NCBI RefSeq assembly: GCF_026586675.1
Contig: NZ_JAODIX010000019.1
Span: 1 to 64,000, forward strand
DNA: 64,000 nucleotides
Direction: 5' to 3'
Origin: Halorubrum yunnanense
GTDB taxonomy: Archaea; Halobacteriota; Halobacteria; Halobacteriales; Haloferacaceae
Under the pieces are notes generated by a model that saw only the letters and a program-made list of their open reading frames with translations, made no database searches and was not told where the DNA came from. Shown here piece after piece: positions 1 through 64,000 of the stretch; positions within the stretch are counted from its first letter, which is position 1; every line of letters starts with the position of its first letter. The translations under genes and the position numbers were made by a program.

Positions 1-139
1 GGGTTAATCTGGCGGAATATTACAGTAAGAGCGTCCCAGACCGTCGTCACTAGGCGGCAAAACAAGGCAACTGAACTTCGACGGGACAGGAACGCCTGCA
101 GCGGGGCTGAACCCCGACGCAACGACGTACGCCGCCGAC

Positions 140-3100
140 GTGTTTGTGGTCACGAACCGGGGTACCAATCCGTCGACTCTGACCGTTGAGGGTACCGTCG
201 ACGGGTTGTCGTTGTACGCCCAACAGGGTGGCAGCGAGCGTCGACTTGACGGCGACAACCCTGCCGGTGTTGAGCTCGATGTCGGCGAGGAGGCGAACGT
301 CTCGGTTCGGATCGACTCGTCGAACGAAAGCGCGCTGGAGTCGCTCGAGGAGATAACTATCGTAGCGAACGCGACCGACGAAGTTGACGGGTCGCCGGGT
401 GGCGGTTCCAGCGGCGACGGGGGGCCAAACGGTGACCCCGGTGACGACGTTGACGCTGGAACTGAGGACGACGTCGCTCGGGCGACCGGCTCGGCGAGCG
501 CCGGCGAGTCGGTGTCGCTCGATCTCGACGAAGTCAGCAATGCGGAACAGGACGACATCACCGTCGAGTCAACGAGTATCTCGTACGCTGAGGACGTCGA
601 CGGGGTGAACACCAGCGTCTCGGTCATCGACGCCGATTCAGCCGACGACGCGGCTCCCGGCGATCGTGAGCGGCCGCCGAACGCCTCCGTTCGCACGTAC
701 ATCGATGTCTCTCATCCTGGGACCCCAGACGAGGCGATCGACGAGGCCTCGTTCCGATTCGTCCTGCCGCATGAGGCCGGCACCGAGGACCGGACCGTCT
801 CGCTGCTCCGGTACGACGAGGCGAACGACGGTTGGGAGACAGCGTCGACCCGCGTCTCGTACGTCGAGAACAGCTCGGAGGGATACGTGTACGAGGGCCA
901 GACAGAGGAGCTCTCGCTCTTCGCCGTCGTCCAGGCCGCCCGCGGGTTCTACGTTCAGACGAACGGAACGCTCCAAGCGGTCGACGCGAGCCTCACGACC
1001 GATCCCCAAACCGACTTCCCGACGAACGCGTACGGCACGTATCGTGATCGAGCGTTCAACGCCTCGTACTGGAAGACCGATGCTCGCGCTGACGCCGACG
1101 ACGCGGCCGCGGTTATCCGCAAGGAACTCCGCATCGACCTCAAGCAGGCGACGAAGGACGCGGCGATCGATACGGCAGTCTCGTACGCGGACGACGCGCT
1201 CCAGTCGGCCGTCGGATTCAGCGGGATCGGGACCGCACTGACAGCGATCGACGTCGCTCTAAAATCCGACAAATTTGCCGGATCGCTCGGCCCCGGAATT
1301 CAGAAGCAGGCGGTCGCGATCCACGTTGATCCCGGCACCGAGTCGTACGACAAACTCCGGGCGAACCTCGCTGAGCTCGAAGAGAACTCGGCCGCGTACA
1401 AGGAGGCAAACAGGACCGAAAACGAGGCCAAACAAGACCAGCTGCTCGAAGAGCGCGAAGCGCTCCTCAGAGAGACGTACCTCCTCTTGCCGACCTACCT
1501 GAACGACGTCCACGGCGACGTCGTCGGGAACGCGGCCGGCATCGAGGATCCGCAGGCCTACCAGCAGATCCGCTCCGACGTGGAGTCGCTTCGGCTGCTC
1601 ATAAAACTCGACTACGAGGAGACCACCGAAGAACGGTATAACGCGAAAGACGAGTCGTTGCCGCGTGAGACGTCCATGCCGACCCACGGCTGGACCTCCT
1701 TCGGGAGCGCGAAGATGTACGACACGATGGACCACGCGGACGACTACGCGGTGTTCAAGATTGATACGTCCCCCGGTGGGTCCGACGCCGGCGACCTCAA
1801 CATCGACGTGACGGGTGCGAACGCCACCGCGCTCGAGACCGCCGTCGTCTCCGAGCGCCCCAACAACCCACGGATCGCCCGAGGACGCGAGCTCCCGGAT
1901 AACGGGACCAACGAACTCGCTGCCACGATCGAGGACCCGACGGACACCACGTACCTCGTCGTGCGGGCCGGCGGGAGCCTCGGGCCGCTGAAGCTTACCG
2001 CGAGCGGCCACGAGGGGCCTGTCGACGTGGCGGTCGCCGAGCGGGCCGGTCCCGACGTCCAGCGACCGGAGGCCGACCTCGTCTCGGGTCCCGATCCGGT
2101 GACGCTCGCAGACGGCGACGCGGTGTACCCGACGAACGACACTGACACGGATCTCGTCTGGGACCTGTGGGACGCCAAGACCGACACCGCAGACATCGAG
2201 TACCGATTCCGCGTCGACGAGGGAGGCGGATTCTCCGGCGGCGAGAGCGGGAACGGGTGGACTGCGTGGGAAACCGCCCCCGAGGACGGTCGTGTGTCGC
2301 CGAACCTCACCTACGGCGACGGGCTGACTCGGGTACAGCTCCAGGTGCGCGACGGCGCCAACCGCACGACCGTGCGGAACGCGGACGTGGTGGTGACCGA
2401 TGGGCCGCCGACCACGCGGGTCGCCGCGCCGCTCGCGGACGATCCCGCGTCCGGAGACGTGTACGTGAAGGTACTCTCCGAACAGCGGATAGACTCGGTC
2501 GAGCTGGAGTACCGTCCCGTCGGCGACGCGAACTGGACCGACTGGCGCACCGTGGAGGACGACGAGCTGGACGGATTCGGCCGACAGACCGCGCCGGTCG
2601 AGGGAGAGGTCGAGGTCCGAGCGCGGGCGACGAATCTCGCGGACGAGACCGGCGCCTGGGCGAGTGAGACGCTCACCTACGACCCGCCGGACGTGACCCC
2701 GCCCGAGATCGAGGGCGAATCGATCCCCTCGAAGCGCCCGACGATCGTCGGCGGCGAAGTGGTCGAACGCCGGGTAGTCGCGGACGAGACCGTTGAACTC
2801 GAGTGGTCCGCCGAGGACCACGTGACCGCCGACGGCGACTTGGAGTACCGCGTACGCGTCGACAACGAGGAATGGTCTGGGTGGTCCGCCACCGACGGCG
2901 GATTCTTTGACACCGATGTCGCCGTAGCGACGGAAGGGACGGACGTGGCCGTGCAAGTACGCGACGAGGCCGGAAACGTCGCGTCTCGGTCGGTCACGGT
3001 GCGTCGTGACGTCGACCCGCCGGCGGTCAATGTCACGGTGACAGACGATGTGACTGGGGTGGTCGTCGACCCGAGCGCCGACGAACCCGTGTCTTCGGTC

Positions 3101-6100
3101 CAGCTGGAGTACCGTCGGGCCGACGAGGAGAATTGGACCGACTGGCGGGCGCTCGGCTCGACGGAGGCGACCGCGGTCGAACTCGACGCGGCCGGTTCCT
3201 TCGAGCTCCGCGCCCGCGGGATCGACACTGCCGGCAACGTCGGTGGCTGGACCGACCCGGTTTCGTTCGCCAGTCTTCCGGCCGATCGATCGACGCCGAT
3301 CATCGACGACGATGGAGAATCGTTCTCCGACGGCGTGAACCGCTCGTACGAGGTTCCGAACGCGTCGGAGATCGGATCGGGCGCCGCCGAGGGGATCGTC
3401 GCGTACAACGCGCTCGTCGACCAGATCGACGGCGAGCTGCTGTTGGATATGTACGTCACCACACGCGACGGCGACCGATACCCGATCTCGTCGGTCACCT
3501 TCTCCGAGGATAGCAACCAGACGGTGACCGCGGACCTCCCCGGGAACCTGACCGACGACGCCCGGATCGAAGTCGAAGTTAGAGGAAACGGTACGGTCGT
3601 GCTCGCGAGCCTCCGCGCCATCGACCGGCGCCCGGACGCTCCGCCGATCGACGCCGCCCCGACGAACGCGACCGTCGGAAGCGACGTTACCGTCTCCGCT
3701 CCCAACGACTGGACGGCGAGCGACGAGATCGTCGAGTACGAGTGGGACGTCGACGACGACGGCGAGTACGAGCGAACGACTGCGGCCGCAAACGTGACGA
3801 CGACATATGACGAGGCCGGCGACCGGAACGTCACCCTTCGCCTGACAGACGCCTTCGGCGCGTCCGCGACGGCAGAGACGACGGTCAGCGTGAACGCGCC
3901 GCCGACGGCCGCGATCGCCGCCGACAGTCCGGTCTTGACGGACGAGCGGACCACGCTCTCGGCCGCTGACAGTGAGGATCCCGACGGAGAGGTCGTCGAG
4001 TACGAGTGGACGATCGAGGGAGCCGACGACGCCGCTGGCGTCGAGGCGAACCGGTCGTTCGGCGACGACGGTACGTACGCGGTCTCACTCACCGTCACTG
4101 ACGACCAGGGAGCCACGGACACCGCGACGGCGAACGTGACGGTCGAGAACCGTCTCCCGACCGCGATCGGCGCGGTGACGATCGACACGCCCGTCGTCGG
4201 CGAGCCGGTGGCGTTCGACGCGAGCGACAGCGCCGATCCCGACGGGGAAGTCGTCGAAACGCGCTGGGACCTCGACGGCGACGGGGCGAACGAGTCCAAC
4301 ATGTCGGCGCCGACGGCGACTTACGACGAGTACGGAGAGCGGACCGCGACGCTGACCGTCGTCGACGACGACGGGGCGAGCAACGAGACGACGCTCTGGT
4401 TCGACGTGAACGCGCCGCCCGAACCGGCGCTGACCGCGAGCGACCCGGTGCTGACCGACGAGGCGATCGATCTCGACGCCGGCGACAGCGACGACCCCGA
4501 CGGCACGATCGAGACGTACGAATGGGACGTCGACGGCGACGGGAACACCGAGGCGTCCGGTTCGACCGCTGCCGCCAACTTCGCCGACGACGGGACGTAT
4601 CCGGTCGAACTCACCGTCACGGACGACGACGGGACGGCCCGGTCAGTCACGCGAAACGTGACGGTCGAGAACCGCCCGCCGACCGCCGCGGCGTCGGCCA
4701 ACGACACCAACCCGCTGATCGGCGAGCCGGTGGCGCTCGACGCGGGCGACAGCGCCGATCCCGACGGCGACGTGGACGCCGCCGAGTGGGACGTCGACGA
4801 CGACGGCACCTACGAGCTGACCGGCGTTCAGACGGCCGCGTCCTTCGACGAGTCGGGCGAGCAGACGGTCACGCTGCGGGTCACGGACGACGACGACGCG
4901 ACGAACCGCACGACGCTCACCGTCGACGTGAACGCGCCGCCTGAACCGGTCGTGAACGTCTCCGATCTGGTCCTCACCGACGAGCCGGCGACGCTAAACG
5001 CCTCGCCGAGCGAGGACCCGGACGGCGAGATCGTCGCGTACGACTGGGCGATCGACGGCGCGACCGACGCCGAGGGCGTCGCGGCGAACCGGTCGTTCGA
5101 CGACGACGGAACCTACCCGGTCTCGCTCACCGTCACCGACGACGACGGCGCGACCGCGACCGCGACGGCGAACGTCACAGTTGAGAACCGCCCGCCGGAT
5201 CTGTGGCTCACGCGCGTCTCGCCCGAGGCGACGCCGGTGGAGACCGGCGAGCTTGTCGAGTACGCGGTCGATCCATCCGACGACGACGGAACGATCGGCA
5301 ACGCGACGATCACCGTCACCCCGCCGACCGGGGACAACCGTACCGTGACGCCCCGGGGGACCGCGGACCTGCGGTTCAACGAGAGCGGCAACTGGACCGT
5401 GACGGCAGCCGTCAGCGACGACGACGGCGCCACCGCCGTCGCGAACGAGACGATCGAGGTCGACGAGGGGCTCGACGCGCGGGTGTACGTCGACGAGCTG
5501 TTCGGCGGTCGCGTGCTGAGCGCGAGCGCGTACGCCGAGGCCGAGGGGGTCGACTACGATGAGATCACCTACGAGTGGGACCTCGACGGCGACGGACAGT
5601 TCGAGGCCGACGGACGGACCCAGGACCGGTTCGTTTCGGAACCCGGCGGGTACGAGATCGCGGTTCGGGCCGACGCGTCGAACGCCTCGGCCGACGTCGA
5701 CGAGGAGACGGTCGAGATCGACTCTGTCGACGAGGCCGTGACCTTCGACTGGCGGCGTGACGACGCTGGTGCGGTGGCGGACGCGACCGCCGGATCGGTG
5801 TACGTTACCGAGGGCGAAGAACAGGCGTCTGGGGAGGAGAGCGAGGGGTCGACCGTTCGCTCGCTCGCGCGCTCGAACGGCTCGACCCGCTGGAGTGCTA
5901 CGGTTCCCTTCGCCGCGGGCGGGGCGATCGTCCGCGACGAAGCGGTGTACGCGGTCGGCGGGGGCGCGGCCCGGATCGACCGCGACTCCGGCGATGTCGA
6001 GTGGTCGTGGACTAGCGGCGGGTACGGCGACGCGCGGATCGCCGACGGCACCGTGTACGTGACGAGCGGCCGGTCGGTGACCGTACTCGACGCGACGACC

Positions 6101-6880
6101 GGCAACGTTCGGTGGGAAGACGCGGACAGCTCGTGGATAATCGGGTCGAAGATCGGTGACGGAACGCTCGTCACGTGGAGCCAACCGGACACCGAAGATG
6201 GATTCGCCAATGAGGTCGTCGTCCGTGATGCCGACAACGGTGACGTGCGTTGGAAAGTGACGCCGGATGGAGTCCCCGACATCGCCGGCGTCTCGGACGG
6301 TACAGTCGTGATTTCCCAAGCCGAGGACCTCACCGCATACGAGACGCAGACCGGCAACCTGACGTGGTCCCGTCAGCTCCCGGACGCCGGGGCGAGCTCC
6401 CCGTCGCTGGATTCAGTACGGGGCGCGAACGGGACGATCTACGCCAGCGGGGACGCGCTCTCCGGCGGGTGGACCGCCGCGTTCTCGTCTGACGGCGAGC
6501 GGCTGTGGCGTTCCGACGGCCGCGACGAGAGTCATCTCGAACTCTCCGGCGAGACTGTGTACGTCGCCGCTACGGACGGCGTTACCGCCTACGACCGGAG
6601 TGACGGATCGATCGAGTGGAACCAGAGCCTCGCAGTGGAAGATCCGAATCTCCGCGTGGGCAAAGAGACGGTTCTGATCGAAGACTCTTCCAGCGGTCGA
6701 AGTACCGTCGTCGACGCCGGCACGGATTCCGTTGAGTGGAGCATCACGACCGGAGACATCTTCTACAGATCGGTCTACGAGGACGAGACGATCTACGCCG
6801 GCACCGGCGCGGGCGTTTACGCCGTTTCTGCGGACGCCTCCACGGCCGACGACGGAACGACCGCTGAGGACGAGACGTGA
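140..6880 (+). CDS. giant PKD-repeat / beta-propeller surface protein, 5' end apparently broken
   Basis: A 2246-residue acidic protein, probably extracellular. The first 80 residues resemble the DUF1102-type beta domain common in haloarchaeal secreted proteins. A helical segment lies near residues 310-510, and four beta-sandwich modules with repeated YR...W..W patterns lie near 670-1080. Eight PKD-like domains follow at about 1160-1865, with DPDG, DDGTYPV and VTDDDGA motifs. A PQQ-type beta-propeller with repeated G-x-V-x-W blades ends the protein. No signal peptide, C-terminal anchor or PGF-CTERM is visible. The first usable start is GTG at 140, yet typical domain sequence (LNFDGTGTPAAGLNPDATTY) is readable in frame from about 83 up to an in-frame TAA at 26-28. 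The true N-terminus is therefore missing or frameshifted. Likely an adhesin or surface-layer-associated protein; this role is inferred from domain type only. Confidence 0.8.
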   Translation: MFVVTNRGTNPSTLTVEGTVDGLSLYAQQGGSERRLDGDNPAGVELDVGEEANVSVRIDSSNESALESLEEITIVANATDEVDGSPGGGSSGDGGPNGDPGDDVDAGTEDDVARATGSASAGESVSLDLDEVSNAEQDDITVESTSISYAEDVDGVNTSVSVIDADSADDAAPGDRERPPNASVRTYIDVSHPGTPDEAIDEASFRFVLPHEAGTEDRTVSLLRYDEANDGWETASTRVSYVENSSEGYVYEGQTEELSLFAVVQAARGFYVQTNGTLQAVDASLTTDPQTDFPTNAYGTYRDRAFNASYWKTDARADADDAAAVIRKELRIDLKQATKDAAIDTAVSYADDALQSAVGFSGIGTALTAIDVALKSDKFAGSLGPGIQKQAVAIHVDPGTESYDKLRANLAELEENSAAYKEANRTENEAKQDQLLEEREALLRETYLLLPTYLNDVHGDVVGNAAGIEDPQAYQQIRSDVESLRLLIKLDYEETTEERYNAKDESLPRETSMPTHGWTSFGSAKMYDTMDHADDYAVFKIDTSPGGSDAGDLNIDVTGANATALETAVVSERPNNPRIARGRELPDNGTNELAATIEDPTDTTYLVVRAGGSLGPLKLTASGHEGPVDVAVAERAGPDVQRPEADLVSGPDPVTLADGDAVYPTNDTDTDLVWDLWDAKTDTADIEYRFRVDEGGGFSGGESGNGWTAWETAPEDGRVSPNLTYGDGLTRVQLQVRDGANRTTVRNADVVVTDGPPTTRVAAPLADDPASGDVYVKVLSEQRIDSVELEYRPVGDANWTDWRTVEDDELDGFGRQTAPVEGEVEVRARATNLADETGAWASETLTYDPPDVTPPEIEGESIPSKRPTIVGGEVVERRVVADETVELEWSAEDHVTADGDLEYRVRVDNEEWSGWSATDGGFFDTDVAVATEGTDVAVQVRDEAGNVASRSVTVRRDVDPPAVNVTVTDDVTGVVVDPSADEPVSSVQLEYRRADEENWTDWRALGSTEATAVELDAAGSFELRARGIDTAGNVGGWTDPVSFASLPADRSTPIIDDDGESFSDGVNRSYEVPNASEIGSGAAEGIVAYNALVDQIDGELLLDMYVTTRDGDRYPISSVTFSEDSNQTVTADLPGNLTDDARIEVEVRGNGTVVLASLRAIDRRPDAPPIDAAPTNATVGSDVTVSAPNDWTASDEIVEYEWDVDDDGEYERTTAAANVTTTYDEAGDRNVTLRLTDAFGASATAETTVSVNAPPTAAIAADSPVLTDERTTLSAADSEDPDGEVVEYEWTIEGADDAAGVEANRSFGDDGTYAVSLTVTDDQGATDTATANVTVENRLPTAIGAVTIDTPVVGEPVAFDASDSADPDGEVVETRWDLDGDGANESNMSAPTATYDEYGERTATLTVVDDDGASNETTLWFDVNAPPEPALTASDPVLTDEAIDLDAGDSDDPDGTIETYEWDVDGDGNTEASGSTAAANFADDGTYPVELTVTDDDGTARSVTRNVTVENRPPTAAASANDTNPLIGEPVALDAGDSADPDGDVDAAEWDVDDDGTYELTGVQTAASFDESGEQTVTLRVTDDDDATNRTTLTVDVNAPPEPVVNVSDLVLTDEPATLNASPSEDPDGEIVAYDWAIDGATDAEGVAANRSFDDDGTYPVSLTVTDDDGATATATANVTVENRPPDLWLTRVSPEATPVETGELVEYAVDPSDDDGTIGNATITVTPPTGDNRTVTPRGTADLRFNESGNWTVTAAVSDDDGATAVANETIEVDEGLDARVYVDELFGGRVLSASAYAEAEGVDYDEITYEWDLDGDGQFEADGRTQDRFVSEPGGYEIAVRADASNASADVDEETVEIDSVDEAVTFDWRRDDAGAVADATAGSVYVTEGEEQASGEESEGSTVRSLARSNGSTRWSATVPFAAGGAIVRDEAVYAVGGGAARIDRDSGDVEWSWTSGGYGDARIADGTVYVTSGRSVTVLDATTGNVRWEDADSSWIIGSKIGDGTLVTWSQPDTEDGFANEVVVRDADNGDVRWKVTPDGVPDIAGVSDGTVVISQAEDLTAYETQTGNLTWSRQLPDAGASSPSLDSVRGANGTIYASGDALSGGWTAAFSSDGERLWRSDGRDESHLELSGETVYVAATDGVTAYDRSDGSIEWNQSLAVEDPNLRVGKETVLIEDSSSGRSTVVDAGTDSVEWSITTGDIFYRSVYEDETIYAGTGAGVYAVSADASTADDGTTAEDET

Positions 6881-6942
6881 TGCCGCGGCTTACCGGTTAG
6901 CAGTTATCGAAACCGTTCCGCGGGTCGCGTTGGGCCCTTGGT

Positions 6943-7998
6943 TCAGATCAGCCGCTCGGCGATCCGACCGGCGCCCTCCGCGGCGGCGGTCGCGGGGTCG
7001 TCGGGGGAGACGACCTCGACGTCGCGGTCGAGCTCGGCCGAGAGCCGCTCCTCGAACTCCTCGGTGAGCCCGGGGATGCAGGCCATGCCGCCGGTCGCCG
7101 CGACCGGGCGGCCCAGGGCGAGCTGGTACGGCTTCATGTGGTCGTTCGCGAGCTCCGGGAGGAACTCGTTGGCGACGACGTCGACGGCCTCGTCGATGTA
7201 GCGGTCCACCGGCTCCCGCACGCCGCGGTCGACGGTGAACTCGTGGCTCCCGCCGCCGGGCTGCTGGATCACGTCCGTGAACGGCTCGAAATCGTACACA
7301 TCCGCGTGCTCTTCCTTATACTCCCGGGCGGTCGTCCGGTCGATGTGGACCCGGCCCTGGCTCTCCTCCTCGACGGCGGCGACGATCCGACGGTCGACCT
7401 CGTTGCCAGTCACCGAACCAGTCGAGAACGGCGAGAGCTGCTCGCCGCGCCGGTAGGCGCACGCCTCCAGCGTCGTCGACCCCATGTTGATCGAGACGAA
7501 CACCTCGTCGATCGCGGCCAGGTCGTCGCCGTAGGCGGGGATCGCCCCGCACAGCGACTCGGGGTAGCTCCGCGTCTCGACCTCCCCGATGGAGGACCCC
7601 TCGATCACCGACCGGAGGTTCTCCACGCCGGCCTCGTTGTCGATGGTGGGGACCGCGTAGACGACCGCGCTGTCCTCGGGGACGTCGTGGGCGTCGACGA
7701 GCGCCTCGAAGAAGCGCTCGGCGTCGGCGACGCTCTCGTCGTCCTCCGGCAGCCCCGACCGAAGCATGAATCGCACCGTGTCGGGGTACTCGATCGCGGC
7801 CTCGTGGCCGAACAGCGCCTTCTCGTCGCCCGTGATGGCGTCCTCGTAGGTCGCCAGACACGTCAGCGTCGAGTGGCGCTCGCGGCCGCCCCGGCCGTCG
7901 GGGAGGTCGAGCACCGTCCGGGTGCTGCCGAGTTTCACGCCGACCGCTTCCGGGCCGTCTGTACCGTTGATATCCGTGGATTCGTCGTCGTCGCTCAT
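6943..7998 (-). CDS. salactin-like actin-family cytoskeletal protein
   Basis: A 351-residue protein of the actin/MreB/Hsp70 nucleotide-binding fold. The overall pattern matches salactin, the haloarchaeal actin homolog that forms dynamic filaments in Halobacterium. Phosphate-1 loop is VGVKLGSTRT (residues 19-28), phosphate-2 loop is SINMGSTTLEA (169-179) and the adenosine motif is ATGGMACIPG (301-310). At the positions where MreB and ParM carry Asp there is Lys22 in the first loop and Asn171 in the second, so nucleotide chemistry may be unusual. The gene starts 2 bp after the stop of the ArlD/E-domain gene and is surely co-transcribed with it. It converges with the giant surface protein gene. 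The salactin assignment rests on recalled family sequence; Hsp70-like chaperone is the less likely alternative. Confidence 0.75.
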   Translation of the reverse strand: MSDDDESTDINGTDGPEAVGVKLGSTRTVLDLPDGRGGRERHSTLTCLATYEDAITGDEKALFGHEAAIEYPDTVRFMLRSGLPEDDESVADAERFFEALVDAHDVPEDSAVVYAVPTIDNEAGVENLRSVIEGSSIGEVETRSYPESLCGAIPAYGDDLAAIDEVFVSINMGSTTLEACAYRRGEQLSPFSTGSVTGNEVDRRIVAAVEEESQGRVHIDRTTAREYKEEHADVYDFEPFTDVIQQPGGGSHEFTVDRGVREPVDRYIDEAVDVVANEFLPELANDHMKPYQLALGRPVAATGGMACIPGLTEEFEERLSAELDRDVEVVSPDDPATAAAEGAGRIAERLI

Positions 7999-8000
7999 TG

Positions 8001-8498
8001 TTAATCACTCGCACACGAAGCGATCCGGACGATGGAGACGAGACTGATCCGGTGGTCCGCGGGAGTGAAGGGCCGGTCGCCCCGCGGGGCGTCGAACCCC
8101 TCGAGCCGACGCGTCAGCGCGTCGACCGCGTCGGGGGCGACCCAGCCGAGTTCGGCGTAGTACGACAGCGCGTCGCGGCTCCGCACGTGGCCGCCGACGT
8201 CGACGAGGTAGCCGAGCCACTCGCCGACCTCGCGTTCCGCGTCCGGCGAGGCCGGGACCGCCCGCAGGTACGGGCGGTCCTCGGCGTCGGCGGAGTTCGA
8301 CCCGCCGCCGGACAGCCGTAGCCCTCGCTGACGCTGGAGCAGCTCGGTGAACGCGGCCGAGCGGGCGGCCTGCTCCGCTCGGTTCCGGTTCGGCTGACGA
8401 AGCGACCGCTCCCGAGGCGCCTCGTCGGCGTCGTCCCGCGGTGCTCCCGCGATCCGGCGCAGCTCTCGTACGTCGTATCTCCGTGGATTCAGACTCAT
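8001..8498 (-). CDS. ArlD/E (FlaD/E)-domain protein, operon partner of the actin-like gene
   Basis: A 165-residue protein. The first 75 residues are Arg-rich and look disordered. Residues 90-150 (PYLRAVPASPDAEREVGEWL, then YLVDVGGHVRSRDALSYYAE and LGWVAPDAV) follow the pattern of the FlaD/E domain, known from the cytosolic ArlC/D/E part of the archaellum motor. No other archaellum gene is in the window, so this is a stand-alone member of the family. It is the first gene of a two-gene operon with the salactin-like gene (2 bp gap). A TATA-like sequence (gtatatgat, 8543-8551) lies about 45 bp upstream. Its function is unknown; proximity suggests an adaptor for filament localisation or regulation. 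Domain call moderate. Confidence 0.7.
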   Translation of the reverse strand: MSLNPRRYDVRELRRIAGAPRDDADEAPRERSLRQPNRNRAEQAARSAAFTELLQRQRGLRLSGGGSNSADAEDRPYLRAVPASPDAEREVGEWLGYLVDVGGHVRSRDALSYYAELGWVAPDAVDALTRRLEGFDAPRGDRPFTPADHRISLVSIVRIASCASD

Positions 8499-8604
8499 GT
8501 TCCGTCCGTCGTTCGCGTCCGTGCCCTCACGGTCGCCACCGACGTATATGATAGTTCCTCCGCAGTTATCACCGATGAGAAACTATTCCGCCTTCGACTC
8601 GGCC

Positions 8605-8658
8605 CCGCGTCGCCGCCTCCGGGCGGTCACTCCGCGTCGCCGCCTCCGGGCGGTCACT
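8605..8658. repeat. 27-bp tandem duplication over a gene 3' end
   Basis: Two adjacent near-identical copies of a 27-bp GC-rich unit (8605-8631 and 8632-8658) overlap the stop codon (8654-8656, minus strand) of the zinc-ribbon membrane protein gene. The same stop triplet occurs in the second copy beyond the gene, as expected for a recent slippage duplication. Confidence 0.8.
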
Positions 8659-9154
8659 CCGCGCCGGCCCACGGGAGCGGCTCCGTACACCAGTGACAGA
8701 AGTCGAGCTCGGCGTCGGTCTCCTTCCCGCAGCTCGGGCACTCGACCCGGGCCGACTCGTCGCCCTCGCCGGTGATCTCGCCGACCGGCGAGCCGGCGCC
8801 GCCCTCGTCGTCCGCGCTCGCGGCGCGGCGCCGGATCGTCTCGGCGGTCGCGTCGACGCGCTTCCGCTCGGCGACGTCCGCCCGGCCCAGGACGAAGGCG
8901 TCGATCGACGACAACACGGTCAGGAGGGCGATCGGAATAGCGATCTCGGTCGGCAGCGCGGCGGCGGTCTCCAGCGGCGACGCGGTCGACCCGCCAGGGT
9001 CGACGTCGTAGAGCGCGAGCAGCGCCACCCCGCCCCCGACGATCGTGAGGTGCCACAGCAGCGCCCGTCCCCAGCGGCGCAAGACGAGGTGTCCGAGCCC
9101 CGGGAAGGCCAGGGCCAAGACGGCGGCGAGGACGGGACGCAACTGGTCTCGCAT
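8654..9154 (-). CDS. small membrane protein with C-terminal zinc ribbon
   Basis: A 166-residue protein. Hydrophobic segments lie near residues 7-25, 30-47 and 66-86, so the N-terminal half is membrane-embedded, with a Gly-x-Gly-H turn near residue 20. A charged linker follows. The C-terminus has CPSCGKETDAELDFCHWC, a four-cysteine CxxC-x11-CxxC zinc ribbon, probably cytosolic. Haloarchaea have many such zinc-ribbon membrane proteins of unknown role. It is transcribed away from the pantoate kinase gene, across a 125-bp shared promoter region. A long overlapping antisense reading frame on the same strand is rejected because this frame has the recognisable domain structure. Confidence 0.7.
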   Translation of the reverse strand: MRDQLRPVLAAVLALAFPGLGHLVLRRWGRALLWHLTIVGGGVALLALYDVDPGGSTASPLETAAALPTEIAIPIALLTVLSSIDAFVLGRADVAERKRVDATAETIRRRAASADDEGGAGSPVGEITGEGDESARVECPSCGKETDAELDFCHWCTEPLPWAGAE

Positions 9155-9279
9155 ACGACCCGGATTCGAGTGGGGGGTATTTACGGCCTACGGTGTCGGC
9201 GGTCGCCTCGTCGGGGACATCGGCGCTCCGTCCGTCTCGGATAACAACCGTTAATCGACGCGCAGTCGTCCGGTCGACT

Positions 9280-10320
9280 ATGAGCAGGCAGCGGGCGACC
9301 GCGTTCGTCCCCGGGCACGTCACCGCCTTCTTCAGCGCGCACCCCGCCGACCGCCCCGCGGCCGCCGGGTCGCGCGGGGCCGGCATCGCCCTCACCGACG
9401 GGGTGACGGTCCGGGTGTCGGCGTCGGAGGGAGACGGGAGCGACGGCCTCGCGGCCGACGCCTCCCCCGCTGACGGCCCCGCCGGTTCCCGCACGATCGA
9501 CGGCGAGCCCGGGACGATCGGCGCGGTCGAGGACGTGCTCGCGGAACTCGGCCGCGGGGGCGCCCACGTCGCGGTCGAGACAGACCTCCCGATCGGCGCC
9601 GGCTTCGGGGTCTCCGGCGCCGCGGCGCTCGGTGCGGCGCTCGCGGCCAACGACGCCCTCGACGGCGGGCGGTCCGAGAACGAGCTGGTCCGGATCGCCC
9701 ACGAGGCGGAGGTGGGTCGCGAGACCGGCCTCGGCGACGTGGTCGCGCAGGCGCGCGGCGGGGTCCCGATTCGGGTGGAGCCGGGCGCGCCCGGCGTCGG
9801 GGAACTCGACGGCATCCCCGCGGGCGCCCGCGTGGAGTACGTCACTTTCGGCGAGCTCTCGACGGAGGCGGTCCTCGGGGGCGACACGGATACCCTCTCG
9901 GCCGCGGGCGAGGACGCGCTGGACCGGCTCCGCGCGGATCCCCGACTCCCGACGCTGATGGACGCGGCCCGAGAGTTCGCCCGCGAGGCGGACCTCCTCG
10001 TCCCCGAGGTCGCCGAGACGATCGCGGCGGTCGGCGAGGAGCGCGACGGCGCGGACAGCGCTTCGGGTCGGGAGCCCGACGACCACGGAGCCGCCATGGC
10101 GATGCTCGGCCGCACCGTCTTCGCGCTCGGCACCGGCCTCTCCGACGCGGGCTACGAGCCCGAGGCCTGCCGGATCGACGCCGCGGGCGCGCGGCTCGTC
10201 GGCGACGACACGATGCCGGAGCGGATGCGTCGACTTCGCGGCGAATACCCGCGCGAGACCGTCGAATTGTCCGCGATCGACGGAGGGTCCGACGACGAGT
10301 GCACGGGTACCGACTCGTGA
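9280..10320 (+). CDS. pantoate kinase (GHMP family)
   Basis: A 346-residue kinase that phosphorylates pantoate to 4-phosphopantoate, the archaeal route to coenzyme A that replaces bacterial PanC/PanK order. The N-terminus (ATAFVPGHVTAFFSAHPAD) is characteristic of archaeal PoK. The GHMP ATP-binding loop PIGAGFGVSGAAALGAALA lies near residues 103-121. The ATG at 9280 is chosen because the sequence upstream in frame shows no family similarity. An insertion rich in Gly, Asp and Ala at about 48-70 and an acidic stretch near 250-268 are typical haloarchaeal loop expansions. The companion phosphopantothenate synthetase gene is not in the window. SRP54 follows 155 bp downstream with its own promoter region, so no operon is implied. 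Confidence 0.85.
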   Translation: MSRQRATAFVPGHVTAFFSAHPADRPAAAGSRGAGIALTDGVTVRVSASEGDGSDGLAADASPADGPAGSRTIDGEPGTIGAVEDVLAELGRGGAHVAVETDLPIGAGFGVSGAAALGAALAANDALDGGRSENELVRIAHEAEVGRETGLGDVVAQARGGVPIRVEPGAPGVGELDGIPAGARVEYVTFGELSTEAVLGGDTDTLSAAGEDALDRLRADPRLPTLMDAAREFAREADLLVPEVAETIAAVGEERDGADSASGREPDDHGAAMAMLGRTVFALGTGLSDAGYEPEACRIDAAGARLVGDDTMPERMRRLRGEYPRETVELSAIDGGSDDECTGTDS

Positions 10321-10475
10321 CGACCGCCGTCGACTGCGGTGGTTCGGTCAGCTTCGACGGGGGGGTCTCCCCGACGTCCTTCCCGTCGCTGCAGGTATCT
10401 CCGGGCCGCACTCAATAGCCTCTCGCCGACGCCGACGAACAAAGCTTTACCGCGTCGCCCGCCTATCTCCGGCAA

Positions 10476-11870
10476 ATGGTACTCGACGACCTCGGTACGT
10501 CTCTCCGGAGCAGCCTCGACAAGCTCCAGGGGAAGTCCCGACTCTCCGAGAGCGACGTCGAGGAGATCGTCAAGGAGATCCAGCGCTCGCTCCTCTCCGC
10601 CGACGTCGACGTCTCCCTCGTGATGGAGCTGTCGGACTCGATCAAGTCCCGGGCCCTTGAGGAGGAGCCGCCGGGCGGCACGACCGCGAAGGACCACGTC
10701 CTCAAGATCGTCTACGAGGAGATGGTCGAGCTGGTCGGGGACTCGACGGAGCTCCCCCTCGAAAACCAGACGATCCTCCTCGCCGGCCTCCAGGGGTCGG
10801 GGAAGACGACCTCCGCCGCGAAGATGGCGTGGTGGTTCTCGAAGAAGGGGCTCCGCCCCGCCGTCATCCAGACGGACACCTTCCGGCCGGGCGCGTACGA
10901 CCAAGCCAAGCAGATGTGCGAGCGCGCGGAGGTCGAGTTCTACGGCGACCCCGACAGCGACGACCCGGTCGAGATCGCCCGCGAGGGGCTTGCGGCGACC
11001 GAGGACGCCGACGTGCACATCGTCGACACGGCGGGGCGCCACGCGCTCGAAGACGACCTCATCGCGGAGATCGAGGAGATCGAGTCGGCGGTCGACCCCG
11101 ACCGCTCCCTCCTCGTGCTCGACGCCGCGATCGGGCAGGGCGCCAAGGATCAGGCCCGCCAGTTTGAGTCGTCGATCGGGATCGAGGGCGTGATGATCAC
11201 CAAGCTCGACGGGACCGCCAAGGGCGGTGGCGCGCTGACGGCGGTCAACGAAACCGACTCCTCCATCGCCTTCCTCGGGACCGGCGAGACGGTCCAAGAC
11301 ATCGAGCGGTTTGAGCCCTCCGGGTTCATCTCCCGGCTGCTCGGCATGGGCGACTTAAAACAGCTCTCCGAGCGCGTTGAGCGCGCCATGGAGGAGGCGC
11401 AAGACGAGGACGAGGACTGGGACCCCGAGGACATGCTGAAAGGGGAGTTCACCCTGAAGGACATGAAAAAGCAGATGGACGCGATGAACCGGATGGGCCC
11501 CCTCGACCAGGTGATGGACATGATCCCCGGGATGGGCGGCGGGATGATGGACCAGCTCCCGGACGACGCGATGGACGTGACCCAAGACCGGATGCGCCGG
11601 TTCGAGCGCATCATGGACTCGATGACCGAGGAGGAGCTGACGAACCCCCGCGTCGTCGGCCAGTCGCGCACCGAGCGCATCGCCCGCGGCTCGGGGACCG
11701 ACGAGGAGACGGTCCGACAGCTCTTAGAGCAGCACTCGATGATGGAGCAGACGATCAGCCAGTTCCAGGGCATGGGCGAGGGCGACATGCAGCGCATGAT
11801 GAAGAAGATGGGCGGCGAGGGCGGCGGCGGCCTCGGCGACATGATGGGCGGCGGGAAGGGACCGTTCTAA
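10476..11870 (+). CDS. srp54: signal recognition particle GTPase SRP54
   Basis: A 464-residue SRP54/Ffh GTPase, the protein that binds signal sequences and SRP RNA and targets ribosomes to the membrane through FtsY. The N-terminal four-helix bundle covers residues 1-95. G1 is GLQGSGKTT (about 105-113), G3 is [12 protein letters not shown] (about 183) and G4 is [11 protein letters not shown] (about 242). The C-terminal M domain (from about 300) is strongly Met-rich, with repeated MGGGMM and [11 protein letters not shown] segments forming the signal-peptide groove and 7S RNA binding site. Length matches archaeal SRP54. The 7S RNA gene is not seen here. Structured repeat copy A lies downstream of its stop. 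Confidence 0.97.
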
Positions 11871-11956
11871 CTAACTGACTGACGGCGAATCTCCGGTTTA
11901 GTTATAAGTAACCGCGTGATGCTCGGTAGTCGCGAGCTCCGAAGTTGTAGTCGCTC

Positions 11957-12345
11957 AGCCCTGGCTTGTTGCTGTCGGCGGCGCGGCGAACCTCGCAAAG
12001 CCCAGCCGCTTGCTTATAAGCGGTTGTCGTTAGATCGACGGTGAACACCTCCAAAGCCCCAGTCGCGACGACTCGGGGGCCTTGCTGCGCTCCTCGCTCG
12101 CGCTGCTCGCTGCGGTGCTTACTGCGGCCGCCTTCGTCCTCGCGACTGCCCCTTTGAGTCCCATCCGCTCCGCACAGCACCGCACCTCACGCCTCCCCAG
12201 CCTCGCCGCTCGCGCCTTATAAAGGCGCTCGCGGCGTCCCTCGCACGCGCTTCTCGCGCCCGATTGGCGCTCGAAGGCGCGCAGGGCGAGAGCGAAGCTC
12301 TCGCTTGCAGCCGGCGCGTAGCGCCGGCGACGCCACCGCGGAATC
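11957..12345 (+). repeat. structured intergenic repeat, copy A
   Basis: This fills most of the 547-bp gap between srp54 and the MFS gene. Leader units ending in AAAGCCCCAG (11957-12002 and 12003-12060) contain a TATA-like palindrome, gcttataagc (12012-12021). A conserved GTGCTTAC block lies near 12115, and the core opens with CGTCCTCGCG-CTGCCC-TTTG-GTCCC (from 12136). Hairpin 1 is 12205-12216 with 12224-12235. Hairpin 2 is 12256-12270. Two extra perfect 8-bp hairpins, absent from the other copies, are at 12286-12304 (GAA loop) and 12310-12328 (GTA loop). The element ends near CGCCACCGC. No credible coding frame exists in it. Confidence 0.85.
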
Positions 12346-12386
12346 ACAGAGTCACACCTATCGGCAGCCCCCGAGCGCTTCAGACC

Positions 12387-12394
12387 ATTTATAC
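12387..12394 (+). promoter_or_regulatory. TATA box of the MFS permease gene
   Basis: The sequence atttatac ends 24 bp before the ATG at 12419, the spacing expected for a leaderless haloarchaeal transcript. It supports that start over an in-frame upstream extension into the repeat element. Confidence 0.7.
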
Positions 12395-12418
12395 GGGCGA
12401 CCGAGCAACTGGCGGTCG

Positions 12419-13645
12419 ATGAACCTCGGGCGGGTCAGGGAGTACGACGTGCTCGCGTTGACCGCCCTGATCTGGTTTCTCGGGAAGTTCGTGCGATACG
12501 CGTTCCCGCCGCTCTTCGAGCCGTTGCAGGCGAGTTACGGCGTGAGCAACGCCGCCGTCGGCGTCGCGTTCTCGGGATTCATGACCGTCTACGCGCTGAT
12601 GCAGTTCCCGAGCGGCGCGGTCGCCGACCGCGTCGGCGCGGTCCGAGTGATCACCGCGGGAGCGGCCGTCGCAGGCGCCGGGTCGCTCGCGGTCCTGTTC
12701 GAAGCGCCGTTCGTCGCCCTCGCGGGGGCGATGCTCGTCATCGGCGCCGGGACGGGGGCGCACAAGACGGTCGCGATCCGGCTGCTCTCGCGGGTGTACC
12801 CGGCTCGGACCGGACGCGCGCTCGGCGTCCACGACACCTTCGGGGCGTTCGGCGGCGTGGTCGCGCCCGCGGCGGTCGTCCTCTTCGTGTCGGCGCCGCC
12901 CGCACTCGACGCCCTCCTCTCGCGGCTGCCAGGCGCGGACTGGCGGGCGCTCTTCGTCCTCACCGGCCTCGTCGCGCTCGCGCTCGCCCCGGTCTTTCTC
13001 GTTCGCGTGCCGGGGCGGCTCCCGGCCGACGCCGACCGCGGTCCGGAGCGCGACGGCCCGGAACCGAGCGCCCGGGACTACCTCGTGCTGTTCGAGGACC
13101 GGCGGATCGCGGCGTTCGTCTTCGTCACGATCGCCTTCTCGTTCGCGTACAACGGGACGGTCGCCTTCCTCCCGCTGTACCTCTCGGAGGCGGCGGGCCT
13201 CGCCACGACGACCGCGAGCCTGCTGTACTCCGCGCTGTTCGCGGTCACGTTCGTCCAACTCGTCACCGGCGACCTCTCCGACCGACTCGGGCGGTTTCCG
13301 GTGATGGTCGCCGCGCTCGGGCTCGCGGCCGCGGCCATCGTCGGCGTCGTCGCGCTCGCGGGGTCGGGCGCGGTCGTCCTCGGGGGCCTCGTCGTCGCAC
13401 TCGGGCTCGGCTCGCACGGGTTCCGCCCCGTCCGGGGCGCATACCTCGTCGAAGCCCTCCCCGAGCGGCTGGCCGGCGGCGGGCTCGGCGTCGTCCGGAC
13501 GCTGCTCATGGGCGCCGGCGCGGTCGCGCCCGCGGTCGTCGGCGCGATCGCCGACGTCGCCGGGTTTCGCCCCGCCTTCGCGCTGCTCGCCGGTTCGATG
13601 GGGGCGGCGGCGCTCGTCGCCGGCGGACTGTGGCTGACGACGTAG
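12419..13645 (+). CDS. MFS-family transporter
   Basis: A 408-residue, 12-helix major facilitator superfamily permease in the cytoplasmic membrane. The first helix includes ALIWFLGKFVRYAFPPLFEP, and the loop 2-3 signature is GAVADRVGAVRVI (about residues 64-76), the MFS motif A GxxxDRxG form. The matching loop in the second half is TGDLSDRLGRFPVM. A hydrophilic acidic loop near 195-215 joins the two six-helix halves. The substrate cannot be told from sequence; overall form resembles nitrate/nitrite or organic anion MFS branches. The start at 12419 is supported by a TATA box at 12387-12394. It converges on the DUF2237 gene 18 bp away. Confidence 0.85.
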   Translation: MNLGRVREYDVLALTALIWFLGKFVRYAFPPLFEPLQASYGVSNAAVGVAFSGFMTVYALMQFPSGAVADRVGAVRVITAGAAVAGAGSLAVLFEAPFVALAGAMLVIGAGTGAHKTVAIRLLSRVYPARTGRALGVHDTFGAFGGVVAPAAVVLFVSAPPALDALLSRLPGADWRALFVLTGLVALALAPVFLVRVPGRLPADADRGPERDGPEPSARDYLVLFEDRRIAAFVFVTIAFSFAYNGTVAFLPLYLSEAAGLATTTASLLYSALFAVTFVQLVTGDLSDRLGRFPVMVAALGLAAAAIVGVVALAGSGAVVLGGLVVALGLGSHGFRPVRGAYLVEALPERLAGGGLGVVRTLLMGAGAVAPAVVGAIADVAGFRPAFALLAGSMGAAALVAGGLWLTT

Positions 13646-13663
13646 CGTCGCGACCGGCGGTCC

Positions 13664-14086
13664 TCACTCCTCCGGCGGCTCCGGGTCGAACGCCTCCGGG
13701 TCGAACTCGTGCTCCCGGAGCCGGTCGAGGTCGACCGCGCGGAGCACGGACTCGTCGGTCGCCTCCAACACGACCGGCGGGGCGACCCCGGCGTCGGCCG
13801 CCTCGGCCCACCGGCCGACGCAGAGGCACCAGCGGTCGCCCGGCTCCAGCCCGGGGAAGTCGAACTCCGGCCGCGGCGTGATCAGGTCGTTGCCGCGCTC
13901 GCGGCTGTACGTCAGGAACTCGGCGGTCACGACCGCACAGAGGGTGTGCTCGCCGACGTCGCCGTCGACGTCGCGGCAGTGCCCGTCGCGGAGGTAGCCG
14001 GTCGTGGGCTCGCCGCCGCAGGGCGCGAGCTCGCCGCCGAACACGTTGCGGTCGTCCTCGCGCTCGTTGCTCTCGTCGATAGACAC
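13664..14086 (-). CDS. DUF2237 family protein
   Basis: A 140-residue soluble protein matching the DUF2237 family through NVFGGELAPCGGEPTTGYLR, DGHCRDV, VGEHTLCAVVTAEFLTYS, RGNDLITPRPEFDFPGLEPG and DRWCLCVGRWAEA. Its four conserved cysteines (CGG, HCR, LCA, CLC) suggest metal binding or redox chemistry, but no activity is known for the family to my knowledge. It is short, as is usual for DUF2237, and the C-terminus carries an acidic haloarchaeal tail. The gene converges with the MFS gene and diverges from polX across 100 bp. Confidence 0.85.
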   Translation of the reverse strand: MSIDESNEREDDRNVFGGELAPCGGEPTTGYLRDGHCRDVDGDVGEHTLCAVVTAEFLTYSRERGNDLITPRPEFDFPGLEPGDRWCLCVGRWAEAADAGVAPPVVLEATDESVLRAVDLDRLREHEFDPEAFDPEPPEE

Positions 14087-14186
14087 ATGCTTGATTCAGG
14101 GCCTGCGAGACTTATCAATGGCGCCGGGTGCGCGTGTCTCCGGGCCGCCCGACAGTATAAGAAGCGCCCGACCGAACCCCGAGCAA

Positions 14187-15977
14187 ATGAGCCGGAACGA
14201 CGAGGTCGCGTCCCGCTTAGAGGAGTTCGCCGATCTGCTCGAGGCGACGGGTGTCGAGTACAAGCCGACTGCGTACCGCCGCGCCGCCGAGAACGTCCGC
14301 GAGCACACCGCCCCGATCGAGAACCTCGCGGGCGAGGGCGAGGACGCGGTCGCCGAGATCGACCGCGTCGGCGACGCGATCGCGTCGAAGATCGTGGAAT
14401 ACTTCGAGACCGGCGCGATCGAGGAGCTGGAGGCGCTGCGCGAGGAGCTCCCGGTCGACATGGCGGGGCTCACCGCGGTCGAGGGCGTCGGCCCGAAGAC
14501 GGTCGGCAGCCTCTACGAGGCGCTCGGCGTCACCACGCTCGACGAGCTGGAGGCGGCCGCGGAGGCCGGAGAGATCCGGGAGGTCTCCGGCTTCGGCGCG
14601 AAGACGGAGGAGAACATCCTCGACAGGATCCCCTTCGCCCGCGAGGCCCGGAAGCGCACCCGGCTCGGCGACGCGCGGCCCGTCGCCGACGCGGCGCTCG
14701 CGTACCTCGCCGACGTCGACCCGGTCGCGTCGGTCGAGGTGTGCGGCTCGATCCGGCGCTGGAAGGACACCATCGGCGACGTCGACCTGCTCGTCGCCAG
14801 CGACGCGCGGGAGCCGGTCGTCGAGGCGTTCACCGACTGGCCCGACGCCGACGCGACGATCGAGGCGGGCACCGGGAAGGCGAGCGTCCGCGCGGACGGG
14901 ACCCGGGTCGACCTCCGGGTCGTCGACGGCGAGGAGTTCGGCGCCGCGCTCCAGTACTTCACCGGCTCGCGCGCCCACAACGTCTCCGTGCGAAACCGTG
15001 CGATCGACCGCGGCCTGAAGCTCAACGAGTACGGGCTGTTCGACGTGAGCGACGTCGACGGCGCGGACGGCGCGGACGACGCCGCCGCCGACGAGGGCGC
15101 CGACGGCCAGCGCGTCGGCGAGCGCGTCGCCGGCGAGACCGAGGCCGGCGTCTACGAGGTGCTCGACATGGACCCGGTCCCGCCGGAGCTCCGCGAGGAC
15201 AACGGCGAGGTCGAGGCGGCCGCGGCGGGCGAGCTCCCCGACCTCGTCGAGACGGGCGACCTGCGCGGCGACCTCCACACGCACACCGACTGGTCGGACG
15301 GCGGGTTCACGATCGCGGAGATGGTCGCGGCGGCCGCGGAGCGCGGCTCCGACTACCACGTCGTCACCGACCACGCCGCCGGGCCGGGGATCTTCGGGAA
15401 CACCGGGCTCGACGAGGCCGCGATCGCCGAGCAGGCCGAGGCGGTCGCGGAAGCGGCGGACGAGGTCGACGACGCTATCGAGGTGTTCCACGGGATCGAG
15501 GCGAACATCGACGCCGAGGGGGCGATCACCACCGACGACGAGGCGCTCGCCGACCTCGACCTGGTCGTCGCCTCGCCCCACTCCGCGCTCGGACAGGACG
15601 ACGAGGCCGCCACGGCGCGGCTGGTCCGCGCGGTCGAACACCCGCACGTCGACGTCTTGGGCCACCCGACCGGGCGGATCATCAACAGCCGCCCGGGCGT
15701 GTCGCCCGACGTCGAGGCCGTCGTCGCCGCCGCGGCCGACGCGGGCACCGCGATCGAGGTGAACGCGAACCCCGCCCGCCTCGACGCCGACGGCGACACG
15801 GTCCGCGCCGCGCTCGACGCGGGCGCGACGATCGCCGTGAACACCGACGCGCACTCGCCCCGCGAGCTCGACAACGCGCGGTACGGCGTTCACACCGCCC
15901 GGCGCGGCTGGGCCGAGACCGCCGACGTGCTCAACGCCCGGTCGGCCGAGGGCCTGCGCGAGTTCCTCGACGGCTGA
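14187..15977 (+). CDS. polX: DNA polymerase X family protein with PHP domain
   Basis: A 596-residue PolX, the family that fills gaps in base excision repair. Residues 1-85 form the HhH 8-kDa domain. A second helix-hairpin-helix is LTAVEGVGPKTVGSLYEALG (about 94-113). The nucleotidyltransferase signature CGSIRRWKDTIGDVDLLVA (about 186-204) holds the metal-binding Asp pair. A C-terminal PHP phosphoesterase domain follows, with DLHTHTDWSDGG (about 362), GHPTGRI (about 490) and VNTDAHS (about 551), and probably gives 3'-end processing. Start chosen at ATG 14187, 3' of an A-rich stretch; upstream codons show no similarity. The stop overlaps the Mut7-C gene start (TGATG), so the two genes form an operon. 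Confidence 0.93.
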   Translation: MSRNDEVASRLEEFADLLEATGVEYKPTAYRRAAENVREHTAPIENLAGEGEDAVAEIDRVGDAIASKIVEYFETGAIEELEALREELPVDMAGLTAVEGVGPKTVGSLYEALGVTTLDELEAAAEAGEIREVSGFGAKTEENILDRIPFAREARKRTRLGDARPVADAALAYLADVDPVASVEVCGSIRRWKDTIGDVDLLVASDAREPVVEAFTDWPDADATIEAGTGKASVRADGTRVDLRVVDGEEFGAALQYFTGSRAHNVSVRNRAIDRGLKLNEYGLFDVSDVDGADGADDAAADEGADGQRVGERVAGETEAGVYEVLDMDPVPPELREDNGEVEAAAAGELPDLVETGDLRGDLHTHTDWSDGGFTIAEMVAAAAERGSDYHVVTDHAAGPGIFGNTGLDEAAIAEQAEAVAEAADEVDDAIEVFHGIEANIDAEGAITTDDEALADLDLVVASPHSALGQDDEAATARLVRAVEHPHVDVLGHPTGRIINSRPGVSPDVEAVVAAAADAGTAIEVNANPARLDADGDTVRAALDAGATIAVNTDAHSPRELDNARYGVHTARRGWAETADVLNARSAEGLREFLDG

Positions 15978-16564
15978 TGCCGGGCGACGACGGGGCGTCC
16001 GATGACAGCAACCGCGTGGCGGGCCACCGCGCGGCCGGCCCGGGCTCCGACCCGCCGCCGGTCCTCCTCGACGTCATGTGCGGAAAACTCGCCACGTACC
16101 TCCGGATGTGCGGCTACGACGCGGGGTACGCGCTCGACCGCGGGATCGAGGCCGACGACCGGCTCCTGTCGCTCGCGGTCGACGAGGGCCGAACCCTGAT
16201 CACCCGCGACCGCGAGCTCGCCGCGCGGGCCGACGGCGCGCTCCTCCTGACCGAGCGCGACGTGCTCGACCAGCTCCGCGAGGTCGCCGAGGCGGGGCTT
16301 CCGGTCGGGCTCGCCGCCGAACCGACGCGCTGCGGCGACTGCAACGGTCCGGTCGAACGGGTCGGTCCGGAGGGGGCCGACGTCGGCCCCGACGACCGCC
16401 CCGAATACGTCCCCGACGACGTGGGGACCTCGCGCACGGACGAGGAGACGGGCGGCGACTCCGACGCCGACCCCCGCCCCGCGTGGCGCTGTCGCGACTG
16501 CGGGCAGTGGTTCTGGAAGGGCGGCCACTGGGAGTCGGTCGCCGAGCGGCTCGACCGGATGTGA
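15977..16564 (+). CDS. Mut7-C RNase domain protein with zinc ribbon
   Basis: A 195-residue protein of the Mut7-C (DUF82) family, a PIN-like RNase fold with a C-terminal zinc ribbon. The core is LLDVMCGKLATYLRMCGYDA (about residues 30-49), with acidic residues in DDRLLSLAVDEGRTLITRDR. Zinc ligands are CGDC (about 117) and CRDCGQWFWKGGHW (about 174). An acidic Asp/Glu-rich insertion separates the two ribbon halves. The Trp/His-rich end is typical of the family. Its start codon overlaps the polX stop by one base, so the two proteins are translationally coupled; a nucleic acid repair or RNA turnover link is inferred. A Gly/Asp-rich N-terminal extension precedes the domain. Confidence 0.85.
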   Translation: MPGDDGASDDSNRVAGHRAAGPGSDPPPVLLDVMCGKLATYLRMCGYDAGYALDRGIEADDRLLSLAVDEGRTLITRDRELAARADGALLLTERDVLDQLREVAEAGLPVGLAAEPTRCGDCNGPVERVGPEGADVGPDDRPEYVPDDVGTSRTDEETGGDSDADPRPAWRCRDCGQWFWKGGHWESVAERLDRM

Positions 16565-16635
16565 GCCCGCCGCCGGCGTCCGCGGGGTCGCTCCGAGCGT
16601 AACCGGTTTGCCCGCGACCCGCCTACGACTCGTCA

Positions 16636-17343
16636 ATGAACCGCGATCAGGCGGTCGACCGGCTGGCGACGCTCGTCGACCGGGTCGAGGCGGAGACGAT
16701 GCCCGTGCCCGTCCGCGAGGTGTGGGCGTTCGGCGACGTCGCGCTCGGGCTCGACCCCGTCGAGCGCCTCGACGTCTACCTCACCAAGGACGTGATCATG
16801 GGCGGGGACGCCGACGCGGCCGCCGCGTTCGAGGCCGAGTACGGCGTGAAGGGGGTCGGTACCTCCGTGCGGGCCGAGTGGGCCGAGGCGCACCCGGACC
16901 GCGTGCGCGTGAGCGACAACGGGTACGCCGCCCCCGAGAAGTGCCTCGCGGCCGAGCTCGTCGACGGCGAGGGACTGCGTCCCTCTGGCAACCGGGCTTC
17001 GCCCGGTGACAGTCGGACGCAGTCCGACGACGGCGAGCCGATCCACCTCGAGGTGTGTAACGCGAGCTTCGAGGACAACGTGCGTCGGCGATTAAAAGGG
17101 GCGCTCGCCAGCGACGCCTACGAGGAGGTGCTCGACCCGCGCGGGGTCTGCCTGTGGGTCGACGGCACTCGCGACCGAGAGGCGTTCGATCGGCTGCGCG
17201 AGGCTTCCCTCGCGATGCCGACCCTCCCGGCCGCGCTCGGGATGCTCGGCGCCGACGAAGACGTCGCGAAGGAGGCCGCGGACGTGCTCAAGCGCCGGCG
17301 GGCCGAGCAGGAGGGAGCGTCGGTGCGCGGCGACATGGTCTGA
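16636..17343 (+). CDS. conserved haloarchaeal protein of unknown function, carrying a palindromic insertion
   Basis: A 235-residue soluble protein with no family I can name reliably. The N-terminal part includes VPVREVWAFGDVALGLDPVE, then LDVYLTKDVIMGG, a pattern that could be a degenerate nucleotidyltransferase-like strand (inference only). A conserved EVCNASFEDNVRRRLKGAL block follows, then LCLWVDGTRDREAFDRL and an Ala/Asp-rich helical end. Residues of about 113-131 (GLRPSGNRASPGDSRTQSD) are encoded by a palindromic element flanked by direct repeats. Removing 66 bp restores an uninterrupted LVDGEPIHLEV. The ATG at 16636 follows polX and Mut7-C by 71 bp on the same strand; an aminotransferase gene follows. 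Confidence 0.75.
   Translation: MNRDQAVDRLATLVDRVEAETMPVPVREVWAFGDVALGLDPVERLDVYLTKDVIMGGDADAAAAFEAEYGVKGVGTSVRAEWAEAHPDRVRVSDNGYAAPEKCLAAELVDGEGLRPSGNRASPGDSRTQSDDGEPIHLEVCNASFEDNVRRRLKGALASDAYEEVLDPRGVCLWVDGTRDREAFDRLREASLAMPTLPAALGMLGADEDVAKEAADVLKRRRAEQEGASVRGDMV
16972..17025. repeat. in-frame palindromic element with nested hairpin
   Basis: A perfect 11-bp inverted repeat, GGACTGCGTCC (16972-16982) and GGACGCAGTCC (17015-17025), encloses a second perfect 7-bp hairpin, ACCGGGC-TTC-GCCCGGT (16991-17007). The direct repeat CGACGGCGAG lies on both sides (16962-16971 and 17028-17037). Spacing between the direct repeats is 66 bp, exactly 22 codons, so the host gene stays in frame. This looks like an insertion of a miniature palindromic element with target duplication, although GAC-GGC-GAG is also a common codon string in this genome. 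Confidence 0.75.
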
Positions 17344-17426
17344 GGCGGTACTCCGCGGCCCCTCGACCGCCGGCCGCGTCTGGCCGCCACCGGACCGCTT
17401 TTGAGAGTGATCGCCGTGTGGACGGT

Positions 17427-18581
17427 ATGCCCACGCCCACCGACCGCGTCCGGCGCGCGGAGCGCTCTCGGATCCGCGTGATGTTCGACCTCGCACAGCG
17501 TCACGACGGCGACCTCGTCAGGCTGGAGGTCGGCGAGCCCGACTTCGACACCCCCGAACACGTGATCGACGCGGCCGCGAGCGCCGCTCGCGGCGGCGCG
17601 ACCCACTACACCTCCAACGCGGGGCTGCCCGAGTGCCGGCGGGCCATCAGCGACACGCTCGCGGGCGAGTACGGCATCGAGCACGACCCCGACGAGATCG
17701 TCGTCACCGTCGGCGGGATGGAGGCGCTCCACCTCGCGACCCTCGCGACGGTGTCGCCCGGCGAGGAGCTGCTCGTTCCGGGCCCGACCTGGCCCAACTA
17801 CGAGACGCAGGCGACGCTCGCGGACGGGACCTTCCGCGAGGTGCCCATGCCCGCGGAGACCGGGTTCGACCTCGACGCGGACCGCGTGATCGACGCGATG
17901 AGCGACGACACCGCGGCGGTCGTACTCACGACGCCGTCGAACCCGACCGGCCGGGTCTTCGACCGCGACGAGTGCCGGGCGGTCGTCGAGGCCGCGGCCG
18001 ACCGCGACGCCTACGTGATCGCCGATGAGGTGTACCTCGGGCTCACCTACGACGGGCCGGCCGAGGGGATCGCCGCGTCCACCGGCCACCCGGACCACGT
18101 GCTGACGGTGGGCTCCTGCTCGAAGGCGTACGCCATGACCGGGTGGCGACTCGGGTGGCTCACGGGCGACCGAGCGGTGATCGACGAGGTGACGACGGTT
18201 CGCGAGTCGACCACGGCCTGCGCGTCGAGCGTCGCGCAGCACGCTGCGATCGCCGCCCTCACCGGGCCGCAGGAGCCGTTCGAGGAGATGTACCGCGCGT
18301 TCGAGGAGCGCCGCGACCTCGTCGTCGACCGCGTCGCCGGCATCGACGGGCTCTCGTGTCCCCGGCCGGAGGGCGCGTTCTACGCCTTCCTCGACCCCGG
18401 GCTCGACGCCCCCGCAATCGACGTCGCGAAGTACCTCCTGAACGAGCACGGCGTCGTCCTCGCGCCCGGCGACGGCTTCGGCGACACCGCGCCCGGGCGG
18501 CTCCGGCTCTCGTTCGCCAGCGCCGTCGACCGGCTCGAGGAGGGGTTCGACCGGATCGAGGCCGGGCTGGCGGAGTACTGA
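17427..18581 (+). CDS. pyridoxal-phosphate aminotransferase, class I/II
   Basis: A 384-residue fold-type I aminotransferase of the aspartate aminotransferase superfamily. Diagnostic segments are LEVGEPDFDTPEHVIDAA, HYTSNAGLPECR, TPSNPTGRVFDRDE (the PLP-binding Asn), VIADEVYLGLTYDG and SCSKAYAMTGWRLGW, where Lys near residue 232 forms the Schiff base. The conserved Arg for the substrate carboxylate is in GRLRLSFA near the C-terminus. The acceptor and donor are not determinable from sequence. A missing step in the lysine cluster further on is N-succinyl-diaminopimelate aminotransferase (DapC); this gene is one possible candidate, without direct evidence. ATG chosen at 17427, just downstream of an AT-rich TTTTGAGAGTGA segment. 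Confidence 0.88.
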   Translation: MPTPTDRVRRAERSRIRVMFDLAQRHDGDLVRLEVGEPDFDTPEHVIDAAASAARGGATHYTSNAGLPECRRAISDTLAGEYGIEHDPDEIVVTVGGMEALHLATLATVSPGEELLVPGPTWPNYETQATLADGTFREVPMPAETGFDLDADRVIDAMSDDTAAVVLTTPSNPTGRVFDRDECRAVVEAAADRDAYVIADEVYLGLTYDGPAEGIAASTGHPDHVLTVGSCSKAYAMTGWRLGWLTGDRAVIDEVTTVRESTTACASSVAQHAAIAALTGPQEPFEEMYRAFEERRDLVVDRVAGIDGLSCPRPEGAFYAFLDPGLDAPAIDVAKYLLNEHGVVLAPGDGFGDTAPGRLRLSFASAVDRLEEGFDRIEAGLAEY

Positions 18582-18704
18582 CCGCCGGTTCCGTCGGGAT
18601 CCGGTTTCGACCGGTCTCCGCGTGCGGACTCCGGTCGCCGGAGAGCGCGTGCCGACCGCCGCAACGATCCCACCACTTGTCACCGCCGAGGACGAACGAG
18701 ACGC

Positions 18705-18908
18705 ATGGGTAGCGACGGCCTCATCGAGCTCGATCAGGACTGCTGGGTGGCGTTCGCGAAGTACAATCTGCTGCTCGCAACGACGTTCGGCATTCTCGCT
18801 ATCGGCGTCCGGACGCTGCAGCCGGACAACGTCCTGTTACTCGTCGAAAACGGGGCGTTCGCGCTGCTGTTCGGCGCCGTCCAGACGTACGCGTGGCTCT
18901 CATCCTGA
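18705..18908 (+). CDS. small two-helix membrane protein
   Basis: A 67-residue product with two predicted membrane segments (about 17-37 and 44-63) and an acidic N-terminus containing MGSDGLIELDQDCWVAFAKY. It fits the size and style of haloarchaeal small membrane proteins, but I recognise no family. It stands alone between the aminotransferase and an SDR gene of the opposite strand. No clear TATA box precedes the ATG. The frame is open without competing longer frames of better quality. Could be spurious. Confidence 0.5.
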   Translation: MGSDGLIELDQDCWVAFAKYNLLLATTFGILAIGVRTLQPDNVLLLVENGAFALLFGAVQTYAWLSS

Positions 18909-19044
18909 CGCGTGTCCGCTCCGGCCACCGAAGCACTCGTCCGGAGTTGGCGAGGCGAGACCGCGGGGCGGCGGTCTCGTCGTCCCGCGAAACGGCAGTG
19001 ACACACGTGTGTACTGCGCGGTCGGCCGGTCCCTTTCACCCCGA

Positions 19045-19773
19045 TCAGCGCATCAGCTCGCCGCCGTTCACGTTCAGCGTCTCTCCGGTGACGAACGTCG
19101 CGTCCCGGAGGTAGGCGGCCGCGTCGGCGATGTCCTCGGGCTGGCCGTACCGGTCGACCGGAATCCGCGCCAGCTCCTCGCGCTTCTCCTCCGGGGTCCG
19201 GTCGTCGGTCATGTCCGTCTCGACGTGGCCGGGCGCGATCGCGTTCACCCGCACGTCGGGCGCGAAGTCCTCGGCGTGGCTCCGGGTGAGCGAGAGGAGC
19301 GCCCCTTTCGAGGCGGCGTAGTGGCACTCGATCGGCGCGCCGGTGTGCGCGAGGATCGAGGAGACGTTCGTCACCGAGGGGTCGTCGTCAGACCCCGAGA
19401 GGTGCGGGAGCGCCGCCTTCGTCACGTTGAACGCGGAGTTGACGTTGACGTCCATCACCCGGTCGAAGTCGTCGGGGTCGAGCTCCGCGGTGTACACGTG
19501 CTGGTCGATCCCGGCGTTGTTGACGACGTGGTCCAGCCCGCCGAACGCGTCGGCGGCGGTCTCGACGAGGCGCGCCGCCGCGTCGGGCTCCGAGACGTCC
19601 GCGCCCACGGCGACCGCCTCTTGGCCCCGGTCGCGGACCTCCTCGGCCACCGCCTCGGCGGCCTCGTCGCTGGTGCGGTAGTTGACGGCGACGTCGCGGC
19701 CGTCGGCGGCGAACCGAAGCGCGATCGCCCGTCCGATTCCCCTCGAGGATCCCGTCACGAGTGCGGCCGACAT
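19045..19773 (-). CDS. short-chain dehydrogenase/reductase, FabG/PhaB-like
   Basis: A 242-residue classical SDR with NAD(P)-binding TGSSRGIG (residues 7-14), NNAG (about 85-88) and the catalytic set Ser138/139, Tyr152 and Lys156 in HYAASKG. The C-terminus TFVTGETLNVNGGELMR is typical of 3-oxoacyl-ACP or acetoacetyl-CoA reductases. Haloarchaea lack fatty-acid synthesis of the bacterial kind, so a role in polyhydroxyalkanoate or acyl-CoA metabolism, or oxidation of another alcohol, is more likely than FabG proper. A neighbouring methyltransferase gene lies 75 bp upstream on the same strand and might share a transcript. Substrate unassigned. Confidence 0.85.
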   Translation of the reverse strand: MSAALVTGSSRGIGRAIALRFAADGRDVAVNYRTSDEAAEAVAEEVRDRGQEAVAVGADVSEPDAAARLVETAADAFGGLDHVVNNAGIDQHVYTAELDPDDFDRVMDVNVNSAFNVTKAALPHLSGSDDDPSVTNVSSILAHTGAPIECHYAASKGALLSLTRSHAEDFAPDVRVNAIAPGHVETDMTDDRTPEEKREELARIPVDRYGQPEDIADAAAYLRDATFVTGETLNVNGGELMR

Positions 19774-19848
19774 GTCGCTTCGGTCGCCCCCCTCCGACTT
19801 CGCTTTTCCGGACGCGGCGGTGGGAGTGGGCGAAACGCGCTCCGCCGC

Positions 19849-20655
19849 TCACTCCACTCGCCCCACCGTCACGTCGAAGGGGACGCGCTCGACGCGCTCG
19901 TACTCGCGGTCGCCGATGGCATCGACCACCTCGCGGCCCATCTCCCGCCAGCGCCGCCGGAGGTCGTCGTAGGCGTCCAGGGAGGTCGCGGCGATTAACT
20001 CCTCGCGGTGGTCGGCGAGCCCGGCGCCGGAGGCCTTCCGCGCCGCGGACGAGAGCGCGGTCTCCGCGTACGGCGGTTCGGTCCGTTTCTCGTGGACGTA
20101 CCGGTGCGTCCGGAGGTCGCCGAGCCCCCCCGCCGCGAACGCCTCCCGCACGCGATCGCCGAGGGCGACGTCGGTGTCGACCCCTTTTAAATACGCCTCG
20201 CGGGCCTCCCGCTCCAGCCGCTCCTCGGCGGCGACCGTCGACCGCACCGTCACGTCGCCGTTGTCCGGTTCGACCGCGGCGACGAGGTCCGAGGAGACCC
20301 GCGCGAGCTCCCCGACCGCGACGGCCGGATCGGGGAGATTGATAAGGAGCGCCTGACAGACAGCCAGGTCGACGGCGTCGTCCGGGAACGGGAGCCGCGT
20401 CGCGTCGCCGGCGGCGTACCGGAGGCCGGTCTCCTCGCGGGCGACGGCCAGGAGGTCCGGGTCGGCGTCGACGCCGATCACGGTCGCGTCCGGCCCCGCT
20501 TCCGCGTCGAGGACGCGGGTCAGCTCGCCGGTGCCGCAGCCGACGTCGAGGACGCGGCGACGGCTTGACAGCTCCAGGTCCGCAAGGGCCGCCCGGTCGT
20601 CGGCCCACATCCCCGCTCGGGTGTGTTCGAGGTACTCCGCGGAGAAGCGTCGCAC
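19849..20655 (-). CDS. SAM-dependent methyltransferase
   Basis: A 268-residue class I methyltransferase. The SAM-binding motif I is VLDVGCGTGELTRVLD (about residues 35-50), motif II is VIGVDADPDLLAVA, and a YAAGDATRLPFPDDAVDLAV segment is typical of the UbiE/Methyltransf_11 group. The C-terminal 130 residues are helical and Arg/Glu-rich, and probably bind the substrate, which is not identifiable. It is upstream of the SDR gene on the same strand. ATG at 20655 is the first start that includes the AEYLEHTRAGMW N-terminal helix. A paralogous methyltransferase is encoded at 39281-40033. Confidence 0.82.
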   Translation of the reverse strand: MRRFSAEYLEHTRAGMWADDRAALADLELSSRRRVLDVGCGTGELTRVLDAEAGPDATVIGVDADPDLLAVAREETGLRYAAGDATRLPFPDDAVDLAVCQALLINLPDPAVAVGELARVSSDLVAAVEPDNGDVTVRSTVAAEERLEREAREAYLKGVDTDVALGDRVREAFAAGGLGDLRTHRYVHEKRTEPPYAETALSSAARKASGAGLADHREELIAATSLDAYDDLRRRWREMGREVVDAIGDREYERVERVPFDVTVGRVE

Positions 20656-20716
20656 GGCCCCGCGTTCGGCGCGGGACGGATTAAACGTGAGGAAGACGCG
20701 CGGGGAGATTCGGCCC

Positions 20717-21181
20717 CTACTCCTCGTCGCCCTCGTCGCCGCTCCCGAACCCGACGAGGTCCCCGAGGAGCGCGGCGCTGACGCCGGCGCAGTAGCCGAC
20801 GAACGCGCCGCTCAGCCCGACCGCCGCGAACGCCATCGTCACCCCGCCGATCGGGGAGTCGCCGGGCCCGACGCCCGGCACGCCGAAGACGGTCCCGACG
20901 ACGACGAGCGCGGCGAAGACGACCGCGGGCACCGCGCCCACCGCGAGACACGCCGGGCCGCCGCAGCGCGCGTACCCGCCGACGGCCGCGATGGGCGCCG
21001 GCGCGTAAAACACCAGCAGCGGCACGACCCGGTCGGTCAGCGCCGCCGCGGTCGGAGCGTCCGCGAGATCGGCGGCGACCGCGACCGCCAGCGAGAGCGC
21101 CACGAGGCCGGCGAACCCGCCGATCATCGTGAGGGCCAACCGCCGCCGGCGACCGATGAGGAGCGCCTCCGTGGTGGTCAT
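20717..21181 (-). CDS. four-helix integral membrane protein
   Basis: A 154-residue hydrophobic protein with membrane segments at roughly residues 17-37, 49-65, 72-97 and 111-141, and an acidic cytosolic tail (GSGDEGDEE). Two cysteines (RCGGPACL, about 72-79) and one more near 130 sit at membrane borders. I recognise no family. It is downstream of a strong TATA box and upstream, on the same strand, of the methyltransferase and SDR genes, separated by 61 bp, so a three-gene transcript is possible. Confidence 0.65.
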   Translation of the reverse strand: MTTTEALLIGRRRRLALTMIGGFAGLVALSLAVAVAADLADAPTAAALTDRVVPLLVFYAPAPIAAVGGYARCGGPACLAVGAVPAVVFAALVVVGTVFGVPGVGPGDSPIGGVTMAFAAVGLSGAFVGYCAGVSAALLGDLVGFGSGDEGDEE

Positions 21182-21202
21182 GCTCGTGGATCGAGGCCCC
21201 GC

Positions 21203-21212
21203 ATATATAAAT
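21203..21212 (-). promoter_or_regulatory. TATA box of the four-helix membrane protein gene
   Basis: On the minus strand the sequence reads atttatatat, ending about 21 bp before the ATG at 21181. This matches leaderless haloarchaeal promoters. A second AT-rich tract (attttaaataaattc, 21226-21240) lies just upstream and may serve endonuclease IV termination or further promoter activity. Confidence 0.65.
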
Positions 21213-21272
21213 CCGCGTCGGACGAATTTTAAATAAATTCACAGGACCGGCGCCGTCTGCCCTCGGAACGGC

Positions 21273-22148
21273 TCACTCCGCGCGCAGCTCGCGAACGCGC
21301 TCGATGTTCCACGCGAAGCTCTTCCCGTCCTCGGTCGGGGTCTCAAGCGCCAGCGGCACGTCCGCGAGGTCCGGGTGGTTGACGATCCGCTCCATCCCGG
21401 CCTCGCCGATGTGGCCCTCGCCGATGTGTGCGTGCTCGTCTTTGTTGGTGCCGCAGGCGTGCTTCGAGTCGTTGAGGTGGATGTATTTCAGGTGCTCCAA
21501 CCCGACCACGTCGTCGAACTCGCCGACCGTCTGATCGACCGCCTCGGGCGTCGAGAGGTCGTACCCCGCCGCGAACGCGTGGGCGGTATCGACGCAGACG
21601 TCGACGTCGGTCTGGGTGCGGTCGATGACCCCCGCCAGGTGTTCGAACTCGCCGCCGAGCTTCGTCCCGGCGCCCGCGTCGCTCTCGACCAAGACCGTCA
21701 CGCCGTCGGGGACGTCGATGTCGTCGATCACCGAGGCGGCGTTGTCGAGGCCGCCCTCCACGCCCGCCCCCGTGTGCGCGCCGAGGTGAACGTTGACGTA
21801 CGGGATGTCGAGCGTCGCGGCCGCGTCGACTTCCTTCTGCATCGAGTCGAGTGACTTCTCGCGGAGCCCCTCCTTCGGCGTACAGAGGTTGACGAGGTAG
21901 GAGGTGTGGATCACCCACGGTCCCGCCAGGTCGCGCTCGGTCCCCTCGCGGAACTGCTCGGCCTCCTCGTCGCCGATATCCGGATCCTGCCACACCTGCG
22001 GCGAGTGTGTGAATATCTGTCCGCAGTTCCCGCCGAACTGCTTCTGTCTGAACACCGCGTTCGCGATGTTCCCGTACGGCGGCGTTTCGGGATCGTTCGA
22101 CGCTCTCGAACCGGAGATCGAGACGTGCGCGCCGACGTTGAGACTCAT
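21273..22148 (-). CDS. nfo: deoxyribonuclease IV (AP endonuclease IV)
   Basis: A 291-residue TIM-barrel endonuclease IV that cuts 5' of abasic sites in base excision repair, using a trinuclear zinc centre. Family motifs are [10 protein letters not shown] at the N-terminus, [57 protein letters not shown] (zinc ligands) and [13 protein letters not shown] (metal-binding Glu). An Nfo of about 285 residues is usual. The start at ATG 22148 begins with [10 protein letters not shown], exactly where the family starts; longer frames upstream are not conserved. The gene lies 53 bp downstream of lplA on the same strand. Confidence 0.95.
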
Positions 22149-22201
22149 ACCGGTATCACGAGGGCGACTGAAAAAGCCCCTTCGGAACCGGACGGGACCG
22201 C

Positions 22202-23125
22202 CTACCGGCCGTTCCCCGGCCGCGTCCGGACCCATCCCTCGTCGCGGTACTTGGCCTCGACGAGCCTCTCGGCCCGGGCGAGCTCCGCGCTCGACCACGA
22301 GCCGTCGCGGTCGAGCGTGACGTCGTCGCGCCCGGTCTCGTCACCGTCGGCCGCTCCGACCACCCACGCGACGAGCGCCGCCTCGACGGCCGCCACGGCG
22401 TCCGTCCGGTCGACGTCGGCCAGCTCGTCCATCCCGACCACGCGCTCCTCGAACTCGGTCGGGGCGATCGGTGGGTCGGCGAAGGTCCCGAGGTGACGCG
22501 CCGCGTCCACGGAGAACGTCAGCGACCCGTGCTGGACCACGGCGTCCCGCTTGCGGTACTGCGCGTTGCCGGCGATCTTCCGGCGCTCGGCCGCGTCGCC
22601 GCCCGCGTCGTCGCCACGGCCCGCTTCATCCGATCCCCTCGTTTGCCCCGGCCCGCCCGCCACCACGTCGTGGGCCGGGTGCAGCTCCCGGAGGTAACAG
22701 GCGGGACGGTACAGCTCCGGTACCGACTCCTCGACGTAGCCCGCGTCGATGCCGAGCCGGTCGAACGCGTCGAGGACCGGCTCACACAGCAGGTGGTAGC
22801 AGTCGAGCAGCTCGCCGGGCACGTCGGCGGCGGGCACCGCGATCGAGTAGGCGACGTCGCCGTTCGCGTCGTGGTAGATCCCGCCGCCGCCGGTCTGCCG
22901 ACGCGTCACGTCGATCCCCTCGCGCTCGCAGAACGCCCAGTCGACGGTCTCCGGGTCCTGCCGGTACCCCAGCGTGAGACAGCTCGGCTCCCACCGGTAC
23001 GTCCGGATCGTCGCCGGCCCGCCGGCAGCGGCCGTCTCCGCCGCGACCTCGTCGAGCGCCATCTGCATCGGCCCCGGGCGGGCCTCCTCTCGAATCAGCC
23101 GCCAGTCGCCCGTCGGCGCGGTCAT
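22202..23125 (-). CDS. lplA: lipoate-protein ligase A family protein
   Basis: A 307-residue LplA/LipB-fold enzyme that attaches lipoate to E2 or GcvH lysines through lipoyl-AMP. Key segments are [51 protein letters not shown] (the lipoate/ATP loop) and [20 protein letters not shown] with the catalytic Lys. A haloarchaeal Gly/Asp-rich insertion (about residues 160-180) sits before the catalytic Lys. The C-terminal part corresponds to the LplA accessory domain, degenerate here, which often is separate in archaea. ATG 23125 is preferred over an in-frame GTG three codons upstream. Octanoyltransferase activity is the main alternative. Confidence 0.88.
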
Positions 23126-23270
23126 GCGCCCCACTCCGCCCGCCGTCCCGAAAGCGGTTGCGCTCCGGCGGGGCGCGGCCCGGAACCGAATTTGCTATCG
23201 CGGAATAAGATTTATCACCTACGTTCGCCAAACGCGCGTCCCTTTTAGGAATCGCCGGAGTAGGGGGCGT

Positions 23271-24185
23271 ATGGTCCGAAACGTCGCCGGCGACATGGCT
23301 GAACTCGAGTCCGAGGACTTCTATCTCCTCTCGGGCGTCGAGCAGGGGATGCGGTTCTCCGAGTGGGTCCGCCGCGACAAGCTCCCCGACTACGCCGACC
23401 TGACGCGCGAGGAGGTCGACTACCGGATCGACCGCTGTCTGGACCGCGAGCTAATCGAGCGGAAGACGATCCAGTACGAGGGGTACCAGCTCACCTTCGA
23501 GGGGTACGACGCCCTGGCGCTCCGCACGTTCGCCGAGCGCGAGACCATCGACGGCGTGGGCTCGCCCCTGGGGTTCGGCAAGGAGGGAGACGTGTACGAG
23601 GCGCAGTCGTTCAAGCCGCTCGCATTAAAGTATCACCGTGAGGGGTACACCAACTTCCGGGAGGTGAACCGCGAGCGCGAGTACACCGCCGACCGCGATC
23701 ACGTCTCCTGGATGTACACCGCGCGCAAGGCGGCCGAGCGCGAGTACGAGGCGATGGAGGCGATGTACCCCGACGTGAGCGTGCCGCGCCCGGTCGATCA
23801 CAACCGCCACGCCATCGTGATGGACAAGTTCAACGGCGCCGAACTCGCGCGCGCGACACTCGAGCCCGAACAGGCCTCCGCGGTCCTCGACCTGGTTCTC
23901 CGCGAACTCGTGACCGCCCACGAGCTCGGCTGGGTCCACGCCGACATGTCCGAGCATAACGTCGCGGTCGCGGAGAGCGGCGTCACGGTCTTCGACTGGC
24001 CGCAGGCGGTCCCCGTCGACCACGAGAACGCCCGGGAGTTCCTCGAACGCGACGTCGGGAACCTCTTGCGGTACTTCAGCCGAAAGTACCCCCACGAAGT
24101 CCCCAGAGATGCCGATATCGAGGGAATCGCGGCCGCTATCGCCGACGGCTCGTTCGAGACGGTTCGCGCGTTCGCGACGGAATAA
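23271..24185 (+). CDS. rio2: RIO2-type atypical serine kinase
   Basis: A 304-residue RIO2 kinase/ATPase, needed for maturation of the small ribosomal subunit in archaea and eukaryotes. The N-terminal winged helix (residues 1-95) begins MVRNVAGDMAELESEDFYLL. The flexible P-loop-like GFGKEGDVYEAQ is near 100-111, and the ATP-binding Lys is in ALKYHREG. The catalytic loop HADMSEHNVAV (about 222) carries Asp and Asn, and the metal-binding Asp is in FDWPQ (about 241). The start at ATG 23271 includes the whole winged helix. It is divergent from lplA. Confidence 0.95.
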   Translation: MVRNVAGDMAELESEDFYLLSGVEQGMRFSEWVRRDKLPDYADLTREEVDYRIDRCLDRELIERKTIQYEGYQLTFEGYDALALRTFAERETIDGVGSPLGFGKEGDVYEAQSFKPLALKYHREGYTNFREVNREREYTADRDHVSWMYTARKAAEREYEAMEAMYPDVSVPRPVDHNRHAIVMDKFNGAELARATLEPEQASAVLDLVLRELVTAHELGWVHADMSEHNVAVAESGVTVFDWPQAVPVDHENAREFLERDVGNLLRYFSRKYPHEVPRDADIEGIAAAIADGSFETVRAFATE

Positions 24186-24303
24186 ATCTCATACTGCGAT
24201 ACGAAATCCGCTACGACGGCGGCCCCTCCACTCGACGCGACGCCTGCAATCAGCTACAACCGGATTCCCGACCCCGCGCGGCGCTTTCGCCGGCCGCTTT
24301 CGC

Positions 24304-25395
24304 TCAGTCCGCGTCGGCCGTCTCGGTCGTCTCGCCGGCCTCGATCCGCACGAGGTCGGCCTCGACGTCCTCGACGAACGCGCCCTTTCCGCCGACCGTG
24401 ACGGTCCCCTCCTCGGTCTCCACGACGAGCGAGTGTTGCACCGGGAACTCGTTGTTCGTCGGCTCGACCATCCCCTGTTTCGCCTTGACCACGCGCCCGA
24501 CGAGTTCGACGGGCTCGTCGCTCTCTGTCCACCGTCCGCCGACGGTCACGTGGGGGGGCTCGCCGGCGCGGAGGCGTAACGTCGCCTGCAGTACGGCGTG
24601 CCGGGAGTTCGCGTACTCGGCGGGGAGCGACGCCGGCGGGGCGGTCGCGACCTCGCTCGCGGCCGGCCAGTAGTTTCCGAGGAAGGAGCCGACGATGACG
24701 GGCGCGAGCTGCTCCTGCGAGAAGCGGATCGCCTGTCGGTCGGTGTCGGACCGCCGGAGGAGCTCGGGCGGCGCGACGACGCCGGCCGCGGAGTCAACCG
24801 TGAGCAGCGTGGGCATCGCCTCGCTCCACGTCCGGACGACGCTGCCGAGGCCGTCGAGGTCGGTGTCGACGCCGCGACCGTCGCCGGAGGCGCCCTCGAC
24901 GTCGGAGATGACGAGAAGCACGAGGACGCCCCTGTCGACCGCGTCCGCGAGCGACTCGCTGATCTCGGGGAGGTGGTCGGCCGTGATCGACAGGGTCATC
25001 TCCGACTCTGCGTCGTCGAGCAGCGAGCGGATCCGCTTGATGACAGTGACGCGGGACTTGATCACCTCGAACTGTTCGGCCTGCCGCTCCACACGTGAGA
25101 AGCGCTCCTCCAGCCCGGGTCGGATCGCGTCGACGTCCGAGCGGAGGCGGTTTATGACTTCGTCGGGCGGGTTCGCGCGGATCGTCGTCGGCACGACGTG
25201 GTCGTTCACCCCGACGAACCCGCGGTCCGCGAGCGACTCGCTCACGCTGTAGACGTAGCGTTTCGACACGCCGGCGGCGTCCGCGACGGTACTCGCCTTC
25301 GCCTCGCCGTGCGCCAAGAGACTCAGATAGGTGTCGATCTCCTTGTCGGAGAGCCCGAATCGACGGAGGAGATCGTTCAGCGTCCGGTCGTCCAT
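24304..25395 (-). CDS. TrmB-family sugar-responsive transcriptional regulator
   Basis: A 363-residue TrmB-type regulator. The winged helix-turn-helix is at residues 5-68 (LNDLLRRFGLSDKEIDTYLS, ASTVADAAGVSKRYVYSVSE). A short coiled linker follows (about 85-118), then the C-terminal sugar-binding TrmB domain with SFLGNYWPA near 250. In Halobacterium TrmB controls glucose-responsive central metabolism; its location next to alpha-amylase and glucoamylase genes suggests control of maltodextrin use here. ATG 25395 is preferred because it begins MDDRTLNDLL as in the family. It lies 105 bp after the amylase gene on the same strand. No clear TACT-N-GAGTA type operator is visible in the amylase intergenic region. 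Confidence 0.88.
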   Translation of the reverse strand: MDDRTLNDLLRRFGLSDKEIDTYLSLLAHGEAKASTVADAAGVSKRYVYSVSESLADRGFVGVNDHVVPTTIRANPPDEVINRLRSDVDAIRPGLEERFSRVERQAEQFEVIKSRVTVIKRIRSLLDDAESEMTLSITADHLPEISESLADAVDRGVLVLLVISDVEGASGDGRGVDTDLDGLGSVVRTWSEAMPTLLTVDSAAGVVAPPELLRRSDTDRQAIRFSQEQLAPVIVGSFLGNYWPAASEVATAPPASLPAEYANSRHAVLQATLRLRAGEPPHVTVGGRWTESDEPVELVGRVVKAKQGMVEPTNNEFPVQHSLVVETEEGTVTVGGKGAFVEDVEADLVRIEAGETTETADAD

Positions 25396-25500
25396 ACGGA
25401 ACAGAGGACGAGGGCCCCACTTATAAGGGTCGAAGAGCGCGACCCGCACCGGCCACCCGATCGGGGGGTGGTTGCCAAGCCGGACGACGCCACGGGGCGC

Positions 25501-27744
25501 TTACTCAAAAACGGCGACGGCGTCGACCTCGGCCTCGGTCCCGACCGTCCGGTCTTCGAACAGATCGGTCTCGATTCCGTCCGGCACCGCGACGGTCGCC
25601 GACTCGCTCGCGAAGTTGACGACGACGAGGAGCCGATCTCCGCCCTTTTCGGCCGTCCGGGCGAACGCGGTCACCCGCTCGGGGTCGCCGTCGACGACGG
25701 TCACGTCCGCGGCCGGGTCGCCGAAGTCGACGGCGCCCTCGCGAAGGAGCGGCTCGCGCTCTCTGAGCGCGGCGAGGTCGCGGTGGAAGTCGGTGAGGTC
25801 GGTGTCCCCGTCGTGCCACCGGATCGGTCCGCGGTACGTCTCGTTGCCGCGCTCCTGCCCGGCGTAGATCATCGGCGCGCCGGGGAGCGCGAAGACGCTC
25901 GCGGCGGCGGCCTTCAAGGCGTCCCGACCGTACTCGGCGAGGTACCGCTCCTCGTCGTGGTTCTCGACGTAGCGAAGCTGCGCGCCCGGGTCGTCGAAGC
26001 CGAGCCGCGCGGCGCGGTCGAACGCCTCGGCGACGGCGTCGGCGGGCGCCTCGCCCGCGCCGACGTCGCGGAGGACCTCGTACAGGGAGGTGTCGTAGTG
26101 GAGGTCGAACTCGCCCTCGCCGTAAAAGGGGTCGTGCGGGAGCGTCTCGTCGAGCAGGAGGACGTCGTCGGGGACGCGGTCGGCGACCTCCTTCCAGAAC
26201 CCGTGCGGGACTCCCCACGCCACGTCGGCGCGGAAGCCGTCGACGACGGCGGCCCACTCGTCGACCACGTCCAGCAGCCACGCGCGGACCGCCGGGCTGT
26301 CGAAGTTGAGATTGGGGATCCGCCCCCAGTCGAAGTAGTGCTCCGGCATGTCGCCGTCGTCGAGCTCCGCCCAGTCCGTCCCGGTCACGTCGAAGGCGCC
26401 GTCGGTCCGCCGGTAGTGGTCGGCGTACTCGTCGACGCCGGCTGCGTGCAGCTGGAAGGCGGGGTGGTCGCGCGAGGTGTGGTTGATCACGAGATCGAAG
26501 ATCACCCGGATCCCGGCGTCGTGGCAGGTCTCGACGAGCGACTCGAACGACTCTCGGGAGCCCAGATCGCTCGCCGTCTCGTAGTAGTCGGTGACGTGGT
26601 AGCCGTGTTCCGTCGGCGAGGCGAGCACGGGCGTCAGCCAGAGCGCGTCGACGTGCAGGCTCTCCAGGTACGGCACCCGGCGCTCGATCTCGCGGAACGT
26701 GGTCGGCAGGGTGTCGCCCGCGAACGACCGGACGAAGGCCTCGTAGACCGTCGGCGACTCCGCCCAGTCGGGGGCCGCGTGGGGGTCGGTGACCGCGATC
26801 GGTCCCCCGCTGGCATCGCCGCCACGCCCGACCCGGACCGTCTCGGACGCCCCGTACCGTTCCGCGTGCGGGACCGCGTGGATCCGGAGCCCGTCGCCGT
26901 CGAGGATGCCGTCAGGGATCTCGGCGAGCGGAACCGCGAGCGTGGCGCCGTCCGCCAGCGACTCGATCCGCGCGACCGCCTCTGGACCGGCGTCGCGGTC
27001 GTCGACGAGGAAGTCGACGGCTACGGGAGACCCGTTCGTCTCGTTGCCGCCGCCCAATGCGGACGGGGCGTCGACATCGGCCGTCAGGACGACCCGCGGT
27101 CCGTCGCTCTCGCCGTCCTCGCCTGTTCGACCCCCTTCGACGCGCGCGTCGAGCGAGAGCCGCGGCCTCCCCGGCCCGGAGACCTCGACGACGTCGCCGT
27201 GCTCGTTCCCCCGATCGTCGTTGGCGACGAAGCTGAAGCCGTGGCGGCCCGGCGGCACGCGCGTTTCGAGGACCCAGTCGTCGCCGTCGCGCTCGGGGCG
27301 GTCGCGGGCGAGGAGCCGCTCGTTGTGCGCCCACAGCAGCGAGACGCGGTCGACGTCGGCGTCGGCGAGCGGGAGGTCCGCGGCCGGCACCCGGAGCTCC
27401 GTTTCCCGGCGCTCGTCCGGGAAGGCGCGCACGCGCTGGCGGTGGGTCCCGTCGGGCGCGTCGAGCGTCACGACGTAGGTCCCCGGCGCGTCCGGCCGGA
27501 GGTGGACGACGGGGTCGTCCGACCGGCTCGTCTCGCCGCGAACGAGGACCGGCGAGCGCCCGTCGCGTTCGCCCCCGTTCCCGTTCGCGTTCTCGATTTC
27601 CGGTCCGCTGGCCCCCTCGACGGCGCTCTCGGCCGGTGCGTCGCGGACCGCCCACTCGTACGTCTCTTCTGGATCCGGAGATCGCGGCGCCAGCTCGACC
27701 GATTCGCCGACGCTCGTCGTCCGCGGAGGTCCGGGTTCGTGCAT
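25501..27744 (-). CDS. GH13 alpha-amylase / cyclomaltodextrinase-like glycosidase
   Basis: A 747-residue alpha-glucosidase-type GH13 enzyme without a signal peptide, hence probably cytoplasmic. About 330 N-terminal residues form beta-sandwich domains like the starch-binding N-domains of neopullulanases. The catalytic barrel shows VIFDLVINHTSRDHPAF (about 412), GFRADVAWG with the nucleophile Asp (about 501), LLLDETLP with the acid/base Glu (about 528) and VENHDEERY with the third Asp (about 592). It likely degrades maltodextrins or cyclodextrins imported from starch. It diverges from the glucoamylase gene over 103 bp and is followed by TrmB. Exact specificity (maltogenic, neopullulanase) is not determinable. 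Confidence 0.9.
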   Translation of the reverse strand: MHEPGPPRTTSVGESVELAPRSPDPEETYEWAVRDAPAESAVEGASGPEIENANGNGGERDGRSPVLVRGETSRSDDPVVHLRPDAPGTYVVTLDAPDGTHRQRVRAFPDERRETELRVPAADLPLADADVDRVSLLWAHNERLLARDRPERDGDDWVLETRVPPGRHGFSFVANDDRGNEHGDVVEVSGPGRPRLSLDARVEGGRTGEDGESDGPRVVLTADVDAPSALGGGNETNGSPVAVDFLVDDRDAGPEAVARIESLADGATLAVPLAEIPDGILDGDGLRIHAVPHAERYGASETVRVGRGGDASGGPIAVTDPHAAPDWAESPTVYEAFVRSFAGDTLPTTFREIERRVPYLESLHVDALWLTPVLASPTEHGYHVTDYYETASDLGSRESFESLVETCHDAGIRVIFDLVINHTSRDHPAFQLHAAGVDEYADHYRRTDGAFDVTGTDWAELDDGDMPEHYFDWGRIPNLNFDSPAVRAWLLDVVDEWAAVVDGFRADVAWGVPHGFWKEVADRVPDDVLLLDETLPHDPFYGEGEFDLHYDTSLYEVLRDVGAGEAPADAVAEAFDRAARLGFDDPGAQLRYVENHDEERYLAEYGRDALKAAAASVFALPGAPMIYAGQERGNETYRGPIRWHDGDTDLTDFHRDLAALREREPLLREGAVDFGDPAADVTVVDGDPERVTAFARTAEKGGDRLLVVVNFASESATVAVPDGIETDLFEDRTVGTEAEVDAVAVFE

Positions 27745-27847
27745 GGGGATACCCGGGCGCCGCTCGGCTTGAGGGTTTCCGTTTTGAAAATGTACGAATA
27801 ACCATTACACCAAAAGTTAATACCCCGAGGGGGCGTGTACCCGCTTA
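27745..27847. promoter_or_regulatory. divergent promoter region of the GH13 and GH15 genes
   Basis: 103 bp between two divergent starts, AT-rich at 27778-27821 (gttttgaaaatgtacgaata followed by accattacaccaaaagttaa). It must carry both promoters and any shared operator. A short inverted motif, GTAC, occurs in tgtacg (27791-27796) and gtgtaccc (27836-27843), but no recognisable TrmB operator was found. Assignment as promoter is from position. Confidence 0.55.
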
Positions 27848-30022
27848 ATGCAACTCCGCGACGCGCTCGACGATTACAAGCGCAACACCGGACACGCCAC
27901 CCGGTTTCCCGGCGAGCGGCGGACCGTCACCGGGCGGTTCTCCGGCGGCGACGGGCGGCTGGTCCACGTCGACGCCGGCGGCGAGCTCCGCGACTTCGGC
28001 TACCCGCTGACCGGGCGGACCGGCCTGGTCCGATCGCGGATCGGGCTCGCGGTCGGCGACGAACTCGTGTGGCTCGACGAGGTCCCCACCGAGCAGCGGT
28101 ACGTCGGCGACACAACCCTTATCGAGACGGTCCACGAGGCAGACGCCGCGACCGTTACCCGCCACGACGCGACGATCGGGGACGCGCACGTCACGCGTGC
28201 CGCGGTCGACGTCGGCGAGGACGGGCACGCGAACGTCGACCCCGAGGCCCTCTCGCTCGTCGTCTACGCCCGGTTCGCCCCGGACGGCCGTGACGGCCGG
28301 GTCGGACAGCTCCGGTACGACGACGCGGTGGAGGTGTACCACGCCGACGAGCACGACTTCCTCGCGAGCGCCACCGGTCTTTCGGACCTCCGCGGCCAGC
28401 TCCCGGCGACGTTCCCCGAACTGCTCGACGACGCCCCCACGGACCTCCCCCGCGACCGCGGCGGCGACCGCTACGAGGAAGAGCGGCTCTCCGGCGAGGT
28501 GATCGCCGACGTCCCCTTCGAGGACGGCGCCGCGACGGTCGGGTCGCTGCTCACCGACCGCGCCGAGACGACCCGCGAGGCGGCTCGCGCCAGGCTCGAC
28601 GAGCTGTTCGCGGAGCTCGACTCGGTCGAGGCGCTCGCCGCGGCCGCGGGCGAGACCACGCCCGCGGTCCCCGAGTCGGCGCCGGCCCGCGAGTCGCTGG
28701 TCGCCGACCTCCGCGTGCTCTCGCTGCTCTCGGCGGAGTCGGGGCTCCGGATCGCCGGGCCCGACTTCGACCCCTTCTACGCCACCTCTGGCGGCTACGG
28801 CTACACCTGGTTCCGCGACGACGCCGAGATATCCGAGTTCCTGCTCGGCGCCGACGACCGGCTCGGGCTCGGGCTCGACGACTGGCACGCCCGCTCGGCC
28901 GAGATGTACGTCGCCACCCAGCGCCCGGACGGCTCGTGGCCCCACCGCGTGTGGCCGCGGGACGGCGCGCTCGCGCCCGGCTGGGCGAACGCCCGCATCG
29001 AGGACGGGCCCGACGTGGACTACCAAGCCGACCAGACCGGCAGCGTCATCGCCTATCTCGCGCAGGCCCGCGCGGCCGGCGCGGATGTCCCAAATCTCGA
29101 CGCGACCCTCGTCGCCGCGCTCGCCGGGCTCGACGAGACGCTGGAACCGGACGGTCGGCCCGTCGTCTGTCAGAACGCGTGGGAGGACAGCGTCGGCCGG
29201 TTCGCTCACACCGCGGCGACGTTCCTGGAGGCGTACAGCGAGCTCGCGCTCCACGGGGCGGGGCTCGACGCGAGCGCCCTCGACCGCGACGCGGGCGGAT
29301 CCAACGCGGTCGAGGACAACGCCGACGCCCCCGGCGCCGACCTCGACGCCGCCGCGCTCCCGGACGACCTCGCCGGCCACGCCCGCGATCAGGCGACTCG
29401 GGTGTACGACGCGCTCGACGACCTGTGGGTGCCCGAGCGCGGCTGTTACGCGCTCCGCGAGACGCCCGAAGGCGCGATCGACGACCGGCTGGACTCCGCG
29501 ACGCTGTCGCTGGCAAGCGCGCACCGGTCGTTCGACGCGTTGAGTGAGAGCGACGCCGGAGACGAACGTGGCGGCGCCGTCGACGACGAGCGCCTCGACC
29601 GGCTCGTCTCGCACGTGGAGACGGTCGTCGACGGGCTCGCCCGCGAGAGCGACGAGATATCGGGGCTGATCCGCTACGAGGGCGACGCGTGGCGGCAGGC
29701 CGGCCAGCTCTCGGAGAAGGTGTGGACCGTCTCGACCGCGTGGGGCGCGAACGCCTGCGCCGAGCTCGCCGTCCTCCTCGCGGCCCACGACGACCCCCGA
29801 GCGGACGGGATGGCCGAGCGCGCCCGCGAGCTCCTCGCGCGCGTCTCGCCCGGGGGCTCGCTGTGTGAACCGACGAGCTACCTCCCCGAGCAGTTCTTCG
29901 ACGACGCGACGCCCGACAGCGCGACGCCGCTGGGCTGGCCGCACGCCATCCGGCTGGCGACGGTCGCGCTGCTGGCCGACGAGGGGCTCCTCTCCGCGGA
30001 CCGGGTCGCGGCCGACGACTGA
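27848..30022 (+). CDS. GH15 glucoamylase / glucodextranase-like enzyme
   Basis: A 724-residue glycoside hydrolase family 15 enzyme releasing glucose from alpha-glucan ends. The N-terminal 260 residues form a beta-supersandwich domain as in prokaryotic glucoamylases. The (alpha/alpha)6 barrel shows GYGYTWFRDDAEIS (about 315-328), RPDGSWPHRVWPRDG, NAWEDSVGRFAHTAATFLEA with a putative catalytic Glu (about 444) and LSEKVWTVSTAWGANA with the second Glu (about 620). No signal peptide, so it acts inside the cell, presumably after the neighbouring GH13 enzyme. It shares its promoter region with that divergent gene and is probably in the same TrmB-linked regulon. A perfect 7-bp hairpin follows the stop. 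Confidence 0.88.
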   Translation: MQLRDALDDYKRNTGHATRFPGERRTVTGRFSGGDGRLVHVDAGGELRDFGYPLTGRTGLVRSRIGLAVGDELVWLDEVPTEQRYVGDTTLIETVHEADAATVTRHDATIGDAHVTRAAVDVGEDGHANVDPEALSLVVYARFAPDGRDGRVGQLRYDDAVEVYHADEHDFLASATGLSDLRGQLPATFPELLDDAPTDLPRDRGGDRYEEERLSGEVIADVPFEDGAATVGSLLTDRAETTREAARARLDELFAELDSVEALAAAAGETTPAVPESAPARESLVADLRVLSLLSAESGLRIAGPDFDPFYATSGGYGYTWFRDDAEISEFLLGADDRLGLGLDDWHARSAEMYVATQRPDGSWPHRVWPRDGALAPGWANARIEDGPDVDYQADQTGSVIAYLAQARAAGADVPNLDATLVAALAGLDETLEPDGRPVVCQNAWEDSVGRFAHTAATFLEAYSELALHGAGLDASALDRDAGGSNAVEDNADAPGADLDAAALPDDLAGHARDQATRVYDALDDLWVPERGCYALRETPEGAIDDRLDSATLSLASAHRSFDALSESDAGDERGGAVDDERLDRLVSHVETVVDGLARESDEISGLIRYEGDAWRQAGQLSEKVWTVSTAWGANACAELAVLLAAHDDPRADGMAERARELLARVSPGGSLCEPTSYLPEQFFDDATPDSATPLGWPHAIRLATVALLADEGLLSADRVAADD

Positions 30023-30027
30023 CGTCG

Positions 30028-30045
30028 CGGCGCGTCTTCGCGCCG
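30028..30045 (+). terminator. possible hairpin terminator after the GH15 gene
   Basis: A perfect 7-bp inverted repeat CGGCGCG-TCTT-CGCGCCG starts 6 bp after the glucoamylase stop and is followed by atttaaat (30061-30068). Archaeal termination depends mainly on T tracts, so this is a tentative call. Confidence 0.35.
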
Positions 30046-30104
30046 AGCGCGGCTACGGGTATTTAAATGACAGCGAGCGATTGCGGCTGCTATTTATAAA
30101 TAAA

Positions 30105-30525
30105 CGATGCGGTGGCGCGTGCCTCCGAGCGCCCTCGGGGCGCGAGGAGCACGCGCGAGGGAGTCGGTCGTCCGGAGCAACGCGGAGGGCGACCGACGAG
30201 GCTGGGGAGGTGTGAGGCTGCGGTGCTGTGCGGTCGGGGTGGGACCCAAAGGGGCAGCCGCGAGGACGAAGCACGACGACGTAAGCACTGGAAGGAGTGA
30301 GCGTAGCGAACGACTGAAGCGCGCAGCGAGTCGCGCGAGTCCTCGCGGCTGGGGCTTTGGCGGTGTTCGCCGCCGATCTGTGTTCAATCGCTTGTAAACG
30401 AGCGGCTGGGGCTTTGGCGGTGTTCGCCGCCGATCTGTGTTCAATCGCTTGTAAACGAGCGGCTGGGGCTTTGGAAGTGTTCCCCGCCGATCCGTTCTCA
30501 ATCAGTCATAAATGACGGCTGGAGA
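30105..30525 (-). repeat. structured intergenic repeat, copy C (inverted)
   Basis: Reads on the minus strand and occupies most of the 626-bp gap between the GH15 and Rieske genes. Leader: 57-bp units at 30345-30401 and 30402-30458 (identical), a diverged one at 30459-30514 and a partial one after it, each ending in AAAGCCCCAGCCGC on the minus strand. Core: GTGCTTACGTCG (30277-30288), then CGTCCTCGCGGCTGCCCCTT-type block, hairpin 1 (30163-30170 with 30190-30197), hairpin 2 (30129-30143) and an outer helix (30115-30126 with 30146-30156, one bulge). It ends at CGCCACCGCATCG next to an AT-rich tatttataaata tract (30091-30102). Nothing else is recognisable in 30526-30648. Confidence 0.87.
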
Positions 30526-30648
30526 ATTCAAACAGAGTCACGCTTAATCAGCGCTCGATCAGATACGAAGCGTCTCGACTTCATCACTCGTCAGGTCCTG
30601 CCACGCCGCTATCACAGCGTTCAAACCCGCAGTAGCCCACCACCCCGT

Positions 30649-31119
30649 ATGGACGCGGATCGTCGCATCGCCGCCGCCGAGGAGGTACCCGAGAACAGCA
30701 CGCTGCTCGTGACGCTGCGGCCGGTCGACCCCGAGCGCGTCGACGACGCCGAGGGCGACGTGGGCGAGTCCGTGGACGGGACCCCCGAGGCGGAAGCGAT
30801 CCTCACGCGCGCCGCGGGCGAGGTCCGCGCGTTCCGCAACTACTGCCAGCACTGGACCGACGTGCGCCTCGACAAGGACGACGGGGCGTTCGTCCGGAAC
30901 GGCGAGGTGTTCTGCCAGAAGCACGGCGCCACCTTCGAGGCCGACGGCGGCTACTGCAACTTCGGCCCCTGCGAGGGCGCCGTGCTGGAGTCGGTCGACG
31001 TGGCCGTCGAGGGCGACGGCGTCTACCTCGCCGACGACGCCTACGAGTTCGTCCGCCTCGGCCACTCGAACCGCGACGGCGACAGCGGCGACTCGCGGAT
31101 CGACTTCACCGGGAACTGA
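30649..31119 (+). CDS. Rieske [2Fe-2S] domain protein
   Basis: A 156-residue small Rieske-type protein. The cluster motif pair is YCQHW (Cys66, His68 region) and FCQKHGATF (about 86-94), giving the two Cys and two His ligands. An additional YCNFGPCEGAVLES stretch takes the place of the usual proline loop and is common in haloarchaeal stand-alone Rieske ferredoxins. It has no signal peptide or membrane helix, so it is a cytosolic electron carrier rather than a bc1/b6f subunit. It is a single gene after structured repeat copy C. The partner oxygenase or reductase is not encoded nearby. Confidence 0.85.
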   Translation: MDADRRIAAAEEVPENSTLLVTLRPVDPERVDDAEGDVGESVDGTPEAEAILTRAAGEVRAFRNYCQHWTDVRLDKDDGAFVRNGEVFCQKHGATFEADGGYCNFGPCEGAVLESVDVAVEGDGVYLADDAYEFVRLGHSNRDGDSGDSRIDFTGN

Positions 31120-31203
31120 GGGGACCGGAGCGACCGGCCCCGACGCCGATGACGGCCGCGTCGGGCGGGGAGACCACAACAGCTCTTTGTGTAACGGCGG
31201 CGC

Positions 31204-31212
31204 ATTTATATA
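31204..31212 (+). promoter_or_regulatory. TATA box of the Tat lipoprotein gene
   Basis: atttatata lies 20-28 bp upstream of ATG 31232, consistent with a leaderless transcript, and supports that start over an earlier ATG at 31187 that would place the TATA box inside the gene. Confidence 0.7.
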
Positions 31213-31231
31213 CGGCCGACGAACGCGGCGT

Positions 31232-32248
31232 ATGACCGATTCGAACCCCTCCCGCCGCCGGGTCCTCGCCGGCGGGCTCGCCGCCGCAGCCGCTGGCGCG
31301 GTGGCCGGCTGTCTCGACGGGTCCGTGACCGGCAGCCCCGCGGACGAGGACGAAGACGGTCGGATCCTCGCGCTCAGCCTCGACGACGCGGGCGAGACGC
31401 TCCGCGAAAGCGCCGTCGTCGATCCGGCGGAAGCGGATCCGAGGTGGGACGCCGCGGCGTTCGCGGCCGCCCGCCACGGGGAAGGGTACACCACCCAGTA
31501 CCGGAAGCCACTCCCGTCCGCGAGCGACGACCCGACGTACGCCGTCCACGAGGGGACGCACTACCGGCTGGATTCCGTCGTCGTGGACGAGGCGGAAGCG
31601 ACCCGTCCCGTGCTTCGCCTGTTCGAGGTCGACGAGAGCGGCGGCGGCGACGGGCCCGGCGCCGACAGCGACCCCGCCGCCGTCGGGACGGAGACCCTCC
31701 CGGAGGGCGACCGGCGCGCCGTCGAGAGGGCCCACTTCTCGGCGCGAGCGCGGGGCAACTCCGGCGGCGTTCCGGTCGGACTGGCGGAGCGCGGCGGCTA
31801 CGTCTACCGCGACGCGGAGGCGGCCGACGCGAGCGAGCTGCTCGCGGCGGACGGACCGGACCGCGTGGCGTACCGTGACACCGTCTATCGGGTCAAGGCT
31901 ACCAGAGAACGGTTCCACGAGCCCGTCTACCGCGCCGTCGCCGAGCCGGTCGCGGAGTCGCCGGAGCGGATAGAAGCGATCCTCCGAGCGCACACGGTCG
32001 GCGCGCGACTCGACGACGACGACCTCTCGGCCGACGCGCGGGACGTGATCGAGGCCGCCAGAGACGGCGGGTACGAGGAGTCGCACCCGTACTCGGACGG
32101 GTACGCGGAGGTGCTCCGAGCGTTTCACGAGCGCCCGTACCTCGACGGCAACGTTCGAAAGGACGCGGCGTGGACCGAGTCGGGGTCGGAACGGATCCGC
32201 TACGAAGACCGGTACTACGACTACCGACTCCGGTTCAAATCGGCCTGA
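31232..32248 (+). CDS. Tat-exported lipoprotein of unknown function
   Basis: A 338-residue secreted protein. The N-terminus has a twin-arginine signal (SRRRVLAGG), a hydrophobic Ala-rich segment and a lipobox ending AVAGC, so it is exported folded and lipid-anchored to the outer face of the membrane. The mature part is acidic with many Arg and Tyr residues, including an FHEPVYRAVAEPVAESPERI helix and a Tyr-rich end (YEDRYYDYRLRF). Internal repeats of Y-R-D/Y-R-V (VYRDAE, AYRDTVYRVK) suggest duplicated beta units. I recognise no family. Start fixed by the Tat motif and TATA box. It converges on the DUF5788 gene 10 bp away. Confidence 0.75.
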   Translation: MTDSNPSRRRVLAGGLAAAAAGAVAGCLDGSVTGSPADEDEDGRILALSLDDAGETLRESAVVDPAEADPRWDAAAFAAARHGEGYTTQYRKPLPSASDDPTYAVHEGTHYRLDSVVVDEAEATRPVLRLFEVDESGGGDGPGADSDPAAVGTETLPEGDRRAVERAHFSARARGNSGGVPVGLAERGGYVYRDAEAADASELLAADGPDRVAYRDTVYRVKATRERFHEPVYRAVAEPVAESPERIEAILRAHTVGARLDDDDLSADARDVIEAARDGGYEESHPYSDGYAEVLRAFHERPYLDGNVRKDAAWTESGSERIRYEDRYYDYRLRFKSA

Positions 32249-32258
32249 ATCGACGCCG

Positions 32259-32705
32259 TCAGAACCGGGTGCGACCGCTCGCTCCGCCGCCGTCGTCGCG
32301 GCCGAGCGCCTTCTTCAGGAAGCTCATCCAGCGCTTCTGGTCGGCCGCCTCCTGCCGTTCCGCCTCCGTCTCCGGGTCGGGCGCGTCGAGGCCCTCCAGG
32401 GCGTCGAGCGCGCGGTCGATCCCGATGATCGACGCCGCCAGCTCCTCGCCGCGCTCGTAGCTCACCTCGTTCTCCTCGATGGGTTCGAGCCGTTCGATCC
32501 GCTCCCGCCGGAGGTTTCGCTTCGCCCGCTCGACCCGGTCGCGCTCGCCGGGCGGGACCGAGTCGCGCCGCTTGATCTCGAAAACGAACGACTGCAGTTC
32601 GATCGGCTCGCCCTGCACCTCGATCTCCTCGGGGATGTCCGCGCCAACCGTCGCGGCCTCGCGGTTCACCCGCTCTAAGAGCCCTTTCCGCTCGTACTCC
32701 TTCAC
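32259..32705 (-). CDS. DUF5788 family protein
   Basis: A 148-residue haloarchaeal protein beginning VKEYERKGLLERVNREAATV at a GTG start (32705). Matches DUF5788 through IELQSFVFEIKRRDSVPPGE, RVERAKRNLRRERIERL, IIGIDRALDALEGL and KRWMSFLKKALGRDD. It is highly charged and helical, with a coiled-coil-like middle, and probably cytosolic; function unknown. A longer in-frame extension upstream to 33755 exists but runs antisense to the YkgJ-like gene and is not conserved. The GTG is about 115 bp from the divergent YkgJ-like start. Confidence 0.8.
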   Translation of the reverse strand: MKEYERKGLLERVNREAATVGADIPEEIEVQGEPIELQSFVFEIKRRDSVPPGERDRVERAKRNLRRERIERLEPIEENEVSYERGEELAASIIGIDRALDALEGLDAPDPETEAERQEAADQKRWMSFLKKALGRDDGGGASGRTRF

Positions 32706-32819
32706 GCCCGACCGGTAGGGGGCGGTCGCACTTCGCTCCTTCGACCCGGTGGGGGCGGCGGCTCGCGGCCGATCCCGCGAAGGGACGACGTTAACCCGAC
32801 CGCGCCGCAAGCGACTTCC

Positions 32820-33575
32820 ATGGAACCGCTCGAAGCCGAGCTCTCTCGGGCCCGCGAGCTCGCCGTCGGCGACCTCGCCGACGCGATCGAGGCGATGGGC
32901 TTCGAGTGCACGCGCTGCGGCGGCTGCTGTACGGGGTACGCCCCCGACGAACCGGGCGGAGCGCCGGCGGGGGAGGGAGCGGACGATCCCGGTGACGCCG
33001 ACGCTCCCGACCGCGAGCCCCACACGGCCACCGTCTTTCCGGACGGGGTCCGCGAGGTCGCCGCGGCGGCCGAGGACCGGTCCGGCGAGTCGTACGACTG
33101 GCGCGACGTCGCCCGCCCGATGCCGTTCGGGCTCTCCGAGGACGACGCGGGCGAGCAGACGGGCGAGACGTTCGAGTGGGCGCTCGCGACCGACGGCTGC
33201 GGCGACTGCACGTTCTACGAGGAGGAAGGCGGAGAAGGGGCCTGTACCGTCCACGACTCCCGACCGCTCATCTGTCGAACGTACCCGTTCAGCGTCGCGC
33301 TCGACGGGACGAGCCAGCCCATGGGCGAGGCGGTCGACGCCGAGGGGATCGTCCGCGCCCACGAGTGTGAGGGGCTCGGCCGCGACATCTCCCGCGAGGA
33401 CGCCGAGGCGCTGGCCGCGTCGCTCAAGAAGCGCGCGGTCCGCGAGCTGGAGGAGGCGATCGGCGTCCGCGACGGCTACGACCCGACGGCGGGCGAGCGC
33501 GCCGACGGCGACGTCGTCGTCTTCGACTCGGAGGGACCGAAGGAGGCCGACGGGCGGCCGGTCGACGGGGACTAA
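32820..33575 (+). CDS. YkgJ-family cysteine-cluster protein
   Basis: A 251-residue protein of the YkgJ (CxxCxxCC) family, putative zinc- or iron-chelating proteins. The N-terminal cluster CTRCGGCC lies at about residues 30-37. A second cysteine region is CGDCTFYEE...CTVHDSRPLICRTYPFSV, which completes the family pattern CxxH...RPxxCRxYPF. A haloarchaeal acidic linker (about 40-65) and an Asp/Glu-rich C-terminus are lineage expansions. Older annotations call such proteins Fe-S oxidoreductases without proof. It stands alone between the divergent DUF5788 gene and the convergent aldolase gene. Start ATG 32820 fits the MEPLEAELSRARELA helix of the family. Confidence 0.83.
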   Translation: MEPLEAELSRARELAVGDLADAIEAMGFECTRCGGCCTGYAPDEPGGAPAGEGADDPGDADAPDREPHTATVFPDGVREVAAAAEDRSGESYDWRDVARPMPFGLSEDDAGEQTGETFEWALATDGCGDCTFYEEEGGEGACTVHDSRPLICRTYPFSVALDGTSQPMGEAVDAEGIVRAHECEGLGRDISREDAEALAASLKKRAVRELEEAIGVRDGYDPTAGERADGDVVVFDSEGPKEADGRPVDGD

Positions 33576-33598
33576 GCGCCGAACCGCGCCCGCTGTTT

Positions 33599-34504
33599 TT
33601 AAATAACGTCCAGCGCCGCGTCGACGTCGGCGGCGATCGCCTCGCGCGCCGCCTCGTCCGGGAGCGTGAGCGGCGGGCGGACCGCCGGGTCCGGAATGAA
33701 CCCGCGGTGCGCGGCCGCAACCTTCGTCGCGGGCGCGAACCCGTGGTCGCCGCACCGGTCGAAGAGCGGAGCGATCGCCTCACGGTGGAGCGTCAGCGCG
33801 CGGTCGTCGTCGCCGGCCCGGAGCGCCTCGCCGAGGGCGACGAAGACCTCCGGGATCACCTGCGAGAGCGCGTGGATCCCGCCGTCGACCCCGAGCGACG
33901 CGCTCGGGTACAGCAGGGCGTCGACGCCCTGGAAGACGGTGAACTCGTCCGGGGTCCGGTCGACGGCGGTGTCGATCGCGGAGATGTCGCCGCTGGTGTC
34001 TTTCAGGCCGACGATCGCCTCGCGCTCGGCCGCGGCGGCGAGGACGTCGGGGTCGATCGGCTCGCCGACCGTCGACGGGATGTCGTAGAGGAAGAGGGGG
34101 AGGGGGGCGTCGTCGGCGACCGCGTCGAGGAACGCCCGCTGCCCCGCCGGCGCCGTCGAGTTGTGGTAGTACGGGAGCGTTACCAGTCCCGCGTCCGCCC
34201 CGGCCGCGTCCGCGGCCCGGAGCCGGTCGAGGACGCCCGAGACGGTCGTGTCCGCCGCGCCCGCGATCACGGGGACCCGGCCGTCGGCCGCCTCGGCCGT
34301 CGTCTCGACGACCGCCCGTCGCTCCGCGTCGGTGAGGCTGGCGAACTCGCCCGTCGTCCCGCAGGGGACCATCCCGTCGAGGCCGGCGTCAACGAGCGTC
34401 GAGACGTGGCTCGCGAGCGCGTCGACGTCGACGTCGCCGTCGGCGTCGAAGGGGGTCACGATCGGGGGCGAGACGGCGCCGTACTGGAACTCGATGTCGC
34501 TCAT
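33599..34504 (-). CDS. DHDPS/KDG-aldolase family protein
   Basis: A 301-residue class I aldolase of the DapA superfamily. The GTTGEF signature (about residues 47-52) and the Schiff-base Lys in AIVGLKDTSGD (about 163) are present; the catalytic Tyr is in LYDIPSTVG (about 138). It is a paralogue of the true DapA at 56807-57808, which has YNVPSRTG and IQGYKAASGD instead. It is isolated from lysine genes. In haloarchaea the most likely job is 2-keto-3-deoxy(phospho)gluconate aldolase of the Entner-Doudoroff branch; N-acetylneuraminate lyase or a dehydratase are alternatives. ATG 34504 begins MSDIEFQYGAVSPPIVTPF, the family N-terminus. Confidence 0.85.
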   Translation of the reverse strand: MSDIEFQYGAVSPPIVTPFDADGDVDVDALASHVSTLVDAGLDGMVPCGTTGEFASLTDAERRAVVETTAEAADGRVPVIAGAADTTVSGVLDRLRAADAAGADAGLVTLPYYHNSTAPAGQRAFLDAVADDAPLPLFLYDIPSTVGEPIDPDVLAAAAEREAIVGLKDTSGDISAIDTAVDRTPDEFTVFQGVDALLYPSASLGVDGGIHALSQVIPEVFVALGEALRAGDDDRALTLHREAIAPLFDRCGDHGFAPATKVAAAHRGFIPDPAVRPPLTLPDEAAREAIAADVDAALDVI

Positions 34505-34594
34505 GCCTCCGGGTTCGGCGGGCCGCGAAAAAGGCGTTACCCAAGCGGCGGTACAACTATACTGGTCCGTCGCCACGTATCGGTGGAGTCTACT

Positions 34595-35011
34595 ATGGAT
34601 ATCTCAGAGAAGCTCCTCTGTCTGTTCAGCGCCGACGTCCGCGAGGCGGACGGCGAGTACGTCGTTGACGTCCCGCGTCGCGAGATCGAGACCGGATCGC
34701 TGGAGCCCGGCGAGACGTATCGGGTCGCGCTCATCTCCCGCTCGGAGAGCGAGTCGAACGACGAGACCGACGGCGACACCGACGTCTCGGCGTCCCGCGC
34801 CGACGACGGGCCCCAACCGCCCGTCGAGCCGGGCGAGATGCGATACGTCGAGATCGAGGACCTCGGCAAGCAGGGCGACGGCATCGCCCGCGTCGAGCGC
34901 GGCTACGTGATCATCGTCCCCGACACGCAGGTCGGCCAGCGCGTCAAAATCGAGATCACGGAGGTCAAGTCCAACTTCGCCGTCGGCGAGGTCGTCGAGG
35001 AATCGACGTAA
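34595..35011 (+). CDS. TRAM-domain RNA-binding protein
   Basis: A 138-residue protein with a C-terminal TRAM domain: GEMRYVEIEDLGKQGDGIAR, VERGYVIIVPDTQVGQRVKI, EITEVKSNFAVGEVVEE. Small TRAM proteins of this kind act as RNA chaperones in methanogens and other archaea. The N-terminal half (MDISEKLLCLFSADVREADG, EYVVDVPRREIETGSLEPGE) is conserved in haloarchaeal members, and an acidic Ser/Asp linker joins the parts. It starts at ATG 34595 just downstream of a ctactatgg context. The tandem 22-bp repeat lies between it and the AAA gene. Confidence 0.87.
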   Translation: MDISEKLLCLFSADVREADGEYVVDVPRREIETGSLEPGETYRVALISRSESESNDETDGDTDVSASRADDGPQPPVEPGEMRYVEIEDLGKQGDGIARVERGYVIIVPDTQVGQRVKIEITEVKSNFAVGEVVEEST

Positions 35012-35074
35012 CAACGAGACGAAACGAGGAGACGGAACGACGGTCGCGATTCGCGGCCCGCCGCGGCGCCTCTC

Positions 35075-35160
35075 GCGAATCGTCGTGGCGTCTGCTGCGA
35101 ATTGTCGTGGCGTCTGCTGCGAATTGTCGTGGCGTCTGCTGCGAATTGTCGTGGCTTCTA
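35075..35160. repeat. 22-bp tandem repeat, four units
   Basis: Units start at 35075, 35097, 35119 and 35141 (the last truncated at 20 bp). Consensus GCGAATTGTCGTGGCGTCTGCT; unit 1 has one C for T. It fills the gap between the TRAM gene stop and the AAA ATPase start 71 bp downstream. Units 2 and 3 are identical, pointing to recent slippage. Not long enough and without spacers for a CRISPR array. Confidence 0.9.
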
Positions 35161-35230
35161 TGTGCGATCCGCGCGTACGCAGTTTCATGGAGTCGATGAG
35201 CGTCGCCACCGCCCGAAGCCCCCGACGACT

Positions 35231-37318
35231 ATGCCGCACATGAGCGTTCGACTGCCCGTCGCGAACGCTCCCGAATCGATCGGCGACCGCCGGGTCGGGC
35301 TCTCCCCGTCGGTGCTTTCGGACCTCGGCGTCGACCCCGGGGCGGCCGTGAGCGTCCGCGGCGGCCGGACCACCGTCGCGGTCGTGGCCGCGGTCGACGA
35401 CGACCCCGGCGGGGCCTGTCTCCCCGGCCCGATCCGCCGGAACGCCGACGTCGATCCCGGCGACACGGTCACGGTCGAACCCGCCGACCCCGCCGCGGCG
35501 TCGGCGGTCACCCTCCGACTCGACGAGTCGATGGACCTCACCCGCGCGGCGGCCGCCCTGCGTCGCCGCATCGAGGGGACGGCCGTCTCCGTCGGCGACG
35601 AGGTCGAGGCGACCCTGCTCGGCGGCGCGCTGTCGCTCTCGTTCGCCGTCGACGACGTGGCGCCGTCCTCGCCCGGGATCGTCGGGGAGGAGACCGAGAT
35701 CGACGTGACGACCGACGAGGGGACGGCGGCGGTCGTGAGCAAGCCCGACGCCGCCGACTCCGACGGCGTCGTGCCCGCGGCGACGTTCCGGGACCTCCGC
35801 GAGGCGGCCGCGACCCGGCTCGACGGCCGCGAGTCGTTCGCGGCGGCCGGCCGCGCGACCACGCTCGGGCTCCTCCTCGAAGGGCCGCGCGGGGCCGGCA
35901 AGACGACGCTCGTTGAGGCGGTCGCGGCCGCGGTCGACGCGACCCTCGTCACGGCCTCGGCCGCGCGGCTGCGCGGCGAGAGCGCGGGCGACCGCGACCG
36001 CCGGCTCGACCGCGTCGTCGAGGCCGCGGGCGACGCCGACCGGGCGGTGGTCCTCCTCGACGACCTCGAGGTCCTCGGCGACGACGGCGCCGGCGCGACG
36101 CTCGGCGACCGCCTCCGAGAGACGCTCGACGAGCTGCGGGCCACGGACGGGACGGTCGTGGTCGGGGCGACTACGGACGCCGAGCGCGTCCCCGAGGCGC
36201 TGCGGCGCGGCGGGCGGTTCGACCGGGAGGTCGAGCTCGCGCCCCTGAGCGTCGAGGACCGGGAGGAGGCGCTCAGGAGGGTCGCCCGCGACGTGCCGCT
36301 CGCGATGGACGTCGACTTCCCGGCGACGGCGACCCGGATCAACGGGTTCGTCCTCGCCGACGTCGCGGTACTCGTCGACGCCGCGTTGGAGCGGGCGGTG
36401 CGCCGGGAGGGGCGCACCGCGGTCCGGCAGGCCGACCTCGACCGGGCGATGGAGTCGATCGACCCGGGCGGGCTGAGGGACGTCGCCGTCGACGTCCCGT
36501 CGGTCTCGTGGGACGAGGTCGGCGGGCTGGAGGCGGCGAAACGCGAGATCGTCCGCGCAGTCTACTGGCCCTTGGAGTACGCCGACCGCTTCGAGCGCGC
36601 CGGCATCGAGCCGCCCTCGGGCGTGCTACTGTACGGCCCGCCCGGCACCGGGAAGACGCTGCTGGCGCGGGCGGCCGCCAGCCTCAGCGATGCGAACTTT
36701 ATCTCGGTGAACGGCCCGGAGCTGTTGAACCGCTACGTCGGCGCGAGCGAGCAGGCGGTGCGGGACCTGTTCGCGACGGCGCGGGAGAACGCCCCGGCCG
36801 TCGTCTTCTTCGACGAGGTCGACGCGATCTCCCCGAAGCGGCGCGGCGACGACACCGGCGCCGGCGAACGCGTCGTCTCCCAGCTCTTGACCGAGCTCGA
36901 CGGGCTCGAACCCCTGACGGACGTCGTCGTCGTCGCGGCGACCAACCGCCCCGACTCGATCGACGAGGCGCTGCTACGGCCGGGCCGGATCGAGAAGGCG
37001 GTCGAGACGCCCCTGCCCGACGAGGCGGCGCGGCGGGAGATTCTCGCGATCCACACGCGGAACACGCCGACGACCTCGGCGGTCGACCTCGACGCGCTGG
37101 CGGCTCGGACCGCCGGATACAGCGGCGGCGACATCGCCGCGCTGGTGCGGGAGGCCGCGATGCTCGCCATCGAGGAGACGATCGTCGACGAGGACGGCGA
37201 CGCCGACGGCCTGCACGAGGCGATCGCGGTCGACGTCGACCACTTCGAGCGCGCGCTCGCCGAGACCGCGCCCTCGGTGACCGAGCCCGAGGAGCTGACG
37301 GCGTCGACGCAGGAGTAA
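35231..37318 (+). CDS. Cdc48-type two-domain AAA ATPase
   Basis: A 695-residue AAA+ protein with an N-terminal Cdc48-like barrel domain (about 1-150) and two ATPase domains. D1 has Walker [10 protein letters not shown] (about 217) but its Walker B is [11 protein letters not shown] (about 272), with Asp where the catalytic Glu normally is. D2 has canonical [11 protein letters not shown] (about 469), [10 protein letters not shown] (about 525) and the second-region-of-homology [21 protein letters not shown]2 is likely the working motor while D1 may bind ATP without efficient hydrolysis. An unfoldase role feeding the proteasome is typical; no PAN or proteasome gene is adjacent. ATG 35231 is used; ATG 35240 is an equally possible start. 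Confidence 0.9.
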
Positions 37319-37446
37319 GTGAGACGGCCGAACCGCCCTCGCCGGTCGAACAAGGGAACCAGCGGGACCCACACGGTGACCGAACAAAGTGAGGTCGCGA
37401 GAGACAGCGCCGCTGCGGTCGTTTCAGCCGGTCGATCGCTCTTGAT

Positions 37447-37456
37447 TATTTAAATA
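37447..37456. promoter_or_regulatory. orphan palindromic TATA-like box
   Basis: tatttaaata, a perfect 10-bp palindrome that resembles a haloarchaeal TATA box on either strand, in the 220-bp gap after the AAA gene. No start codon at leaderless distance leads to a credible gene. The rest of 37319-37538 shows nothing else recognisable. Confidence 0.4.
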
Positions 37457-37538
37457 GGCGGAGCCGGCAGTGCCGTCACGAGAGCCTTCGGCGTCGTCAC
37501 GGAATCCACTAGGTCGGCGACAGCGTTCGGGACTGACG

Positions 37539-37763
37539 CTATCCGCGCTCTTCGTGGAGATTAAGCACGAAGTAGGCGATCCCGAACGCGGCGAGCAGCT
37601 CCACCGCCGAGACCATCCAGAACGCGGTCTCGAAGGCGAACCCCTGGCGTTCCAGCGTCGGCAGCGCGAACAGCGCGGCGGACGCGAGGGCGAAGCAGAC
37701 GCCGATCCCGACGGCCGACGTGGTGTTTAGTACGGCGACAGTTTCGGTTGATTCGTTGGACAT
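37539..37763 (-). CDS. small two-helix membrane protein downstream of the rhodopsin gene
   Basis: A 74-residue protein with two membrane helices (about residues 15-34 and 46-67), an N-terminus MSNESTETVAVLNTTSAVGI and a short charged tail LHEERG. It starts 66 bp after the archaerhodopsin stop on the same strand and so can be part of the same transcript, although an AT-rich tract (cttttta, minus strand, about 37781-37787) could be its own promoter. I recognise no family. Small membrane or regulatory proteins are known near bop in Halobacterium, but I see no specific similarity to Brz, Brb or Blp. Role in folding or carotenoid/retinal handling is speculation. Confidence 0.65.
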   Translation of the reverse strand: MSNESTETVAVLNTTSAVGIGVCFALASAALFALPTLERQGFAFETAFWMVSAVELLAAFGIAYFVLNLHEERG

Positions 37764-37829
37764 GGATGGTGTATGAGTGTAAAAAGTAGTACAACGGTTT
37801 AAGGGCCGGTGCGAGAGGTCGGGAACGCC

Positions 37830-38606
37830 TCAGTCGGCGGCCGACGCCTCGCCCGCAGACGGCTCCGGCGCCTCGGTGTCACCGAGGATGGCGCGACTGC
37901 GCAGGAGGATGAACCCGAAGCCGACCTTCGCGCTCACGTCCAGCACCATGAACAGGAGGGTCTCGATGCCGAGGCCGACGACGCCGGCGCCCTCGGTCCC
38001 GATGATCCACAGGATCGGGTAGGCCGTCCAGAGGACCAAAGTCAGCACGGTCAACGTGTTGAACGTGCTCTGAACCTCCGCCGAGCGCTGCTTGGCCGCG
38101 CTACGGAGGCTCGTGGCGAGGAAGTACAGCACGACGATCATCGCGATCGTGCTGAACAGCCACCACGTGTACCGAGCGAGCATCGTCTTCGACAGGGCGC
38201 CGATGAGACCGGTGACGATCATCAGCGCGTCGACGCCGATCAGCGTACCGATGCTGACCCGGTCGACTTTCGCGAGCAGCGCGAGGTCAAGCAGGAGCAG
38301 CGGCGTGGTGAACAGCCAGTCTGCGTACCGCGCGTAGTAGATTTCAAGCGTACCGCGACCGACGACTTCGACTTCGGTCAGTCCGACGCCGAAGAACATC
38401 GACAGATACGCGGCCGACGCGATACCCGGCACGAGGATCGTGATCGCGTAGTACTCACGGGCCTCCTTGTCCGTGACCCCCCATCCCTGTATGAGGAAGT
38501 AGAAGGTCCCGATGAGCATGAATATCGTTCCGATACCTAGCCACAGCGTTTCGGGCCGACCGTCCCCGAGGACGTCGAACCCTGCCTGTAGTACTGTCGG
38601 ATCCAT
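37830..38606 (-). CDS. archaerhodopsin-type light-driven proton pump
   Basis: A 258-residue seven-helix retinal protein very close to Halorubrum archaerhodopsins ([47 protein letters not shown]). Proton acceptor Asp96 and donor Asp107 correspond to Asp85 and Asp96 of bacteriorhodopsin. The proton-release pair is Glu205 and Glu215, and the Schiff-base Lys227 is in [11 protein letters not shown]. All pump residues are therefore present and it should export protons on illumination, making membrane potential. ATG 38606 (MDPTVLQAG) matches the family precursor; a longer start at 38636 is unlikely. A perfect palindrome lies 54-66 bp upstream. Retinal synthesis genes are not in the window. Confidence 0.95.
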
Positions 38607-38659
38607 ACGCAACCATAGGTACAGTCTATTGGACAATCAACTTCGACACATCATAGTTA

Positions 38660-38672
38660 GGTATCCGATACC
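38660..38672. promoter_or_regulatory. palindrome upstream of the archaerhodopsin gene, possible activator site
   Basis: GGTATC-C-GATACC, a perfect 13-bp palindrome 54-66 bp upstream of the rhodopsin start, within an AT-rich promoter region. In Halobacterium the bop gene has an upstream activator sequence for Bat at similar distance. The sequence here differs from the known bop UAS, so equivalence is inferred only from position and symmetry. Confidence 0.45.
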
Positions 38673-38854
38673 GATTCGTCGACCCGGATTTTAGTATCGT
38701 GTTTTGAATATCTGGAATAAAATGTGATTCGGCGGGTTTCGCGCCGGTCGAGACCCCCAACGACGACGGTTTCACCCCGGCGTTGGCCGCCGCCGGCGGG
38801 GCGACCCTTACTGGTGACCCAAAACGAAACCCGTCTGGCGATCATAATGCCCGT

Positions 38855-39232
38855 ATGGCAAACGACGAGACCGAAACGGAGACCGAAACGACGGACCAAG
38901 TCGAAGAAGAGACGGAACAGACGACCGAGACGGAGGCGACGGCGCTCGACATGGAGGCGCTCGACACGTACGAGGACCGCGTGGAGGAGCTCTCGTCGGC
39001 GCTGGAGGAACGGGAGGAGACGATCGAGGACCTCGAGTCGGTGGTCGAGGCGCAGTCCGAGCAGATCGAGAAGCTCGAGGACCGGTTCCTTGACCTGTCC
39101 GCGCGCGTCGCGGACGGGCGGAACCTCGGCGTCTGTCCGGAGTGTAACGGGCCGACGGAGAAGCAGGAGCGCCTGTTCCGGAGCGACACGATCGAGTGTC
39201 TGCGGTGCGGCGAGGTCATCCACACGTACTGA
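38855..39232 (+). CDS. acidic coiled-coil protein with C-terminal zinc ribbon
   Basis: A 125-residue protein. The first 35 residues are a Thr/Glu-rich acidic region. Residues 36-85 are a heptad coiled coil (EDRVEELSSALEEREETIED, LESVVEAQSEQIEKLEDRFL). The C-terminus is a zinc ribbon, CPECNGPTEKQERLF...CLRCGEVIHTY. A structural or transcription-related role is possible; no specific family recognised. Its ATG 38855 follows the AT-rich region shared with the divergent rhodopsin gene (249 bp), so the two promoters may interfere or share control. It converges on a methyltransferase gene 48 bp downstream. Confidence 0.75.
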   Translation: MANDETETETETTDQVEEETEQTTETEATALDMEALDTYEDRVEELSSALEEREETIEDLESVVEAQSEQIEKLEDRFLDLSARVADGRNLGVCPECNGPTEKQERLFRSDTIECLRCGEVIHTY

Positions 39233-39280
39233 GCCGCGCGCGCGGTCCGCCCTCGCGCGACGGCGGCGCCAGGGAGACGG

Positions 39281-40033
39281 CTACTCGTCGGCGTCGTCGC
39301 GCCCGGCCGAGACGCGGGCGTCCCAGTAGGAGACGGAGGCCACGTAGTCGCCCGGGACCGTGTTCCCGGCGACCTCGTCGAGGGCGCGGAAGGGCTTCGC
39401 GACGGGGCCGGGGAGTTCGCGGTAGAAGCCGTACGGCAGCACGAAATCGTGCTCCTCGCCGGCGAGCGTCAGGTCCGCGGCGCGCAGCATGTCGACCACC
39501 TGCCGCTCGGAGTAGAGCCGGGAACCCATCGGGAGCAGCCGGGTGTACAGCGTCCGGAGGCTGCGGCTGTTGAACGTGTCGAAGAACACCTGATCGGCGC
39601 TGACGCGGCGCAGTTCGCGGGCGAACGGCACCGGGTCGTCCATCAGGTGGAAAAAGCGCATCGCGACCACCGTGTCGAAGTGGTCGTCCGGGAACGGGAG
39701 CCGGGAGGCGTCGCCGCGGACGAACTCCACCGTGTCGGAGAGCCCCGCCTCGGCCGCGTTCTGTCGCCCCTGTTCGAGCATCTCGCGGGAGATGTCGAGC
39801 CCGACGATGTCGGCGCCTTGGTCCGCGAGCATGGTCGTGAACCGGCCGGTTCCGCAGGCGACCTCCAGCACGCGGCGACCCTCCTCGATCGGTCCCAGCG
39901 CAGAGAGGACCGCCTCCTTCTCGCGCCGGTCGATGAGCTCTCCGCCGCCCGAGAACCTGACGTCCTCGTACTCCTCCGCGACCTCGTCGGCCTGGTACCA
40001 GTCCTGTCCCTTCACGTTGTGCGTACTGCACAC
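39281..40033 (-). CDS. SAM-dependent methyltransferase
   Basis: A 250-residue class I methyltransferase. The N-terminus (VKGQDWYQADEVAEEYEDVR, FSGGGELIDRREKEAVL) precedes motif I VLEVACGTGRFTTMLADQGA (about residues 55-74), IVGLDISREMLEQG and a FVRGDASRLPFPDDHFDTVV post-motif, typical of the Methyltransf_11/UbiE branch. The C-terminal half, with a Leu/Arg-rich SLRTLYTRLLPMGSRLYSER segment and LPYGFYRELPGPVAKPFRAL, resembles lipid or quinone methyltransferases. Substrate unknown. The start is GTG: 40033 is used, and a second GTG at 40015 (VKGQDW) is equally credible. Confidence 0.82.
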   Translation of the reverse strand: MCSTHNVKGQDWYQADEVAEEYEDVRFSGGGELIDRREKEAVLSALGPIEEGRRVLEVACGTGRFTTMLADQGADIVGLDISREMLEQGRQNAAEAGLSDTVEFVRGDASRLPFPDDHFDTVVAMRFFHLMDDPVPFARELRRVSADQVFFDTFNSRSLRTLYTRLLPMGSRLYSERQVVDMLRAADLTLAGEEHDFVLPYGFYRELPGPVAKPFRALDEVAGNTVPGDYVASVSYWDARVSAGRDDADE

Positions 40034-40338
40034 GCGACCGACAAAACCGTACTGGATGCGGTCGGGGACGGAGGCAGGGCGACCGACGATCGCGGACCGA
40101 ACCCGACCCGGGCGACACCCCCGACCGAGCGTAATGCGGTGCCTACTCGCTCACCGAGACCGGCCGACCGATTCCTCGACGGTCACGGTGACGCGTCACG
40201 GACCGGACGCGGGAAATCCCGCCCGATCGATCGGGTTCGACGGACGACTGGAACGTGATATTAACACATTATATTCTCCCAATCGGATTCCCCAATATGT
40301 AGCTAACCTTTACCAATAAGCGATGAGTTGAGCAGCGT
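40034..40338. other. 305-bp intergenic region, no gene seen
   Basis: Lies between the methyltransferase (minus) and winged-helix (plus) genes, so it holds two divergent promoters. It contains short palindromes, GGGAAATCCC near 40210, CGATCGATCG near 40224 and GGTCACGGTGACGCGTCACG near 40182. The last 80 bp are AT-rich (attatattctccc; aatatgtagctaa), which fits the promoter of the downstream gene. No structured RNA or coding frame was recognised. Confidence 0.5.
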
Positions 40339-40611
40339 ATGAGTACCAGTCCAGCGGAGACCGCCGACCAAGACCGCCTCTCGGAGAGCGAGTACCGCGA
40401 CCGCTTGCGCGAACTTCCCCCCAGCGCTAAGCTCGTCGCCAAAGTACTGGAGGGCGACTCCCCCCTCTCGCAGGGCGGGCTCGCCGAGGAGTCGCTCCTG
40501 CCCGACCGCACCGTTCGCTACGCGCTCAACCGCCTGGAGGAGGAGGGGCTCGTCGACTCCCGCTACAGCTTCAAGGACGCCCGCAAGCAGGTCTATTACC
40601 TGACAATTTAA
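40339..40611 (+). CDS. small winged-helix DNA-binding protein
   Basis: A 90-residue protein that is essentially one winged helix: SAKLVAKVLEGDSPLSQGGL, AEESLLPDRTVRYALNRLEE, EGLVDSRYSFKDARKQVYYL. This corresponds to the MarR/TrmB-type HTH found in many one-domain haloarchaeal regulators. It lacks an effector domain, so it may respond through partners or act as an architectural regulator. A short acidic N-terminal tail (MSTSPAETADQDRLSESEY) precedes it. The glycosyltransferase gene starts 62 bp downstream on the same strand and could be co-transcribed. Confidence 0.83.
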   Translation: MSTSPAETADQDRLSESEYRDRLRELPPSAKLVAKVLEGDSPLSQGGLAEESLLPDRTVRYALNRLEEEGLVDSRYSFKDARKQVYYLTI

Positions 40612-40673
40612 CCGGAACGACCGTCGAGGACGCACGGAGCCCTTTTTATTCCCTCGCCCCGACATCCAAGCGT

Positions 40674-41705
40674 ATGGAGCTCTCGGTCGTCGTACCGACC
40701 CTCAACGGGCGAGACCGGCTGGCCGCCTGTCTCGATGCGCTGGCGACACACGCCCCCGAGGCGGAGGTGATCGTCGCCAACGGCCCGTCCGCGGACGGGA
40801 CGACCGGGATGGTGCGCGACCGGGACGACGTCGACGTGCTCGTCGAGATATCGGACCGGACGGTCAACGTCGCCCGCAACGCCGGCATCGAGGTCGCGAC
40901 CGGCGACGCGGTCGCCTTCGTCGACTACGACAACCGGATCGGTGAGGGGTGGTTCGACGCGGTCCGGGCCGGGCTCGACGACGCCAAGGCGGTGACGGGA
41001 CCGGTGACGCCGCTCGAATCGTCTCGCGGGGCCGGACGCGACGACGACGAAGGGGTCGGCGACGGTGACCGAGACGACGGGAGCGACGACGCCGGCAAGA
41101 CAGACGACGCCGGCAAGACCGACGACGCCGGCAAGACCGACGACGACCTGGGCCCCGAACGCCGGACGATCGCCGGCCGGGACGTCACCTACTTCGCCGG
41201 CGGGAACGTCGCTTTCCGCCGGGAGACGCTCCGAGACCTCGACGGCTTCGACGAGTACCTCCGGACCGGAGGCGCGCGCGACGCGGCCCACCGTCTCGCG
41301 CAGATGGACCGCGAGGTCGCGTGGCGCGACGACCTCGCCGTGACCGCGGAGCCGCCCAGCCCGACCGCGGTCGACGGCGGGCGCAGCGCCCGCGAGTGGG
41401 GCTGGAAGTACCGGGCGCTCGCGTACCGGCTGCTGAAGAACTACGGGGTCCGGCCGACGGTGATCGCACGGGCCGGCTCGCACGCCGCGACGGACGCGAT
41501 CGGCGCGGCCGCCGACGTGGTCCGCGGCGAGTCGACGCCGTCGCGGTGGCTTGCGACCGGTCGAGACGTGCTCGTCGGCCTCGCCAGCGGGAGCTCGGAC
41601 GGCCTCGTCGCCCGGAGCCGAGACCGGAGCCACGCCCGGAACCCGAACGGGCTCTCGGAGCGCGCCGACCGCGCCGTGGCGAAGTACGACCGGCGGACGG
41701 AGTGA
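40674..41705 (+). CDS. family 2 glycosyltransferase
   Basis: A 343-residue GT-A fold glycosyltransferase. The N-terminus MELSVVVPTLNGRDRLAACL, then a nucleotide-sugar region VIVANGPSADGT and an acidic AFVDYDNRIG in place of the usual DxD. The RETLRDLDGFDEYLRTGG segment is typical of GT2 acceptor-side helices. There is no membrane helix, so it is cytosolic or peripheral. A three-copy hexapeptide repeat (DDAGKT) lies near residues 138-155. Roles in N-glycan or S-layer glycan assembly are likely, but no agl gene is adjacent. HisF follows 44 bp downstream on the same strand. Confidence 0.83.
   Translation: MELSVVVPTLNGRDRLAACLDALATHAPEAEVIVANGPSADGTTGMVRDRDDVDVLVEISDRTVNVARNAGIEVATGDAVAFVDYDNRIGEGWFDAVRAGLDDAKAVTGPVTPLESSRGAGRDDDEGVGDGDRDDGSDDAGKTDDAGKTDDAGKTDDDLGPERRTIAGRDVTYFAGGNVAFRRETLRDLDGFDEYLRTGGARDAAHRLAQMDREVAWRDDLAVTAEPPSPTAVDGGRSAREWGWKYRALAYRLLKNYGVRPTVIARAGSHAATDAIGAAADVVRGESTPSRWLATGRDVLVGLASGSSDGLVARSRDRSHARNPNGLSERADRAVAKYDRRTE
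41085..41138. repeat. 18-bp in-frame tandem repeat within the glycosyltransferase gene
   Basis: Three units of GACGACGCCGGCAAGAC(A/C) encode DDAGKT three times inside an acidic loop. Only the last base of the first unit differs, so the expansion is recent and keeps frame. Confidence 0.95.
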
Positions 41706-41749
41706 CCCCGCGCCTTTTAACCTCCGGCGTCGTCTACGGCCGGTAACGA

Positions 41750-42568
41750 ATGGGACTCACGAAGCGGATCATCCCCTGTATCGACGTCGACCTCGACGAC
41801 GACGGGGACGCGGCGGTGTACACGGGCGTCAACTTCGAGAACCTGGAGTACACCGGCGACCCGGTCGAGCTGGCGAAGAAGTACAACGCGGCCGGGGCCG
41901 ACGAGTTCGTCTTCCTCGACATCACCGCGAGCGCCGAGGGGCGCGAGACGATGCTCGACGTGGTGAACGCGGTCGCGGACGAGTGTTTCATCCCGCTGAC
42001 GGTCGGCGGCGGCATCCGCACCAAGGCCGACATCAAGGAGACCCTCCGCGCGGGCGCGGACAAGGTATCGATCACGACCGGCGCCCTGGAGCGTCCCGCG
42101 CTCATCGAGGAGGGCGCGGCCGCGTTCGGCAGCCAGTGTATCGTCATCTCGATCGACGCGCGCCGCCGCCACGACGACGCGGGCGAGCACTTCTACGAGG
42201 ACGACGACGGCGAGACGGTGTGGTTCGAGTGCACGAAGAAGGGCGGACGCGAGGGCACCGGCGTCGACGCCGTCTCGTGGGCGAAGGAGGCCGAGGAGCG
42301 CGGCGCCGGCGAGCTGTTCGTCAACTCCATCGACATGGACGGGACGAAGGACGGTTACGACATCCCGCTGATGAACGCGGTCGGGGAGGCCGTCTCCACC
42401 CCTCTCATCGCCTCCTCGGGCTGCGGCGGCCCCGAGGACATGTACGACGTGTTCACCGAGGCGAACGCCGACGCCGGGCTCGCCGCCTCCATCTTCCACT
42501 TCGGCGACTACTCCATCGAGGAGACGAAGCGGTACCTCGACGAGCGCGGCGTCCCCGTCCGGCTGTGA
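41750..42568 (+). CDS. hisF: imidazole glycerol phosphate synthase, cyclase subunit HisF
   Basis: A 272-residue beta/alpha-barrel enzyme. With the glutaminase HisH it makes imidazole glycerol phosphate and AICAR in histidine synthesis. The catalytic Asp is in [15 protein letters not shown] (about residue 11) and the second in [14 protein letters not shown] (about 190). Further motifs are [27 protein letters not shown], and [15 protein letters not shown]. The barrel includes a haloarchaeal acidic insertion near residues 137-155. Start at ATG 41750 gives the family N-terminus [13 protein letters not shown]. HisH is not nearby; haloarchaeal his genes are commonly scattered. Confidence 0.97.
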
Positions 42569-42686
42569 ACGACCGATCGTGATTCCTACTCGGAACTGAA
42601 ATAACGTCCGTTCACAACTGACGTTGTTTCTGATAGCGGCGATCGAAACCAACAGTTATTATGTGAACCCGAGCGAAGCGTAACGT

Positions 42687-42869
42687 ATGTCCACGTCACC
42701 GACGCGTGTCCGTGCCGAGCGTCCGGAGCTCGTCTGTAAGCGGACCGACGACGGCTCGGGGGACGGGGAGGTGACGTTCTTCGAGCGGGAGCGCGATCCC
42801 GACGAGCGGACGACGCGGTGGATCACGGTCCGGGAGGCGGACTGCGTGTCGCGCGACGAGTGGCGGTAA
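42687..42869 (+). CDS. small DUF7511-like protein
   Basis: A 60-residue acidic and basic mixed protein. The end RWITVREADCVSRDEWR resembles the WITA-x-E-x-x-x-V-x-L-x-E-M-R close of haloarchaeal DUF7511 proteins, and RPELVCKRTDDGSGDGEVTF fits their first strand. Function unknown. It lies 118 bp after hisF in its own unit, with an AT-rich stretch (cagttattatgtg, about 42652-42664) ahead of its ATG. DUF assignment comes from recalled pattern. Confidence 0.65.
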   Translation: MSTSPTRVRAERPELVCKRTDDGSGDGEVTFFERERDPDERTTRWITVREADCVSRDEWR

Positions 42870-42939
42870 CACGGCGGTTCCGATCGGTTTTTAGTCGGTC
42901 GGGCGAGCGTTGAGAGTTCGGTGAGTGCTGTCATATCCT

Positions 42940-43376
42940 CAGTCGCTCGCTTATCAATGGCTGATAGCGGATTGACGGGGAACATCTCCGAACCTCCAGC
43001 CGCTCATTTATATACGGTCGAGAACGCATCGACGGCCAACGCTTCCAAAGCCCCAGCCGCGAGGACGACCTACGCTCGCTGTCGTTCGAGACGCCGAAGG
43101 CGTCTCGTGATGACGAGAGAGCTTCGCTCTCTCGAACCACGCTCCTCAGTCGCTCGTTTCACTCGCTCCTTCTGGTGCTTGCGTCGCCTAAGCCGTCCTC
43201 GCGACTGCCCTTTTGAGTCCCGCCCCGACCGCAACCGCACCGCAGCCTCACACCTCCCCAACCTCGGCGGACGAACCGGCGCGGGCGGAGCCGCGCCGGC
43301 CCACCGCCTCCCTCGCACGCGCTCCTTCGCGGCCGCCGGAGGCGGCCGCTCGGAGGCGCGCGCGCCACCGCACCAG
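42940..43376 (+). repeat. structured intergenic repeat, copy B
   Basis: Fills most of the 542-bp gap between the DUF7511-like gene and pabC. Leader units: 42940-42996 and 42997-43054, the second with atttatata (43006-43014) and ending AAAGCCCC. A variable stretch carries two perfect hairpins, GAGACGCC-GAA-GGCGTCTC (43088-43106) and CGAGAGAGC-TTC-GCTCTCTCG (43114-43134). The conserved GTGCTTGCGTCG block lies near 43176 and the core starts near 43196. Hairpin 1 is perfect 9 bp (43276-43284 with 43291-43299). Hairpin 2 is perfect 9 bp (43329-43337 with 43341-43349, GGA loop). It closes with CGCCACCGCACC and is followed by cttataaaag (43380-43389). Confidence 0.88.
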
Positions 43377-43411
43377 TTACTTATAAAAGGGCGTCGGGGT
43401 CGCCGCTCGAT

Positions 43412-44344
43412 TCACAGCCGCTCGCCGGCGTAGTACCGCTCCTCCACGCGCCGGTCGAACAGCCGCGAGACGAGGGTCGTCAGGGGGCCTTCGACGCCCT
43501 CGCCGTCCCCGCCGACTCCGAGCCCGTCGACCGTCTCGACGGGCCGGACCTCCCACGTCGAGTTGGTGAGGAAGACCTCGTCGGCCTCGCGGACCGCGTC
43601 GGGCGCGTACGTCCCCTCCTCCACCGGGATCCCCTCCGCCTCCGCGATCTCGATCACGGTCCGACGGGTGACGCCGGGGAGGACGGGGCCGTCGAGCGAG
43701 GGCGTCTTGAGGGCGGTCCCGTCCGCGAAAAAGAGGTTCGCGGTCGCGCCCTCGGCGACGTCGCCCGCGGCGTCGAGCATGAGCGCCTCGTCGGCGCCGG
43801 TGACCCGGAGCTCCAGCCGGGCCAAAATTCCGTTGAGGTAGTTGTGCGTCTTCGCGTCCGCCGGGAGCGCCCGGGAGGACGGCTTGCGGGTCTTCGTCGT
43901 CTGGACCGCGGCCGGCCCGTCGTGGACCGGCTCCGAGTCGACGCCGCCGCGGGGGAGCGGCTTCGCGACCACGACGACGGTCGGGTCGACCTCGGGTCTC
44001 GGGTCGAGCGTGCCGGGCTGGACCCCGCGGGTGACGGAGAGCTTCACGTACGCGTCCGTGAGGTCGTTGGCGGCGAGCGTCTCGTCGATCCGCGCCTTCA
44101 GGTCCGCGTCCGCGAGGCCGTGGTTGAGGTCGAGCGTCTCGCAGGTGTCGGCGAGCCGTGCGGCGTGAGCCCCCCACCGGAAGACCTCCCCGCCGTACGC
44201 GCGCATCGTCTCGAAGGCGGCGTCGCCGTAGGCGAACCCGCGGTCCTCGACCGAGACGGTCGCCTCGCTCGCGGGCACGACCTCGCCGTCGACGTGGTAG
44301 CGCAGTTCCTCGCCGACGTCGCTGTCGCTCGGCTCCTCACTCAT
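43412..44344 (-). CDS. pabC: aminodeoxychorismate lyase (class IV aminotransferase family)
   Basis: A 310-residue fold-type IV PLP enzyme. Motifs: EDRGFAYGDAAFETMRAYGG, the PLP Lys in PADAKTHNYLNGILAR (about residue 165), EALMLDAAGDVAEGATANLF and LPGVTRRTVIEIAEAEGIPV. Branched-chain aminotransferases and D-amino acid transaminases share the fold; the operon with PabA and PabB-like genes supports release of 4-aminobenzoate from aminodeoxychorismate, which feeds folate or pterin cofactors. It overlaps the glutamine amidotransferase gene by 8 bp. A Gly/Glu loop near the C-terminus is lineage-specific. Confidence 0.85.
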   Translation of the reverse strand: MSEEPSDSDVGEELRYHVDGEVVPASEATVSVEDRGFAYGDAAFETMRAYGGEVFRWGAHAARLADTCETLDLNHGLADADLKARIDETLAANDLTDAYVKLSVTRGVQPGTLDPRPEVDPTVVVVAKPLPRGGVDSEPVHDGPAAVQTTKTRKPSSRALPADAKTHNYLNGILARLELRVTGADEALMLDAAGDVAEGATANLFFADGTALKTPSLDGPVLPGVTRRTVIEIAEAEGIPVEEGTYAPDAVREADEVFLTNSTWEVRPVETVDGLGVGGDGEGVEGPLTTLVSRLFDRRVEERYYAGERL

Positions 44345-44972
44345 GCGTCTCGCACACCTCCACGAAGTTCGCGACCATCGCCTTCCCCCGCGGCGTGAGG
44401 ATGCTCTCGGGGTGGAACTGCACGCCGATGTGGGGCTTCTCGCGGTGACGCACCCCCATCACGACCTCGCGCTCGTCCTCGGTGCGGGCGGTCTCGACCA
44501 GCCCGTCCGGGAGGTCGCCGCGCTCGACGCACAGCGAGTGATACCGCCCGACGCGGAGCCGGTCGGGGAGCCCCGCGAACACGCCCGACCCGTCGTGGGC
44601 GATCGTCGAGGGCTTCCCGTGGACGACGTCCGGGGCGTGACCCACCCGGCTCCCGCGGCTCGCGCACAGCGCCTGGTGGCCGAGACAGACGCCGAGGACG
44701 GGGACCGCGAGGTCGAAGGCGGCCGTCGAGATGCCGGCCTCGGCCGGGGTGCCCGGACCCGGCGAGACGACGACGCCGTCGGGGTCGAGCGCGCGGATCC
44801 CCTCGAGGTCGACCGCGTCGTTCCGCCGGACCGCGACCGCGCCGGCGACCTCGCCGACGTACTGGACGAGGTTGTACGCGAACGAGTCGTAGTTGTCGAC
44901 GACGAGGACCCGGGCGTCCGAGTCGCCGGCGCCGGGTCGCCAGCCGGTGTCGCTGAGCGGCCGGTCAGTCAT
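44337..44972 (-). CDS. pabA: glutamine amidotransferase component (PabA/TrpG)
   Basis: A 211-residue class I glutaminase. It starts [20 protein letters not shown] (about residue 22 on), has the oxyanion loop [13 protein letters not shown], the nucleophile Cys in [11 protein letters not shown] (about 95) and the His-Glu pair in [14 protein letters not shown] (about 187). It supplies ammonia to the chorismate-binding partner encoded immediately upstream (8-bp overlap between the coding regions). PabA and TrpG cannot be told apart by sequence; the operon points to PabA. Residues 1-20 are a non-conserved Gly/Asp-rich leader, so a later start is possible. Confidence 0.88.
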
Positions 44973-46659
44973 CGCTCGCCTCCGGCCCCTCCGCGTCGCT
45001 CGCGTCTCCGGTCCCGCTCACGGCCATCCCGCCGGCCGCGAGCGCCTCGTCCGTCGCGGTCACCAGCGCGCGCGCCTTCGCGAGCGTCTCCTCGTACTCC
45101 GCGTCCGGCTCGGAGTCGTGGACGATCCCGGCGCCGACGCGCAGGTGGTACTCCCCGCCGTGCCGGACCAGCGTCCGGATGACGATGTTCAGCGTCGCGC
45201 GGCCGTCGAAGCCCGCGGCCAGCATCGAGCCGGTGTACGGCCCCCGTCGCGTCGCCTCCAGCTCGTCGATGATCTCCATCGTCCGCGGCTTGGGCGCGCC
45301 CGTGATCGTCCCGCCGGGGAAACACGCCGCGACCGCGTCGGCGACGCCCACGCCCGACCGCGCCTCCCCCTCGACGAGGCTCACGAGGTGCATCACCTCG
45401 CTGTACCGGTCGACGCGGCGGTACTCCGCGACGTCGACCGTGCCGAACTTCGAGACCTTCCCGAGGTCGTTGCGCTCCAGGTCGACGAGCATCGCGTGTT
45501 CGGCGCGCTCCTTCGCGTCGCCGGTCAGCTCCGATTCGAGCGCGTCGTCGTCCGCGGGCGTCTCTCCGCGGGGTCGCGTCCCGGCGATGGGCTCGGTCAC
45601 GAGGCGAGCGCCGCGGTCGGGGTCGTCGGTCGGGACGCGCTCCAAGAGGAGCTCCGGGCTCGCGCTCACGAGGTCGACGCCGACGGGGGGCCCGCCCGTC
45701 TCCTCGCTTCTCCCCTCTCGCGAGAACTCGATCAGCCCGGAGTACGGTGCCGGGTTCACCGCCCGGAGCGCGTCGTACGCCTCGACCGGGTGGACCGCGG
45801 CCGGCGCCCGGAGGCGCTGCGAGACGTTCGCCTGGAAGGTGTCGCCGTCGCGGACGTACCCCTTCACCCGGCGGACCGCCTCGGCGTACCCCTCGCGACC
45901 GGTGTCGCTCTCGAAGGTCGCCGTCGACGCGTCCGGGTCGGGGGCGGGCCCGACGCCCGGGTCGCCCGTCCGGATCCGGTCGACGAGGTCGCCCGCCCGC
46001 GCCGCCCCCTCGTCGAACAGCGCGTCGAGAGCGTCGCCGTCGGCGGTCGGATCATCGAGCCCCGCGGGGACCCGAGGACAGGCGGTCACGCGGAGGGTGA
46101 CGGGCGGCGCCGCGCTCGCGGCCTCGGCGTCGTCGCCGTCGTTCACCGGGCACTCCCACGCCGCGATCCGGTCGAAGACGCCGATCTGGAGCCGCGGGAG
46201 GCCGCGGTCGTCGACCGCGCCGGGACCGGCCGGCGCGGGCGCCGGGAACGACTCCAGCTCGCGGGCGACGTCGTAGGAGAGCCAGCCGAACGCGCCGCAG
46301 GGATAGGGGACCTCGCAGTCGCCGCGCGCGAGGGCCTCCCCGTCGAGCAGTCCCTGGAGCGCCGCGAGCGTCGGGCTCGGGCGCCGGTAGTCGCCCCCTG
46401 CTCCCTCAGCGGTCTCGGCGACCACCGCCTCGCCCGAGACGCTCAGTCGCTCGACCGGGTCGACGCCGAAGTAGCCCCAGCCGGACTGCCCGCCCGTGGT
46501 CTCGTAACAGAAGCCGCCGGGGCCGTCGCGGGCCCGGCGGTAGGCCGCGAAGGGGTCGTCGACGGCGATCCGGCGCTCGACCGGGACGCGGGCTCCCGCG
46601 GGCGCCGCGGCGGCGGCCTCGCGGAACCGGTCCCGGTCGGTGTGTACCGATCGCTGCAT
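44965..46659 (-). CDS. pabB: aminodeoxychorismate/anthranilate synthase component I
   Basis: A 564-residue chorismate-binding enzyme. The C-terminal domain has [65 protein letters not shown] and [20 protein letters not shown]. The active-site segment reads PIAGT, the anthranilate synthase form, whereas E. coli PabB has PIKGT. The operon with PabA and PabC-like genes, however, argues for aminodeoxychorismate synthesis. ATG 46659 is chosen because upstream in-frame sequence up to 47073 overlaps the antisense of the HhH gene. A long acidic insertion (about residues 200-265) is a haloarchaeal feature. Confidence 0.85.
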
Positions 46660-46705
46660 GTGACCCGGTTCGGCGGGCGCGACGAAACAGTTGCGGTCGG
46701 GCGCC

Positions 46706-47260
46706 TCAGAACTCGCTCGCCCGTTCGATCCACGTCGAGGCGCGGCTCTCGCCGACGCTGGTTCCCTCTGCGACGGCCTCGGCGTCGGCGTCCGCGAGGT
46801 CCTCGACGGTCTCGATGCCGACCTCGGCGAGCCGCTCGGCGTAGGCCGGGCCGATCCCCTTGAGCTCCTCGACGTCGGTCCCGACGTCGTCGGCGTCGAC
46901 CGCGACCTTTCCCGTCCCGGCGTCGACGGCCTCCGCCTGTTCGGCGGCGGTGTCGTCGTCGGCCGTCTCGTACTCGCTCGTGTCGGTTTCCTCGACCTCG
47001 GTCGCGTCCGCCTCGACGGCTTCGCTCCCATCTGCCCCGTCCGCCTCGTCGACCTCGCTTTCGTCGTCGACAAGCGACTCCGTGGAAGCTGCCGCGTCCG
47101 TCCCGGCGGCGACGGGCTCCGCGTCCTCGCGGTCGTCGCTCCCGGCGGCCTCCTCGGCGGCCGGGTCGCTCTCGACGGTCACTTCCGCCTCCGTGTCGTC
47201 GCGCTCGGTGCGACCGGTCCCGAACCCGAGTTTCTCCTTGATCTTCTGCAGTAGGGCCAT
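46706..47260 (-). CDS. helix-hairpin-helix protein with long acidic linker
   Basis: A 184-residue protein. The first 18 residues ([20 protein letters not shown]) form a basic amphipathic helix. About 95 residues are Asp/Glu/Ala-rich and disordered. The C-terminal 60 residues hold a helix-hairpin-helix, [30 protein letters not shown], as in DUF4332-like or DNA-binding HhH modules. It likely binds nucleic acid or a partner through the HhH; specific role unknown. A TATA box lies 21-30 bp upstream. It precedes pabB on the same strand by 46 bp. Confidence 0.8.
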
Positions 47261-47280
47261 CGACGAGGCATACGCCCGTG

Positions 47281-47290
47281 GGATATTTAA
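47281..47290 (-). promoter_or_regulatory. TATA box of the HhH-protein gene
   Basis: Minus-strand sequence around cttttaaatat ends about 21 bp before ATG 47260, the leaderless spacing. It supports the start codon and probably drives the pab operon partly by read-through. Confidence 0.65.
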
Positions 47291-47356
47291 AAGCCCTCGC
47301 CGGTGCCCCGCGCTCGCCGCCAGAGGCGCCGCCGCGGAGCGGGTCGGTCTCGCGGG

Positions 47357-47364
47357 TTTATAAG
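47357..47364 (+). promoter_or_regulatory. TATA box of the CopD-like gene
   Basis: tttataag lies 24-31 bp upstream of ATG 47388, typical of a leaderless haloarchaeal promoter. Confidence 0.7.
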
Positions 47365-47387
47365 AGTCGTCGGTCCCTCCGACGGGT

Positions 47388-47846
47388 ATGGACATCGTCA
47401 ACCCGGTCATGTGGTCGCTCCACGTCGGCTTCGCGATCCTCTGGACCGGCAGCGTGTTGTTCGTCACCCTTGCGGTGCTCCCGCCGGCGCTCCGCGGCGA
47501 CGTCGGCGCCGACGCCCTCGGGTCTATCGTGGGTCGACTCCGGTGGATCACCCGGATCGCCGCCCTCGCTTTCCTCGCGTCCGGCGGCCACATGGCTGGG
47601 ACGCTGTACACCTTCGAGTCGCTCACCGGGACCGGGCGGGGTCACCTCGTGGTGACGATGATCGCGCTCTGGTTCCTGATCACCGGCCTCGTCGAGGTCG
47701 CGAGCGGGAAGCTGACCGACGGGCTCGACGCCGGCAAGCTCCGCGAGCCCGCCCGCGACGCGAAGCCGTTCCTCTACGGCGCCGCCGGGCTCTCCGCGGT
47801 CCTCGTCGTCACCGCCGGGCTGTTGGCGACTCCGGGGATTATTTAA
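47388..47846 (+). CDS. CopD-like four-helix membrane protein
   Basis: A 152-residue integral membrane protein with four helices (about 8-32, 51-72, 83-103, 124-146). MDIVNPVMWSLHVGFAILWT, GSVLFVTLAVLPPALRG and ASGGHMAGTLYTF match the CopD/copper resistance D or heme-binding YhhQ-like membrane families, where His15, His68 region and Met residues may bind copper or heme. Many haloarchaeal members are annotated simply as transporters. It is a single gene driven by its own TATA box, and it converges on aroE with 30 bp between them. Confidence 0.7.
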   Translation: MDIVNPVMWSLHVGFAILWTGSVLFVTLAVLPPALRGDVGADALGSIVGRLRWITRIAALAFLASGGHMAGTLYTFESLTGTGRGHLVVTMIALWFLITGLVEVASGKLTDGLDAGKLREPARDAKPFLYGAAGLSAVLVVTAGLLATPGII

Positions 47847-47876
47847 AAGAGTAAACGCCCTCTCGACGCCGCGTGA

Positions 47877-48701
47877 CTACTCCAACTCCGCCCGCAGCGC
47901 CGCGTTCATCGCGTCCACGGGCGCCTCTCGGCCGGTCCAGATCTCGAACGCTTCGACCCCCTGGAACAGCAGCATCCACGCCCCGTCGACCGTTGTCGCG
48001 CCCGCCGCGGCCGCCTCGCGCAGGAGCCGCGTCTCGATCGGCGCGTACACCGCGTCGAGGACGGCCAGGTCGCCGTGCAGGTGTTCCGCGGGCACCGGCG
48101 TCTCCTCGGGCGCCTCCATCCCGACGCTGGTGGCGTTGACTAGCACGTCCGCGCCGGCGACGCGCTCGCCGAGGTCGTCGAGGCCGCCGCCGCTCGCTCC
48201 GGGGACCGCCTCGGCCAGCGAGACGGCCCGCTCGGCGGTGCGGTTCGCCACGCGGACGCTCGTGCCCGCGTCGGCCAGCGCGAACGCCGCGGCCCGTCCG
48301 GCGCCGCCGGCCCCGACGACGACCGCCTCCTTCCCGTCGAGCGCGACGTCGTGGTGCGCGAAGGCGCGCTTCACGCCGGCCGCGTCGGTGTTGTGACCCC
48401 GGGGCCGGTCGGTCTCGCCGGCGCGCATCGGTCCGAAGTCGACCGTGTTGACCGCGCCGATGCGCGCCGCGAGGGGGGCGGCGTCGACCGCGTCGAGGAC
48501 GTCGCGTTTGAACGGCACCGTGACGTTGAGCCCGGCGACGCCGAGGTCTGCGGCGCCCGCGACCGCCGCGGCCGCCGCGTCGGCGTCCGGCTCGAAGGTG
48601 ACGTAGCGCGCGTCGATCCCGAGCGCCTCGTAGCCGGCCTCGTGGAGCGGCGGCGACAGCGAGTGCTCGACCGGGTTCCCGATCAGTCCGTACACGTCCA
48701 T
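47877..48701 (-). CDS. aroE: shikimate dehydrogenase
   Basis: A 274-residue NADP-dependent shikimate 5-dehydrogenase, step four of chorismate synthesis. The substrate-binding N-domain has [20 protein letters not shown] (Ser pair), [12 protein letters not shown] with catalytic Lys (about 66) and GAVNTV. The Rossmann part has [20 protein letters not shown] (about 122-141), [10 protein letters not shown] for NADP and NATSVGM. The end [18 protein letters not shown] holds the conserved Gln. It starts at ATG 48701, 33 bp downstream (in transcription sense) of the hairpin array. No other aro gene is adjacent; chorismate serves the nearby pab genes. Confidence 0.96.
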
Positions 48702-48733
48702 GGACGCTCACGCGGCCGCGACCGACAAAAGGG

Positions 48734-48928
48734 GCGCGGTCGGGGTGCGGAGACCGCGGGGAGGGCGCGGTCGGGGTGCTGAGACCGCGGGGAGGGCGCG
48801 GTCGGGGTGCTGAGACCGCGGGGAGGGCGCGGTCGGGGTGCGGAGACCGCGGGGAGGGCGCGGTCGGAGTGCTGAGACCGCGGAAACGAGCGCGGTCGGA
48901 GTGCTGAGACCGCGGAAACGAGCGCGGT
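48734..48928. repeat. array of seven 31-32 bp hairpin repeats upstream of aroE
   Basis: Units begin at 48734, 48765, 48796, 48827, 48858 (31-bp spacing), then 48890 and 48922 (32-bp spacing; the last is partial). Each complete unit contains CGCGGTC-N10-GACCGCG, a perfect 7-bp stem. Loop bases vary slightly (ggggtgctga, ggggtgcgga, ggagtgctga), and linkers are gggaggg in five units and gaaacga in the last two. It occupies the whole gap between the DUF373 gene stop and aroE start. The stem is constant while loop and linker vary. Uniform short linkers without unique spacers exclude a CRISPR array. Confidence 0.93.
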
Positions 48929-48936
48929 CGCCGCCC

Positions 48937-50064
48937 TCACTCCCGGTCCGTCTTCCGGTCCGCGTCGATGACGTCCTCCAGCGTTTCCGTGCCCACGTCG
49001 CTCGCGAGCTTGACGCCGACGAGCGAGACGACGATGCCCGCGACGATGAACCCCGCGAGCCGCTGGACGGGGGTCACGCCGACGCCGATCGGGTCGAACG
49101 GGTCGATCACCGACTCCTGCGCGAGGACGTAGCCCGCGAAGCCGCGGACGACGAGCGAGACGGCGCCGATGACGAACGGGAGGTTGAGGTAGGGGGTCCG
49201 GATCCCCTCGTCGCGGATCAGCTCGTCGAGGAGCCGTCCCACGGCCGCGGTCACGCCGGCGACGGCGAACCACGGGATCGCGGTGTAGGTGAACTCCATC
49301 GCCTCCACGAGCCGGGGGGGATCCCCGAGCTCCGAGGCCGCCAGCACGCCGAAGAACCCCCCGACCAAGGCGAGCCCGGCGGCGACGACGTACGTCACGA
49401 TCGACACCTGGCCGGCGTACAGCGCCTCGCGGACTCGCTCGGGCATCCCCGCGACGAACCGGTCGATCGCGAGCCCTTTATAAAGGAGCGCGGCGCCGAG
49501 CAGCCCCGCGACGCCGGCGACCGCCTCGGCGGGGGAGAACCAGTAGAACAGCGCCGGCAGTAACAGCAGGGCGACCCCGAACGGGACGAGGATCGTCGAC
49601 CGCAGCTGCTCGTCGGCGAGGAACTGCTTGAGCAGGTAGTACGTCGACTCGATGTCGCGGGCCTGGCGCACGACGACGCGGTCGACCGAGTCGACCGGCA
49701 TTCGCGACTCCACGATCGGGAGCACCTGCTCGTCCTCCGCGGAGTCGACGACGGCGATCGCGGCCCGCGGGTCGTACCGGTCCACGAGGTCGTCGAGCTG
49801 GGCGGCGATCGAGCGGTCGGCCCCGACGGCGGTGTCGCTCTCGGCCGAGACCACCGCGACGACCGCGTCCTCGCGGTCGTCGCGGAGGTCGCGCGCGACC
49901 CGCAGCGACTCGAGCAGGCAGTTGACGCTGGCGTCCTCCGGGTCGCTCAGCCCGGCGTCCGTGACGAGCGAGCGGACCGCCTCCCAGCCGGCGACCGGCA
50001 TCGGGACGTTGGTGGCCCGCCCGATCGCGCCGGATCGGTCGATGCAGATGACCAGCGTCGTCAC
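48937..50064 (-). CDS. DUF373 family membrane protein
   Basis: A 375-residue protein of the archaeal DUF373 family. The N-terminal 145 residues form a cytosolic alpha/beta domain (MTTLVICIDRSGAIGRATNV, DASVNCLLESLRVARDL, AVVAVVSAE, DRVVVRQARDIESTYYLLKQ). About seven hydrophobic segments follow to residue 360, including LVPFGVALLLLPALFYWF. The repeated Asp-rich nucleotide-fold motif CIDRSG suggests a Rossmann-type binding domain fused to a membrane domain; function unknown. Its 3' end abuts the hairpin array. It is 84 bp downstream of sppA on the same strand. Confidence 0.83.
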   Translation of the reverse strand: MTTLVICIDRSGAIGRATNVPMPVAGWEAVRSLVTDAGLSDPEDASVNCLLESLRVARDLRDDREDAVVAVVSAESDTAVGADRSIAAQLDDLVDRYDPRAAIAVVDSAEDEQVLPIVESRMPVDSVDRVVVRQARDIESTYYLLKQFLADEQLRSTILVPFGVALLLLPALFYWFSPAEAVAGVAGLLGAALLYKGLAIDRFVAGMPERVREALYAGQVSIVTYVVAAGLALVGGFFGVLAASELGDPPRLVEAMEFTYTAIPWFAVAGVTAAVGRLLDELIRDEGIRTPYLNLPFVIGAVSLVVRGFAGYVLAQESVIDPFDPIGVGVTPVQRLAGFIVAGIVVSLVGVKLASDVGTETLEDVIDADRKTDRE

Positions 50065-50148
50065 GTTCCGACTCTCGATCCGCCCGGATAAAAAGCTCCC
50101 CGTCGGCGGGGGGTCGCCGGGCCAGAGCCTCGCGACCGACGAGCCGCC

Positions 50149-51084
50149 CTACCGCAGCTCGACGTCGACCTCCCCGCCCTCGCTCGTAAACGCGCTCGCG
50201 ACGCCGTTGCCGGCCGCGAACGCGACGCGCTCCGCGCCGATGCCGAGCCGCTCCGCGAGCCCCCGGTCGGGCGTGAACTCGCGGACCTCCGGCTCCGCGC
50301 CGATCAGGTCCGCCACTCTCTCTTCCACGTCGTCTTTGGTGCCCAGGTCGTCGACGAGCCCGATCTCGAGGGCGTCGGTGCCGAGGTACACCCGCGCCTC
50401 CGTCTCCCGGATCGCCTCGGGGTCCATGTCGCGCCCCTCGCTGACGGTCTCGACGAACTGCTCGTAGTAGCCGTCGATGATCCCCTGGAGGTACTCCCGC
50501 TCGTCCGCCTCGATCTCGCGCAGGGGCACCCCGGCGTCCTTGAACTCGCCGGCGGTGAACTGCTCGTAGGAGATCCCGAGCTTGTCGGCGAGCCCGGCCG
50601 CGTTCGGCCGCGAGCCGACGACGCCGATGGAGCCGACCAGGCTCGCGTCGCGCGCCCACAGCTCGTCGCAGCCGCTCGCGATCCAGTAGCCCCCGGACGC
50701 GCAGGTGTCGGTCGCGTACGCGACCGTCGGGCCGTCGAAGTCCGCAGCCGCGCGCCGGATATCGTCGCTCGGGAGCACCTCGCCGCCGGGCGTGTTGAGC
50801 TCGACCACGAGTGCCTCGACGTCCTCGTCCTCGTCGGCCGCCTCGATCTGCTCGACCACGTCGTCGGCGGTCGTCCCGCCCGGCCCCGACAGCGGGGAGG
50901 GGCGGCCGCTCTTACGGGTGATCGGTCCGGAGACCGTCACTTTCCCGACGTTGTACTCCTCGCTCTCGCCGAACCGCCCGCGGGTCATCCGAGCGACGAG
51001 CCGCTTGCCCGCCACCGTCGCCGTCGCGCCGACCACGGCGGCCGCGAGGAGATTCTTCCCGTCCGAGCGGGGGTTGCGTTCCAT
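50149..51084 (-). CDS. sppA: signal peptide peptidase SppA-type S49 protease
   Basis: A 311-residue S49-family membrane protease. A short hydrophobic N-terminal segment (LLAAAVVGATATVAGKRLVA, about 10-29) anchors it. The Ser-Lys dyad is Ser near 128 in CASGGYWIAS and Lys near 181 in AGEFKDAG, as in single-domain archaeal SppA. Further family motifs are LELNTPGGEV (here VVELNTPGGEV) and LVGSIGVVGSRPN. It should degrade cleaved signal peptides or other membrane fragments at the outer face or inside of the membrane. A strong TATA box sits 24 bp upstream of ATG 51084. Confidence 0.92.
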   Translation of the reverse strand: MERNPRSDGKNLLAAAVVGATATVAGKRLVARMTRGRFGESEEYNVGKVTVSGPITRKSGRPSPLSGPGGTTADDVVEQIEAADEDEDVEALVVELNTPGGEVLPSDDIRRAAADFDGPTVAYATDTCASGGYWIASGCDELWARDASLVGSIGVVGSRPNAAGLADKLGISYEQFTAGEFKDAGVPLREIEADEREYLQGIIDGYYEQFVETVSEGRDMDPEAIRETEARVYLGTDALEIGLVDDLGTKDDVEERVADLIGAEPEVREFTPDRGLAERLGIGAERVAFAAGNGVASAFTSEGGEVDVELR

Positions 51085-51107
51085 GCCTCCGATTAGAGGT
51101 GCGGCCG

Positions 51108-51116
51108 TTTATATAT
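51108..51116 (-). promoter_or_regulatory. TATA box of sppA
   Basis: Minus-strand atatataaa ends 24 bp before ATG 51084, the leaderless spacing. Confidence 0.7.
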
Positions 51117-51261
51117 GCGGTCGGAGACGAGCGAGCCGCCCCGAGCCGCGTCCCGGACCCGCTCGCCCCGACTCCGCCTCGGCGCGTCGGGACCGCGGAC
51201 GCCGGCTCTCAGGCTCCAAAGAATGAACTTTTGTAGCCCTACGACGACCGAGGCCACAGGG

Positions 51262-52767
51262 ATGGCAGGGACCGAGGACGAAGACGCGTTCGTTCAGTAC
51301 GGCATCGACGACAAACCGCCGCTGGGAAAATCGCTCCTCCTCGGCGTCCAGCACTACCTCACGATGGTGGGCGCGAACATCGCCGTCCCGCTCATCCTCG
51401 CCGGCGCGATGGGGATGCCCGACGCGGTCGTTCCGCGGTTCGTCGGCACGTTCTTCGTCGTGTCGGGCATCGCGACCCTCGCGCAGACGACGTTCGGCAA
51501 CCGCTACCCGATCGTGCAGGGTGCCCCGTTCTCGATGCTCGCGCCCGCGCTGGCGGTCATCGGCGTCGTGACCGCGACCCCCCCAGAAGGCATCGTCGCC
51601 TGGCGGGCGGCTCTGCTACAGCTCCAAGGCGCGATCATCGTCGCCGCCCTCGCCGAGGTCGCGATCGGCTACCTCGGGCTCGTCAGACGGCTGCGGAGAC
51701 ACCTCTCACCGGTCGTCATCACGCCGGTCATCGTGCTCATCGGCCTGTCTCTGTTCAACTCTCCCGACATCGTGACGGCCGATCAGAACTGGTGGCTCGT
51801 CGGTCTGACGCTGGTCGCCATCGTCGCGTTCTCGCAGTACCTCGGGGGACGGTCGAAGATCTTCCAGCTGTTCCCGGTCCTGCTCGGCATCCTCGTCGCG
51901 TGGGTCGTCGCCGCGGCCTTATCGGTCCTCGGCGTCTTCGGGCCAGAAACGCCCGGCTACATCGATCTGGCGAGCGTCGCAGCGGCCGAACCGGTCCACC
52001 TCATCTACCCGCTCCAGTGGGGGACGCCGAGCGTCACGCCCGCGCTCGTCATCGGTATGCTCGCCGGCGTCGCCGCCTCGATAGTCGAGTCCATCGGCGA
52101 CTACCACGCCGTCGCCCGCCTCTCCGGCATGGGCGCCCCGAGCGGCGAACGCGTGACTCACGGCATCGGTATGGAGGGACTCATGAACGTCTTCTCCGGG
52201 GTGATGGGCACCGGCGGGTCGACCTCGTACTCGGAGAACATCGGTGCTATCGGTCTCACCGGCGTGGCCTCGCGCTACGTCGTCCAGATCGGTGCCGCGC
52301 TCATGATCCTCGTCGGCTTCGTCGGTTACTTCGGCCAGCTCGTCGCCACCATTCCGGGCCCGATCATCGGCGGTCTCTACATCGCGATGTTCGCTCAGAT
52401 CGTCGGCGTCGGCCTCTCGAATCTCAAGTACGTCGACCTCGACTCCTCCCGGAACATCTTCGTTATCGGGATCTCGCTCTTTTCCGGGCTGGCCGTCCCG
52501 GAGTACATGCGAACCGTCGGGAGCGCGAGCGCCTTCCAGCAGGGGCTGGCCGATAGCTTCCTGGTCGGTCCCCTCCTGGGCGCCGATATCGTCGCCAACA
52601 CCGTCTACGTCATCGGATCGACGGGGATGGCCGTCGGGGGGATCGTCGCCCTCCTCCTCGACAACTCGATCGCCGGGACGGCCACGGAACGCGGACTCAC
52701 CGCGTGGGAGGACGCGGCCGAAGCGGACGCGGATTTCACGTCCGCGTACGAACGCTTCTTCCGATAA
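51262..52767 (+). CDS. NCS2-family uracil/xanthine permease
   Basis: A 501-residue nucleobase:cation symporter-2 protein with about 14 membrane segments. Motifs: LLLGVQHYLTMVGANIAVPL (TM1), TTFGNRYPIVQGAPFSMLAP (TM3 substrate loop), ASIVESIGDYHAVARLSG (TM8, with the conserved Glu and Asp) and GTGGSTSYSENIGAIGLTGV (TM10). It imports uracil or xanthine-like bases with a cation; the exact base is not determinable. ATG 51262 (MAGTEDEDAF) is preferred; an in-frame ATG at 51223 would add 13 residues. No purine or pyrimidine catabolic genes are adjacent. Confidence 0.92.
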   Translation: MAGTEDEDAFVQYGIDDKPPLGKSLLLGVQHYLTMVGANIAVPLILAGAMGMPDAVVPRFVGTFFVVSGIATLAQTTFGNRYPIVQGAPFSMLAPALAVIGVVTATPPEGIVAWRAALLQLQGAIIVAALAEVAIGYLGLVRRLRRHLSPVVITPVIVLIGLSLFNSPDIVTADQNWWLVGLTLVAIVAFSQYLGGRSKIFQLFPVLLGILVAWVVAAALSVLGVFGPETPGYIDLASVAAAEPVHLIYPLQWGTPSVTPALVIGMLAGVAASIVESIGDYHAVARLSGMGAPSGERVTHGIGMEGLMNVFSGVMGTGGSTSYSENIGAIGLTGVASRYVVQIGAALMILVGFVGYFGQLVATIPGPIIGGLYIAMFAQIVGVGLSNLKYVDLDSSRNIFVIGISLFSGLAVPEYMRTVGSASAFQQGLADSFLVGPLLGADIVANTVYVIGSTGMAVGGIVALLLDNSIAGTATERGLTAWEDAAEADADFTSAYERFFR

Positions 52768-53023
52768 GGAAGCGGTTCGTACCCGCCGATCTTCTCCCAA
52801 ACGGCTTGCCCTGACGGGATCGGTCGAGGGTCATGAAACTGATCGATGGTATGAAACCGGCCGACGGTGACGAACGCCGACACCGGCGTCCGGCACGCCG
52901 GGAGACGCTCGCGGGCGCCGAGCCGAGACCCGCCCGTGGCCGAGCCGAACACTACTCGCCGACCCGCGGAGTGGGCGCTGGGTGCCTCGCGAAACGACCG
53001 CAGAAACGGGTGTCTCGCCGGAC

Positions 53024-53947
53024 TTACAGCAGGCCGGTCTTCTGGAGCTTCATCAGGTCCTCGGTGTCGAGCGTCTCGCCCTCCTTGAACTTCTGGTAGA
53101 TCTCCTCGGCCTCTTCCTTCTCCTCCTCGCGCTTCTCGGCGCGCTCGTCTTTACGCTCGCGCTCCTCCTCCTTGTCGAGCTCGCGCAGGCGCTTCTGGAC
53201 GCGCACGAAGTCCTCGTGGTGTCGGTCGGCGGCCTCCTGGGCCTCCACGAACAGCTCGTGCATCTCGTCGGCCTCGTCGCGGATGTCGTCGGCCTCGCGG
53301 TAGGCCTCGATCATCTGGTTGTGGTGCTCCTGGGCCTTGTCGGCGAGCTCAGTCACCTTCTGGTGGTGTTGGGACGCCTCGGAGCGGACCTCCTCGGCCT
53401 CGTCGACCAGCTCGTCGAGTTCGCTGGTGTCGTCGACCTTCTCCTTCTTCTCGGCGAGCTCCTCTCGCTTCTCGTCGATCTTCTCGATGAGCTCGCGCTC
53501 GTCGTCCGCGTCGAGCACTTCGGTCTGCTGGCGGAACTCGAGGTCCTCGATCTCCTCTTTGAGCTCCTCGATGGACTTGCCGGAGCCGAGTTCCATGTCC
53601 TGTTTGAGCTCCTCGACCTCGTCGAACAGCTCGTTGGCCTCGGCGTTGAGCTCGTTACGCTTGTCCTTGTGCTCCTGGACCTGCTCGTTGAGCTCGTCGC
53701 GGTTCTCGCGGTGTTCCTGGGCCTCGTCGACCTTCTCGCGCGTCTTCGCGTTGAGGTCGTCGCGCTTGGAGGCGCGCTCGGACGCCATCTGGTTCAGCTC
53801 GTTGCGTCGGTCTCGTAGCTGACCGGCGCGCTTGATGAGCTGCCCCTTCGACCCGTTGTCGAGGTCGTCTTCGGAAAGGTCCACGTTGTCCGCCTTGTCC
53901 ATCGGTTCGATCTCGTACTGCTCGATGACTTCGTCTTTCGTTACCAT
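53024..53947 (-). CDS. long coiled-coil protein
   Basis: A 307-residue highly charged protein dominated by heptad coiled coil from about 35 to 290 (DRRNELNQMASERASKRDDL, KDKRNELNAEANELFDEVEE, LDELVDEAEEVRSEASQHHQ). The N-terminus MVTKDEVIEQYEIEPMDKAD and C-terminus EGETLDTEDLMKLQKTGLL are conserved in haloarchaeal and other archaeal homologues, which older databases mislabel as phosphoserine phosphatases. A structural or scaffold role is likely. Its 3' neighbour is a 256-bp gap to the permease gene. Codon usage shows lower C/G at third positions in Lys and Glu codons only because of composition. Confidence 0.82.
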   Translation of the reverse strand: MVTKDEVIEQYEIEPMDKADNVDLSEDDLDNGSKGQLIKRAGQLRDRRNELNQMASERASKRDDLNAKTREKVDEAQEHRENRDELNEQVQEHKDKRNELNAEANELFDEVEELKQDMELGSGKSIEELKEEIEDLEFRQQTEVLDADDERELIEKIDEKREELAEKKEKVDDTSELDELVDEAEEVRSEASQHHQKVTELADKAQEHHNQMIEAYREADDIRDEADEMHELFVEAQEAADRHHEDFVRVQKRLRELDKEEERERKDERAEKREEEKEEAEEIYQKFKEGETLDTEDLMKLQKTGLL

Positions 53948-54244
53948 TTTTTATCTCTCCATCACCGCTCCGGGGGTAGCAGTCGCTCGCTGTCGTGCGT
54001 CGGGCCGTTCACAAGAGCTCCCGTTCATTTCAGCGTGCGATCCCACCAGCGCCGGAGGCGTTCTGGTAACTGATTCTACCGTAGGCCGACATATAAAGAC
54101 TTCGGTGAATCGGGTGTAACCCGGTAGCACGGGCGGTATACCCGTCGTTCCGTGCCGAACGATCACACACCCATCACTATTTATGAACGTCGGCCGGGGG
54201 ACCACGCGGGCCCGCCGCGGTGTCACGGGGGACCCGCGATGGCC
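53948..54244. other. 297-bp intergenic region with AT-rich boxes and two hairpins
   Basis: Between the coiled-coil gene and the riboflavin-pathway gene, both on the minus strand. It contains acatataaag (54088-54097) and ctatttatga (54177-54186), either of which could be a promoter for the coiled-coil gene. Two small adjacent hairpins are CGGGT-GTA-ACCCG (54109-54121 region) and ACGGG-CGGTAT-ACCCGT (54129-54145 region). No coding frame or RNA gene was recognised. Confidence 0.5.
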
Positions 54245-54931
54245 TCACGCGCCCTCGTCGCGGACCTCGTACGAGAGCACGACTCCGGCGTCGAGTCGCT
54301 CCGAACCGACCAGATCCAGCCGCGGGAACGACTCGGTGAACCCAGCGCCGTCGGCGAGCGTCGGCGCGTCTCGGCCGCCGATCACCATCGACCCGACGTA
54401 GACGTGGAGCTCGTCGACGAGGCCCGCCGCGAAACACGAATAGATCACCTCGCCGCCCCCCTCGATCATCAGGCGGTCGACGCCGCGGTCGGCCAGCGCG
54501 TCGAATCCGCCGGCGAGGTCGACGCGACCCTCATCGGTCTCGCTCTCGACCGCGACGACCTCCGCGCCGGCCGCGGTGAGTTCCTCGCGCCGCTCCTCGG
54601 TCGTCGCCGCCGAGACGAGCAGGTACGTCGTCGCCGCGTCGTCGAGGAGCCGAGCGTCGGTCGGCGTCCGCCCCTCCGAGTCGACGACGACGCGGGCGGG
54701 GTGACCGGGCCGGCCGTTCCGCAGGCGCTGGACGCGGCGGTCCTCCTCGTCGAGCGTGAGGTGCGGGTCGTCGGCGAGCACCGTCCCGACACCCACGAGC
54801 ACCGCGTCCGCGGCGGCCCTGACCCGGTCAACCCGGTCGAAGTCCTCCGATCCCGAGATGCGGAGCTGCTCCCGGCGCCGCGTCGCGAGCTTCCCGTCGA
54901 CGCTCTGGGCGGCGTTGACGACGACGTGCAT
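54245..54931 (-). CDS. diaminohydroxyphosphoribosylaminopyrimidine-type reductase (RibD C-domain)
   Basis: A 228-residue member of the RibD C-terminal/RIB7 family, which in archaea reduces 2,5-diamino-6-ribosylamino-pyrimidinone 5'-phosphate with NADPH in riboflavin and F420 biosynthesis. Typical features are VVVNAAQSVDGKLATRRREQ at the N-terminus, ADAVLVGVGTVLADDPHLTL, RVVVDSEGRTPTDARLLDD and LMIEGGGEVIYSCFAAGLVD. The DHFR-like fold length is normal. A PUA gene is 62 bp upstream on the same strand. No other rib gene is in the window. Confidence 0.9.
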   Translation of the reverse strand: MHVVVNAAQSVDGKLATRRREQLRISGSEDFDRVDRVRAAADAVLVGVGTVLADDPHLTLDEEDRRVQRLRNGRPGHPARVVVDSEGRTPTDARLLDDAATTYLLVSAATTEERREELTAAGAEVVAVESETDEGRVDLAGGFDALADRGVDRLMIEGGGEVIYSCFAAGLVDELHVYVGSMVIGGRDAPTLADGAGFTESFPRLDLVGSERLDAGVVLSYEVRDEGA

Positions 54932-54993
54932 ACGCGTTCGTCTCGGGGACGGGAAATGATCGTTTCGGTCGGGGACGCGCCGAGGGCAGCCGG

Positions 54994-55515
54994 CTACTCC
55001 GCGTCGGCGACTCCGTCGCCGCCGACCCCATTCCGCACCTTGACGGCGACCCCGCTCCCGAACGCCTCGGCTTCGGCGCCGGAGAGCTCCGCGCGCCCGA
55101 CCGCGAACAGCGCGTCGTCCCCGTCGACGACGAGCACCTCGTCGCCGGGTCGGATCCCGTCGTCGGCCGCGGTCACGAACTTCGCGAAGGCGTTGCGCCC
55201 CTCGCGGACGAACGGCTCGCTCTCCTCGCCGACGACCACCCGGTGTCGCGGCCGGTCGAACGCCCCGCGCAGCCGCCGGCCGCCGGCGACGCCCAGGGTG
55301 AAGCGCCCGTCGGTACCGTACGAGACGAGGCGGTCGCCCTCGGAGCTGCCGGGCGTGTCGTCGACGTCGCCGACGATCACCTGTCGCGGGCGGCCGCCGC
55401 TCGACCGGCGAAGGGTCAGCGGCTCGTCCGGGGGGAAGAGGGCGCGGCCCGCGCCGGCGCCGAACTGGTAGTCGGCGCCGGTCCGCAGGTCCGCGAGCGC
55501 GTCGGCGTCGGTCAT
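54994..55515 (-). CDS. PUA-domain RNA-binding protein
   Basis: A 173-residue protein with a C-terminal PUA domain: RRLRGAFDRPRHRVVVGEES, PFVREGRNAFAKFVTAADDG, IRPGDEVLVVDGDDALFAVG. The N-terminal 75 residues (LADLRTGADYQFGAGAGRAL) correspond to the preceding domain found in small archaeal PUA proteins and in the C-part of archaeosine tRNA transglycosylase. It probably binds structured RNA (tRNA or rRNA). It is between the HD-domain gene (52 bp upstream) and the riboflavin gene on the same strand, so a three-gene transcript is possible. Confidence 0.85.
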   Translation of the reverse strand: MTDADALADLRTGADYQFGAGAGRALFPPDEPLTLRRSSGGRPRQVIVGDVDDTPGSSEGDRLVSYGTDGRFTLGVAGGRRLRGAFDRPRHRVVVGEESEPFVREGRNAFAKFVTAADDGIRPGDEVLVVDGDDALFAVGRAELSGAEAEAFGSGVAVKVRNGVGGDGVADAE

Positions 55516-55567
55516 ACCCGAACTGTCCCGGCCACGCGCAAAGCCGTTACGACACGGGCCGCTTCCC

Positions 55568-56503
55568 TTATAGCTCGATCCGATCGACGATCGACTTCGT
55601 GCCGTCCTCGTCGCTGTGGGTGTTGATCGCGATCGTCTGGACCCGGTCTTCCAGCAGCGACCCCTCCATCTTCGCCTGCAACAGCGAGTCCACCTGATAA
55701 ACGCCGGCGGCGTTGTTCATCCGGATCACGACCTGTACGGGGGTCTTCCCGCCTTCCCGGAGCGAAACGCGCTCGATCGCCTGCGAGGAGACGGTGTTGA
55801 TCCCGCGACCCCCCTCCTCGTAGGGGACCCGCGAGCGCCCGCGCTCCATGTCGAGCCCGTCCGCGATCCGGACGATCCCGGCCTCCAGCGTCAGCGGCTG
55901 CTCTTCGGTGTGGTGACAGAGGATCGCGTGGAGCACCTCCGCCTTCACGCGCACCTGGTCGGGAACGTCGTAGAAGGAGGGGAGAAAGTCGTCGAGTAGG
56001 TCGGCCGCGAGCGGGATCGAGTAGTAGGGATGGTCGTGACGGTGGACGACGTGGCCGATGTCGTGGAGCGTCGCCGCGAGCGCGATGATCACCGGCTCGT
56101 CGGCCTCGTCGAGCCCCTGCTGACGGGCGCCGTTGAAGTCGACTCCGCCGTCTTTCAGCAGGTCGTACAGCCGGAGCGCGCGGTCCCGGACGATCTCGAC
56201 GTGTTTCGACCCGTGGTCGTTGTACCCCTTCCGGTCGACGGGATTGACGTTCTGCGCCTCCAGGTACGCGGCGATCTCCTCGTCCGACGCGATCCGATCG
56301 AGCACCTCGTTGAGACGGTCGTCGGGGAAGGCGTGGTCGGCGTCGGGATCGTACTCGTGGCGGTCGGCGTCGGTGTCGGCGTCGATGTCCGGGTCGTCGT
56401 CGACGTCGAGGCCGTCGAGGTCCTCGGGACTCTCGGAGTCGTCGGGGTCCTCGGGATCGGCGGAGTCGGCCATCGATCCGTCGGCGTCGGTGGAATCGGT
56501 CAT
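55568..56503 (-). CDS. HD-domain metal-dependent phosphohydrolase
   Basis: A 311-residue protein. The first 60 residues are extremely Asp/Pro/Ser-rich. The HD domain follows with HGSKHVEIVRDRALRLYDLL (first His), ALAATLHDIGHVVHRHDHPY (the HD pair, about 150), ILCHHTEEQPLT and IVRIADGLDMERGRSRV (final Asp). A C-terminal beta domain (residues 230-311) ends with IVDRIEL. Such proteins cleave phosphate esters of nucleotides; substrate unknown. ATG 56503 starts at the acidic region, so true length is uncertain. It is the first gene of the HD-PUA-reductase group. Confidence 0.83.
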   Translation of the reverse strand: MTDSTDADGSMADSADPEDPDDSESPEDLDGLDVDDDPDIDADTDADRHEYDPDADHAFPDDRLNEVLDRIASDEEIAAYLEAQNVNPVDRKGYNDHGSKHVEIVRDRALRLYDLLKDGGVDFNGARQQGLDEADEPVIIALAATLHDIGHVVHRHDHPYYSIPLAADLLDDFLPSFYDVPDQVRVKAEVLHAILCHHTEEQPLTLEAGIVRIADGLDMERGRSRVPYEEGGRGINTVSSQAIERVSLREGGKTPVQVVIRMNNAAGVYQVDSLLQAKMEGSLLEDRVQTIAINTHSDEDGTKSIVDRIEL

Positions 56504-56806
56504 GAGATCGGGGAGGACGCGCCGGCGATTGAAAAGGGTGTGCGTGGGGCGGTCGTCGCCCGACCGGCAGTTTCGACCCGAGGCAAAATCTATAAGCGAC
56601 GGAGCGTTCCATTACGGGCGTGAACCGACCCGCGTCCGGACGCGGCTCGCCGCCGTCGACAGCGACGCGGCTCTTCTCGAAGAAACGCGCGTGACCCGTC
56701 CGCCGGCGGGAGTGGCGACCCCGTCCCGGACGACCCCCGGCCCGCGCGCACCGTTCGCTGACAGACCGCAGATCCCGACTCGAACCCAGACACCGACCGC
56801 CCACCC

Positions 56807-57808
56807 ATGACAGACGCGACCACCACGACGCCTTACGGCGCACAGGACGCGACGGACCGAGACTCGACCGACGAGCCCTTCGAGGGGGTGTACCCCGCGA
56901 TGACGACCCCATTCACCGACGGCGACGAGGTCGACCACCAGCAGCTCGCCGACAACGCCCGCTACCTCGAGCGCGCGGGCGTCGACGGCGTCGTCCCCGT
57001 CGGCTCCACCGGCGAGTCGGCGACGATGAGCCACGACGAGCACGTCGACGTGATCGAGACGGTCCGCGACGCCCTCGACGACATCCCCGTGATCGCGGGT
57101 ACCGGCTCGAACAACACCGCCGAGGCGCTCTCGCTTTCCCGGCGCGCCGCCGACGCGGGCGCCGACGGCCTCCTCCTGATTTCCCCCTACTACAACAGGC
57201 CCGAGCCCGCCGGCTTCCTCGAACACTACCGGACGATCGCCGACGAGGTCGACCTCCCGCAGATCGTCTACAACGTCCCGAGCCGGACCGGCCAGTCGAT
57301 CCCGGTCGACGTCACCGCCGAGCTCGCCGAACACCCGAATATCCAGGGGTACAAGGCCGCCTCGGGCGACCTGAACCTCGTCAGCGAGGTGATCGAGCGC
57401 ACCCGCGACGAGTCGTTCTCCGTGCTCTCCGGCGACGACGGGCTCACGCTCCCCGTGCTCTCGATCGGCGGCACCGGCACCATCAGCGTCGTTGGCAACG
57501 TCGAGCCGGAGCGCTCCTGTGCGATGGTCGGCGCCGCGCTCTCCGGCGACTACGACCGCGCTCGCGCGCTCCACCACGAACTCTCGCCGCTCGTCCGCGA
57601 GCTGTTCGCCGAGACGAACCCGATCCCGGTGAAGGAGGCGATGCACATCCGCGGCCGGGGCGGGCCCCTGGTCCGCTCGCCGCTCTCGCGGCTCTCCGAG
57701 GAGCGCCGGGAGGTCCTGCGCGAGCTGCTGGCCGAGTACGACGAGGCCGCGCCCGGGACCGTCGATCCGGCCGCCGTCGAACCCGCGGCGGCGGGGGACG
57801 CGGAATGA
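56807..57808 (+). CDS. dapA: 4-hydroxy-tetrahydrodipicolinate synthase
   Basis: A 333-residue DapA that condenses pyruvate and aspartate semialdehyde, the first committed lysine step. Motifs: VYPAMTTPFTDGDEVDHQQL, GVVPVGSTGESATM (substrate loop), VYNVPSRTGQSIPVD with the catalytic Tyr and Schiff-base Lys in GYKAASGD (about 185). The 20-residue acidic N-extension is haloarchaeal. It overlaps dapB by 4 bp (ATGA, 57805-57808). It is the first gene of a six-gene lysine cluster and lies downstream of a region of about 300 bp. Contrast with the DHDPS-family paralogue at 33599-34504. Confidence 0.95.
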   Translation: MTDATTTTPYGAQDATDRDSTDEPFEGVYPAMTTPFTDGDEVDHQQLADNARYLERAGVDGVVPVGSTGESATMSHDEHVDVIETVRDALDDIPVIAGTGSNNTAEALSLSRRAADAGADGLLLISPYYNRPEPAGFLEHYRTIADEVDLPQIVYNVPSRTGQSIPVDVTAELAEHPNIQGYKAASGDLNLVSEVIERTRDESFSVLSGDDGLTLPVLSIGGTGTISVVGNVEPERSCAMVGAALSGDYDRARALHHELSPLVRELFAETNPIPVKEAMHIRGRGGPLVRSPLSRLSEERREVLRELLAEYDEAAPGTVDPAAVEPAAAGDAE

Positions 57809-58602
57809 GCGGCGGCGCGACCGACGCCAACCTCCGGCTCGCCGTCACCGGCGCCGGCGGCCGGATGGGCCGCGAGGTGATCGAAGCCGCCGCCGACCGC
57901 GAGGGCGTCGCCGTCGCCGTCGCGGTCAACCGCACCGCGACCGAGCCCGTCGCGGGGGTCGACGTCGACTCCGCGGACCGGCTGAGAGAGCTGCTCGCGG
58001 CCGAGTCCCCCGACGTCCTCGTCGACTTCACCGGCCCGGAGTCGGCGATTGCGTACGCCGGGGCCTGCGCCGACGCCGACGTCCCGATGGTCACCGGCAC
58101 GACCGGGTTCGCGGGCGCGCAGCTCGATGACCTCCGGGCCGCGAGCGACGCGGTCCCGGTGCTCAAGGCGTCGAACTTCGCCCGCGGCGTCGCCGCGCTC
58201 CGCCGCGCGGTTCGCGAGGCCGCGGCCGCGCTCCCCGGCTACGACGTGGAGCTGACCGAGACGCACCACAACGGAAAGCGCGACGCCCCCTCGGGCACCG
58301 CGAAGTCGATCCTCGACGACGTGGAGTCGGTCCGCGGGGACCTCGACGAGCGCGTGCACGGCCGCGAGGGCGACGCGCCGCGCGAGGCGAGCGAGATCGG
58401 CGTCCACGCCCGACGCGCGGGCGACGTGACCGGCGAGCACGAGGTCATGCTGGCGGGGAACCGCGAGACGCTCCGACTGACGCACCGCGCCGGCGACCGC
58501 GGGGTGTTCGCCGAGGGCGCGCTGGACGCCGCCGCTTGGCTCGCCGACAGCGACCCCGGCTGGTACGGGTTCGACGACGTGCTCGACGCCGGAAGTGAAT
58601 AG
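57805..58602 (+). CDS. dapB: 4-hydroxy-tetrahydrodipicolinate reductase
   Basis: A 265-residue NAD(P)H-dependent reductase, the second step after DapA. The Rossmann part has LAVTGAGGRMGREVIEAAAD (about residues 11-30) and LVDFTGPESAIAYA, then VTGTTGFAG. The substrate domain has ELTETHHNGKRDAPSGTAKS with the catalytic His/Lys set, and IGVHARRAGDVTGEHEVMLA. C-terminus WYGFDDVLDAGSE matches the family. It overlaps dapA by 4 bp. A 57-bp AT-containing gap separates it from dapD and may carry an internal promoter. Confidence 0.95.
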   Translation: MSGGATDANLRLAVTGAGGRMGREVIEAAADREGVAVAVAVNRTATEPVAGVDVDSADRLRELLAAESPDVLVDFTGPESAIAYAGACADADVPMVTGTTGFAGAQLDDLRAASDAVPVLKASNFARGVAALRRAVREAAAALPGYDVELTETHHNGKRDAPSGTAKSILDDVESVRGDLDERVHGREGDAPREASEIGVHARRAGDVTGEHEVMLAGNRETLRLTHRAGDRGVFAEGALDAAAWLADSDPGWYGFDDVLDAGSE

Positions 58603-58623
58603 CTCCGGAACATACGCGTATCG

Positions 58624-58634
58624 ACGAATAAATA
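58624..58634 (+). promoter_or_regulatory. possible internal promoter between dapB and dapD
   Basis: cgaataaatac contains a TATA-like core about 25-35 bp ahead of the dapD ATG (58660). It is the only gap of any size in the lysine cluster, so dapD and later genes could be expressed separately from dapA-dapB. Confidence 0.45.
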
Positions 58635-58659
58635 CCGACACTCATCCATACACTATCCA

Positions 58660-59499
58660 ATGACGCTTCGATCCGACGTCTCCGATCTGTGGGACCGCTA
58701 TCAGGAGGGGCTGACCGCCGCCGACGCGACGAGCGAGGACGCCGACGTCCTCGAGTCGTTCCTCTCGGCGCTGGAGGCCGGCGAGGTCCGCGCCGCGGAG
58801 AAGACCGGCGACGACGTGACCACCTGGGAGGCAAACGAGTGGGTCAAGCGGGGAATCCTACTGAACTTCGGCCTGCGCGAGACCGAGCCCCGCGAGCACG
58901 GCGGCGTCACCTACTACGACGTGCTCCCGCTGCGCGACACCGCCGACCTCGGCGAGCGCGGCACCCGCAACACCCCCGACGGCACCGTCATCCGGCGCGG
59001 CGCCTACCTCGGGGGCGACTGTATCATGATGAGCCCCTCGTTCGTCAACATGGGCGCGCACGTCGGCGACGGCACCCTCGTCGACTCCTGTGACACGGTC
59101 GGCTCCTGCGCGCAGCTCGGCGAGAACGTGAAGCTCGGCGCCAACACGCTGATCGGCGGCGTGCTCGAACCGGTCGAGGACGCGCCGGTCGTGATCGAGG
59201 ACGGCGTCTCGCTCGGCGCGGGCTGCCGGGTCACCTCGGGCTTCCGGGTCGGCGAGAACAGCATCGTCGGGGAGAACACCCTCTTGACCCCCCGCATCCC
59301 CGTCTACGACCTCGTCGAAGAGGAGATCCTCTACGGCCACCTCCCGGCCGACCGCCGGGCGTTCACCCGGATGGTGGAGTCGTCCGTGGGCGACCACGAG
59401 CTGTTCGAGGGCGGCGCCTACAAGCCCGCGGTCGTCGCGACCCACGTGGAGGAGGAGACGCTGGAGGCGACGCGGCGGGAGGACGCGCTCCGCGAATGA
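58660..59499 (+). CDS. dapD: tetrahydrodipicolinate N-succinyltransferase
   Basis: A 279-residue left-handed beta-helix acyltransferase that succinylates tetrahydrodipicolinate. The N-terminal helical part includes NEWVKRGILLNFGLRETEPR. The hexapeptide region reads GTVIRRGAYLGGDCIMMSPS, FVNMGAHVGDGTLVDSCDTV, GSCAQLGENVKLGANTLIGG, VVIEDGVSLGAGCRVTSGFR. The catalytic Asp/Glu is in DGTLVDSC. DapD implies the succinylase branch, whose aminotransferase DapC is not in the cluster. The stop overlaps lysA by 4 bp (ATGA, 59496-59499). Confidence 0.95.
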   Translation: MTLRSDVSDLWDRYQEGLTAADATSEDADVLESFLSALEAGEVRAAEKTGDDVTTWEANEWVKRGILLNFGLRETEPREHGGVTYYDVLPLRDTADLGERGTRNTPDGTVIRRGAYLGGDCIMMSPSFVNMGAHVGDGTLVDSCDTVGSCAQLGENVKLGANTLIGGVLEPVEDAPVVIEDGVSLGAGCRVTSGFRVGENSIVGENTLLTPRIPVYDLVEEEILYGHLPADRRAFTRMVESSVGDHELFEGGAYKPAVVATHVEEETLEATRREDALRE

Positions 59500-60845
59500 G
59501 CGACTCCGAGGCGGGCGCAACGGGCGCGCGAGAGAACCCCCCGGTCCGACGCGTGAGCGACTGGGACGCCGCCCAACTCGCCGAGCTCGCGATCGAGTAC
59601 GGCACGCCCCTCTACGTGCAGGACCTCGACCGCGCCCGCGAGAACTGCGAGCGGCTGCGGGACGCCTTCCCGGACGCCGACGTCCGGTACGCCGTGAAGG
59701 CCCACACCGGCCGCCGGGTCCTCGAGACGGTCCGCGAGGCCGGGCTCGACGCCGAGTGCGCCTCCGCGGGCGAGGTCGACCGCGCGCTCGCGGCCGGCTT
59801 CGGCGGCGACCGCCTCCACTACACCGCGGTCAACCCGCCCGCCCGCGACCTCGACTACGTCGTCGGCGTCGCCGAGGCGGAGCCCGACCTCACGGTCACC
59901 GTCGGCGCCGTCGACACCCTCGATCGGCTCGCCGAGCGCGGCTACGAGGGTCGGGTCTGCGTCCGGGTGAACCCCGGCGTCGGCGCGGGCCACCACGAGA
60001 AGGTCCGGACCGGCGGCGCGGCGAAGTTCGGGATCCCGTCCGACCGCGCCGCCGAGGCGGCCCGCGAGGCCGCAGAGCGCTTCGACGTGGTCGGGGTCCA
60101 CGCCCACGCCGGCTCCGGTATCGACCCGGAGCAGCTGGACAGCCATCGCGAGCTCGTCACCCGGATGGGCGAGCTGGCGCGGGAGCTCACCGATCCCGAC
60201 GGCGACGCCGCCCCTCTCGACCTCGAATACGTCGACGTCGGCGGCGGGTTCGGCGTCCCGTATCAGGAAGACGAGCCTCCGCTCGGTCTCCCGGCGGTCG
60301 CCGAGGCGACCCGCGAGGCCGTCGCGCCGCTGCCCGCGGGCGTCGACCTCGCGATCGAGCCCGGCCGGTACGTCGTCGCCGACGCGGGCGTCCTCCTGAC
60401 GCGCGTGAACACGGTGAAGCCCACGCCCGACGAGCGCGTCGTCGGCGTCGACGCCGGGATGACCGACCTGCTGCGCCCGGCGATGTACGACGCGTACCAC
60501 CCGATTCGGAACCTCGGACGGGGACGGAGCGCCGACGGGGGCGACGCGCCGACCCCCGACGAGCGGGAGGCAACCCCTGTCACGGTCGCCGGACCTATCT
60601 GTGAGACCGGCGATACACTCTGCAAGGACCGAGCGCTCGCCGACCCGACTCGGGGGGACCTCCTCGCGGTCGGGGTCGCGGGCGCCTACGGATACGAGAT
60701 GGCGAGCCAATACAACTCACGACCGCGGCCGGCGGAGGTCGCGCTCGACGACGGAACCGCGACGATCGCCCGACGCCGAGAGGGCCTGCCGGACCTGACC
60801 GCGGTCGAGCGGAACGCCGACACGCCGGCCGGAGGCGACCGATGA
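59496..60845 (+). CDS. lysA: diaminopimelate decarboxylase
   Basis: A 449-residue fold-type III PLP enzyme, last step to lysine. The PLP Lys is in VRYAVKAHTGRRVLETVREA (about 67), followed by DAECASAGEVDRALAAGFGG, VRVNPGVGAGHHEKVRTGGA, GVHAHAGSGIDPEQLDSHRE, VDVGGGFGVPYQEDEPPLGL and EPGRYVVADAGVLLTRVNTV. The Cys near residue 375 in GPICETGDTLCKDRALADPT completes the site at the dimer interface. An acidic loop near 345-360 is haloarchaeal. It lies between dapD and dapF, with 4-bp overlaps on both sides, so tight coupling is expected. Confidence 0.96.
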   Translation: MSDSEAGATGARENPPVRRVSDWDAAQLAELAIEYGTPLYVQDLDRARENCERLRDAFPDADVRYAVKAHTGRRVLETVREAGLDAECASAGEVDRALAAGFGGDRLHYTAVNPPARDLDYVVGVAEAEPDLTVTVGAVDTLDRLAERGYEGRVCVRVNPGVGAGHHEKVRTGGAAKFGIPSDRAAEAAREAAERFDVVGVHAHAGSGIDPEQLDSHRELVTRMGELARELTDPDGDAAPLDLEYVDVGGGFGVPYQEDEPPLGLPAVAEATREAVAPLPAGVDLAIEPGRYVVADAGVLLTRVNTVKPTPDERVVGVDAGMTDLLRPAMYDAYHPIRNLGRGRSADGGDAPTPDEREATPVTVAGPICETGDTLCKDRALADPTRGDLLAVGVAGAYGYEMASQYNSRPRPAEVALDDGTATIARRREGLPDLTAVERNADTPAGGDR

Positions 60846-61792
60846 GCACCCACGCCGTCCCGGTCGAGAAGTACCACGGCACGGGCAACGACTTCCTCGT
60901 CGTCGACGCGAGCGCGCAGAGCGTCGGCGACCGCGCGGCGTTCGCCCGCGCCCACTGCGACCGCGAGACGGGCGTCAACGGGGCGGACTTCGGCGCCGCC
61001 CCCGGAAGCGACGGGGTCGCGGACCGCGACGGCAACGCCGGCCGACGCGGCGCCGACGGCGTTCTCTTTTTAAGCGTCGAGGAGCGGTTCAACCCGACGC
61101 GGGTCGTGATGACGCTCGTCCAGCCCGACGGCTCGACGGCGACGATGTGCGGCAACGGCGCGCGCGTCGTCGCGCTGTGGGCCCACGAACGGACGGGGGA
61201 CCGGGAGTTCATGATCGACACGCAGGCGGGGACGCGGCGCGCCTCGGTGAACGCGGACGCGACCGCCGCGACCATCGAGATGGGAGAGCCGACGTTCGAC
61301 CCCCGCTGGGTCCCGGTCGCGCGGGACGAGCCTCTGATCGACGAGCCGGTCGCGGGGCTGACCGTCACGGCCGTCAACACCGGCGTGCCCCACGCGGTCG
61401 CGTTCGTCGACGGCGGGCGCGACGACCCCGACGGCGTCGACGCGGTCGACCTCGACGCGGTCGCCCCGCCGGTCCGTCACGCCGACGCCTTCCCGGAGGG
61501 CGCAAACGTGAACCTCGCGGCCGTCGTCGACGACGGGAGCGGCGACGGGCCCGCGGTCCTCGACCAGCGCACCTTCGAGCGCGGCGTCGAGGGCGAGACC
61601 CGCTCCTGCGGCACCGGCGCGGTGGCGGTCGTTGCCGCCGCGCGCAGAGTCGGCGCGATCGAGGGCGAGTCGGCCGTGAGTCGGCCGCCGGGCGGCGATC
61701 TCGAGATCACCGTGCCCGACGCGGGCCACGCGACGCTGACCGGGCCCGTCGCCCACGAGTTCAGCGGGACCCTCTCCGCCGACCCGCGATGA
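60842..61792 (+). CDS. dapF: diaminopimelate epimerase
   Basis: A 316-residue two-base epimerase converting LL- to meso-diaminopimelate. Signatures: VEKYHGTGNDFLVVDASAQS, QPDGSTATMCGNGARVVALW with the first catalytic Cys (about 102), GVPHAVAFVD and EGETRSCGTGAVAVVAAARR with the second Cys (about 258). The GTGNDF loop is intact. An insertion rich in Gly and Asp (about 48-75) enlarges the first domain. Overlaps lysA and dapE by 4 bp (ATGA each time). Confidence 0.95.
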   Translation: MSTHAVPVEKYHGTGNDFLVVDASAQSVGDRAAFARAHCDRETGVNGADFGAAPGSDGVADRDGNAGRRGADGVLFLSVEERFNPTRVVMTLVQPDGSTATMCGNGARVVALWAHERTGDREFMIDTQAGTRRASVNADATAATIEMGEPTFDPRWVPVARDEPLIDEPVAGLTVTAVNTGVPHAVAFVDGGRDDPDGVDAVDLDAVAPPVRHADAFPEGANVNLAAVVDDGSGDGPAVLDQRTFERGVEGETRSCGTGAVAVVAAARRVGAIEGESAVSRPPGGDLEITVPDAGHATLTGPVAHEFSGTLSADPR

Positions 61793-63015
61793 GCCGCCCG
61801 CCGTTCGACCCCGTCTCCTTCCTCGAGAGCGCCGTCGGAACCCCCTCTCACGAGTCCGTCGACGAGACTCGCGAGCTCGTCGTCGAGGCGCTCGATCGAC
61901 GCGGGGTTGAAACCGAGGTCGTCGCCGGCGGCTGCGTGCTCGCGGAGAAGCGCTCGCCAGCGCCCGACGCGGGGCCGCACCTCGTGGCCAACACGCACCT
62001 CGACACGGTGACCCCGCACGTCCCGTTCGAGCGGGGAGGGGCTCGCGAAGACGAGCGCGGCGGCGCCACCCCGGACGACGCCACCCCCGACGAAGTAATC
62101 CGCGGGCGGGGCGCCTGCGACGCGAAGGGACCGCTCGCGGCCCTCCTCTCGGGGTTCCTCGCGGCCGAGCCGGAGCGCGGCCGGCTCACGCTCGCGCTCA
62201 CGCCCGACGAGGAGTCGCTGTCGCTCGGCGCGGCGGCGCTGACGGGGGAGCTGCCGGGGACGGAGGACCGCCTCGACGGCGACCTGTTCCTCGTGGGCGA
62301 GCCGACCGGGCTCGACGCGTGTACGGCCGCGAAGGGGCGGTTCCAGGGGACCGTCGAGCTGTCGGGCGTCGCCGCTCACGCCGCTGAGTTCGCGGGCGCG
62401 AACGCGGTCGCGGCCGCGGAGGGCGCGCTCGCGGCGGTCCGGGGCTTCGACGCGGACGCAGACGACCACCCGCAGCTTGGTCCGCCGAAGCTCACGCCGA
62501 CCGTCATCGAGGGCGGCGCGGCGACGAACCAGGTGCCCGCGGAGTGTCGAATCACCGTCGACCGGCGGAGCGTCCCGCCGGAGTCGGCCGAGGGGTTCCG
62601 GTCGTCGTTCGCGGCCGCGGTGCGGGGACGCGTCCCGGACGACGTCGACGTCGACGTCGCGCTCACCGACCGAGAGTCGCCCTTCTTCGAGGCGTTCTCG
62701 ACGGACCCCGACCACGAGCTGGTGGAGGCGGTCGCGGGCGCGGCGCGGGCGGCCGCCGATTCGACCGGACTGCCGACCGATCGCGGCGGCGCGGTGCGCC
62801 CCTTCGGCGCGGCGACGGAGGCGTCGTACTTCGCGCCCGCGCCGACGGTCGTGTTCGGCCCCGGCGACCTCGCCGACGACGCGGGGGCGGTCGCGCACGC
62901 CGAGCGCGAGTACGTCCGGGTGCGGGAGGTGGCGGCGGCCGCGGAGGCGGTCGAGCGCTCGATCGCGGCGCTGCTCGGGGAGGCGGGTTCGACGGGGGCT
63001 GACGACGCCGCCTAG
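61789..63015 (+). CDS. dapE: M20 family deacylase, probable succinyl-diaminopimelate desuccinylase
   Basis: A 408-residue M20 metallopeptidase-like enzyme. Metal-binding motifs: LVANTHLDTVTPHVPF (His, about 70), GRGACDAKGPLAALL with the bridging Asp (about 110), LTPDEESLSLGAAAL with catalytic Glu (about 143) and EPTGLDACTAAKGRFQGTVE. The bimetal core is complete. It directly follows dapF with a 4-bp overlap, which fits desuccinylation of N-succinyl-LL-diaminopimelate. Acetyl-lysine or N-acylamino acid deacylase is the alternative by sequence, but the dapD-containing cluster favours DapE. It overlaps the convergent NYN gene by 4 bp. Confidence 0.9.
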   Translation: MSRPPFDPVSFLESAVGTPSHESVDETRELVVEALDRRGVETEVVAGGCVLAEKRSPAPDAGPHLVANTHLDTVTPHVPFERGGAREDERGGATPDDATPDEVIRGRGACDAKGPLAALLSGFLAAEPERGRLTLALTPDEESLSLGAAALTGELPGTEDRLDGDLFLVGEPTGLDACTAAKGRFQGTVELSGVAAHAAEFAGANAVAAAEGALAAVRGFDADADDHPQLGPPKLTPTVIEGGAATNQVPAECRITVDRRSVPPESAEGFRSSFAAAVRGRVPDDVDVDVALTDRESPFFEAFSTDPDHELVEAVAGAARAAADSTGLPTDRGGAVRPFGAATEASYFAPAPTVVFGPGDLADDAGAVAHAEREYVRVREVAAAAEAVERSIAALLGEAGSTGADDAA

Positions 63016-63509
63016 AGCAGGAACGTCTCCTCCTCCTCGGCGAGGTCGACGAACTCGTCGGCGGCCTCGATCAGCTCGGCGGCGGCGGAGTTGCCGAACC
63101 CCATCGCCTCGACGCGGACACCCTCGTGGCGGAGGTGCGAGCAGAGGCGGGCGAAGTCGCCGTCGCCGGTACAGAGGACGACGGTGTCGACGTGGCTGGC
63201 GAGCGAGACGGCGTCGAGGCTGATCCCGAGGTCCCAGTCGGCCTTCTTCGAGCCGTCCGCGAACGTCTTGATCTCTTTGATCTTCGTCTCGAAGCCGATG
63301 TCGCGGAGCGCCTCGAAGAAGCTCTCCTCCTCCGGCGAGTCGGCGCGGATCACGTACGCGATGGCGCGGACCAGCGCCCGGTCGTTGACGGCGGCCTCCA
63401 GGAGCCCCGAGTAGTCGATGTTCTGCGAGTAGAAGCTCTGTGCGGAGTGGTAGAGGTTCTGCGAGTCGGCGAGCACCGCGACGCGCTGGTCGGGATGGAT
63501 CTCGGTCAT
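63012..63509 (-). CDS. NYN-domain (LabA/DUF88) putative nuclease
   Basis: A 165-residue PIN-like NYN domain protein. MTEIHPDQRVAVLADSQNLY gives the first Asp (VLADSQN), followed by GLLEAAVNDRALVRAIAYVI, KADWDLGISLDAVSLASHVD with central Asp pair, LCTGDGDFARLCSHLRHEGV and VRVEAMGFGNSAAAELIEAA. LabA/DUF88 domains of this form are inferred RNases; the acidic set is complete here. ATG 63509 is preferred over a longer GTG-type start at 63518. It converges with dapE, overlapping by 4 bp. Confidence 0.87.
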   Translation of the reverse strand: MTEIHPDQRVAVLADSQNLYHSAQSFYSQNIDYSGLLEAAVNDRALVRAIAYVIRADSPEEESFFEALRDIGFETKIKEIKTFADGSKKADWDLGISLDAVSLASHVDTVVLCTGDGDFARLCSHLRHEGVRVEAMGFGNSAAAELIEAADEFVDLAEEEETFLL

Positions 63510-63727
63510 ACCGCCCACTTCATCGGCGCGGCTTAGGGGCTTTGGGATCCGGGCGCCGGCCGCCGAGCGGCCTGTCCGGGAATCTCACGGCGATACCGGG
63601 AGATTCCTATTTATAAACTCCGCTGAAATAAAACATTCATTTATATTATATGACTAATTCCGGAAGTAGATCTCGGTCTCATCCGAAAATCTGAAGATTT
63701 TAGTACGTGAATTTGCAGTTCCGTGAT
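63510..63727. other. AT-rich intergenic region
   Basis: 218 bp between divergent genes. It is far more AT-rich than the rest (atttataaactccgctgaaa, ttcatttatattatatgac). For the downstream Tat lipoprotein gene the TATA-like attttagta (63694-63702) is about 25-33 bp ahead of ATG 63728. No coding frame recognised. Confidence 0.55.
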
Positions 63728-64000
63728 ATGTCACGGCGGCACACCGGAGGCGGCAACGACGGTCGGCGCCTCGGACGCCGACAGTGGCTCTCCACGCTCG
63801 GCGTCGGGGGCGCGACCGCGCTCGCCGGCTGTTCGGGTATCGACGGCGATGGTGGCGGTGACGGCGGTGACGGCGACGAAGCGTCCGGCGGCTCCGGCTC
63901 CGCCGGCGGCGACGTCGAACTCGGCGACTTCCCGCGCTTCGGTGTCGGCGACCTCTACGGACAAGCGGTCGCCAGGGACCTCGCAGCGCGGGCGTTCGAC
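63728..64000 (+). CDS. Tat lipoprotein, N-terminal part (runs off the window)
   Basis: Partial, 91 codons seen, open to the window end. The N-terminus MSRRHTGGGNDGRRLGRRQW carries a twin-arginine signal ending in the LSTLGVGGATALAGC lipobox, so the product is exported folded and lipid-anchored. A Gly/Asp/Ser-rich linker (about 38-60) follows, then VELGDFPRFGVGDLYGQAVA. The linker and mature start resemble haloarchaeal solute-binding lipoproteins, but the family cannot be decided from this part. The full gene and its operon lie beyond the window. Confidence 0.8.
   Translation, partial: MSRRHTGGGNDGRRLGRRQWLSTLGVGGATALAGCSGIDGDGGGDGGDGDEASGGSGSAGGDVELGDFPRFGVGDLYGQAVARDLAARAFD

Follow-up and report, generated by a model that had tools for sequence, protein, structure and literature searches.

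A dispersed, protein-less element of haloarchaeal intergenic regions with a covarying, strand-specific fold and replaceable hairpin cassettes

Results

The genome of Halorubrum yunnanense carries about 107 copies of an element whose G-rich strand, which in copy A is the minus strand, is selected for its fold. The copies hold their addresses, and mostly their orientation as well, between species while their hairpin cassettes get replaced. The element is ancient, protein-less, dispersed, intergenic and haloarchaeal. It is without a named family, and the nearest described sequences are the PATEs/SMRs and REP/BIME. Three of the copies, termed A, B and C, lie in the window, by which we mean the whole 64,000-nucleotide stretch of DNA that was analyzed; the genome carrying it is a 3.17-Mb assembly of 116 contigs. 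A preliminary description had recognized an element with shared blocks at these three sites, and the blocks are indeed present in the sequence of each. New beyond that description are the scale of the family, the strand that folds and the shuffling of cassettes.

Anatomy of the Element

The features of the three copies are listed in Table 1. On the + strand of copy A, at least one tandem unit of ~57 bp with TTATAA and GAACACCTCCAAAGCCCCAG is followed by CAAAG-CCC-CAGYCGCGAGGAC, an inner region and GTCCTCGCGRCTG-CCC-CTTTG. The second part of the element consists of a linker with GAGTCCCACCC and CCTCACGCCTCCCCAGCCTCG, hairpin 1, CTCCCTCGC, hairpin 2 and CACCGC. The hairpin 2 domain of copy A has an outer helix, a GA/GA loop (on the minus strand) and an inner helix. 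The last of the C-tracts of this copy is shortened to CC, and copy B has approximately three left tandem units. A TATA-like box (TTTATAAA) stands to the right of the element in 64 of 81 flanks, mostly 4-14 nt past CACCGC, compared with 1 of 81 in a control window.

Table 1. Positions of element features in the window
Feature	Position	Folded strand	Basis
Copy A	11957-12345	minus	sequence
Copy A, left tandem unit of ~57 bp (CAAAGCCCAGCCGC, CTTATAA box, GATCGACGGTGAACACC)	11993-12051	minus	sequence, copy alignment
Copy A, P0-P4 domain	12052-12156	minus	covariation on 62 sequences, fold
Copy A, P0 (CAAAG with CTTTG; CCC/CCC internal loop)	12052-12056 with 12152-12156		
Copy A, P1 (inside: 2-bp ladder, GA/GA loops on minus strand)	12060-12072 with 12136-12148		
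Copy A, four C-tracts on + (G-tracts on folded strand)	12057-12060, 12149-12152, 12160-12162, 12165-12166	minus	
Copy A, single-stranded linker, conserved blocks GAGTCCC and CACGCCTCCCCAGCC	12157-12204	minus	copy alignment
Copy A, hairpin 1	12205-12235	minus	sequence, fold
Copy A, hairpin 2 domain and right end GCCACCGC	12240-12339	minus	sequence, fold
Copy A, foreign double-hairpin module in hairpin 2	12283-12331		missing from hairpin 2 of most copies
Copy B, inverted; P0 arms 30355-30359 and 30247-30251	30105-30525	+	
Copy C; inserted double-hairpin module in apical part, ~43088-43141	42940-43376	minus	

The preliminary description, which counted three copies where the genome has ~107, needs revision in several details. 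It read the reverse complement of the strand that folds, and it overlooked the ~57-bp left tandem units and the TTTATAAA box just to the right. Of the blocks that it listed as conserved, CTCGCACGCGC has to be withdrawn, as it forms one side of the outer helix in hairpin 2 and reads CTCGCGCGTGC in copy B; the shared blocks otherwise stand. Its variable hairpins do pair, but the largest helix, CAAAG-CCC-CAGYCGCGAGGAC with GTCCTCGCGRCTG-CCC-CTTTG, and the apical ladder escaped it. It also interchanged the hairpin 1 sequences of copies B and C, which are GTCGGTCG../..CGACCGAC in copy B (minus strand, ~30198-30162) and GGCGGACGAACCGGCGCGGGC..GCCGCGCCGGCCCACCGCC in copy C (~43264-43306). Finally, the GAGCGAAGCTC and CGGCGCGTAGCGCCG hairpins at 12283-12331 of copy A form a separate inserted module outside the element proper.

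Such double-hairpin modules of ~50 bp (for example AGCGAGGGACCTCCGGTCCCTCTGGCAGCCGGCGCGTAGCGCCGGCGAC) were seen at varying sites inside copies, including A, C and those of five loci, and they resemble SMR-A repeats. A piece ~90% identical to the module over ~50 bp occurs in an annotated NAD(P)-binding protein gene on Haloterrigena and Halomarina plasmids. The left tandem units, present in most copies (for example at 30361-30520 and in loci L011 and L021), are near-identical within a locus and different between loci. Each has a TATA-like box ~25 nt before GAACACC, and the units are possibly repeated promoters or slippage arrays. Several contigs of the H. yunnanense assembly start within a few hundred bases of copies, and hairpin 1 contains stretches of N in several copies; short-read assemblies seem to break at the element.

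Size and Distribution of the Family

The 21-base core GCGRCTGCCCCTTTGRGTCCC, with up to three mismatches allowed, matches the H. yunnanense genome 107 times (53 and 54 by strand), and the reversed 21-mer used as a control matches it once. This difference, together with covariation over 62 copies that exceeds every shuffle (below), excludes chance as the origin of the family. Copy A used as a DNA query against its own genome gave 69 matching pieces among the 40 best-scored candidates, and the copies were analyzed on genome stretches surrounding them. Homologues in other genomes, which had been set beforehand as a test of the element, were found throughout the genus and across the class. All 35 congeners of the first Halorubrum set contain relatives, and the number of core-pattern copies per Halorubrum species ranges from 0 to 193. 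Class-wide, core matches were found in 173 of 394 genomes, which represent 52 of 86 genera, a signal fainter than that within Halorubrum; single matches at three mismatches occur at about the control level, and the class-wide evidence therefore consists of the larger counts and of sequences inspected directly. The true relatives identified by such inspection in other haloarchaeal families have the core GCCCCTTTCAGTCCC, and part of them have a longer, Halorubrum-like right half. The compact element of other families was also observed as back-to-back inverted pairs ~20-40 bp apart (six loci).

Both strands are used about equally, with core counts of 53/54, 83/67, 102/91, 55/51 and 45/57 in the genomes counted, and on these strand counts replication polarity was rejected. 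Copies are present on plasmid records of about a dozen genera, mostly one on each and nearly all unannotated. A plasmid-borne mobile element was rejected, as the haloarchaeal plasmid records concerned (10 and 14) mostly carry a single copy. Phage records gave no match to the element and the exact core was absent from viral contigs, which argues against a phage or viral origin.

A Covarying Fold

In the fold, an all-G internal loop separates a short helix, P0, from a long and variable one, P1. Inside P1 lies a ladder whose 2-bp steps are parted by GA/GA mismatches. The ladder is capped mostly by GNA triloops, which make up 92 of 136 apical triloops. Halorubrum copies have two further hairpins past single-stranded linkers. 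Their P0 is CAAAG/CTTTG, and that of other genera is GAAAG/CTTTC.

An alignment of 62 copies from Halorubrum and other genera contains 27 consensus pairs, of which 21 vary on both sides. Standard pairs occupy 97.2% of the cells, compared with 77.9% after shuffling; the variable hairpins of the homologues do pair. Both-sided cells number 306 versus 72 in the shuffles, and the covariation score is 0.506 versus 0.155. None of 500 shuffles was as high. Structures slid along the alignment gave at most 46.7% paired cells and a score of at most 0.076, a comparison in which the true structure is favored by having been derived from the same alignment; the shuffle margin and an independent arm-swap test agree with it. 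In the arm-swap test, arms from the same copy form 653 Watson-Crick cells; when arms are shuffled among copies, the mean is 497 and the maximum 529. The relatives gave 882 against 674. An ungapped test of hairpin 1 gave a weak signal because the register of this hairpin varies. Covariation so far above the shuffled and slid controls bears out the earlier proposal of selection for a fold, as expected of a structured RNA or a structure-recognized DNA repeat.

The Folded Strand

Mispairs in P1, read on the + strand, are 82 A-C versus 12 G-T; the 82 become G-U when the minus strand is read. Most of this asymmetry stems from two positions, without which it is 17 to 7 (p = 0.06). RNA folding is better for the minus strand in 90 of 91 first domains and in 56 of 59 hairpin domains. 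The apical motif GA-2bp-triloop-2bp-GA occurs on the minus strand of most copies and practically never on the + strand. GNA triloops are exceptionally stable in DNA, where both they and PyGAPu mismatches act as stabilizers. The wobble asymmetry, RNA folding, apical motif and triloops together support a single-strand fold of the minus strand and disfavor a symmetric cruciform. An RNA energy model gives the covarying ladder on the minus strand, whereas a DNA energy model does not.

Beside the first domain, GGG-N1-2-GGG is kept in 165 of 188 copies, a count to be read with three of the G-tracts being part of the search seed. From these tracts and the GGG/GGG loop we infer that a quadruplex could form, helped by high K+.

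Exchange of Content between Copies

In 22 ortholog pairs with both flanks matching, the similarity of the ortholog has a median rank of ~51 of 96, like that of a random paralog. Alignments show flanks of up to more than 90% identity around hairpins that have been swapped yet remain self-complementary. Within the H. yunnanense genome, no two of the 61 complete cores compared are above 88.8% identity. In one species, G019, two subfamilies have spread recently, to 6 and 7 unlinked loci (13 in all), with 95-98% identity in the first domain. At these same loci identity is 53-72% in hairpin 1, 78-79% in hairpin 2, 67-71% in the left arms and ~55% in the flanks, from which it follows that the domain, not the element, was copied.

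At one P0 pair, the sister species G015 (54 versus 3) and G021 (61 versus 2) have G-C almost throughout. The same pair is A-U in H. yunnanense (49 versus 1) and in G062 (117 versus 17), and G006 is mixed (37 versus 15). This genome-wide flip represents concerted, compensatory evolution. Gene conversion is established between the genome copies of polyploid haloarchaea (PMC4056108). We infer that ectopic gene conversion between dispersed copies probably replaces the cassettes; independent re-insertion at kept sites is a less probable source of the mosaics.

Genomic Context and Kept Addresses

Gene context was assigned with a simple codon-usage gene caller, by which 83 copies were classifiable. 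All 83 are intergenic, and no gene was called across any of them. Convergent gene pairs surround 34 copies, co-directional pairs 39 and divergent pairs 10; the window's own 55 gene pairs are 12 convergent, 32 co-directional and 11 divergent. Convergent contexts are thus enriched (34/83 versus 12/55, p = 0.03), and the depletion of divergent contexts is not significant. Beside co-directional genes the copies have no orientation bias (21 to 18).

The SRP54 gene of the window has its best named relatives in H. lipolyticum, H. salipaludis and H. persicum. The element lies downstream of SRP54 in 14 of 30 congeners and upstream in 12 of 30, always in one orientation at each site, and the named genomes agree on these addresses. 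The upstream copy was also found, in matching orientation, in Halogranum, Halobaculum and one other haloarchaeal genome. Absence from the SRP54 sites is patchy and filled sites have common flanks, which suggests old insertions that were lost repeatedly. Filled and empty sites differ by more than the element, the flanks included, and no target duplication is readable. Nor is a terminal inverted repeat pair of the MITE type evident in the copy alignments. At the site of copy C both orientations occur among congeners, and orthologous intergenic regions are often without the element.

Downstream of SRP54, H. sodomense and H. amylolyticum appear to have IS-like DNA where others hold copy A. In one of these loci (L218) it directly follows GTTTATAG and includes a reading frame that, judged by eye, is TnpB-like.

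Discussion

Comparison with Known Families

As the preliminary description had stated, no named family matches. Rfam release 15 gave no match in the window at the gathering threshold, and the best sub-threshold match to copy A was CRISPR-DR20, with 15.8 bits where the threshold is 42. No tRNA or tmRNA identity was found. Literature covering few subscription journals was searched for the core and for dispersed repeats in haloarchaea, and no description of the element was found. The PATEs and SMRs of Haloquadratum walsbyi are hairpin elements and small repeats inserted into palindromes (PMC3119063). Like them, the present element is haloarchaeal, protein-less and high in copy number, with palindromes near its ends and small repeats in palindromes. 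Its near-terminal palindromes are confined to one strand and lack coding capacity, as in PATEs. However, PATEs are tied to IS605-type transposons, whereas here a Y1 HUH transposase is dispensable (in G015, below), covariation of the stems extends across the class, and resident copies exchange their cassettes.

With REP/BIME the element has in common ~100 or more intergenic, strand-specific hairpins per genome and, in other genera, inverted pairs. It differs from them in its fold of ~120-300 nt, its inner GA/GA ladder, its conserved linkers and the replacement of stems by compensatory change. Since the element has traits of both groups and is without the Y1 dependence of PATEs, we place it in neither, the comparison with REP/BIME being one of hairpin traits alone. 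Compensatory base-pair change beyond controls is a property that it has in common with structured non-coding RNAs.

Integron attC sites are single-strand folds in which structure is conserved more than sequence. The likeness to attC is one of resemblance in this respect, and the present element is without gene cassettes and is dispersed singly. In Neisseria, the pilE guanine quadruplex starts antigenic-variation gene conversion. One-strand G-tracts next to gene-converting loci would be the analogous feature here, but ~100 dispersed non-coding copies exchange mutually, and the quadruplex is present as a motif only. Structured RNAs linked to dispersed elements are also found in the archaeal IS200/IS605-associated omega RNAs (PMC12558985). 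The element differs from them in that none of the copies examined was seen to include TnpB.

Proposed Mechanism and Alternatives

We tentatively favor, at a confidence just below even, a single-stranded DNA fold that is bound by a host factor and kept by selection, with ectopic gene conversion as the source of its shuffling. The G-rich strand would become exposed beside the A+T-rich TTTATAAA boxes when the DNA is replicated, transcribed or resected, and would then fold. That the fold acts as single-stranded DNA is a step to which we give slightly better than an even chance. A host factor would bind the folded single strand, and in a cytoplasm rich in K+ the G-tracts next to the hairpin might adopt a quadruplex. 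Once folded, the strand would provoke strand exchange between copies, so that only foldable cassettes would persist and spread. Cassette replacement would be ectopic gene conversion in polyploid cells, with the conserved linkers as crossover points. The DNA level is favored by the lack of orientation bias beside genes and of consistent promoter spacing, and the frequencies of GNA triloops and of the TATA-like box are also counted in its support. Against it stand the covarying ladder, reproduced by RNA and not by DNA energies, and the shortened tract of copy A. In a more far-reaching version, which we regard as unlikely, nucleic acid alone would constitute a recombination system that maintains itself across the class: a folded strand able to form a quadruplex would provoke gene conversion among ~100 dispersed copies, foldable cassettes would circulate and compensatory changes would sweep all copies together.

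The element might instead be a multi-copy structured non-coding RNA, a possibility that we take seriously while thinking it doubtful. The minus strand would be transcribed, to ~330 nt in Halorubrum and ~120 nt in the compact versions, and would act in trans, perhaps bound by protein; the copies would be either dispersed genes or selfish RNA genes that have been retained. The covariation, in which G-U is tolerated on a single strand, points in this direction, as does the RNA energy model, which reproduces the ladder and favors the minus strand. Strand asymmetry, G-U tolerance and GA/GA loops suit a transcribed RNA equally well, and a TATA-like box adjoins the right end. Judged by spacing, however, this box would start the RNA ~24 nt further on, within the first of the two hairpin 2 arms, and the upstream SRP54 copies abut the preceding stop codon without a TATA box. 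No conserved terminator was seen, no Rfam family matches, and the back-to-back inverted pairs leave just ~20-40 bp between diverging copies.

A non-autonomous element of the IS200/IS605 type (PATE-like) or of the REP/RAYT type, moved by a HUH Y1 transposase that recognizes its single-strand hairpins, has a small chance of being correct. One-strand hairpins, high intergenic copy number, inverted pairs and small modules in hairpins would all be expected of it, as for the Haloquadratum PATEs/SMRs (PMC3119063). However, congener G015 has 106 core matches but no match to the Y1 transposase (PF01797), so an autonomous parent with this enzyme is not needed there now, although the element may have depended on one in the past. 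The H. yunnanense genome is without near-identical whole copies (88.8% at best), the recently spread unit is the domain rather than the element, and addresses are retained between species.

Transcription terminators or insulators kept in cis between genes are the least probable explanation, and a very unlikely one: the intergenic position of all 83 classifiable copies and the enrichment of convergent pairs would fit, but that enrichment may only reflect promoter avoidance, of two converging transcripts a single one would carry the strand-specific fold, the element is often missing from orthologous intergenic regions, and the absence of orientation preference beside co-directional genes speaks against a terminator with a preferred direction.

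Implications

Some haloarchaeal genomes thus hold at least a hundred copies of an unannotated element that equals established structured RNAs in the cleanness of its covariation. It unites traits that are rarely combined: its addresses are kept, its content passes from locus to locus, and compensatory substitutions occur in concert across the genome. The family offers a tractable case for gene conversion on structured DNA in polyploid archaea and, if transcripts exist, would constitute a new RNA class.
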